From the IMG/VR virus record IMGVR_UViG_3300032284_002910, positions 1-29,767 of that record: a DNA stretch of 29,767 nucleotides; one strand, given 5' to 3'. Within the stretch, counting starts at the first letter, position 1; each line of letters begins with the position of its first letter. The position numbers and the translations under genes were made by a program. The DNA comes from a virus. Below are positions 1 to 29,767 of this stretch, one piece after another. The notes under the pieces were generated by a model. The model searched no databases and was not told the DNA's origin. It worked only from the letters and a program-made list of their open reading frames with translations.

Positions 1-101
1 AGGGCAAGCTGGAAGGTAGTGGTACTGCCGTTGAAACCACTGGTGATATCTTGCAGTTTTGCTATGAATCCAACGGTAGGTGCAGACCCGATGTAAGCCA
101 T
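1..101 (-). CDS. Tail fiber/receptor-binding protein, N-terminal fragment (partial)
   Basis: Only the first 33 or so codons are inside the window; the gene runs off the left edge. It starts at an ATG (reverse complement of 99-101) and reads MAYIGSAPTVGFIAK, then a segment with FNGSTTTFQLA. The same start (MAYLG) and the same FNGSTTSFALTV segment occur in the fiber at 16442-17362, so these two proteins share an N-terminal module, probably the part that docks on the tail or baseplate. The rest of this protein, including its receptor-binding end, is not visible. The fiber call rests on this paralogy and on the neighbouring fiber gene. Confidence 0.6.
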   Translation of the reverse strand, partial: MAYIGSAPTVGFIAKLQDITSGFNGSTTTFQLA

Positions 102-143
102 GTTAGTTGTTACTTCTACCCAGCATAACAATGATTATAGCAG

Positions 144-365
144 TCAGTCATCGTCTTTGATGTGCACCAGGAGGGCAAGGACTGTTGTGAGAGCGCTTTC
201 AAATGCTTTTTGTAAATGGTCGTCGTAACTGCTGCATTGTTCTTGTATGGTTACATTGATTTTGACGTAACAAGATATGGCACCAATTAAATAGATGCTA
301 AATTGAATTGCAAAAAGCCCTGCAATACAGTGAAGTACAAACTTTTGTGCGTTGAAGGGTTTCAT
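144..365 (-). CDS. Small membrane protein, unknown function (73 aa)
   Basis: Starts MKPFNAQKF. A hydrophobic segment at about residues 9-32 (LHCIAGLFAIQFSIYLIGAI) looks like a transmembrane helix, followed by a polar region with two cysteines and a second, weaker hydrophobic stretch near residues 55-68 (ALTTVLALLVHI) before an acidic tail (KDDD). It lies between two fiber genes on the same strand with short spacers, so it is probably co-transcribed with them. Small membrane proteins in phage late regions can be holins or other lysis factors, but nothing here proves that. No Shine-Dalgarno is obvious. Confidence 0.5.
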   Translation of the reverse strand: MKPFNAQKFVLHCIAGLFAIQFSIYLIGAISCYVKINVTIQEQCSSYDDHLQKAFESALTTVLALLVHIKDDD

Positions 366-414
366 TTTAGTGGCGTTGACTACTGGGTTTGGCTAAGCAT
401 GGAAGTGAGTAGGA

Positions 415-2778
415 CTACTTGCCTTCCAAAGCAGCTAGGCGGGTTTCCAAGGCTTCAATCTTGGCGATGGCTTCCTGCAACGCAGCCGTTAACAGTGGTA
501 CAAGTTTAGATTGGTCAATCCCTTGGTAAATAGGATTGCCGTCTTCATCAACTGCGTCCTTTTCACCAGTCACACATTCAGGGACGACGGCTTGTGCTTC
601 GTGTGCAAGAAAGCCGTCAACGGTTTTGTCAGGCTCAGTAATAAAATTAAAACGGTGAACTGGAATTTGTTGTAGGCGGTCAATTGCTCCGGTCAACAAG
701 ACAATGTTTTCTTTAAGGCGATAATCAGAAGAGGTATTATAAGCAACCGCTGTTGTTCCGTTTTGCGTAATTGAACCAATTAGGGAACCATTGTATCCAA
801 AAACAATGTATCCAGTCCCAGTTACCGTTCCATTTACATGATTAAAAGTAGAATAATTTCCATTTGGATTAAGTGTAATTCCGTTGTTGTTTACAACACC
901 GGCACCTGTCGTTCCTATTAAAATTGACCCGTCACTTACAATCCTCATCCTCTCCGTGCCGGCTGCATCTCCGCCGGTAGCAAAAATGAGTGCCCTACTA
1001 CCTATCGCACCAGTTGCCCCAATAAAAGTTGTACCTGGGGAGGCAAGACTAGAACCTTGAAAATCAATCCTAGGGGTAACCCAAGAGGTAGTTCCAGGAT
1101 CTCCCACACCGCCAACGGATAAGACAATGTTAGGTTGATTTGTAGAGCCAGCTAATGTTGAAGTAATAACTCTGTTGCTAGAAATCCGCATTGCTTCTGC
1201 CGGACTAGCCGACCCGGACGGCGTAGTGGAGAACACTAGGCGGCCTGGCATTGAATTAAGACCGGGGGTGCCGTCTACATAGGAACTGATAGTTGCGCCA
1301 GCAAGGGGTTTGACTCCATCAGTACCCATAAAGTTAATACCCCCAAGTTCATCCCCACTGGCAACAATTGTGACTGCTCCGGCAGTAGTGCCTCTTGATG
1401 TGATGAGTGCAATTAATGAGCCACCGGTAGTTGTGCCTCCGTTGTAACAGATAGATAAGCCACGTTCTGCAAGGCCTGCCGATGTTTCTAATTGAAATGT
1501 TGGGTCGTAAGAGGCACCATAAAGATTTGTACGCGCAGTAGACGTGCCAATTAAGAGCCTGTTGCTGGAATCAAATCTACCCGCCTCATTGCCACCGATT
1601 AGAAATTGAGTAATTGAACCACCAATACGAAGAGGTGTGTAATAACCAAAAAAGGTGTTATCTACACCAAAAATTGTGGATTGAGTGCTATCAAAATCAA
1701 AACGAATTGCTGTTGAGCCGCCACTAACACCAAAATTTGTCGCATTACCGCCAGCAACTTGAAGCTTAAAGCTAGGGCTCGCAGTGTTAATCCCTAATCG
1801 CCCATCCACAAGAGTCATTTGAGGAGAGGCAGGGTTTGCCGCCGTAGAACCATTTACTCTTGCGCTAAAATTAAGAGCGCCAGCAGAAGTGCCTATGTAA
1901 GCCGCTGGACTAAATGAAGAATCCCCCCAGCTAATTCCATTACTTCCGCTTGCTTGATACAGATGCAATACAGAAGCTGCGGGTGCGTCTTGTCCTGTAA
2001 GGCCAATAATCGCTTTTCCTGCTACTTGTAACGCTTGTAAGGGCCCAGTAGCCCCCAAGCCTAATCGCCCAGAGGCATCCAACGTCATCGCCTGGGTGAA
2101 GGTGATGGTGTTGCCTGCGGTGCCAGAGGGGGCGGTGTACCAATAATGAGCGCCGGCGTTTTGAACGTATGAAGTAGCTGTGCCAGTGCCTATATAAGTT
2201 GGACTGCCCCCACCCGATCCCGCAATATAAGAATTAACAGAAAGACCTAGGGAGCCGTTATTGTTGTTAGCGTGCAATGATGTCCAGGGAGCAATTTGCA
2301 ATCCTTTGAAATTTGCCCCCCAAGCACTCGGCGACATCCCAATCCCAACGTTGCCGCTGCTGTCAATGCGCATCTTTTCAGTCGGTGATGCACCATTTGT
2401 TTTGAAAACAATGCCACCGTATGAACTGATATTGGTACTAAACACACTTCCCGTATAATCCCAGTCAAACGCAGCGACGTTGGTGCCATTTGATTGAAGC
2501 GCAATTCTATTGCCCGTACCGTTAGTTGAATCTGTATTGTTAATTGCAATAGTTGTAGTTAAACTTGTTACCGTATGGGGAATGCTAATTTGCCCTGTAC
2601 TATTAACTATTAACCGCCCAGACCCACTAGTGCTGATGGCTAATTGCCCAGACCCCGGGAAATAAATACCGGTTGTGGTATCCGCTGAGTAATTGATACT
2701 AGGGGCTGCTGCACTACCTGCGCCAAATGAAACGGCTACTACGCTGCCATCAAGGAGTTGGGCTTTGGTTTGCGACAC
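415..2778 (-). CDS. Long tail fiber with C-terminal S74 intramolecular chaperone (787 aa)
   Basis: Receptor-binding fiber. The start is a GTG (MSQTKAQLLDG), just 2 bases after the stop of the 57-aa gene upstream. The N-terminus carries the module APSINYSADTTTGIYFPGSG that recurs in other fibers here. The middle is long, beta-rich and rich in Gly, Ser, Thr and Asn, with repeated MRI(D/S)S(S/N) units typical of trimeric fiber shafts. The last 110 residues are a peptidase S74/endosialidase-type chaperone domain: the SSDYRLKENI motif begins near residue 684, and the end is a helical segment (LQEAIAKIEALETRLAAL). In this family the domain drives trimerisation and then cleaves itself off, with a catalytic Ser in the SDxRxK motif. 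The S74 call is strong; the receptor is unknown. Confidence 0.9.
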   Translation of the reverse strand: MSQTKAQLLDGSVVAVSFGAGSAAAPSINYSADTTTGIYFPGSGQLAISTSGSGRLIVNSTGQISIPHTVTSLTTTIAINNTDSTNGTGNRIALQSNGTNVAAFDWDYTGSVFSTNISSYGGIVFKTNGASPTEKMRIDSSGNVGIGMSPSAWGANFKGLQIAPWTSLHANNNNGSLGLSVNSYIAGSGGGSPTYIGTGTATSYVQNAGAHYWYTAPSGTAGNTITFTQAMTLDASGRLGLGATGPLQALQVAGKAIIGLTGQDAPAASVLHLYQASGSNGISWGDSSFSPAAYIGTSAGALNFSARVNGSTAANPASPQMTLVDGRLGINTASPSFKLQVAGGNATNFGVSGGSTAIRFDFDSTQSTIFGVDNTFFGYYTPLRIGGSITQFLIGGNEAGRFDSSNRLLIGTSTARTNLYGASYDPTFQLETSAGLAERGLSICYNGGTTTGGSLIALITSRGTTAGAVTIVASGDELGGINFMGTDGVKPLAGATISSYVDGTPGLNSMPGRLVFSTTPSGSASPAEAMRISSNRVITSTLAGSTNQPNIVLSVGGVGDPGTTSWVTPRIDFQGSSLASPGTTFIGATGAIGSRALIFATGGDAAGTERMRIVSDGSILIGTTGAGVVNNNGITLNPNGNYSTFNHVNGTVTGTGYIVFGYNGSLIGSITQNGTTAVAYNTSSDYRLKENIVLLTGAIDRLQQIPVHRFNFITEPDKTVDGFLAHEAQAVVPECVTGEKDAVDEDGNPIYQGIDQSKLVPLLTAALQEAIAKIEALETRLAALEGK

Positions 2779-2780
2779 TG

Positions 2781-2954
2781 CTACGACTCGTTATCTTCTG
2801 ATGTTCCTATTCTACAGGTGCAATTTCTGCACTTCACCCAGGTTCGATCGCCAGGGATTGGTTCCATGCCAAAATCCCAATCGGAGTATGAATCAGAATT
2901 ACGCAATTTTTGGGCAAGTTCTGCAATCCAACCACGGATTAGGTGTGTCGGCAT
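2781..2954 (-). CDS. Small Cys-rich, possibly zinc-binding protein (57 aa)
   Basis: This short frame fills the otherwise empty gap between two minus-strand genes. Its ATG comes 2 bases after the TGA of the upstream gene, and its TAG ends 2 bases before the GTG of the S74 fiber, the spacing expected in a packed phage operon. The protein begins MPTHLIRGWIAELAQKL and ends with WVKCRNCTCRIG, a CxxCxC cluster that could bind zinc or iron. The N-terminal part looks amphipathic-helical. No function is recognised. The tight fit and cysteine cluster favour a real gene over chance. Confidence 0.6.
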   Translation of the reverse strand: MPTHLIRGWIAELAQKLRNSDSYSDWDFGMEPIPGDRTWVKCRNCTCRIGTSEDNES

Positions 2955-2956
2955 GG

Positions 2957-3346
2957 TCAAGCCGGCGGTAATTGAAGAAATCCTGGTTGAATGGGTAATG
3001 GTTCTTTGGTTCCGGGCTGACCAAACAATTGATCAATGGGAATTTGTTGTTCGCCTGGTAGGATGGGTTGCTTGCGTTGTTTACCCGCACCAGGAATTGC
3101 GCTACCTGCCCCGCCTAGGAGATTTGCAGCGAGATCATCACCTGTGAATTGATTTTGTAAGTAATTTTGTAAGAAGGCGTTAGCTGATGGTGCTGGCGCA
3201 TCTGCTAAGTAGCTGTTGTAATAAGGAGGAATGCCTGTTCCCGCACCTGCCTGGTAACCGCTTTGCACACCGATAGGTGGGATACCAGTACCGGATTGCC
3301 CCCAGTAGCGGTCTCCTGAAGAAAATTGTTGAGAGAAAGTAGCCAT
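2957..3346 (-). CDS. Low-complexity virion-associated candidate (129 aa)
   Basis: Starts at ATG 3346 (MATFSQQFSSGDRYWG). The protein is rich in Gly, Pro, Gln and Ala, with GTGIPP repeated twice (about residues 20 and 37), and has no recognisable enzyme motif. The central segment NAFLQNYLQNQF resembles the F-x-x-Y motif in several other small minus-strand proteins of this window (FLNQYV, FAQNYA, FVNTYA). It sits upstream of the Cys-rich protein and S74 fiber. Such Gly/Pro/Gln-rich proteins are common in cyanophage virion operons. The function is not known, and the virion role is inferred from position. Confidence 0.6.
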   Translation of the reverse strand: MATFSQQFSSGDRYWGQSGTGIPPIGVQSGYQAGAGTGIPPYYNSYLADAPAPSANAFLQNYLQNQFTGDDLAANLLGGAGSAIPGAGKQRKQPILPGEQQIPIDQLFGQPGTKEPLPIQPGFLQLPPA

Positions 3347-3376
3347 GTTACGTGCGCAGGTTAAAAACTGGTTAAC

Positions 3377-4324
3377 TTATCTAAAGGCTGAGCTGTAGTC
3401 AACGCCCGGCAAGCTGTAGTTGTTGGGGTTCATTGCTCCCAGCTTAAATGCTCGCAGGTAATCACCCGTGCGTTGCAGGGCTGTAGATGATTCCGTACCG
3501 CTACCGGCCTGTGCTGCGGTATCCAGCTGCTGCTGTTGCGCTTGCTCCACGGGGCTGGGGCTGCCAGGGGGAGCAAAGAACCCACCGCTGCCGGGTTGGT
3601 TGACGCCACGGGCAATGGCTGCGTTGATTGCGTCTTGGCTGGGACCTGCGGTAGGAGCACCCCCGCCAATACCTTGCCATAGTTCAGCCATGGAAGGTAC
3701 ATCACCACGGGCTTGCATCAGTGGGTTGAAGGTACCCACAGCGCCCCCTGGTTGGGCCATTTTTGTGCCGGCGTAGAGGTCTTTCCAGATGTCCATGCCT
3801 TGTGCTTGGGCTTCTTGGGCAGCACCGGGAAGGGCACCTTTAGACGGATCGTAGCCTTGCAGGGCTTGACGGGCAAGGGTTGCTTGGTTGTTGTAAGCGG
3901 CAAGGCGTTGGCGGTACTCGTCGGGGATACCGTCTTGACCTTGGACGATAGTGTTAGGGCTTACGCCAGCAGGGCCGGCACCTGCTGCGGGAGCTTGGCC
4001 ACGAACAGGAAGTGCAGCTGCACCGGGTTCGTAACCTGCAGGTAACCCTAGAAGTTTTTGCCAGCCTGCACCTTTTGAGTATGCATTTGCATTTGCGATA
4101 GCAGCTGCTTCTGTCGCTTTGTAATCAGTAGGAAGTGCGCCGGGGATATTGCTTATACGGGCAGAGGGTGCAACAAACGGATTGGCTAATTGGTTTAGGG
4201 CTTGGTCGCCAGCATTAAGAAAAGCTTGGGGGCTGCGTAGTGCTTGCTGGCCTGCTATTCCAAGTTGGTTGAAATAATTAGACCCTGCATTCAAAAATTG
4301 TTGGAATGGGGACGCGGGGGCCAC
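3377..4324 (-). CDS. Ala/Gly/Pro/Gln-rich virion-associated candidate (315 aa)
   Basis: Low-complexity protein rich in Ala, Gly, Gln and Pro, with no catalytic motif seen. I chose the GTG at 4322-4324 (MAPASPFQQFLNAGSNYFNQ) because an AGGAAAAGG-type Shine-Dalgarno precedes it and because the residues upstream look unlike the rest of the protein. The frame stays open to an ATG at 4379-4381 (MTVAVIAGD) and further to 4465, so longer forms are possible. Segments FQQFLNAG and QAFLNAGDQALNQL repeat in the N-terminal region. It is the first gene of the left minus-strand block and diverges from the gene at 4380. A virion role is inferred from neighbours only. Confidence 0.6.
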   Translation of the reverse strand: MAPASPFQQFLNAGSNYFNQLGIAGQQALRSPQAFLNAGDQALNQLANPFVAPSARISNIPGALPTDYKATEAAAIANANAYSKGAGWQKLLGLPAGYEPGAAALPVRGQAPAAGAGPAGVSPNTIVQGQDGIPDEYRQRLAAYNNQATLARQALQGYDPSKGALPGAAQEAQAQGMDIWKDLYAGTKMAQPGGAVGTFNPLMQARGDVPSMAELWQGIGGGAPTAGPSQDAINAAIARGVNQPGSGGFFAPPGSPSPVEQAQQQQLDTAAQAGSGTESSTALQRTGDYLRAFKLGAMNPNNYSLPGVDYSSAFR

Positions 4325-4345
4325 AATCTTAACTCTACCTTTTCC

Positions 4346-4351
4346 TATAAT
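4346..4351 (+). promoter_or_regulatory. Candidate -10 element (TATAAT) in a divergent intergenic region
   Basis: A perfect TATAAT lies 29 bases before the ATG of the plus-strand gene at 4380. No good -35 hexamer is seen at 16-18 bp spacing, so this may be an activator- or extended-type promoter, or chance in an AT-rich spacer. On the other strand the same stretch reads TACAAT, which could serve the minus-strand gene starting at 4324. Confidence 0.3.
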
Positions 4352-4379
4352 TGTATCACCGGCAATAACTGCAACCGTC

Positions 4380-4622
4380 ATGGAACTGATTGCTACATTG
4401 AAGAATGGGACAACGGTAGAACAATATGTTGATGGTGGTGGGCATTTGACGTACAAGATTTGCACGCCATCGGGTGGTATGTGCCGGTTGACGGACGTAC
4501 ACCACTGCGCAATGTGCTACGCCGAACAGTTTGACCAGATGGCACTGCAACCCAAAACAGCCGAAAACCAAAGGCAAAACGGACCTAAAACTGCTTGCGG
4601 GGGCGATGGACAGCCAGTTTAG
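4380..4622 (+). CDS. Small Cys/His-rich protein, possible zinc finger (80 aa)
   Basis: Starts MELIATLKNGTTVEQYV. The central part has C28 (ICTPSG), C35 (GMCRL), H41-H42-C43 and C46 (HHCAMCYAEQF), a spacing that could form a small zinc-binding site. The C-terminal third is polar and looks disordered. It is the first plus-strand gene after the left minus-strand block; the palindrome and HNH pair follow. Its ATG overlaps, on the opposite strand, a potential ATG of the divergent gene (the CATG at 4379-4382). No family is recognised, and role in DNA or RNA binding is only a guess from the Cys pattern. Confidence 0.5.
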   Translation: MELIATLKNGTTVEQYVDGGGHLTYKICTPSGGMCRLTDVHHCAMCYAEQFDQMALQPKTAENQRQNGPKTACGGDGQPV

Positions 4623-4625
4623 TAG

Positions 4626-4661
4626 CCGTTAGGGACGGCAAAACCCTGATTTCACCGTTAG
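4626..4661 (+). repeat. Short direct repeats CCGTTAGGG before the palindrome
   Basis: CCGTTAGGG occurs at about 4626-4634 and again at 4653-4661. A related CGGTTAGGG occurs near 4778-4786 inside the left palindrome arm. They could be protein-binding iterons near the palindrome, but two exact copies are few and chance is possible. Confidence 0.35.
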
Positions 4662-4702
4662 GGGAAGCGCCAGAAACTGGGGTTGGGGGCTGAGAAGCGT
4701 TG

Positions 4703-4945
4703 CAGGGGTTGGGGTTTGCGTGCGACAGTCAGTGAAGCACTAAATGGGGGCCTTTTTATTTCCCCGTGTAGCAGCTACGGTTAGGGTACTGCGTGACTGA
4801 ACTGCGTGTACATACGGTTGGTAACGGGGCGGCAATTGACACTCAGTTCAGTCACGCTGATCTCTACCCGTAACTGGTTCTATAAGAAATAAAAAGGGGC
4901 CTATTTACTGTTATTTTGACTGTCCATCCAAACCCCTTGCCCTCA
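4703..4945. repeat. Long imperfect inverted repeat, about 105-bp arms and 31-bp loop
   Basis: The left arm (4703-4808) pairs with the reverse complement of the right arm (4840-4945). The innermost 68+68 bases align without gaps. The best blocks are GCGTGACTGAACTG (left, near 4791-4804) against its complement near 4844-4857, CCTTTTTATTTC (4751-4762) against GAAATAAAAAGG (4886-4897), GACAGTCA (4724-4731) against TGACTGTC (4917-4924), and GGGGTTTG (4711-4718) against CAAACCCC (4929-4936). The loop is 4809-4839. The element fills most of the 370-base gene-free stretch 4623-4992. It could form a cruciform or a long RNA hairpin. Origin, MITE-like remnant, processing signal and homing target are all possible. 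Confidence 0.8.
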
Positions 4946-4992
4946 CAGCGATTTTGCCCTACACTACCCCCGTCCCCCTGCTTCCCCTACCG

Positions 4993-5526
4993 ATGCGCAT
5001 TACGGGAGGCACCTACAGCACTGATTTCTGGTCCGTCTTCATCCTTTCCGGGCTCACCCGCAAAGATGCCCTTGCCGTAGCGGAAGCCATGCAGCACTTC
5101 CTTGCCGTAGCAGGGCCCAATCAGTGTTGGTGCGTCAAATCCCTGAAGCATCCCTGCCTCAAGGGTTTTGCCTGCTCAAACCCTCGTGTACCCTTCTACA
5201 AGGGTGTCAACGCCCGTCTGCTGACCCTTGCGTTGGTTGACCGCTTCGCCACCGCAGAAGCCCCTGTAGCGGTGCGTAAGGCCTGCTGTAAGTCCAAGTG
5301 GTGCATCAACCCTGACCACTACTTCTTTGGCACCAGGGTCGATGTCCACCTAGAGCGCAACGAGGCCAAACGTGCTGGACCAACACCCGACTTGATTACC
5401 GAAATTCGCCAGCTGAAAGAAAAAGACCCAAGAAGGTGGACGGCTGCTGCCATTGCACGTCATTACAAGATGCCTTACCATGTGGTTCGACGGATTTGCT
5501 CTGGGATGACCTATCATGAAAACTGA
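4993..5526 (+). CDS. HNH-like protein with C-terminal helix-turn-helix, catalytic His apparently lost (177 aa)
   Basis: The layout follows the phage HNH family that carries CWxW ... NPxHL: CWCV at residues 45-48, a central basic helix (NARLLTLALVD), then VRKACC (95-99) and WCINPDHYFFGT (103-114). In active relatives the first block reads V-x-H-x-C; here no His stands in that place, so cleavage may be lost. Residues 149-172 (WTAAAIARHYKMPYHVVRRI) look like a helix-turn-helix, as in homing nucleases with a DNA-binding tail. I chose ATG 4993; a TTG at 4954 is an in-frame alternative. Its 3' end overlaps the next HNH gene by 11 bases. It may act as a DNA-binding partner or be a decaying homing nuclease. 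Confidence 0.65.
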   Translation: MRITGGTYSTDFWSVFILSGLTRKDALAVAEAMQHFLAVAGPNQCWCVKSLKHPCLKGFACSNPRVPFYKGVNARLLTLALVDRFATAEAPVAVRKACCKSKWCINPDHYFFGTRVDVHLERNEAKRAGPTPDLITEIRQLKEKDPRRWTAAAIARHYKMPYHVVRRICSGMTYHEN

Positions 5527-6106
5527 AAGCCTAGAGATCTTTCAACGGAACCTATCAAGCATCCACGACGAATTACAAGAAGAAGTAGGGAAACACAAGC
5601 AACTACAACTTGACGCAAAGAAAACCACCTGTCTGTGGCATCAAGATAGCAAACCAGGTCATCTTGGGCGATTTGGACGGATGCATGAATGCCTAGATTG
5701 CATGGAAGAAATCCAAGCCGGGCGTTGTGAACTTGATGTCAGGAACTTTAAGCTTAAAGATTATTGGATTGTAAAAGCATTCTGGGAGAAAGTTGATATT
5801 ACCGGTCCTGATGATTGCTGGATTTGGCGCGGCACAACACGTAAAAATGATACTGAAACCGTTGCATATTTTCCGTCACCATTCCACACAACCAAAAGCC
5901 AATCCGCTGCAAGAGTTGCATTTTGGACGACCAAAGGTTACACAGGCCGCCTTCGCATCAATCACCGAGAGGGTTGTAAGCTACTATGTTGTAACCCCGC
6001 TCATTTGCGGTTGATGGGTGTCAAACCTGAACCGCCAAATACATCAATCACTACTGTCAATCTTAGTTATGGAAACATCTTTGAAGCCCACAGCAAAGCG
6101 CTCTGA
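5516..6106 (+). CDS. HNH endonuclease, phage type (196 aa)
   Basis: Putative homing-type DNA nuclease. Residues 99-104 (DDCWIW), 131-137 (AARVAFW) and 147-164 (RINHREGCKLLCCNPAHL) match the phage HNH pattern CWxW ... AHR ... H..GC...CCNPxHL. H150 is the likely general base, N160 and H163 complete the His-Asn-His set, and C154/C158/C159 could bind zinc. The N-terminal 75 residues add a second Cys/His cluster (CLWH at 39-42, CLDC at 59-62), perhaps a separate zinc ribbon. The start ATG 5516 lies inside the end of the preceding HNH-like gene, so the two are probably translationally coupled. The next gene overlaps its 3' end. Confidence 0.8.
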   Translation: MKTESLEIFQRNLSSIHDELQEEVGKHKQLQLDAKKTTCLWHQDSKPGHLGRFGRMHECLDCMEEIQAGRCELDVRNFKLKDYWIVKAFWEKVDITGPDDCWIWRGTTRKNDTETVAYFPSPFHTTKSQSAARVAFWTTKGYTGRLRINHREGCKLLCCNPAHLRLMGVKPEPPNTSITTVNLSYGNIFEAHSKAL

Positions 6107-6368
6107 AACTCTTCCTACCGCCTACCATGTGACAGATCCTAAGTATTTTGCTTGGGTATCAATTGGAGCGGAAGTGCATTATTCCGAGCCGTATGCCACC
6201 AAGGGAGAAGCCGATGATGAACGCCGTTGTATTGAAAAACGTTTGAGCTACGAGTTGGTTGAAACCATGGAAGGGGAAGGCTACTATCCCGAGCGTGCTA
6301 AAATTATGGAAGAACTGTATCAAGCCAGCGGTAGAACAAATGGTGTCTACACGGGCTTAATTATGTAA
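6069..6368 (+). CDS. Unknown protein (99 aa)
   Basis: The chosen start ATG 6069 (METSLKPTAKRSETL) overlaps the end of the HNH gene by 38 bases. The frame is open up to 6018, but that form would overlap HNH more. The protein is polar and mixed-charge, with YHVTDPKYFAWVSIG followed by a helical, acidic region (KGEADDERRCIEKRL; EGYYPERAKIMEEL). No motif is recognised. The stop at 6368 is one base before the ATG of the next gene, so both are probably in one operon. Confidence 0.55.
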   Translation: METSLKPTAKRSETLPTAYHVTDPKYFAWVSIGAEVHYSEPYATKGEADDERRCIEKRLSYELVETMEGEGYYPERAKIMEELYQASGRTNGVYTGLIM

Positions 6369-6369
6369 G

Positions 6370-7041
6370 ATGTCAAGATTTCTTACTACTCTCCCAGAAA
6401 ACTTTGGTTTTTATAACTTAGGAACCGTTGAAAGCTACCCTGCTGGTGGAACAGGACCTACGGCATTTGGTTCTACAGGCATTTTTGGTTCCACGCCACA
6501 GGCACCAAGACCTGGCGACAACTTAAACTCCGCCATTGATATTGGTAGCTTTGATAACGTCTATCGCAGCCTCACCATAAGGAATACGCATGGGGGCAAT
6601 AGCCGCATTCAAACTACGTTTTACAAATTTCGGTTAAACCGGGCACGATCTGTTCAATTTGTCCAAGATTATAGCGAATTTGCCTACACTTCAGATACCA
6701 ATCGAAATACGCTTATATCCATTTACGTCGTAGAAGATGGCAACCACCGCCGTGAGCTGCCAATCAACGACAATGGTTTTGTTTGCAGCCAGGCCAGCAT
6801 TAACTACGATGAAGGGGATGATACCGTCCAAGCTGATTACCCCTCCACGCAAATTCCACCAGGGGATTATGTATTCTTGATTACTAACGATATACGTTAC
6901 TTAGAAACAACGTATTCCATCACGATGCAAACATCCATTACCGATTGGCGGTACGTATTGGAGGGTGTTGTTGACTCATTGGATTTTGGTGCGGTAACCA
7001 GCCCCGCAACAGCTACCTTGGATTTGGGTACGGTCAAATAA
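6370..7041 (+). CDS. Beta-sandwich protein, PPC-domain-like (223 aa)
   Basis: Starts one base after the upstream stop. The first 50 residues are Gly/Pro/Thr-rich (FGSTGIFGSTPQAPRPG). From DNLNSAIDIG (about 50) to SITMQTSITDW (about 190) the pattern resembles a pre-peptidase C-terminal (PPC) domain: FYKFRLNRA, then LISIYVVEDGN, and IPPGDYVFLITND near the end. Such beta-sandwich domains are usually binding or stability modules on secreted or virion proteins. The C-terminus (LDFGAVTSPATATLDLGTV) is a beta-rich tail. The protein at 11125-11523 may have the same fold. A virion or surface role is inferred, not shown. Confidence 0.55.
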   Translation: MSRFLTTLPENFGFYNLGTVESYPAGGTGPTAFGSTGIFGSTPQAPRPGDNLNSAIDIGSFDNVYRSLTIRNTHGGNSRIQTTFYKFRLNRARSVQFVQDYSEFAYTSDTNRNTLISIYVVEDGNHRRELPINDNGFVCSQASINYDEGDDTVQADYPSTQIPPGDYVFLITNDIRYLETTYSITMQTSITDWRYVLEGVVDSLDFGAVTSPATATLDLGTVK

Positions 7042-7081
7042 AATCAATTTCTGCTAGCCTTGCAGCAGTTGCTAACTACCG

Positions 7082-7273
7082 GTGGAATACGTTTCCTTTG
7101 AACAATTTGAAGAAGATTTTGACGAAATTATTGCCCGCGTTGTAGACGATAAAGTACATTACCAAATCACCACGGAAGACGGTCTTTCGGTAGTGTTGAT
7201 CCCGATTGAATCCTATGATGTTCTAACCGAAGTGTATAGCCACTCTTTGGATTTAGTTGAAGACGAGATTTAA
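7082..7273 (+). CDS. Phd/YefM-family antitoxin-like protein, orphan (63 aa)
   Basis: Starts with GTG (MEYVSFEQFEEDFDEII). The pattern fits the Phd/YefM antitoxin N-terminal domain: an N-terminal strand and helix (EQFEEDFDEIIARVV), then HYQITTEDGLSVVLIPIESYDVL, the family's hallmark (I-T-x-x-G-x-x-V-x-V-L-I-P-x-x-x-Y). In known systems this protein represses its own operon and neutralises a toxin such as Doc or YoeB. No toxin gene is adjacent: upstream is the PPC-like gene and downstream a convergent gene whose stop overlaps by 4 bases. It may therefore counter a host toxin or serve as a DNA-binding regulator. Confidence 0.6.
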   Translation: MEYVSFEQFEEDFDEIIARVVDDKVHYQITTEDGLSVVLIPIESYDVLTEVYSHSLDLVEDEI

Positions 7274-7689
7274 GCATTACTCTGTGAATCCGCAATTTCT
7301 TTTGCGGTCTGGCCATACACCCAAGAAGGTGGAACATAATCCGGGGTAGAAGCACTTGGGGGCGGGCCAGCTGCTGCCCGTTGTTTTGCTTTATTCAATA
7401 GGTCTGCAGCGGTCTGCTTTAAGTTTGGGGATGCAGAATAAGGCAGGCTACTAGCATACGATGCGGCAGACAGTGCTTCTGTATTCAGCTGTTTTTGACC
7501 AATTTGTTCTGGAGTGCCCCCAAGTGCATTGGATTGTGAGATTGCCGCTTGCGTTTGATCGTACAACCGCTTCCCGTAATCCGCCAAAGCGACATAAGCT
7601 TCCCTAGGGTTTTTGTTTTGGTAGACCGTCGGCGGGGGCGGCGGCGGACTCATTACAATGGTGGGCGGGGTAGGAGCACTGCCACCCAT
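7270..7689 (-). CDS. Proline-rich small protein, virion-type candidate (139 aa)
   Basis: Starts MGGSAPTPPTIVM, with a polyproline run at residues 15-20. A helical middle follows (NPREAYVALADYGKRLYDQTQAAISQ; LNTEALSAASYAS) and then an Ala/Pro-rich tail (AAGPPPSASTPDYVPPSW). A good Shine-Dalgarno (AGAGGT) lies about 7 bases before the ATG. It is an isolated minus-strand gene between plus-strand genes, convergent with the Phd-like gene and divergent from 7707. The style is like other minus-strand virion-associated proteins here (26511-27044). No enzyme motif is seen. Confidence 0.65.
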   Translation of the reverse strand: MGGSAPTPPTIVMSPPPPPPTVYQNKNPREAYVALADYGKRLYDQTQAAISQSNALGGTPEQIGQKQLNTEALSAASYASSLPYSASPNLKQTAADLLNKAKQRAAAGPPPSASTPDYVPPSWVYGQTAKEIADSQSNA

Positions 7690-7706
7690 AATTCTTACCT
7701 CTTAAC

Positions 7707-8084
7707 ATGCACTTCTATAGAGATTCTATCCGAAACAAACCCGTACAAATGTTGGACACCAATAGCGCAGGGCGGAATCAAGATCAAAAGCAACAGGAGT
7801 TCGGCCCAGGTGAGGCTTTTTTTCATGGCAGTAGCCCGTTTAAGCGTGAGTTTAGCGCATTTTTGGATTCATTGCCAACAAAAGCATTGGAATATTTGAT
7901 GACCACACAACAAAAAAACTTTGCCAAAGCCCTATGGGAAGCAGAAAACTATGGCGGTAGACCCACTCCAGGGGATTTCAAAAACATGCGGCCATTAAAG
8001 GAGTACCAAACGCTGGTGGTCTTAATAGATCACCAACAACAATGGTCTCGCCAAGCTCTTCCCAAAACGCAGAAAAATTGTTAA
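7707..8084 (+). CDS. Unknown protein (125 aa)
   Basis: Starts MHFYRDSIRNKPVQM; an ATG at 7749 (MLDTNSAGRN) is an equally plausible start. A polar Gln-rich stretch leads into a helical domain (FSAFLDSLPTKALEYLMTTQQKNFAKAL) and GGRPTPGDFKNMRPLKEY. No family is recognised. It heads a plus-strand run of four genes (7707-9766) and its end overlaps the next gene by 43 bases. It is divergent from the proline-rich gene with only 17 bases between them. Confidence 0.5.
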   Translation: MHFYRDSIRNKPVQMLDTNSAGRNQDQKQQEFGPGEAFFHGSSPFKREFSAFLDSLPTKALEYLMTTQQKNFAKALWEAENYGGRPTPGDFKNMRPLKEYQTLVVLIDHQQQWSRQALPKTQKNC

Positions 8085-8725
8085 GCTACTGTCACAAAGC
8101 AATTTTGGCCGTGCTTGACTACCTAACAGATGAAGAGGATGAGGGCAGCGGCCTTGACAGTTTTGAAGATCCTGATCCCAAGCGCCATCAATATCTAAGC
8201 TACCGTTTTAATCAATTGGTTATTGAAGAGGTTACCATTGAGAATTATGAAGAAAAATTGGTTGCTTCTTTGGCGCAACAGGTGGAGATGTTCATCCCAC
8301 CGTCAGGAAGTTTTGAGGATGCTGATCTGCGCCGTTACCTGGAGTTGATCAAGACCTATGAAACCAGCAGCAATGATCTTGTACTTGGGTTGTCGCTGGC
8401 GGACCAGATCAGAATTACGTTTAGCGATATGAAACCCGCCACGATTTGCGAACGGTTTCCTGATATCGATCTTGCCACAAAACGTAGATATCGTTGCGTA
8501 GCAGAATACCTCTTGCGGCAAAATGAAATCATCAAATTACGCGATGAAAAGGGCAAGCTGATCAAAAAGATTGGCAACATGCAGAAAATGGTGGTCATCT
8601 ACCAACCGTTGCCTAAGATTCGTGAAACACTCAAGCGTTCTGGCCTTGGTAATTTCGTCAAATTTACGCGGGAAGAACTGGAGCAACAAAAACTTCTTGC
8701 TATGATGTCGCCAGCTGGACAGTAA
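8042..8725 (+). CDS. Unknown, mostly helical acidic protein (227 aa)
   Basis: Starts MVSPSSSQNAEKLLSYC. It has an acidic loop (DEEDEGSGLDSFEDPDP, about 30-46), long helices, and a Lys-rich C-terminal part (KGKLIKKIGNMQKMVVIYQP; VKFTREELEQQKLLAMM). No catalytic motif is seen and no family recognised. Its ATG lies within the end of the preceding frame, so the two are probably coupled; the next gene follows after 3 bases. Placement next to nucleic-acid genes hints at DNA or RNA metabolism, which is only a guess. Confidence 0.55.
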   Translation: MVSPSSSQNAEKLLSYCHKAILAVLDYLTDEEDEGSGLDSFEDPDPKRHQYLSYRFNQLVIEEVTIENYEEKLVASLAQQVEMFIPPSGSFEDADLRRYLELIKTYETSSNDLVLGLSLADQIRITFSDMKPATICERFPDIDLATKRRYRCVAEYLLRQNEIIKLRDEKGKLIKKIGNMQKMVVIYQPLPKIRETLKRSGLGNFVKFTREELEQQKLLAMMSPAGQ

Positions 8726-8728
8726 ACC

Positions 8729-9130
8729 ATGGACAAAGACCGTAATCAAAAGATTTCAAAGTTGCTTCTGACCACGCCATCAGAAACAGAACAACAAATG
8801 GCCAAACTTGTGTTGGAGCGCATTTGTGTTGACATGGCGGATCATTACTTCAAGATGTACGCCAATGAAGGTCCGGGAGCCTTGGTTTACATGCCGGAAG
8901 CCGAGCAAGCTGATCAAGCTTTCTACTTGACACTTCCCGCCCTCCTTCAAGCGCAACATGATTTCAAATCTGAAGAGCAGGACGGCCCTGCAGAAGTCAT
9001 GCGAAAAGCTATTGTCGAAGCGGAATCCTTGATTCCCGGCAAGAATGCGTTGTTCCTTATCCAAGATTCAAAACAGATGCGGTTAATTAACTACAATATT
9101 GAACAAGAAAAGTCGCCACTCATCCTTTGA
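8729..9130 (+). CDS. Unknown helical protein (133 aa)
   Basis: Starts MDKDRNQKISKLLL, 3 bases after the upstream stop, and ends 3 bases before the next start, so it sits inside an operon. The predicted content is alpha-helical (ETEQQMAKLVLERICVDMAD; AFYLTLPALLQAQHDF) and acidic overall. No motif or family is recognised. Confidence 0.55.
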   Translation: MDKDRNQKISKLLLTTPSETEQQMAKLVLERICVDMADHYFKMYANEGPGALVYMPEAEQADQAFYLTLPALLQAQHDFKSEEQDGPAEVMRKAIVEAESLIPGKNALFLIQDSKQMRLINYNIEQEKSPLIL

Positions 9131-9133
9131 TTC

Positions 9134-9766
9134 ATGTCATTAAAGATACCACCGAGCATAAGGCACGCTCGCTACAAAGAAGCAGCAAGGGTTTACTCAA
9201 TTGATACTGATTGGTTAACCCCAGTTGATTATCTGCCGTACATTTATGCAGTGCTCGGCGATATTGATCTGGACCCCTGCACCACAGAAAGGGCCAATAA
9301 GGAATTTATCCGGGCCAAACAAATCTATACTCCGGCGGATGACGGGTTAAACATACAAGAACCTTGGTGCGGGACAACCTACATGTTCCCACCCACGTAT
9401 GGTCGTTGCTCCTGGAATAAAATACGTGGTACCTACCGTTGGGGATTACATAGCGGTAGTAATTCGTCGTCGCCAGCAAAAGCTTGGTTTTTGCGTCTAG
9501 AGCGTGAATGGAAATTGCGTAATGTTCCCGAGGCAATTATGTACGCAACAAACCATGAAACCTTGCGTACCTGTCAGCAGATTTGGAATTATCCCGTATG
9601 CATTCCTAAGGATCGCCCCTACTTTATTCATGGTAGAACTTTTGAATTTTCTAGGACACCATTGACTTGGGGATATTTTGTCTACCTACCTAGGCTTGAG
9701 TATGGTTTCGATCAAGCCACCAAATTCAAAGAAGTATTCTCTAACTTGGGCGCAGTTATTTGTTAA
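9134..9766 (+). CDS. Dam-type (PF05869-like) adenine methyltransferase relative, altered catalytic motif (210 aa)
   Basis: The sequence follows the phage Dam/N6-adenine methyltransferase family: TDWLTPVDYL (25-34), IDLDPCTTERAN (44-55, the DPC/DPA block that helps bind SAM), YTPADDGL (65-72) and W..TTYMFPPTYG (78-90). Family members normally have (N/D)PPY at the last position; here it reads FPPTYG, so the catalytic Asn/Asp is replaced by Phe. Later blocks (EAIMYATNHETL; IPKDRPYFIHGRTFEF) also match the family layout. It may be a non-catalytic DNA-binding relative or have a changed specificity. It is the last gene of the 7707-9766 run and its end touches the convergent gene at 9763. Confidence 0.7.
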   Translation: MSLKIPPSIRHARYKEAARVYSIDTDWLTPVDYLPYIYAVLGDIDLDPCTTERANKEFIRAKQIYTPADDGLNIQEPWCGTTYMFPPTYGRCSWNKIRGTYRWGLHSGSNSSSPAKAWFLRLEREWKLRNVPEAIMYATNHETLRTCQQIWNYPVCIPKDRPYFIHGRTFEFSRTPLTWGYFVYLPRLEYGFDQATKFKEVFSNLGAVIC

Positions 9767-10041
9767 GAAGGTTGTGCGCGGAATGGATTGCGGTAGCTTA
9801 CCTGTGCATCCGTATTTCCGATGTTACCAGGTAGTTGTGCAACAGCAATTGTCCCACCCATGGCCGGCATGATGATGCGCCCTTCATGTTGAGGCCTGTC
9901 ACCAATTGGGTTACGATCAGCCAGTTGTTTGCCCCTGACGTATTGATTTAAAAAATGTTGACCTGCCTTGTCATCCTGCGCTGGTTTCATCCCGCGATAG
10001 CGGTTGTCAACGTCGTACTCTTGACTTCCTGGTGGTCTCAT
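9763..10041 (-). CDS. Small FLNQY-motif protein (92 aa)
   Basis: Starts MRPPGSQEYDVDNRYRG. It holds HFLNQYVRGKQL at residues 29-40, shared with FLNQYVTERL in the 73-aa protein at 11788-12009, followed by a Gly/Met/Ala-rich part (IIMPAMGGTIAVAQ) and a C-terminal YRNPFRAQPS resembling AAQPNRYTV there. It is a lone minus-strand gene between plus-strand genes: convergent with the Dam-like gene (4 bases overlap) and divergent from 10065. The function is unknown; a virion or assembly-associated role is inferred from paralogy to other minus-strand genes. Confidence 0.55.
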   Translation of the reverse strand: MRPPGSQEYDVDNRYRGMKPAQDDKAGQHFLNQYVRGKQLADRNPIGDRPQHEGRIIMPAMGGTIAVAQLPGNIGNTDAQVSYRNPFRAQPS

Positions 10042-10064
10042 GTAACATATTCTGACAGGCCTGA

Positions 10065-10346
10065 ATGCAGATGTCCGCTCAAACCCAACTTGAAATTGCC
10101 AGCGTCTGTGATGAAATCAAAGAGTTATTGCTTAGCAAAAATGAAAAATATGGTGACTCGGCGTTGAACCCTGCACGTATTTTTAGCCAGGCTTCCGCTA
10201 TTGAGCAAATTTTGGTGCGGATTGATGATAAATTAAATCGAATTCAGAAAGGTGCTGGATTAGTTGGGACCGATGAAGATGTCATTTCGGACTTGATTGG
10301 TTACCTGGTTTTGCTTAAGATTGCATTTAAACGCAAGGGATGTTAG
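10065..10346 (+). CDS. DUF1599/Nmad1- or MazG-like all-alpha protein (93 aa)
   Basis: Starts MQMSAQTQLEIASVCDEIKE; the second ATG (10071) is possible. The central NEKYGDSALNPARIF followed by IEQILVRIDDKLNRIQ and then DVISDLIGYLVLLKIA matches the pattern K-Y-G-(N/D) ... hydrophobic helix ... D-x-x-x-D-L-x-x-Y seen in DUF1599 (nucleotide modification associated domain 1) and MazG-like all-alpha NTP pyrophosphohydrolases. Proteins of this kind are linked to nucleotide-pool control or base modification in phages. Acidic residues at the end of the chain (D86-type positions) could bind metal. The exact family is uncertain. The next gene overlaps its end. Confidence 0.55.
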   Translation: MQMSAQTQLEIASVCDEIKELLLSKNEKYGDSALNPARIFSQASAIEQILVRIDDKLNRIQKGAGLVGTDEDVISDLIGYLVLLKIAFKRKGC

Positions 10347-10549
10347 TACAAATGGACTATGACGAACTCATTTATCATCTAACCCCGGAGCTTCAGTTGA
10401 TTGATCTTTTAGATCAGCTGACCGCAAAAAATTCCGTGGTGAGTCCATACCTCCTGGAACAGTATTCCAAATCCTCCAAAAACGACGAAGAACCTCCCCA
10501 GTCTGATCCCATTCCACCAGTTTCCGCTCCAGGTATTCCATTGCCTTGA
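10340..10549 (+). CDS. Unknown small protein (69 aa)
   Basis: Starts MLVQMDYDELIYHLTPELQL; ATG 10352 (MDYDEL) is an alternative with an AAGGG element upstream. The N-terminal half is an amphipathic helical region (LQLIDLLDQLTAKN) and the C-terminal third is Pro/Ser-rich (PPQSDPIPPVSAPGIPLP). It overlaps the upstream gene by 7 bases. Its 3' part overlaps the convergent lysozyme-like gene by about 180 bases, so one of the two frames must have little freedom to vary. No family is recognised. Confidence 0.4.
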   Translation: MLVQMDYDELIYHLTPELQLIDLLDQLTAKNSVVSPYLLEQYSKSSKNDEEPPQSDPIPPVSAPGIPLP

Positions 10550-11159
10550 TTTGGTTTGGGGTGCCGCTGTAGCAATCTGCTACGTTAAGTAGGCATTGTT
10601 TCAGCTTGCATTTATGCTTGTATAGCGTAGGAATTTCTTTATCTGGTGCCAAGAACATATTCAGTTCTGCCTTTCTTCTTTGTATCAAGAATGGCGATTT
10701 GTTGAAATAAAAAGTATTGATATAGGGTGACCATTCCCGGATAATGTCGTTCTTGCATGCTTTTGCATTGATCAGCTCCAGCAATTTACACTCTTTGAAT
10801 ACAGGGATACCGACGCTATGGGCATAACTCAAAATTGCCCCTTTTCGTTTTGCGTTTAGGGGCATCTGCACATAATGTTCCACCAGTGCAGCAAATGGTT
10901 TCAGATCCTCAACAAGTTGTGCTACGCATTCTTGTTTTGTTGCTCGAATACCTACACCAACGCGTCTCCCAAATATCTTTGGGCTGGCAAAACCAATCCG
11001 CCATTCCTTGTCAAATGGGTCTTTGTATGATTTGTACAGCTCCATACCGACATGCACACGCATCTCGGTATAGTGAGCAATAAGATTTATTCCGTGCTGA
11101 TTTAAAAAGGAAGAAACCTCTTCCTTAGGGGACTTTGGCGCTTCCGCTGTACTCAACAC
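10368..11159 (-). CDS. GH24-like lysozyme (endolysin candidate) with extra C-terminal domain (263 aa)
   Basis: Putative peptidoglycan-degrading enzyme. The start is GTG 11159, with GAGGGA just upstream; a TTG at 11171 is an alternative. The GH24 layout is visible: INLIAHYTEMRV (Glu32, likely catalytic), YKSYKD (Asp47), W-R-I-G-F (53-57), then LVEDLKPFAALVEHYV, AILSYAHSVGIPVFK and SPFLIQRRKAELNMFL (155-170), the RRxAExxxF hallmark. In T4-type enzymes the third residue is the Thr of TIG; here it is Arg (R54). About 90 C-terminal residues (185-263, Cys/Lys/Trp-rich) have no recognised match. It overlaps the upstream PPC-like gene by 35 bases. The family call is moderate. Confidence 0.5.
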   Translation of the reverse strand: MLSTAEAPKSPKEEVSSFLNQHGINLIAHYTEMRVHVGMELYKSYKDPFDKEWRIGFASPKIFGRRVGVGIRATKQECVAQLVEDLKPFAALVEHYVQMPLNAKRKGAILSYAHSVGIPVFKECKLLELINAKACKNDIIREWSPYINTFYFNKSPFLIQRRKAELNMFLAPDKEIPTLYKHKCKLKQCLLNVADCYSGTPNQIKAMEYLERKLVEWDQTGEVLRRFWRIWNTVPGGMDSPRNFLRSADLKDQSTEAPGLDDK

Positions 11160-11523
11160 TAAATCCCTCAAACGTCAACATCACAATATACACCTGCCCA
11201 GCGCCAGAAGTGGTAGCCCCCACGATGCCTTTCCCCTTACCGTTTTTAATAATATTTCCAAAAGAAGAATAGCCTGCAGGAACCGTCAAAGCAGTACCGT
11301 CTTGACGGAACAACTTGATGGATTCAAGTCCAACAGAGCGATCTACTGTGAAACTAAGAGTACCGTTTGTAGCGCTGGAAGTAAGCTTATAAAAGCGTGT
11401 ATTCAATCCACGGTGACCACCAGGGGGGTTGTGGCCTAGGTAGGATACCAGGGTGCCGCCGTCCAGTGCCTTTACAGAACCGGTATCAAGGGTGCCTTTA
11501 ATTGCGTAGTTAGTGGTCGCCAT
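11125..11523 (-). CDS. Beta-rich small virion-type protein, PPC-like (132 aa)
   Basis: Starts at ATG 11523 (MATTNYAIKGTLD). After a Gly-rich loop (YLGHNPPGGHRGLN) comes RFYKLTSSATNGTLSFTV, then GLESIKLFRQDGTALTV, GAGQVYIVMLTFEGF and VEYSGSAKV. This strand order resembles a PPC-type beta sandwich and parallels FYKFRL ... LISIYVVEDG ... GDYVFLIT in the protein at 6370-7041. It overlaps the lysozyme-like gene downstream and is preceded by NblA with 4 bases between them. The function is unknown, and a virion or surface-binding role is inferred. Confidence 0.6.
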   Translation of the reverse strand: MATTNYAIKGTLDTGSVKALDGGTLVSYLGHNPPGGHRGLNTRFYKLTSSATNGTLSFTVDRSVGLESIKLFRQDGTALTVPAGYSSFGNIIKNGKGKGIVGATTSGAGQVYIVMLTFEGFSVEYSGSAKVP

Positions 11524-11527
11524 GGGA

Positions 11528-11749
11528 TCAAGAAATTTGGCTTTCGGTTAGGAATTTGAGATTGATATCGGCATCAATGCCATGATCCTTGAGGATACTC
11601 AGGAACATCTGGCGATCAACCATCTTCTGGTGGAAGAGGTCAATGAAAGCTTCTTCAAGCTCTTCACGGTCAAGATCCCTGGCATACAGGGCTGCGGCAT
11701 GAATTTGAAACTCCGCATCCATGGGCAGTCCCGAAACTTCCGAGTTCAT
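11528..11749 (-). CDS. nblA: NblA-like phycobilisome degradation protein (73 aa)
   Basis: In cyanobacteria NblA is a small helical adaptor that targets phycobilisomes for proteolysis with host ClpC; several freshwater cyanophages carry it. Here LPMDAEFQIHAAALYARDL then REELEEAFIDLFHQKMVDRQ and MFLSILKDHGI reproduce the two-helix NblA pattern, including the LE(E/D)xFI...QKM and F..(I/L)LK signatures seen in the Synechococcus elongatus protein. The length is normal; NblA usually has 55-65 residues, so the tail is slightly long. It lies between two small minus-strand genes. An extended -10 element is just upstream. The likely role is dismantling the host light antenna during infection. Confidence 0.75.
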   Translation of the reverse strand: MNSEVSGLPMDAEFQIHAAALYARDLDREELEEAFIDLFHQKMVDRQMFLSILKDHGIDADINLKFLTESQIS

Positions 11750-11768
11750 TGGCCGTCCAATACTGGAT

Positions 11769-11779
11769 TAATTCTAACA
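11769..11779 (-). promoter_or_regulatory. Candidate extended -10 promoter for nblA
   Basis: On the minus strand TGTTAGAAT reads as TGnTAGAAT, matching an extended -10 (5 of 6 for the hexamer), about 22 bases before the nblA ATG at 11749. No convincing -35 is seen, as is common with extended -10 promoters. It would allow nblA expression separate from the upstream gene. Confidence 0.35.
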
Positions 11780-11787
11780 GCAATCAC

Positions 11788-12009
11788 TTAAACGGTGTAG
11801 CGGTTAGGCTGTGCAGCCATTCCGCTGCTACCCACATACGGATGTGTGCCCATTTGACCACCTGCGTCAATCATCGCCATAGGTGTGGCGCGTACATCAG
11901 AAGCAAAGGAGGGTAGATCGGGGCCGTCCTCAAACATCCTGGGTGCGAAAGCCGGCAACCGTTCAGTGACGTACTGGTTTAAAAAAGCTTTCCCATCTGG
12001 ATGATTCAT
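11788..12009 (-). CDS. Small FLNQY-motif protein (73 aa)
   Basis: Starts MNHPDGKAFLNQYVTERL. The FLNQYV motif (9-14) and the Gln-Pro-Asn/Phe-Arg end (AAQPNRYTV) recall the protein at 9763-10041. The middle is Ala/Pro/Met/Gly-rich (PMAMIDAGGQMGTHPYVGSS). It lies upstream of nblA on the same strand. No function is recognised. The family is likely virion- or assembly-associated, by analogy with the other F-x-x-Y proteins. Confidence 0.55.
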   Translation of the reverse strand: MNHPDGKAFLNQYVTERLPAFAPRMFEDGPDLPSFASDVRATPMAMIDAGGQMGTHPYVGSSGMAAQPNRYTV

Positions 12010-12094
12010 GTCGTTTAGATCGATAATTAAAAGTCAAAAAACTGACGGAGTACGCACCGGCAAAAACCAAGGCGATCAATAGCATGGAGGGCAT
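11963..12094 (-). CDS. Possible tiny membrane protein (43 aa)
   Basis: This frame lies in the 140-base gap between the FLNQY gene and the 2OG oxygenase. Its translation begins MPSMLLIALVFAGAYSVSFL, a single strongly hydrophobic helix, and continues with a basic tail (NYRSKRHESSRW). Its end overlaps the downstream gene by 47 bases. A second ATG (M4, 12085) is possible. The composition is what a one-helix phage membrane peptide (holin- or spanin-sized) would have, but no Shine-Dalgarno is clear and chance cannot be excluded. Confidence 0.35.
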   Translation of the reverse strand: MPSMLLIALVFAGAYSVSFLTFNYRSKRHESSRWESFFKPVRH

Positions 12095-12097
12095 GGC

Positions 12098-12126
12098 TTG
12101 CCGATACTCACTTAATCCTGTAACAT
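12098..12126 (+). promoter_or_regulatory. Candidate sigma70 promoter before the 2OG oxygenase
   Basis: TTGCCG (12098-12103), 17 bases, then TAACAT (12121-12126): 4 of 6 matches at each hexamer with ideal spacing, ending 23 bases before the oxygenase ATG at 12150. It is the only good candidate in the short divergent gap and would give this isolated plus-strand gene its own transcript. Confidence 0.4.
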
Positions 12127-12149
12127 TTTAACTAACAGAAGCTTACCCC

Positions 12150-12947
12150 ATGAACTTAGAGGCGGTCCTTAATCACATGATTGCAAGCGCCTGCGCAGGA
12201 GTTAGCAAAAAGCAGATCATACGTTCTTTGGAGCAACAGAATGTAGAAGAAACTGAAATTGCAATGCTGATAAAGGCGGCCAATTTCAAAACAGCACCGG
12301 ATGTGATTGATTATGAATACTTATATCAGCGTCCTATTCCTAAAAAATCTGTAAACCATGCACCATTAGGGTCACGTATTAAGTTGTTCACTTTGGATGA
12401 TTTCTTGACAGCAGATGAATGCCAAGATTTAATGCATATTATTGATAAAGAAAAACAACGCTCAACCGTTGCCGACCCGAAAGATAGTGGGCTTGTCAAT
12501 TCATATCGCACCAGCAGTACAGCAAACTTGCAATATGCAAGCGAAAGCGTCGTTGAAATAGTTAATGACAGGCTTGCAAAACTGTTGGATCTAGATCCAT
12601 TTCTTGGCGAGGCTATGCAAGGGCAAAAATATGATCCAGGCCAATACTATAAAGAACACAATGATTATTTTCATCCAGGAACAGCTGAGTTCAAGACCTA
12701 CACCGAATGGATGGGACAACGCACATGGACAACCATGATCTATTTAAACAATGTTGAAGAAGGTGGTGAGACGTATTTCAAACGACTAAAATGCAAATTC
12801 AAACCAAAGCAAGGTACCGTAGTGTTCTGGAGCAACCTATACCGCAATGGTAAGGTAAACCCCAAGACACTTCATGAAGCTCTACCGCCAATCAAGGGGA
12901 ACAAATATGTTATTACAAAGTGGTGGCGCAGTTGGCCCTTGATTTAG
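12150..12947 (+). CDS. 2OG-Fe(II) oxygenase, prolyl 4-hydroxylase type (265 aa)
   Basis: Hydroxylates a protein or peptide side chain using 2-oxoglutarate, O2 and Fe(II). The double-stranded beta-helix core spans about residues 77-262. H170 and D172 (EHNDYF) and H242 (TLHEALP) form the HxD...H iron triad, and K252 (GNKYVITKW), exactly ten residues after the distal His, should bind the 2OG carboxylate. The N-terminal 60 residues form a small helical region (GVSKKQIIRSLEQQ) not part of the core. The TTMIYLNNVEEGGETYF block is typical of P4H members. Such genes are common in cyanophages, where the substrate is unknown. The stop overlaps the convergent gene at 12944 by 4 bases. Confidence 0.9.
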   Translation: MNLEAVLNHMIASACAGVSKKQIIRSLEQQNVEETEIAMLIKAANFKTAPDVIDYEYLYQRPIPKKSVNHAPLGSRIKLFTLDDFLTADECQDLMHIIDKEKQRSTVADPKDSGLVNSYRTSSTANLQYASESVVEIVNDRLAKLLDLDPFLGEAMQGQKYDPGQYYKEHNDYFHPGTAEFKTYTEWMGQRTWTTMIYLNNVEEGGETYFKRLKCKFKPKQGTVVFWSNLYRNGKVNPKTLHEALPPIKGNKYVITKWWRSWPLI

Positions 12948-13288
12948 TTTGCTGCTATTTGAAATTGAACATTGGCATTGGTGCCACCACTTTCTGAAAA
13001 GAAATTTGCCCGCAACTTCTTCATGGGGAATCCACTAACGTTGTAAGCATAAGTCCCATTTCTTTCAATTGAATTGGAAATCATAGCGCCAAAATTAGTA
13101 CCATCTACGCTTCCATCTAAGCGAATTACAACAGCTGAATCAATATTACTTACGGTAGCAAGCAGCGTATAATTACGGGTAGATAGGTAATTAGGGGTGT
13201 AGACATCTACTGCATCTGTCACCCCAGGAGTTGTCAATACTGGAAAATTAAAAAGTGCTGTTTGCTGATAACTTTCAAAATAACTCAT
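12944..13288 (-). CDS. Small beta-rich virion-type protein, paralog A (114 aa)
   Basis: Starts MSYFESYQQTALFNFPVL. The core VVIRLDGSVDGTNFGAM ... YNVSGFPMKKLRANF ... NVQFQIAAN aligns with VVVRFEGSLDNTNFFAL ... YFFSGMPLKSIRGRL ... SVTFVMSAR in the adjacent gene 13292-13639. The two are tandem duplicates, separated by 3 bases. The predicted fold is a single beta sandwich with no catalytic residues, as expected for a capsid-decoration or tail-surface protein. It is convergent with the 2OG oxygenase. A virion role is inferred. Confidence 0.7.
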   Translation of the reverse strand: MSYFESYQQTALFNFPVLTTPGVTDAVDVYTPNYLSTRNYTLLATVSNIDSAVVIRLDGSVDGTNFGAMISNSIERNGTYAYNVSGFPMKKLRANFFSESGGTNANVQFQIAAN

Positions 13289-13291
13289 TGT

Positions 13292-13639
13292 TTATCTTGC
13301 TGACATAACAAATGTTACGCTAGGGGTACCTCCTGTAATGGTTACTAAACGCCCGCGTATTGATTTAAGGGGCATACCGGAAAAGAAATATCCAGTAGTA
13401 CCATTGGCTGTAATTGTGGTATCAGAAGCAGCTAATGCAAAGAAATTGGTATTATCTAAACTACCTTCAAAGCGAACAACTACATTGGTGCTAACACTGG
13501 CAACAGTAACTTGAAAGCCGAAGTTAGTTGGGGCAGCATTGTCTTGATCCGCCGCCAACATTGGTGACGTGGTACCAGTTGCCGTGAGCGCTGCCGGAAA
13601 ATAAAACAGCGTATCGATGTGAATGGGATTGTAAGACAT
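13292..13639 (-). CDS. Small beta-rich virion-type protein, paralog B (115 aa)
   Basis: Starts MSYNPIHIDTLFYFPAAL. It is the upstream member of a tandem pair with 12944-13288: nearly equal length, the same VV(I/V)R(L/F)(D/E)GS(V/L)D.TNF core and the same SG(F/M)P(M/L)K block. The two differ most in the loop around residues 25-45, which here reads AADQDNAAPTNFGF. No enzyme motif is seen. It begins 6 bases after the dps stop, so it is likely on the same transcript. Virion decoration is the best guess. Confidence 0.7.
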   Translation of the reverse strand: MSYNPIHIDTLFYFPAALTATGTTSPMLAADQDNAAPTNFGFQVTVASVSTNVVVRFEGSLDNTNFFALAASDTTITANGTTGYFFSGMPLKSIRGRLVTITGGTPSVTFVMSAR

Positions 13640-13645
13640 CGGAAA

Positions 13646-14125
13646 TCAAGATTTATAATCTAGTGTACTCTTAAGCAACCATTGAAACTTTTTGTGGGCA
13701 CGTCCGCGTTCTACCGCCAAATCAAGAGTAAGCTGGTCACCAATTTTTTCAGCGGCTGCTGCCAAAGCTTCAAAATTTGTTCCAAGTTTGTCGTGGTTTA
13801 ACGCCAGTTGTTCAATCAACTTATCTTGCGCAAAGCAGTCTTCAGTCAACTTAGGAAACGAGGAATAAGTCAAATCTTCGACCGACCGGGGGGCACTAAT
13901 ATCAAGTGAGCGTAGATGCTCTGCAATGGTATCAATACCCTCTTGCATCTCTTCATAAATTGTTTGTGTCAATTTATGAATTGAATAAAACTTGCCACCC
14001 ATCAAGTTCCAATGGACAATGGTTGTTTGATGGTACACGTAGGTGCTATCCCGTAGTGATTGCACCAGGTCGCGGTAGCAGGCGTCTTTTTTGTTTAAGA
14101 TTTTACCCATTTGGCCAGAGATCAT
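13646..14125 (-). CDS. dps: Dps-family mini-ferritin (159 aa)
   Basis: Dps proteins form 12-mer cages that oxidise and store iron with H2O2 and can coat DNA. YVYHQTTIVHWNLMGGKFYS and the following helix match the family. H38 and H50 on one subunit and D65 and E69 (DTIAE) give a spacing of 12, 15 and 4, identical to the inter-subunit ferroxidase residues H51, H63, D78 and E82 of E. coli Dps, so an active centre is likely. Length is normal. The N-terminus is only mildly basic, so DNA binding is uncertain. ATG 14110 (M6) is an alternative start. It overlaps the basic gene upstream by 23 bases. Confidence 0.85.
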   Translation of the reverse strand: MISGQMGKILNKKDACYRDLVQSLRDSTYVYHQTTIVHWNLMGGKFYSIHKLTQTIYEEMQEGIDTIAEHLRSLDISAPRSVEDLTYSSFPKLTEDCFAQDKLIEQLALNHDKLGTNFEALAAAAEKIGDQLTLDLAVERGRAHKKFQWLLKSTLDYKS

Positions 14126-14384
14126 GGCAAGCCCAGTATTTTGCGGTGTTCTTATCCGTTACTTTGTCACACCCCATCCTAGATCGGAAGTTCTTGCGTC
14201 GATCTTTGTCATGATGTTGCGTGTAATCCTCGTATCCCCTGCGGCCATAGCGAATTATTTTCTCAACCCCATCATGGCAGCTCTTGACCACTTTTTTGTG
14301 GGTATCACCAGGAGGTGCTTTTTGAGGACAGTTGCACTTCATGTGTGCCTTGGCAAGCCGTTTTGCCTTTGCGTGATCCGCCAT
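14103..14384 (-). CDS. Small basic Cys/His protein (93 aa)
   Basis: Starts MADHAKAKRLAKAHMKCNCP. Very rich in Lys, Arg and His, with C17, C19, C36, C72 and C85 that could bind zinc or DNA. The C-terminal region RRKNFRSRMGCDKVTDKNTAKYWAC carries the pattern FRxRxxCD...K...A.YW(A/S)C, which I associate with small conserved proteins of cyanophages and other large phages, of unknown function. It overlaps dps by 23 bases and follows the FAQNYA gene with 2 bases between them. A DNA- or RNA-binding role is inferred from charge. Confidence 0.6.
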   Translation of the reverse strand: MADHAKAKRLAKAHMKCNCPQKAPPGDTHKKVVKSCHDGVEKIIRYGRRGYEDYTQHHDKDRRKNFRSRMGCDKVTDKNTAKYWACHDLWPNG

Positions 14385-14386
14385 GG

Positions 14387-14638
14387 TCAGGAAGAATAGT
14401 TGGCAGCTTGTGCGGGGGCATTCAAGGCCATGCTTTCGGCACCATCATTCAAGTGATCCCATTCACTAGCAATACGGTATTTTTTATGTTGATCAATAAC
14501 GCTTTGTAAATTTGCTGCATAATTTTGAGCAAATTGTGCTGGATTTGATTGTGGTTGCGCCGGTGCTTGTGTTTGCCCTGGCACTGGCGCGGTGCTGCCT
14601 TGTGGGTTAACTGGCTGTCCAACAGAGGTAGCTATCAT
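14387..14638 (-). CDS. Small Gln/Ala-rich FxxxY-motif protein (83 aa)
   Basis: Starts at ATG 14638 (MIATSVGQPVNPQGS). The first half is a Pro/Gln/Ala-rich linker; then NPAQFAQNYAANLQSVI (about 32-48) closely parallels NPVDFVNTYAAQMKNVL at the C-terminal part of the protein 27088-27828. The rest (EWDHLNDGAESMALNAPAQ) is short and polar. It overlaps the HNH gene by 32 bases and precedes the basic gene. The shared motif suggests a common partner, perhaps in the virion. The function is unknown. Confidence 0.55.
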   Translation of the reverse strand: MIATSVGQPVNPQGSTAPVPGQTQAPAQPQSNPAQFAQNYAANLQSVIDQHKKYRIASEWDHLNDGAESMALNAPAQAANYSS

Positions 14639-15023
14639 GATCCAGGTATGGAACGGCGTGTTCCGTTGATAATGAAGTTAAGTGTAATTGAGTGGACTGC
14701 TGTTCCATCCACGTCTTTATTTTACTTGCCCTTTGCTCGGAATAATGCGGATGGGTATCATTGTAATACTCAAAAACAGGGCGAGAAGCTTTTTGAAAGT
14801 TACATTTTACGCAAGCAGCTGCCATGTTTGCTTTGGTGCTTTTGCCGCCTTTGTGGCGGGGGCGGATATGATCAATGGTGGCTGTATTCTCGTTGAGGCT
14901 GCAGTCACAATAGGCACATCGCCAGTTCCAAGATTCAAAGATGTGCTGCCTGAAACGCTTACGGGCAAGTTTTGGGCTTAAAACAACAAGATTAGCGAGG
15001 TAATCATGTGCCGTATCGAACAT
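14607..15023 (-). CDS. Classic HNH endonuclease (138 aa)
   Basis: A nuclease of the HNH/McrA-like type: C36-x-x-C39 (RCAYCDC), D51-H52 (TIDHIRPRHKGG), N66 (KANMAAAC) and C71-x-x-C74 (CVKCNFQK) form the His-Asn-His site with a four-cysteine zinc knuckle. I chose ATG 15023 because a GAGG element lies 6 bases upstream; a TTG at 15035 also exists. The C-terminal 50 residues (KTWMEQQSTQLHL...) have no known domain. Unlike the 5.0-6.1 kb pair it belongs to a different HNH subfamily. Phage homing activity or packaging-linked nicking are the usual roles. It overlaps the next gene downstream by 32 bases. Confidence 0.85.
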   Translation of the reverse strand: MFDTAHDYLANLVVLSPKLARKRFRQHIFESWNWRCAYCDCSLNENTATIDHIRPRHKGGKSTKANMAAACVKCNFQKASRPVFEYYNDTHPHYSEQRASKIKTWMEQQSTQLHLTSLSTEHAVPYLDHDSYLCWTAS

Positions 15024-15135
15024 AAAGAGCCTCAAACTCTAAACACAAGTTACGGTGCATAAACCTGCCTCACGCCTTGGGTTTGCACTCATTTTGGGGG
15101 CAGCACCACCCCTTTCTTGGGTGTATTATTAGATA

Positions 15136-15339
15136 TTATTCAACGCTTGCCAAGATATTGTCGTTTTCTTGTTGATTTTGGCGTTGTTTGATGATGCCAA
15201 TAAGCTCCAAGGCGCCCTGTACTTTCAAAAATCCTTCTTTTTTGCTCAATAGTTGCGTTTCCGCCAGCCGGATCTCTTGTTCCAATGCTTCCTGTTGTGC
15301 TTTTAATCCGGCAGCCAAATCATCGATGAAAGATTCCAT
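15136..15339 (-). CDS. Small coiled-coil protein (67 aa)
   Basis: Starts MESFIDDLAAGLKAQQEAL, with an AGGA Shine-Dalgarno 6 bases before ATG 15339. It is one long amphipathic helix with heptad-like leucines (ALEQEIRLAETQLL; FLKVQGALELIGIIK). The segment K-x-x-x-x-x-x-LQGAL/VQGAL recurs in the coiled-coil protein at 16181-16378, so the two look like diverged copies on either side of the C39-like gene. No hydrophobic helix long enough for a membrane is present. The function is unknown. Confidence 0.6.
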   Translation of the reverse strand: MESFIDDLAAGLKAQQEALEQEIRLAETQLLSKKEGFLKVQGALELIGIIKQRQNQQENDNILASVE

Positions 15340-15372
15340 GGGATTCCTGTAACTGGCTTGATATTAACACGC

Positions 15373-16194
15373 TTACCAACCTTCAAAAACGATATACCAC
15401 CCCGTTGCCCATCCATCTGCAGTCCAGCGGTAACGAAAGAAAAGCGTGGTGTACTCTATGGCTTCTCCATTGTCGTGTTCATAGGTACCGTCTCGGTGTA
15501 AGAATTTACCTAGGGGGTCATTGACGATGTATCTTCTCTTGTTTTCGTCATACCCTACTACCGTAACCCAGTGCCCTTCACCCTTGGGGTTATACATATC
15601 ACCCTCGTTTAATGCGCAGCAGATGACAGGAGAACAGTTGTCAATGGCGCGTTTTAAGTCCGCTTGGATGCCATTCTTGTAGTAGGTTGCTCGCACCCCT
15701 ACGCTACGCAACAGGTCAACATTAGCGTAGGGGGATTCGTGACCGCCAAATGCCTGTACTCTTTCGTAGTATTCATCCGGATTAGCAAATGCCTCAGGCC
15801 GCAGATACATGGCCGCACACGCACAACTCAAGTACAAGGAGCTTCTATAACCACCTTCTTCAATTGTTTTTTGCTTATAATAAGGTACATGTAGGTGTAT
15901 TCTCCCTACTTTTGTTGTAATTGCAAGCTGCCTTGATGGGATGGGTCTTCCATCAACGCCCCACCAGTATTCATCTTGGATCCACCATTCACCCAATGTG
16001 GAGGGGAGGCGTACCAGGGTGTGCCCATTTTTCTTGTCAAGGATTTGACAATTCTTCCATTCACGGTTAATGACAACAACCGCTTTCATGCTTGGGGGTA
16101 AAAGGTCTGGAGGTTTTGGTTCTTTTTTGAAAACCGTCCAGACCTTTGATTTGATTGTTACAGGCTTATCAGCTTGTAAATCAGGACACAACAT
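15373..16194 (-). CDS. C39-like cysteine peptidase (273 aa)
   Basis: Putative peptidase, possibly peptidoglycan- or protein-cleaving. The core spans about residues 100-230: HLHVPYYKQK leads into SSLYLSCACAAMYL (Cys124 or Cys126 as nucleophile), then EGHWVTVVGYD (His208) and IVNDPLG (Asn225-Asp226), the Cys-His-Asn/Asp set of the C39-like family. The N-terminal 90 residues (VVVINREWKNCQILDK; EWWIQDEYWWGVDG) may be a separate beta domain. I chose ATG 16194 because it overlaps the upstream stop by 14 bases; the frame extends to 16269. Placement with fibers and lysozymes suggests entry, lysis or maturation, but substrate is unknown. Confidence 0.65.
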   Translation of the reverse strand: MLCPDLQADKPVTIKSKVWTVFKKEPKPPDLLPPSMKAVVVINREWKNCQILDKKNGHTLVRLPSTLGEWWIQDEYWWGVDGRPIPSRQLAITTKVGRIHLHVPYYKQKTIEEGGYRSSLYLSCACAAMYLRPEAFANPDEYYERVQAFGGHESPYANVDLLRSVGVRATYYKNGIQADLKRAIDNCSPVICCALNEGDMYNPKGEGHWVTVVGYDENKRRYIVNDPLGKFLHRDGTYEHDNGEAIEYTTLFFRYRWTADGWATGWYIVFEGW

Positions 16195-16378
16195 CAGGAG
16201 TGACGGCTGCTGAACCTTCCTCTTCTGCTTGTAGTTCCTTGATAGCGTTAATAGCTCCTTGCAAGGCAATGATTTCTTCTTTTGTTTTCTCCAGAGTTAC
16301 AGTAGTTTCGTTATAAATGTTGATTTTTTCTTGGAGGCTGGCCATCAAGGTATCGACTTTGGCGCTAAGGTTGGTCAT
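16181..16378 (-). CDS. Small coiled-coil protein (65 aa)
   Basis: Starts MTNLSAKVDTLMASLQEKIN. It is predicted as one amphipathic helix (VTLEKTKEEIIALQ; AINAIKELQAEEE) with a short acidic tail. It resembles the 67-aa protein at 15136-15339 around (L/V)QGA(L/I), suggesting a common origin. It is the first gene after the promoter at 16402-16430 and its end overlaps the C39-like gene by 14 bases, which favours coupled expression. The function is unknown. Confidence 0.65.
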   Translation of the reverse strand: MTNLSAKVDTLMASLQEKINIYNETTVTLEKTKEEIIALQGAINAIKELQAEEEGSAAVTPDVVS

Positions 16379-16379
16379 A

Positions 16380-16397
16380 GTGCAAGGGGGAGTGCAC
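16380..16397 (-). promoter_or_regulatory. Hairpin in the leader before the coiled-coil gene
   Basis: GTGCA and TGCAC are perfect 5-bp arms around CTCCCCCT, ending just before the ATG at 16378. The expected transcript start is very close by, so the hairpin would be at the 5' end of the mRNA. It could stabilise the message or limit ribosome access. Confidence 0.4.
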
Positions 16398-16401
16398 GCA
16401 T

Positions 16402-16430
16402 ATTATAGGCACTATCCTTTGAATTTTCAA
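16402..16430 (-). promoter_or_regulatory. Near-consensus sigma70 promoter
   Basis: On the minus strand TTGAAA (16430-16425), exactly 17 bases, then TATAAT (16407-16402): 5 of 6 and 6 of 6 matches with ideal spacing. The expected start is near 16395, about 17 bases before the ATG at 16378. It lies in the gap after the fiber gene 16442-17362, so it would re-start transcription for the coiled-coil, C39-like, HNH and Dps block. Confidence 0.7.
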
Positions 16431-16441
16431 GTACGTCTGGA

Positions 16442-17362
16442 TCAGTTTGCCTGCATGATGATCCAGTTGGTCCCATCGCTGACCAATGTGGCGTATTTAC
16501 CAGCAGTTGCCGCAAGGATGGCAGTTCCAGACGAACCGCCTGCCAATGGGACTACATTTGAAGATGCGGAAACAACAGTAAAAGCAGCAATCGTCTTGAT
16601 CATAATTTCTCTGCCAGTCCAAGCGCTTGCCGTAGGAAGTGTTGCCGTAATGGAACCGCTCCCATTACAAATAACCCAATTCTCTGCAACACCTAATGTA
16701 AAACTTGTTGTTTTTGTAACGGGTGTTCCGCGACCAATTGAGCCAGTGTGAACCGCAAATCCGTTGGTATCCAACAAAAGTTTTTGTGCACCAGCAGTGC
16801 TAAATGCTAGTTGATCGGTACCGGAAGAATAAATTCCTGGTGCATAAGTAGTTCCGGTACCAACAGCAACCGCAGGTGCCGTGGCAGAGCCGGTTGACAC
16901 TACAGAAAAATTACCGTTTGAATCAATTGTGGACCGAAGAATACCTGCAGTAGTGAAGCCCAGCGTGGAAGAACCTGCTAAATAAACACCTGTTGTTTTT
17001 GTTGAGTTAAATGTAATGCTCGGAGCGGAAGCTGTACCATCTGGGTAACTAACACCGACGTTGACATAATCTGCGCCAGCAAGAACAACGCCCCAGAAGG
17101 CCTCCCCGGTTTTAGGTGCAGAACTAAAAACAATATTTGTGCCAGAAAATTTAAAACCTTCTGCACCCGTTGGGTCCGGTTTTTGCGGTACGCCACCAAC
17201 AGAAATCAATACGTTCTGCTCGTTAACGGGAAAGGGTACCGGTGTAAAACCATTAACAGTAAGTGCAAATGATGTTGTTGAACCATTAAAATTAGAACTA
17301 ATATTATCGATCAAGCGGTACACTGAATAGGACGCTTGCAAATTATTGCCAAGATAGGCCAT
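16442..17362 (-). CDS. Tail fiber with MAYLG-type adaptor domain (306 aa)
   Basis: Receptor-binding fiber. The N-terminus (MAYLGNNLQASYSVYRL; SSNFNGSTTSFALTVNG; LISVGGVPQKP; SGTNIVFSSAP) is the same module as the partial gene at 1-101 and probably docks on the tail. Two copies follow of a short repeat: APSITFNSTKTTGVYLAGSS, then a diverged APAVAVGTGTTYAPGIYSSG, each with L.FSTAG and an (I)D.(N)G unit; the S74 fiber and the 19119 fiber share this. The C-terminal third (GRGTPVTKTTSFTLGVAENW) is a beta domain common at fiber tips. Downstream lies the sigma70-like promoter; upstream is the assembly chaperone. Confidence 0.8.
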   Translation of the reverse strand: MAYLGNNLQASYSVYRLIDNISSNFNGSTTSFALTVNGFTPVPFPVNEQNVLISVGGVPQKPDPTGAEGFKFSGTNIVFSSAPKTGEAFWGVVLAGADYVNVGVSYPDGTASAPSITFNSTKTTGVYLAGSSTLGFTTAGILRSTIDSNGNFSVVSTGSATAPAVAVGTGTTYAPGIYSSGTDQLAFSTAGAQKLLLDTNGFAVHTGSIGRGTPVTKTTSFTLGVAENWVICNGSGSITATLPTASAWTGREIMIKTIAAFTVVSASSNVVPLAGGSSGTAILAATAGKYATLVSDGTNWIIMQAN

Positions 17363-17364
17363 CG

Positions 17365-17880
17365 TTACTTAGACTCAGTAGTATCAATTGTAGCCGAGAC
17401 TGTTTCCTCGGCGGCAACAACAGGTGCATTTGCTGTGGAGGAAACTTCTTCAACTGGCGCAGTCTCTGCTTCATGTTCGGCCACCACGTTGGCGGGAGTT
17501 TCCACTGGTTCTGGTGCTTCCTCTTTTGGCTTTGTATTAGGGCCAGCGGTAGAAGGTTTTTCTGGCCAAATAATACCAATTGGATCACAATTTGCAAAAG
17601 TTTGCGGAATATCCCGTAAGACCTGTCGATAAACAGCCCAAGCGTGCTGATCTACCGTGCAACCGGGGATCATCGTCCAATCGGAATCCTTTAGGGATTT
17701 ATCACGTTTCTCAATGGCTTGATCCCATGTATATGGTTTTACACCAGGGTCCGGCTTTGGTTCGTTACCTTCCGCCAGCCACTGCAAATAAATGACGTAA
17801 TCAGCATTAATTTCATCTGCTGGAATCAGCGCATTATCTTCTAGCCGTAGGATGCTGCTCGAATCTGTTAGCTGGTACAT
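17365..17880 (-). CDS. Phage tail/fiber assembly chaperone (171 aa)
   Basis: Helps fold or attach fibers. YLQWLAEGNEPKPDPG (30-45) and the core RDKSLKDSDWTMIPG, AWAVYRQVLRDIPQ (82-95) and IIWPEKP follow the phage tail assembly chaperone pattern (RDxLLxxSDWTxLP...W..YRQALRDIP...WP.KP). A long acidic Pro/Ala/Glu/Val tail (about 115-171) is extra. It lies between two fiber genes: its ATG shares bases with the upstream fiber's TAA (TAATG), so the two are translationally coupled, and the next fiber follows after 2 bases. Confidence 0.8.
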   Translation of the reverse strand: MYQLTDSSSILRLEDNALIPADEINADYVIYLQWLAEGNEPKPDPGVKPYTWDQAIEKRDKSLKDSDWTMIPGCTVDQHAWAVYRQVLRDIPQTFANCDPIGIIWPEKPSTAGPNTKPKEEAPEPVETPANVVAEHEAETAPVEEVSSTANAPVVAAEETVSATIDTTESK

Positions 17881-18758
17881 TATGAAACCTCCGCAGAGTA
17901 GGTAATGCTTGCTGTTGCTCTAGCTGTTTGTGATTCCACTAAGACTTCACCGTTGCCACTATAGCTATAGCCGCTGCCACCGCCGGATGAAGTGGGTGTT
18001 GTGCGCATCGTGACAATATGGTACTTGGCTTGGTTCGATAGTGAAGTATCTACGATCCAAGCAGCGCTTGTTTTTTGGTAATAACGCTGACACAACCCAA
18101 GTTCCTGTTGATAGCTACGTTGTTCAAAAGTGCTGTTTACTAACCCAGCTTCAAGTTGTACGTTGCCAACAGTCCATGTTCCGCTGGTTTGCGCACCGAC
18201 AGTAAATACAATTTCAATACCGGTTGTGGCAGCTGCAGGAATTGCAATGTTTGCCGAATATCGTGTCACCGTACTTGAAATCGTAAACGTACCTGTAGCA
18301 ATTTGTGTCCTAGTAGCTGTACCAACGGTGCCAAATGTATCCGTTGACGTAGCGTAATACGCGGTCCAGGTTACTGTTGTTAGAAGAGAGTTGGCCAGGT
18401 CAACACTGAGAGTAGCGTTACTGCCAGCAAGATCATAAGAATTGAGTGCTTCGATACGTTGGCCAATGCCAACAGCTGTAACAGAAGCCGCACCTGTGAT
18501 CTGCAAGCGGTTTCGAACCGCGCCAGAACCAGAAACTTGCGCTGCCGTAACGTTTGCACCAGTGGAGTAGACATACCAACGATCAACGGTGGGATAGCCG
18601 GTACTGGCAGTTGGAACCGCCGTACCCGCAGTTACCGTAGCTGATGTACCTCTTTGTGCAACCTGCATTGCACCATTGATCAAGCGGTTACGGAAAGGGC
18701 CAACGACACCAAATACGTTGGAGTTCAATTGGTTGGCATCAACTTGAGTAAGTGCCAT
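17880..18758 (-). CDS. Tail fiber protein with carbohydrate-binding-type domain (292 aa)
   Basis: Probable receptor-binding fiber. After an N-terminal anchor (FRNRLINGAMQVAQRG), typical of many phage fibers, comes TVDRWYVYS, then IGQRIEALNSYDLAG and a jelly-roll region ending WTVGNVQLEAGLVNSTFEQR. That organisation resembles bacterial/phage carbohydrate-binding modules. RSYQQELGLCQRYYQK is the usual helical hinge, followed by a C-terminal beta tip (GGGSGYSYSGNGEVLVES). Its ATG overlaps the upstream stop as TAATG, and its TAA overlaps the assembly chaperone start, so expression of the three is coupled. Confidence 0.8.
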   Translation of the reverse strand: MALTQVDANQLNSNVFGVVGPFRNRLINGAMQVAQRGTSATVTAGTAVPTASTGYPTVDRWYVYSTGANVTAAQVSGSGAVRNRLQITGAASVTAVGIGQRIEALNSYDLAGSNATLSVDLANSLLTTVTWTAYYATSTDTFGTVGTATRTQIATGTFTISSTVTRYSANIAIPAAATTGIEIVFTVGAQTSGTWTVGNVQLEAGLVNSTFEQRSYQQELGLCQRYYQKTSAAWIVDTSLSNQAKYHIVTMRTTPTSSGGGSGYSYSGNGEVLVESQTARATASITYSAEVS

Positions 18759-19117
18759 TATGTCTGCTGCAGGTAACTAATGGTTACATCCAATGCCGAG
18801 GCAGTATCAGAGCTGGCCCGAAGAATATCGTTTGCCGTCATGATGATTTTACTGCCTGAAATCATCTCAAGGGATGACCCTGCAGGCACAGGGGCGTTTT
18901 TCAATAGGTACACACCGGTACCACCACTAGGCAGCAAATACAAATTACTGTTAGCGCTGCTCCCTGTTTTATTGGATACCAAGATACTCAAAATAATGAG
19001 CGTAGCCGAGCCGCCGGCTGTAACAATATCAAACGTTGTTGCCGTATTGGATTCGTTTGTGCCCGTGGTGGATTGCACCAAGCTGGACTTTGTACTTCTT
19101 GTGAATGTATTTGCCAT
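18758..19117 (-). CDS. Small beta-rich virion/fiber-associated protein (119 aa)
   Basis: Starts MANTFTRSTKSSLVQST. The pattern ATLIILSILVSNKTG, YLLKNAPVPAGSSLEMI, KIIMTANDILRASSDT and VTISYLQQT suggests one compact beta sandwich, with the loop-rich first 30 residues as an anchor. No enzyme motif is seen. It lies between two fiber genes with one-base overlap on one side and a 1-base gap on the other. A tail-surface or fiber accessory role is inferred from position and fold. Confidence 0.7.
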   Translation of the reverse strand: MANTFTRSTKSSLVQSTTGTNESNTATTFDIVTAGGSATLIILSILVSNKTGSSANSNLYLLPSGGTGVYLLKNAPVPAGSSLEMISGSKIIMTANDILRASSDTASALDVTISYLQQT

Positions 19118-19118
19118 G

Positions 19119-19523
19119 TCAGCCTAGAGCAACGATAAGGGCGAGGTTGTCAGAGGAAGTAAACGTCCCCCCAATTGAAACATTACCTGTAATGGCAACG
19201 TTTCCGGGAATGGTGATAGCACCAGATGAATCTATTGTAAGCCCTGCCACACCATTGGTCACCAGTGCAACCGAACCTAAAACGGGGCTGTAAATGCCGG
19301 TGCTGGCACTATTGGCAAATTTAATGGCGCAACTGGCCAACGAGCCGGGCGACAGACTGATGTTCGTACAGTCTTCACGCAAAAGTGGGTAGCCACCGGC
19401 CTTGACACCATTGTTGACGACAACCGTATTCTTTGTAATATCTACAACAACTTCACCAACGGCTCCGGTGAAGCCGCTGATGTCGGTCGTTGTGCCTCTA
19501 CGAAATTGTACTTGTGTTGACAT
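19119..19523 (-). CDS. Short fiber, Mtd-N-like start (134 aa)
   Basis: QVQFRRGTTTDISGFTGAVG and EVVVDITKNTVVVNNGV are the hallmark of the N-terminal head of Mtd-type and many other phage fibers (xxQxRRGT...FTGAxGExxxDTxxxxxxVxxG). A recurring TGIYSPVLGSVALVTNG and TIDSSGAITI unit follows and then GNVSIGGTF. It ends SSDNLALIVALG; the next protein ends FATALAIALG, so both C-termini share ALxxALG. Short length suggests an adaptor or short fiber. The C-type lectin part of true Mtd is absent, so a retroelement-diversified tip is not implied. Confidence 0.75.
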   Translation of the reverse strand: MSTQVQFRRGTTTDISGFTGAVGEVVVDITKNTVVVNNGVKAGGYPLLREDCTNISLSPGSLASCAIKFANSASTGIYSPVLGSVALVTNGVAGLTIDSSGAITIPGNVAITGNVSIGGTFTSSDNLALIVALG

Positions 19524-19527
19524 AATA

Positions 19528-21510
19528 CTATCCTAGCGCAATTGCAAGTGCAGTAGCAAAGTCTTGCGAAGCAAAAGTTCCGGTCTCATCTGGAATCGTC
19601 ATCGTACGGTTTGCTGTCAAAGTAGTAGGGGTAAATGTGACGGCGTAACTACTGGAGCCTCCTGCTCGGCCATTGAGAATAATGCCATCTTGCGTTGAGG
19701 TCTGCCTAAAAGTTTGCCCAGTGGTATTTGTAAAGGTATTGGCGCCCGTGAAAGCATTATTACTACCGAGGTAGGCAATGGTGCCCCCTGCCCCAAAGGC
19801 AATGGTGGATCCGTCTGTACCGGTAAATGTCAGCGTATTGGATGCTGTCAGGGTTTTACCATCAGCAACAGCCAAGGTTGACCCAGTGGCGGGAGCTGTA
19901 ATGGCCAATTTATTGATGCTGGTGGCTGATGCAACACCCAAGGTAGGAGTAACCAGGGTAGGTGATGTTGCAAGCACAACAGCGCCAGATCCTGTCACAG
20001 CCATAATCCCTGTTCCATTAATCTTCAGGACGTTACCGGTTGCCGCCGTATCAAAGGTCTTATTGGTTAAAATATCCGTTGTCGCCTTGCCAATTAATGT
20101 ATCAGTGGCAGCTGGCAACGTAAGGGAACCAGAGGCAATAGCAGAAGCAAGTAGAGAAGTGGTACCAGAGGTTGCGCCACTGAAGTTTGCTCCAGCGCTA
20201 CCAATTGTAGGTGTTACCAGGGAAGGAGATGTAGCAAAGACAAGGGAACCTGTCCCTGTTTCGTCGCTGATTACGCCTGCCAGTTGAGAAGATGTTGTAG
20301 AAGAGAAGAAGGAAAGGTTATTGGTGCTTAAAGCAATTGTCCCAGAAGCATCCTGCAGAGTGGCTGTACGAGTTGCGGTCGGATTAGTGACGACAAGTTT
20401 TGTCGAATTGACGCTTGATACGGTACCTTGAAATACCAGAGCGCTTGCGGTACCATCTAGGTATAAAGAATTGGCAGCACCTAGGGTTCCACCGTAGAGC
20501 GTCGTTGCTGTAAGGGATGTTAAACCAGCTACCGTACTTGTATTGCCACCAAGGGCAATGGAAGTGCTGCCGATCTGGATGTTGGAATTAGCTAGCTGGC
20601 TATTTGGAATTGCGCTAGTTCCAAATACTCCTGTACTGGAGCTATACGTTAAACCGGAGCCTACAGCGATGCTGAGACTTCCACGAATATTGGCATCAGT
20701 AACAACAGCAAAATCGTAATTGCCAGTTGAGCTGTTATAAGTGAGCGTGCCATACCCGGTACCTGTCGTAGAAGCGGAAAGAACCCCTCGGATATTGGCC
20801 GAAGTAACCACATTGTAAGTGATCGTCCCGGTACTGCTGTTGTAGCTAAGGCTGCCAAAACCTGTACCGCTATTGGCAACCGAAATTGAATTCAACAGCG
20901 CCAGGGTACCGCTGGCATCTGGTAACAGGATTGACCTTGTACCCGTAGGATCTATGACGTTAAGTGTTGTTTTGTTTGCATCAGCAGTTGCACCTTCAAA
21001 AATGATGCCAGTGCTTCCTAGGGTGATGCTGCTAGCTGCTCCCGCTGCACCTGAAATGATGTTGGTGCTTCCTGTTACCGTCGTAGCGGTAAGACTTGTG
21101 AGACCAGAAATGGTACTAGAAGAACCGCCAAGCGCAACCGTGGTACTACCAAATGTTACTGAGCTGTTTGCTAACTGGCTGTTGGGGATGGAGCTGGTAC
21201 CAAATTGACCTGTGCTCGTACTGTATGTAAGACCAGACCCCGATGCTACGCTGAGGCTGCCACGAATGTTTGCATCGGTAACAACCGTATAGGTGAATAA
21301 ACCAGTTAATGTGTTGTACGCCAGCGAACCATAACCTGTGCCACTATTACTTACTGAAAGCGCACCAAATACACGCGCATTGGTGTAGTAAAGGTTGCTG
21401 CCTTCAAGCAGGTCCGATGTTGTATTGCCGGCAAAATCTAACTTGTCAGTTGGCGTATTGACTTCTTGGAATAAACCGTTGACTAAAGCTAAGGGTTTTC
21501 TGGTTGCCAT
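19528..21510 (-). CDS. Long repetitive tail fiber (660 aa)
   Basis: Starts at ATG 21510 (MATRKPLALVNGLFQE) and is rich in Ser, Thr, Gly, Ala and Leu with beta-strand periodicity. An approximately 193-residue unit is duplicated: TDANIRGSLSVASGSGLTYS with FGTSSIPNSQLANS at 78-117 recurs as TDANIRGSLSIAVGSGLTYS with FGTSAIPNSQLANS at 271-310, each followed by GLTSLTATT and DASGT(L/I)AL. Further TFATSPSLVTPT repeats lie near 420 and 520. The C-terminal part (TIPDETGTFASQDF) is typical of fiber ends. Internal duplication points to lengthening of the shaft by recombination. The receptor is unknown. Confidence 0.85.
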   Translation of the reverse strand: MATRKPLALVNGLFQEVNTPTDKLDFAGNTTSDLLEGSNLYYTNARVFGALSVSNSGTGYGSLAYNTLTGLFTYTVVTDANIRGSLSVASGSGLTYSTSTGQFGTSSIPNSQLANSSVTFGSTTVALGGSSSTISGLTSLTATTVTGSTNIISGAAGAASSITLGSTGIIFEGATADANKTTLNVIDPTGTRSILLPDASGTLALLNSISVANSGTGFGSLSYNSSTGTITYNVVTSANIRGVLSASTTGTGYGTLTYNSSTGNYDFAVVTDANIRGSLSIAVGSGLTYSSSTGVFGTSAIPNSQLANSNIQIGSTSIALGGNTSTVAGLTSLTATTLYGGTLGAANSLYLDGTASALVFQGTVSSVNSTKLVVTNPTATRTATLQDASGTIALSTNNLSFFSSTTSSQLAGVISDETGTGSLVFATSPSLVTPTIGSAGANFSGATSGTTSLLASAIASGSLTLPAATDTLIGKATTDILTNKTFDTAATGNVLKINGTGIMAVTGSGAVVLATSPTLVTPTLGVASATSINKLAITAPATGSTLAVADGKTLTASNTLTFTGTDGSTIAFGAGGTIAYLGSNNAFTGANTFTNTTGQTFRQTSTQDGIILNGRAGGSSSYAVTFTPTTLTANRTMTIPDETGTFASQDFATALAIALG

Positions 21511-21512
21511 AT

Positions 21513-22040
21513 CTAACTCAGCTTTATTGGAGGATTAAGTTGAATGGAAAATTGAGTTGCCGTCACAGCCTGTCCAACATTGGTGACATACTTTCCGGCC
21601 CCACTTGGTGGCGTCGTTGTGATTAACCCAGCAGTACCCGCAGATAGATAATAATCGTTGCCTACACTCAATCCAGATGTTCCAAGGATACCAGCAACTA
21701 GGATTTGAATTAGATTTCCTGCTGTTTGTGTTTCGTTAGCAAATCCTGCAACATGAGCTTGCGCTTCCGTACCGTTAGCAATGGCCAAATATGCAAGTCC
21801 TGTCGAATGATTTAAGTAAACAGCCTGTCCTTGTGATATTGTTTCGCCAGCAAGTACCTTAAACCCTACATCCGGGGCCACATAAGCGGGAAACCCTTCT
21901 TTAAGGTCGATGATGGCATCAACAAGACCTCTATAATTGGGTGCGTACGGTTCCCGAGTCATTGCAAAGCCATTACCGGACATCAAGTCCACGAGTGCTT
22001 CAATCGCACCTACTATATTGGGATCGTAGGTAGCGGTCAC
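21513..22040 (-). CDS. Fiber or tail-associated protein (175 aa)
   Basis: Starts with GTG 22040 (MTATYDPNIVGAIEALVDLM). The N-terminal helical part (VGAIEALVDLM; LVDAIIDLKEGFP) looks like an attachment or trimerisation region. It is followed by a compact beta domain (FKVLAGETISQGQAVYLN; HVAGFANETQTAGNLIQI; YYLSAGTAGLI; GQAVTATQFSIQL) of the kind found in phage fiber and capsid-decoration proteins. It is the first gene after the divergent gap with the inverted repeat at 22060-22090. A 2-base gap to the long fiber downstream suggests coupled expression. Confidence 0.7.
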   Translation of the reverse strand: MTATYDPNIVGAIEALVDLMSGNGFAMTREPYAPNYRGLVDAIIDLKEGFPAYVAPDVGFKVLAGETISQGQAVYLNHSTGLAYLAIANGTEAQAHVAGFANETQTAGNLIQILVAGILGTSGLSVGNDYYLSAGTAGLITTTPPSGAGKYVTNVGQAVTATQFSIQLNPPIKLS

Positions 22041-22059
22041 ACCTGTACTTATTCTTGTT

Positions 22060-22090
22060 TTATTCTAAGTTGTTGAACCCATTAGAATAA
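22060..22090. repeat. Inverted repeat in a divergent promoter region
   Basis: TTATTCTAA (22060-22068) and TTAGAATAA (22082-22090) are perfect 9-base arms with a 13-base loop. They lie in the 71-base gap between a minus-strand gene starting at 22040 and a plus-strand gene starting at 22112. The dyad is well placed for an operator that controls both genes; an AT-rich terminator for upstream minus-strand transcription is an alternative. Confidence 0.55.
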
Positions 22091-22111
22091 GGGGAGCATA
22101 TTAAGTTCAAC

Positions 22112-22369
22112 GTGGGCCTAGATATTATTTTTGCAGCTGCTTCTGGGGCCGTTGGAGCATTTACCGGCATTACCAAGGCTTTTGCTGGCTTTCAAAATAA
22201 AATCGATCGGCGTCTGGAGCGCATTGAAGACGATTTGGATACCTTAGAGGATCGCGTCATCCGTGATTATGTTCTAAAAGAAGACTTTAGGCGTGAAATG
22301 GAATCCGTCCATAAAAAACTGGACCGTATCCTGGATTATTTGATACGAACCGGGGGATTGACAAGTTAA
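22112..22369 (+). CDS. Amphipathic/coiled-coil small protein, lone plus-strand gene (85 aa)
   Basis: Starts with GTG 22112 (MGLDIIFAAASGAVGAF). The first 28 residues are a Gly/Ala-rich hydrophobic helix (GAVGAFTGITKAFAGF) and the rest a charged coiled coil (DRRLERIEDDLDTLEDRVI; REMESVHKKLDRILDYLI). This one-helix-plus-coiled-coil plan resembles some phage membrane-associated lysis factors (for example XhlA-like) but no family is proved. AAGGGGAG lies 15 bases upstream of the GTG, so an upstream non-ATG start such as ATT at 22100 cannot be excluded. It is the only plus-strand gene in 17 kb of minus-strand genes. Its stop overlaps the next gene's end. Confidence 0.6.
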   Translation: MGLDIIFAAASGAVGAFTGITKAFAGFQNKIDRRLERIEDDLDTLEDRVIRDYVLKEDFRREMESVHKKLDRILDYLIRTGGLTS

Positions 22370-22791
22370 GTCGCCAGCCAAGACGAACTGGCTGAATCAT
22401 AAATATACATTTTGCTTAAAGATTTATCGTAGTGCAACTGCCCGTTAACGGGGTTAGATGGTTTGCCTACAAAAATAGATGCTACTGCTTTAGTGGTTTG
22501 CCAGGCAGAGCCATCATAAATCTTAAAAATTTGAGTGCTTACTGTATCTAGCCAGGATTCCCCCTTGGAGAGGCCTGTGTAGCCCGTTGGGAGAAGGTTT
22601 GGGGCCGTGCTCCCGATGAAGGTTGGACCAACCTTGATGAGCCCTGTACTGGGCGATGCGGTGTTGTCTGCAAAGTAAAGGCCAGGGTCGCCTGGGTTGT
22701 TGTTTACTGCAATCTCAGCTGGTCCCAACCGTGTCGGCAAAGGGCGATCGTATAAAAGTGAAGAGCGCCGACTTAAAACCTGTTCCGTCAT
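22366..22791 (-). CDS. Short fiber-like protein (141 aa)
   Basis: Starts MTEQVLSRRSSLLYDRPLP. The segment LPTRLGPAEIAVNNNPGDPG and LYFADNTASPSTGLIKVG is the fiber-head signature (the xx(L/I)RRG/LGxxE(I/L)AVN...P..PGLYF..N of several phage fibers). ESWLDTVSTQIFKIYDGSAW and LHYDKSLSKMYIYDSASSSW are two copies of a small W-ending beta module found in phage tail proteins. No enzyme motif is seen. The start comes 12 bases after the end of the 813-aa protein. Confidence 0.75.
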   Translation of the reverse strand: MTEQVLSRRSSLLYDRPLPTRLGPAEIAVNNNPGDPGLYFADNTASPSTGLIKVGPTFIGSTAPNLLPTGYTGLSKGESWLDTVSTQIFKIYDGSAWQTTKAVASIFVGKPSNPVNGQLHYDKSLSKMYIYDSASSSWLAT

Positions 22792-22803
22792 GGCAAAATG
22801 GGG

Positions 22804-25245
22804 TTAATCGTAGGTGCCGCAATCGATTACGGTGGGCTGAGCCGTAAGCGGATCGTAGGTGCTGCAATCTATTGTACTCATTGCAACCGCCGTCCCGGTA
22901 CCGGATCCAACCCCAGTGGCTTGAAATTCGATGTATTGGTTGTTGGATGCCGCGCCAATCGCCGTGAAATCCGTGGTTCCGACCGTATCGATGACATACC
23001 AAGCCCCGATGATGAAAGAACCTGCAGTTACTAGCGTATTAAGCGGATCCACGGGTAGACCATTCAAATATTGGCCGGAATCAATTAAACCAAATTGATA
23101 GTTATTGGTGTAATTGATTAACGGTTCATTTAAAAATCCAAATTTTGTACTAACAATGAGTGTTGGATTTAGGTTTACAACTTTGCTGACGACAGAAATC
23201 AAGCGTTGCGTGCTGTTTTGGAGGGTGCCATCGGCGGCTACAATGTTTCCATTTGCGTCCCGCTGGATATTATCTGTCAACAACGATGTGAGTATGTAAG
23301 GTTGATAATTGCCCGTGGATTGTGGTTGATTTTTGAAATCTTTTGTTTGCGCCGCGCCACGCCAATCTTTGCCCATCTTTAGCATGGCAAGCCGTTCAGC
23401 GCCTTGCTTGACGCGAGAATGCTCTTTCCTTAAGTTTGCGTAGAATAAATCCGCACCATCTCCAACCGGGTGATCACTTGGTTCCTTTATCCAAGCCGAA
23501 ACATAATCATGTTCTTTTAAATTTTGTACCGAACAGTAACCGGAAGTGGTTTGCGTATAGGGGTAAGCAATCGTAAAAGTGTTTGCATCTTGTACGCTGC
23601 TGATGCTGTACTGCCCGCTTAATACCAACCCACTTGTAACGACAAGTTGTACTTTTGTATTAGCTGTCAACCCGTGATTTAATGCTGTGATAATTACGCT
23701 AGTATCCCCTGATTGAACAAAAGATCCAGAGATGTTTAAAGGGGCGCTTCCCTCTTCATGCATCAAAGAAAAAAGGGAAGCGTAAATATGTTTGCACCAG
23801 CGCAATTGATAGTATTGCAATCCGGTGTAGCACGTATTCTGCTTATCCCCGTAATCTGGTAACTGATAGAAATCATTGCTTGCTACATAACCTAAATCAC
23901 TGAATACCCCAATATTTTCCCGCAAATTGGTGATACTGTCATCTTTGTTTAAGATTGTCCCAGGCTTAGTTGATGTGATGGCGCTTTGAGGGAATTTATT
24001 CTTACTATTGCTGCTGTAAAGATCATATGATTCTCGCCGTGTGTAATCCTGACAAGTGCATTGATAACGTAATTCTGTGGTAAGAAAATTGCCAACCAAA
24101 AAGCCGCGATGGGCTGGTGTGACAATGTCGGTAACCATGTCCATAGTTTTTGCCCCATAGCTATGGCTACGTTGGCAGACAATTTCGTTGTTTGTTACGT
24201 CAATATCCTTTACCGTATATCCTACATAATCGTCATAATTAAATTTCTCGATCAACCTATACACGATTGCGTTGCCACTGGTTGAACCATTTTCAATTGT
24301 TGTAACTGTAAAAGCAACATTAGAAGTTACCGTGATTAAATACAGCCCTGCAATAACTCCTCCTGTTGTCACATTTAAATTGATTTCATTTCCTGTGGCG
24401 AGACCATGAGGTGTGTTACATGTAACCGTAACCGTACTCCCGGTACGTGAATAAGTTGCAGTAATTCCTGGATCGGCCTCGCTAATACGATCGGTAATTC
24501 TCTCGCCAATCAACGAATTACTTGGCGCAGGCAAATAGCGAACCTTGGCTCTGGTTTCCGTCCAGCGGGGATCAGAAAATCCCGTGGATAGTGCAGCTGA
24601 AACATTACCTACGGTTGTTGCGCTAACTGCAGCAGTACACGTAAAGGTGTCATTGGTTTTTGAAGTGATGGGAAGCGTTGCGGTAGTAGCTGTGCCGCTA
24701 AGAAATGATAAATAAATGTTATCGCCAAGTTGATAACCGTGTCTAGGAAGGGAGACGGTAATTGCAAAACCTGATTGAGAATAGGGGGCTACAACAGCAT
24801 TTCCCAAATAACGTACAGCAAGAATGGGCAAGCCAAAATCATAGAAGTTTAGCGCATTGACGTCGCGCATGGCAACAATATGTTCGCCCGTCTCCACGGA
24901 GGAACTTGGGTACGTAAATAACCTTGCTGGGATAAAAATGCCAGGGTACTGCTGGAAGGCGCAATATGAACGATAGTCGCCTATATCTCCACGTTTGGTT
25001 GAAGCGGATGCAAACACACTTTGCATGACTGTATAAATTTCATATCCACGTCGCCAGCGTGCCCATAAAGAATCTCGGTCGTAAAAGCGGATACGGCTTT
25101 TAAACTCATCCTTATGTGGTGTAAATTTAAATGGGTTGTCTGCAACTCCGTAATTACTGAGTGCAGATATTTTGTCCCCAGGGTTATTAAATCCTTTTGT
25201 TATGCTGTCGTTGAATTTGCCGGTAAATCCGTCAAATTTTGCCAT
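22804..25245 (-). CDS. Large virion protein with three beta modules and a SWIM-like zinc motif (813 aa)
   Basis: Probably a tail or baseplate-type structural protein. Three copies of the module HG(L/Y)xxGxxIxL...(G)xY.(I/V)...(N)TFT lie at about 168-215 (HGYQLGDNIYLSF), 280-330 (HGLATGNEINLNV) and 524-570 (HGLTANTKVQLVV); a fourth is in the 256-aa protein upstream. Between modules two and three are C396-x-C398 (YQCTCQDYTRRE) and C484-x-H486 (RWCKHIYASLF), a CxC...CxH pattern like a SWIM zinc finger, with an 85-residue insert. The C-terminus has TVGTTDFTAIGAAS and GVGSGTGTA, common in phage tail proteins, and a duplicated IDC(S/G)TYD. The exact structural role is not known. Confidence 0.75.
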   Translation of the reverse strand: MAKFDGFTGKFNDSITKGFNNPGDKISALSNYGVADNPFKFTPHKDEFKSRIRFYDRDSLWARWRRGYEIYTVMQSVFASASTKRGDIGDYRSYCAFQQYPGIFIPARLFTYPSSSVETGEHIVAMRDVNALNFYDFGLPILAVRYLGNAVVAPYSQSGFAITVSLPRHGYQLGDNIYLSFLSGTATTATLPITSKTNDTFTCTAAVSATTVGNVSAALSTGFSDPRWTETRAKVRYLPAPSNSLIGERITDRISEADPGITATYSRTGSTVTVTCNTPHGLATGNEINLNVTTGGVIAGLYLITVTSNVAFTVTTIENGSTSGNAIVYRLIEKFNYDDYVGYTVKDIDVTNNEIVCQRSHSYGAKTMDMVTDIVTPAHRGFLVGNFLTTELRYQCTCQDYTRRESYDLYSSNSKNKFPQSAITSTKPGTILNKDDSITNLRENIGVFSDLGYVASNDFYQLPDYGDKQNTCYTGLQYYQLRWCKHIYASLFSLMHEEGSAPLNISGSFVQSGDTSVIITALNHGLTANTKVQLVVTSGLVLSGQYSISSVQDANTFTIAYPYTQTTSGYCSVQNLKEHDYVSAWIKEPSDHPVGDGADLFYANLRKEHSRVKQGAERLAMLKMGKDWRGAAQTKDFKNQPQSTGNYQPYILTSLLTDNIQRDANGNIVAADGTLQNSTQRLISVVSKVVNLNPTLIVSTKFGFLNEPLINYTNNYQFGLIDSGQYLNGLPVDPLNTLVTAGSFIIGAWYVIDTVGTTDFTAIGAASNNQYIEFQATGVGSGTGTAVAMSTIDCSTYDPLTAQPTVIDCGTYD

Positions 25246-25254
25246 GACAATTGA

Positions 25255-26025
25255 TCAATAGTAGCCGCCCTGTAAATTCACAAAGAAGCCGTTGGTAAGT
25301 GCGGTAGTGCCACCAACCGAAACATACAGAGAAGACCCGTTACCAATCAATAGCCCACGAGTTTTGGGGGATACCGTGCTATTGGTGCTGGTAAAATTAG
25401 CGCCAGCATGTACAACAGGTTGATTAACCAAAGGCAAGATGCTATTTAAAGTTAGGCTGTAATTAGCATTTGCAGCCACGCTGGGAATACTTACTGTAAA
25501 AAGAGGGAAAAATTGATTGGTGCTTGTAATGCTGCTCACGTTGACAAGGTAAAAACAAAAGTCCGTGGGAGGATAAAAAGTTACGTTACCGCTGGTGGTT
25601 AGCGTCGATGCGCTAACACCTGTAAAAGTATTTGCAGTGATTGCGGTAACCGTAAGAACTTCATCTACGCCACTACCTGTCGTGTAATCCAAATAGACCT
25701 TTTGACCAACTTGGAGATTATGGTTAGCGTAAGTAATTGTTAGCGCCGTACCAACTTGGTTATAAGTGCCACCTGAACCAGAAACTGGCGCAAAATAGTT
25801 ATTAGAAAATTGGCTGTATTGAAACCAAATTTCGTCAATATAGGCGCCACTGATGGAATTATCCGTACCTGCAGTATTTACATCAATGATTTGAGTGGCA
25901 TTACCAACCGCAGTTGGAATAAGGCTTGTGGCAAAAGATTGACCAGATGCAACCGTCACCAGTGTGCTTTTTAGCACCGGGCGGTCTATCATCATTGGTT
26001 GCCGGTTACAGGCGGTGCTTGCCAT
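25255..26025 (-). CDS. Virion structural protein with one beta module (256 aa)
   Basis: Starts MASTACNRQPMMIDRPVLKS. The middle part has YANHNLQVGQKVYLDYTTG and VDEVLTVTAITANTFTGV (about 98-140), the same module as the three in the 813-aa protein just downstream. The N-terminal ATSLIPTAVGNATQII and the C-terminal TTALTNGFFVNLQGGYY are beta-strand rich. The absence of catalytic motifs and the context point to a structural role, perhaps partner or fiber-base of the 813-aa protein. A near-palindrome CTTAGGTTCCTAAG (26029-26042) lies upstream of the start. Confidence 0.7.
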   Translation of the reverse strand: MASTACNRQPMMIDRPVLKSTLVTVASGQSFATSLIPTAVGNATQIIDVNTAGTDNSISGAYIDEIWFQYSQFSNNYFAPVSGSGGTYNQVGTALTITYANHNLQVGQKVYLDYTTGSGVDEVLTVTAITANTFTGVSASTLTTSGNVTFYPPTDFCFYLVNVSSITSTNQFFPLFTVSIPSVAANANYSLTLNSILPLVNQPVVHAGANFTSTNSTVSPKTRGLLIGNGSSLYVSVGGTTALTNGFFVNLQGGYY

Positions 26026-26070
26026 TATCTTAGGTTCCTAAGGTTTCTGGTTGTATTGTAGCGCAATCAA

Positions 26071-26232
26071 TTATTTCTTTTTGTTTCGCTCTTCAAGCTT
26101 GAGGCGGGCCTTCTTTACGGCCTCCTTGCGTTTCTCTTTATCGCTTTCCTTTGGCTCGTCATGGCTTTCTTTCTTTTCCCCTGCTTTCTTTTTAAAATGT
26201 GCAAGGAGTTCAGGCGGCATTTTTGAAGCCAT
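26071..26232 (-). CDS. Small highly charged Lys/Glu-rich protein (53 aa)
   Basis: A short frame filling the gap between the 256-aa and 75-aa genes. It starts MASKMPPELLAHFKKKAGEK and is almost entirely Lys, Glu, Asp and Arg after that (KESHDEPKESDKEKRKEAV; KKARLKLEERNKKK). The MPPELLxxFKKK opening recalls small conserved cyanophage proteins. Highly charged helical proteins of this sort can be DNA- or virion-associated. Same strand as its neighbours, with a plausible ATG and no overlap. Confidence 0.6.
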   Translation of the reverse strand: MASKMPPELLAHFKKKAGEKKESHDEPKESDKEKRKEAVKKARLKLEERNKKK

Positions 26233-26277
26233 TACAAACAATAAAAGGTTGCGCTACCTGTATTTTAATCCCAATAA

Positions 26278-26505
26278 TCAAAGCAGTGTCTGCTCCGCTG
26301 CACCAATATCAATGGTACCAGGGGGCGCAGGAGGCATCAATGGGGTGTAGTCTCCAGATAAATGTAAACCCCGGAAAATATTGGCACCTTCTCCTCCTAA
26401 CGCCAAGCTAAGTTGATCTCCCGCCATTCTGGTGCGATTTTCTGGTCGTCTGCCACGATGTCCAAAAAAAGAAGATTCAATTTGCCCGGAGCGGGTATGT
26501 GCCAT
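26278..26505 (-). CDS. Small basic/Gly-rich protein (75 aa)
   Basis: Starts MAHTRSGQIESSFFGHRGRR, followed by PENRTRMAGDQLSLALGGEG and LHLSGDYTPLMPPAPPG. The RMAGD stretch also occurs in the 177-aa protein next to it (SIRMAGDAFG), so the two may share a short interaction or targeting segment. Unknown function. It starts 5 bases before the stop of that gene and follows the charged 53-aa gene. Confidence 0.55.
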   Translation of the reverse strand: MAHTRSGQIESSFFGHRGRRPENRTRMAGDQLSLALGGEGANIFRGLHLSGDYTPLMPPAPPGTIDIGAAEQTLL

Positions 26506-26510
26506 TTTAA

Positions 26511-27044
26511 TTAGCCCGCTTGATTATCGTAAGTCTTCTGGTAACGCCTACCTGTATTTGGATCTACGTACGGATCATTTGCTACAGTACCGTCGCCACT
26601 GTCGTAATAATAGTTGTCACCGTTTTTTTGTACGGAAACATAGCTATCCGTGGGTGTTGCATCTGAAGGCGGATTCCACGCGGGCGTTGACGGGGGCGGA
26701 GGCGGTGCAGGAGCAGGTGGAGGTGGTGTCGGCGTTGTCGAAGGTTGGCTATCGGTAGTAAGGGTGGAATCTGTTGGCGCCTTATATGAAGCACCTTGTT
26801 GCGTATATTTGTTTGTACTTACATTTGTGTTGGCACCAAAGGCATCCCCAGCCATTCTTATAGAAGCTAGGTTAGTAGGATCAAGATTGGCAATAGCAAG
26901 CCTACTTTGTGCTTGTTGCGCATCGGAAGAAGGCAATGCAGATGCGATGTCAGGTGCAGAAACGGTTGGCAAAACCCTAGATGTTTGTTGTGAAGGGAGC
27001 TTTCGTCCCGCAAGCCCCGTTGCGCTACCGCTGGATTGTCCCAT
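26511..27044 (-). CDS. Proline-rich virion-associated candidate (177 aa)
   Basis: Starts MGQSSGSATGLAGRKLPSQQ. The N-terminal third is Ser/Ala/Leu-rich with SIRMAGDAFG at 61-70. A long Pro/Thr/Ala tract (about 101-126, TPTPPPPAPAPPPPP) is followed by a short tyrosine-rich C-terminal domain (SYVSVQKNGDNYYYDSGDGT; DPNTGRRYQKTY) that resembles a small repeat found in cell-wall-associated proteins. Pro-rich linkers are common in phage tail and lysis proteins. No enzyme motif is seen. Confidence 0.6.
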   Translation of the reverse strand: MGQSSGSATGLAGRKLPSQQTSRVLPTVSAPDIASALPSSDAQQAQSRLAIANLDPTNLASIRMAGDAFGANTNVSTNKYTQQGASYKAPTDSTLTTDSQPSTTPTPPPPAPAPPPPPSTPAWNPPSDATPTDSYVSVQKNGDNYYYDSGDGTVANDPYVDPNTGRRYQKTYDNQAG

Positions 27045-27087
27045 TTTAAATCTTAAACGTGCTCTTCATACCAATATAAGCCATTTC

Positions 27088-27828
27088 CTACACGTAACTA
27101 CCTTGCCCGGAAGCCATCAAAGCTTCGATGATCGCGTTGGGTGACGCAATGGGAACAGTATTTTGCTGTGCCGCTTGTACGCTGGGTGCACTCAAATCAA
27201 AAGCTTGACTCAAACCCCCATAATCTCTTGGTGTCGCCATTGCTTGCAAGACGTTTTTCATTTGGGCAGCATAAGTATTAACAAAATCAACGGGATTTGT
27301 TTGTGGTTGCGGTTGCGGAGCAGTCTGTTGTGGTTGTACCCCACTTGCACTGGGAACTCCTAAGGGGGCTGGTTTACCTAATTTTTGAATTAATTGGTTT
27401 GCAACATTTGGGTGTTTATCAAAATAAAAATTCCCGCTGGGGGAAAACATGATGTCATCGGGGTGTTTATTTGCAAGCAGTGATTGGCCACGAAATGACG
27501 TTGCTCCTTGACCAGCCTGCAAATAACCCGCCATTAAGTTGGGATTTTGCAGTATTTGCATGGCTTGGTTGTATTTGCTCCCGTATATTTTTGCACCAAA
27601 ACTGGGATCCGTTACTTGCCCTACGGAGTAAGGGTCATTTGCGACAAACTGTTGAGGGGCTTTTACCAATGATGCAATGCTGGCGCCAGGATTTAGCGCT
27701 TTCCTTGCCAAAATTGTTTGCAGTACGCCACCGATATCTTTGCCTGGGGCAGCTTCTCCTCCTGCCGTAAATGCTGCTGCGTTTAAATCTTGTGGTGTTA
27801 AACCAAGTAATTCAGAGGTTAATGCCAT
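27088..27828 (-). CDS. SleB/Hydrolase_2-like cell-wall hydrolase candidate (246 aa)
   Basis: The N-terminal half resembles the SleB (Hydrolase_2) lytic family: FTAGGEAAPGKDIGGVL (E25, likely catalytic), TILARKALNPGASIASLVKA, PQQFVANDP, then FRGQSLLANKHPDD and FSPSGNFYF. Such proteins cut peptidoglycan and occur in phage tails or as endolysins. The C-terminal half has a Pro/Gln linker (about 165-178) and NPVDFVNTYAAQMKNVL, the same motif as in the 83-aa protein 14387-14638. The enzyme call is by pattern only; a virion-associated entry enzyme fits the position between structural genes. Confidence 0.5.
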   Translation of the reverse strand: MALTSELLGLTPQDLNAAAFTAGGEAAPGKDIGGVLQTILARKALNPGASIASLVKAPQQFVANDPYSVGQVTDPSFGAKIYGSKYNQAMQILQNPNLMAGYLQAGQGATSFRGQSLLANKHPDDIMFSPSGNFYFDKHPNVANQLIQKLGKPAPLGVPSASGVQPQQTAPQPQPQTNPVDFVNTYAAQMKNVLQAMATPRDYGGLSQAFDLSAPSVQAAQQNTVPIASPNAIIEALMASGQGSYV

Positions 27829-27830
27829 GA

Positions 27831-28310
27831 TTATCGAAGCTCCTCCATAAAACGGATACGTGTACCAATGGAAACGTCCGCAGGTCCTGGCAAGGCTTGG
27901 ATAAACTCCGCACCTTCTCGTTCAAATCGGTAGCGAGCCTGTTCAGGATTACGATAATTTGGCACGTAAAGATGTAGCGCCAACCTATCGGTTTCAAACA
28001 TGTAAATTTGAATCCACGTCTTCAAGGTATCTTTGAAATCAGTGGTGCTGATTGTCCGCGTAACGTCACCCGCAATATTCTCTAACCGACCCTTGGGCAC
28101 TTCTGTATTGTTGACACTACCTGTCATATCGGTGCGCTTTTCTGCTTCATCGCACCGACCAATTTGTTCTACAATTTTGCTGTACCAAAACGAATCTTGA
28201 ATATTATTTAATGCTTCAGCCAGTCGTGCTTGGTCGCCAGCCGGCACCGAGGTAATGTTATACCCCAGGTGCCAGCGTACTTTTGACTGGTAGAAGGTGT
28301 CAAGTTGCAT
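27831..28310 (-). CDS. Probable neck/connector-type protein (159 aa)
   Basis: Starts MQLDTFYQSKVRWHLGYN. The layout is mixed helical and beta (AGDQARLAEALNNIQDSFWY; VEQIGRCDEAEKR; LKTWIQIYMFETDRLALHLY) and ends FIQALPGPADVSIGTRIRFM. It lies next to the helix-hairpin-helix gene and the abundant virion gene, a place where head-tail joining proteins are often found. No family is recognised, so this is a positional call. The ATG overlaps the upstream stop as TAATG. Confidence 0.5.
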   Translation of the reverse strand: MQLDTFYQSKVRWHLGYNITSVPAGDQARLAEALNNIQDSFWYSKIVEQIGRCDEAEKRTDMTGSVNNTEVPKGRLENIAGDVTRTISTTDFKDTLKTWIQIYMFETDRLALHLYVPNYRNPEQARYRFEREGAEFIQALPGPADVSIGTRIRFMEELR

Positions 28311-28750
28311 TATTCAACGCGAACTAAGTTCTCTTTGATAATCTCATCCCAGTCTACTCGCTTGATGCTTTTGAGTTGATCAAGACGCACAAATTTTTCG
28401 CCGGGCATTGATGTTTGAAGATCTTTAATATCCCGTGCAGTTTTAAGACCAACACCTGGCAATGTATCTGCAATTTGCCGGGCGCTGGCTGTATTAATGT
28501 TCAACCGAACATCCAAAGGAAAAGTTTCCTTATTTGATGGCTCAGGGGGGTTAACACCATCTTCTTTCAATACTTCACGCAACCGTTCAGTGTTACGTTC
28601 TTTTTCATTGGTTGCGGAAAGATGCGGGACGAGGTTCTCTCTTTCAAGATAATGAACCTCGTCCTGCGCATCAACGCACATTACGATCCCGTCACCATAA
28701 TCCGAAAGGACTTCAACGAGACCGCCCGTCAGCTTGTACTGGTAAAGCAT
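28310..28750 (-). CDS. Helix-hairpin-helix protein (146 aa)
   Basis: Starts MLYQYKLTGGLVEVLSDYGD. The first 45 residues look like a small SH3/KOW-type beta barrel. LNINTASARQIADTLPGVGL and KTARDIKDL (83-110) form a ComEA-like helix-hairpin-helix; LPGVGLKTA is the hairpin. A second, weaker helical hairpin follows (VRLDQLKSIKRVDWDEIIK). HhH domains bind DNA or RNA backbones without sequence specificity. An HhH protein inside a structural operon suggests a DNA-contact protein of the portal or neck, or an internal virion protein. Its ATG sits in the loop of a 10-bp hairpin. Confidence 0.75.
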   Translation of the reverse strand: MLYQYKLTGGLVEVLSDYGDGIVMCVDAQDEVHYLERENLVPHLSATNEKERNTERLREVLKEDGVNPPEPSNKETFPLDVRLNINTASARQIADTLPGVGLKTARDIKDLQTSMPGEKFVRLDQLKSIKRVDWDEIIKENLVRVE

Positions 28751-28778
28751 TTAAAGTTTGGATGCAACTACCAGTACA
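28735..28778 (-). promoter_or_regulatory. Hairpin with the start codon in its loop
   Basis: TGTACTGGTA (28778-28769 on the minus strand) and TACCAGTACA (28744-28735) are perfect 10-bp arms with a 24-base loop. The ATG of the HhH gene (28750-28748) is in the loop, and the right arm covers codons 3-5. The mRNA could switch between open and folded forms and tune translation. Confidence 0.45.
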
Positions 28779-28797
28779 TTAACTGACTTAACCTTTA

Positions 28798-29658
28798 TCA
28801 GCCGTTCACGCCGGCACCGTCATCACCACCAATCTGGGACTTAAAGTCAATGAAGCCCTGGATTTCATTCCAACCTGCAGCATTTGCAGGGCGGAGGTAG
28901 TTGATACGGCACACGATGTAGCCAGTTTTGTTGTTGGCCAGATCGGTAGCGCTGATGCTCACGCCAGAACCGTTTGCGGTCGTGGCAGCAGCGGTCAACA
29001 CACTATACACACCAAAGGTGGTATTAGAGGTGACCTTGTAGAACATCGAGCTGTAGAAGTCAGCAGCGAGGATACCGCCGGAAGTCACGGAGCTGGCGAA
29101 GGGCAGCGAACCGGACGTAGCGTTACCGTTAGACAGAGCAAAGGTACCCTGGGTCAGGGCACTAGAGGCAACAGTCATGTAGGCAACAGCGTTACCGATA
29201 CCAAGTGCTTTGTTGGCGGTAGACACGCCAGCGGGAACGCCACCGTTGTCAGGGCCGAAAAGCAACAGGTCGCTGGTGGTACCAACGAGGTCAGCGGTCA
29301 CAGGCACGCCAGGGAAACCAGGCAGTGCGCCGGTACCATAGCCAACACCGGAAGGGATGTCCTGACCGATCGAAATGGAAGCACCGTAGATGTACGAAGG
29401 CTCGGCGCTGGAAGCAGGCACCGTGATCGCACTCAGGTTATCACGCACGCGGTCGTCAGTGCGACGATCGGGTGAGGGGACAGTGATGGTCGTGAAGGTC
29501 TTGGCAGCAGTGGTGCTGGCAATGGGCACATAACCAATGATTTCGTATGCCTCAATACCAGGCCAACCGTAGACACCTTCGTTGTTGTAGCCAGAAAGGC
29601 GGTTAACTTGGGTGCCGGGGTAAAGTACGCTGCCAGCGTTAGTCTTGTAAGTAGCCAT
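28798..29658 (-). CDS. Abundant-type virion structural protein (286 aa)
   Basis: Starts at ATG 29658 (MATYKTNAGSVLYPGTQVNR), after a strong AGGAGGT. It is Gly/Ala/Ser/Thr-rich, and its codons are GC-richer (many GCC, ACC and CTG) than those of neighbours, which fits a highly expressed virion protein. GVYGWPGIEAYEIIGYVPIA and DRRTDDRVRDN near the start and ILAADFYSSMFYKVTSNTTF and NEIQGFIDFKSQIGG near the end do not match a family I know. Candidates are major tail, head-decoration or capsid protein. It follows the end of another structural gene. Confidence 0.65.
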   Translation of the reverse strand: MATYKTNAGSVLYPGTQVNRLSGYNNEGVYGWPGIEAYEIIGYVPIASTTAAKTFTTITVPSPDRRTDDRVRDNLSAITVPASSAEPSYIYGASISIGQDIPSGVGYGTGALPGFPGVPVTADLVGTTSDLLLFGPDNGGVPAGVSTANKALGIGNAVAYMTVASSALTQGTFALSNGNATSGSLPFASSVTSGGILAADFYSSMFYKVTSNTTFGVYSVLTAAATTANGSGVSISATDLANNKTGYIVCRINYLRPANAAGWNEIQGFIDFKSQIGGDDGAGVNG

Positions 29659-29667
29659 GAGTTAGTT

Positions 29668-29674
29668 ACCTCCT
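29668..29674 (-). promoter_or_regulatory. Strong Shine-Dalgarno (AGGAGGT)
   Basis: On the minus strand AGGAGGT lies 9 bases before the ATG of the 286-aa gene. It is the best ribosome-binding site in the window; most other genes have weak or no obvious ones. It supports the start choice and high expression. Confidence 0.75.
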
Positions 29675-29675
29675 A

Positions 29676-29767
29676 TCAAACGATGGTGAACGCGGTGGTG
29701 CAGAAGTCCTTGTTCAGGTTAGCAAAACCGGCGTACAGCTGCCAAATCAGGATGATAAAGCGGCTGA
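29676..29767 (-). CDS. C-terminal fragment of a structural gene (partial)
   Basis: The frame enters from the right edge and reads SRFIILIWQLYAGFANLNKD then FCTTAFTIV before TGA at 29676-29678. The 17 bases to the next start include the strong Shine-Dalgarno. The gene is GC-rich like the 286-aa gene. A capsid or tail protein is likely by position. Too little is visible to name it. Confidence 0.5.
   Translation of the reverse strand, partial: SRFIILIWQLYAGFANLNKDFCTTAFTIV

Follow-up and report, generated by a model that had tools for sequence, protein, structure and literature searches.

Cyanobacterial NblA (PF04485, NF045916; 3cs5, 1ojh) is a small helix-loop-helix protein, whose N-terminal motif binds ClpC and whose C-terminal motif binds phycobiliproteins (PMC4103541; PMC7966870). 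Phage NblA itself is already known. The freshwater cyanophages Ma-LMM01, MaMV-DC and PaV-LD, which belong to another lineage than the phage studied here, encode NblA homologues for which antenna dismantling has been proposed (PMC4103541; PMC9602691). According to PMC9602691, cyanobacteria made to express nblA genes of freshwater or marine phages lose phycobilins, and one marine-phage NblA-like gene is active in S. elongatus. The marine NblA-like genes covered there (metagenome phages of Nadel 2019, cyanopodoviruses, S-TIM5 and S-SCSM1) resemble the present gene in being divergent and carried by picocyanobacterial phages; S-EIV1 is not named among the carriers in the passage concerned. The S-EIV1 group has been tabulated with hli and ptoX and without nblA (PMC5332604).

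We analyzed positions 1 to 29,767 of the virus record IMGVR_UViG_3300032284_002910. This whole stretch of 29,767 nucleotides is called the window. The features around its nblA-like gene are as follows.

10368-11171, minus strand: phage lysozyme (endolysin), third gene of the putative operon; Pfam Phage_lysozyme, E 2.6e-13; PHROG endolysin, E 2.7e-13
11125-11523, minus strand: 132-aa "PPC-like" protein (ppc), second gene of the putative operon, downstream of nblA in conserved order
11528-11749, minus strand: nblA-like gene, 73 aa, predicted helix-loop-helix and C-terminal extension with invariant ILKDHGIDA
11764, minus strand: predicted transcription start, an A 15 nt ahead of the ATG, from conservation
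11771-11779, minus strand (read from 11779 down to 11771): extended -10 element TGTTAGAAT, family consensus TGnTAnnAT, presumably of the sigma-70 type
11788-12009, minus strand: "FLNQY" protein, 73 aa, variable upstream neighbour with homologues in only 21 loci
11793-11798, minus strand: position of the -35 hexamer, weak in the window (ACACCG), TTG in most relatives
12150-12947, plus strand: 2OG-Fe(II) oxygenase, Pfam PF13640, E 6.1e-15

A divergent NblA homologue

The open reading frame at 11528-11749 had been pointed out in a preliminary description of this DNA, and it exists as given there, with an ATG start and 73 aa. Relatives of the protein were found in viral contigs (101 found; the best 80 of the 101 were kept), and 21 columns are invariant in an alignment of 43 nblA-like sequences. 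In the close clade, the mean pN was 0.015 against a pS of 0.27 (8 close relatives), that is, the gene is under purifying selection. Thus, the reading frame is coding and not a product of chance; it is a real gene.

The preliminary description had identified the protein as NblA by the signature LE(E/D)xFI..QKM. This signature is present as LEEAFIDLFHQKM, which aligns gap-free with LEDLFIEVVRQKM in the NblA of Synechococcus elongatus (PDB 3cs5). When the window protein alone was searched, NblA was the sole match both in Pfam (PF04485, 17.8 bits, E 0.0047) and in NCBIfam (NF045916, 26.4 bits, E 5.8e-6). The HMM search thus agrees with the earlier identification, at scores below the curated cut-offs of 25 bits for PF04485 and 100 bits for the NF045916 equivalog. 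Since both scores lie under these cut-offs, we use the name NblA-like. Only 14 of the 43 relatives matched the Pfam NblA model at E 1 or better, and a PHROGs search with the window protein gave no match. A tblastn search of the phage collection with the same protein did not retrieve the NblAs of the freshwater cyanophages.

Profile comparisons gave much clearer scores. The profile of the 43 members, searched against 177,635 PDB sequences, ranked 3cs5 first (E 1.5e-6) and 1ojh second (E 0.0016), the third entry being at E 0.12. The entry 3cs5 is the NblA of S. elongatus and 1ojh that of Nostoc. In hhalign, the window family aligned with seven cyanobacterial NblAs at 95% probability (E 1.7e-8, 54 columns). 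Both comparisons place the protein in the NblA superfamily by profile homology across the whole helix-loop-helix domain. The S-EIV1-type subfamily was related to NblA in the same manner (Pfam E 0.014; hhalign E 9.8e-7; 1ojh at the top of the PDB profile search), and the two phage families align with each other by profile over the whole domain and beyond the NblA core. On these alignments, the 73-aa protein is a divergent NblA homologue outside the curated family definitions.

AlphaFold2, run with the joint alignment, predicted a helix-loop-helix with helices at residues 10-24 and 28-55 and a pLDDT of about 88 over residues 20-60. The two-helix hairpin expected earlier, two helices with a short loop between them, is therefore seen in the model. 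Foldseek and VIA-align returned no NblA for the predicted structure and so did not confirm the fold, a two-helix fold being too small for such a comparison.

The alignment with cyanobacterial NblA is gap-free across both helices, and the conserved L, F and C-terminal hydrophobic-L-K also occur in the phage protein. In the N-terminal motif, L8, E13 and F14 are kept, and the Arg part is changed to IHA (EFQIHA in the window protein versus QFSIRS or EFSLRT in cyanobacterial NblA). I52-L53-K54, invariant in the 43 sequences, is in the alignment the counterpart of the C-terminal Leu-Leu-Lys of Nostoc NblA; L51 and K53 of Nostoc NblA, aligned here with I52 and K54, are presumably residues that bind phycobiliproteins, as reportedly described by Bienert 2006. 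The S-EIV1 subfamily lacks a Lys equivalent to K54. The phage protein differs from cyanobacterial NblA in its low identity (about 26% in the profile alignment, below the curated cut-offs), in a C-terminal extension with an invariant DHGIDA, and in lacking an upstream NtcA box: no such box (GTAN8TAC) was found upstream of nblA in 80 loci.

Promoter region and gene order

The upstream regions of the relatives were aligned, giving 57 distinct sequences. TGnTAnnnT was present at -30 to -32 in all 57, with A at the next-to-last place in 56, and T and A were fixed at two positions ahead of it. The predicted +1 was A in 57/57, 6 nt past the -10 hexamer, and it was directly preceded by C or T in 56/57. 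Little of the DNA in this region is as conserved within the close clade as the promoter, the leader and the first codons. As for the S-EIV1-type relatives, TAnnAT beginning at -28 to -20 was found in 20/20 (shuffle rate 0.08). The preliminary description had noted a promoter-like element just upstream of the gene; this was right, and the case is stronger than was claimed, since each of the family's 57 distinct upstreams retains the element. Thus, the nblA-like gene has its own conserved promoter-like element, for which promoter activity is predicted.

A generic sigma-70 scan reported 6 sites where 6.0 were expected, which is chance level, and did not list the conserved nblA element. The nblA promoter matrix was also considered as a genome-wide phage motif and was rejected, since in about 1 Mb of related loci plus S-EIV1 it gave 60 other matches at score 10 against 72 expected; one of the 60 (in L033) is in fact an nblA upstream. 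A strong match to the matrix (score 21) lies at about 12957 on the minus strand of L065, 13 nt ahead of the ATG of another gene.

As for the flanks, the earlier statement that the PPC-like and FLNQY proteins adjoin the gene is correct, but it missed a constant nblA-ppc-lysozyme arrangement and included a neighbour, FLNQY, that occurs in 21 loci only. The gene directly after nblA, on the same strand, codes for a homologue of the 132-aa protein in 78 of 82 loci, with a gap of 3-5 bp in 77 of the 78, and the order nblA, ppc, lysozyme was found in 71 loci. The 132-aa protein is without a Pfam, PHROG or NCBIfam match. The start codon of the lysozyme is uncertain, because the listed TTG overlaps the preceding gene. 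The upstream neighbour of nblA varies between loci; in the window and many relatives, the 2OG-Fe(II) oxygenase gene is divergent from the putative operon (order 2OG< nblA>). Since the downstream order is constant and the upstream gene variable, the promoter most likely serves the whole nblA-ppc-lysozyme unit rather than nblA only, and the three genes would be co-transcribed.

In the promoter-nblA block (window 11528-11790), the pS of 0.27 among close relatives compares with 0.61-0.64 in the neighbouring genes. Synonymous-site constraint at the RNA level inside nblA was considered and is disfavoured: the pS is low in close relatives, whereas it reaches 0.77-0.90 against the loci L010-L015. That the block was recently exchanged or swept as a cassette is therefore likelier than RNA-level constraint.

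The S-EIV1-like lineage

At least 10 genes of the window had strong matches in Synechococcus phage S-EIV1 (KJ410740), at 62.9-77.3 kb of that genome, mostly collinear and with up to 58.6% identity. By this common gene content and order, the window belongs to the S-EIV1-like cyanophages, a large and mostly uncultured group. The conserved protein encoded at 8042-8725 matched no record of the phage collection other than S-EIV1. Within the 29.8-kb window, no terminase or DNA polymerase genes were identified. A temperate lineage was considered and rejected, as no tyrosine integrase was found in 19 records. The metagenome phages of Nadel 2019 reportedly carry an integrase and differ in this respect from the S-EIV1-like lineage. 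A prophage of S-EIV1-like type has been reported in S. elongatus UTEX 3055 (PMC9239245).

Several other window genes have counterparts in S-EIV1. The gene at 13646-14125 encodes a ferritin-like (Dps-type) protein (Pfam Ferritin, E 7.8e-12), that at 15373-16269 a Peptidase_C39-like protein (E 2.6e-8), and that at 415-2778 a tail fibre-like protein with a C-terminal Peptidase_S74 chaperone domain (E 3.1e-7), the C-terminus of which is 58% identical to an S-EIV1 protein.

The S-EIV1 homologue of the nblA-like gene, AHV82245, is annotated as "hypothetical". It comes from the same lineage as the window phage, is NblA-like and adjoins the lysozyme gene. In contrast to the window protein, it has 106 aa with an acidic tail, and the two are 28.8% identical over 52 aa; moreover, it begins about 20 bp after the end of the lysozyme gene, whereas the window gene precedes the lysozyme. 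The sole match to the nblA-like gene in the genomes searched, a contig labelled as a Bacteroidetes MAG (L083, QQUU01000116.1), carries this phage gene together with 2OG and ppc neighbours, and is probably a misbinned phage contig.

Candidate roles of the NblA-like protein

Our best guess for the window phage, which we hold with moderate confidence, is an NblA-like proteolysis adaptor that dismantles phycobilisomes. During infection, the host RNA polymerase would read the three-gene operon from the host-type extended -10 promoter, and the transcript would start about 15 nt ahead of the ATG of the nblA-like gene, its first gene. The helix-loop-helix protein would dimerise; its N-terminal motif would contact the host Clp chaperone ClpC, and its helix 2 would bind phycobiliproteins at the C-terminal end. 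The dismantled phycobilisomes would yield amino acids and lower the light pressure ahead of lysis. Since the nearest isolate, S-EIV1, infects Synechococcus, phycobilisome dismantling is most likely for the window phage. The phycobilisome-bearing host proposed in the preliminary description is plausible for this phage on the same ground, but the gene alone is insufficient to indicate such a host, because relatives that carry it have psbA of the Prochlorococcus-phage type.

Among 18 relative contigs searched, psbA was found in 5 (G012-G016) and an hli-type gene in 6. The nearest D1 sequences to those of G016 and G014 were from Prochlorococcus phages (96.0% and 93.6% at the protein level), despite an excess of Synechococcus over Prochlorococcus phages of about 10:1 in the phage collection. 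The GC content of the nblA flanks was 0.34-0.38 in the psbA-bearing relatives versus 0.47 in the window. From psbA type and GC only, these relatives are likely Prochlorococcus phages; the psbA type is suggestive of the host and not a proof, since P-RSM4 shares its psbA match with S-TIM4, a cyanophage that was isolated on Synechococcus. In G015 (63595-64498 of C1, in L124), the psbA match consists of two overlapping pieces in different frames, which suggests a frameshift or an assembly error.

These relatives bear on a second explanation, in which the NblA fold and the Clp-adaptor role are kept and the protein fed to ClpCP is another host (or phage) protein. Prochlorococcus has chlorophyll-binding antennae and lacks phycobilisomes and nblA (PMC7439483), and yet the low-GC psbA-bearing relatives conserve the core of the protein, its DHGIDA extension and also the promoter. 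Against this stand the deduction of the host from psbA type and GC, with S-TIM4 among the matches, and the phycoerythrin genes that some Prochlorococcus retain. We regard another substrate as possible but rather unlikely. It is likewise doubtful that the phage family as a whole consists of general ClpC adaptors that are transcribed together with endolysin and that, in Prochlorococcus phages, target another host protein and not the phycobilisome. Nevertheless, since some relatives carry psbA or hli with D1 nearest to that of Prochlorococcus phages, antenna dismantling may not be the role in every relative.

The gene might instead encode an accessory protein of lysis or of the late phase, which shares the NblA fold by chance and whose role is mirrored by the lysozyme operon. 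The fixed nblA-ppc-lysozyme order in 71 loci and the position of the S-EIV1 homologue just past the lysozyme are consistent with this, but the sequence relation to NblA is specific, and no signal peptide or transmembrane segment was apparent by eye in the sequence of the NblA-like protein. Lysozyme is a middle gene in Ma-LMM01 (PMC5780444), so that linkage to it fixes neither timing nor function. An accessory role in lysis is thus quite improbable. That the protein is helical by chance and has no relation to NblA, as the weak single-sequence scores and the empty Foldseek result might suggest, is very improbable and already disfavoured, since the profiles of two phage subfamilies independently rank an NblA first in the PDB, and both align domain-wide with NblA and with each other.

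As far as the literature was searched, the occurrence of nblA-like genes throughout the S-EIV1-like lineage, their conserved promoter and their unit with lysozyme are new, as is an nblA-like gene in phages of hosts that likely lack phycobilisomes. S-EIV1-like phages are widespread, yet the gene has been labelled "hypothetical" in their isolate. The fixed promoter-nblA-endolysin unit would link the control of the host antenna, or of host proteolysis, to lysis. If phages of phycobilisome-less Prochlorococcus do keep the gene, the accepted account, in which phycobilisomes are dismantled for amino acids, would be incomplete. Should their target indeed be another host protein, phages would have repurposed an antenna-degradation adaptor to route that protein to the Clp protease.
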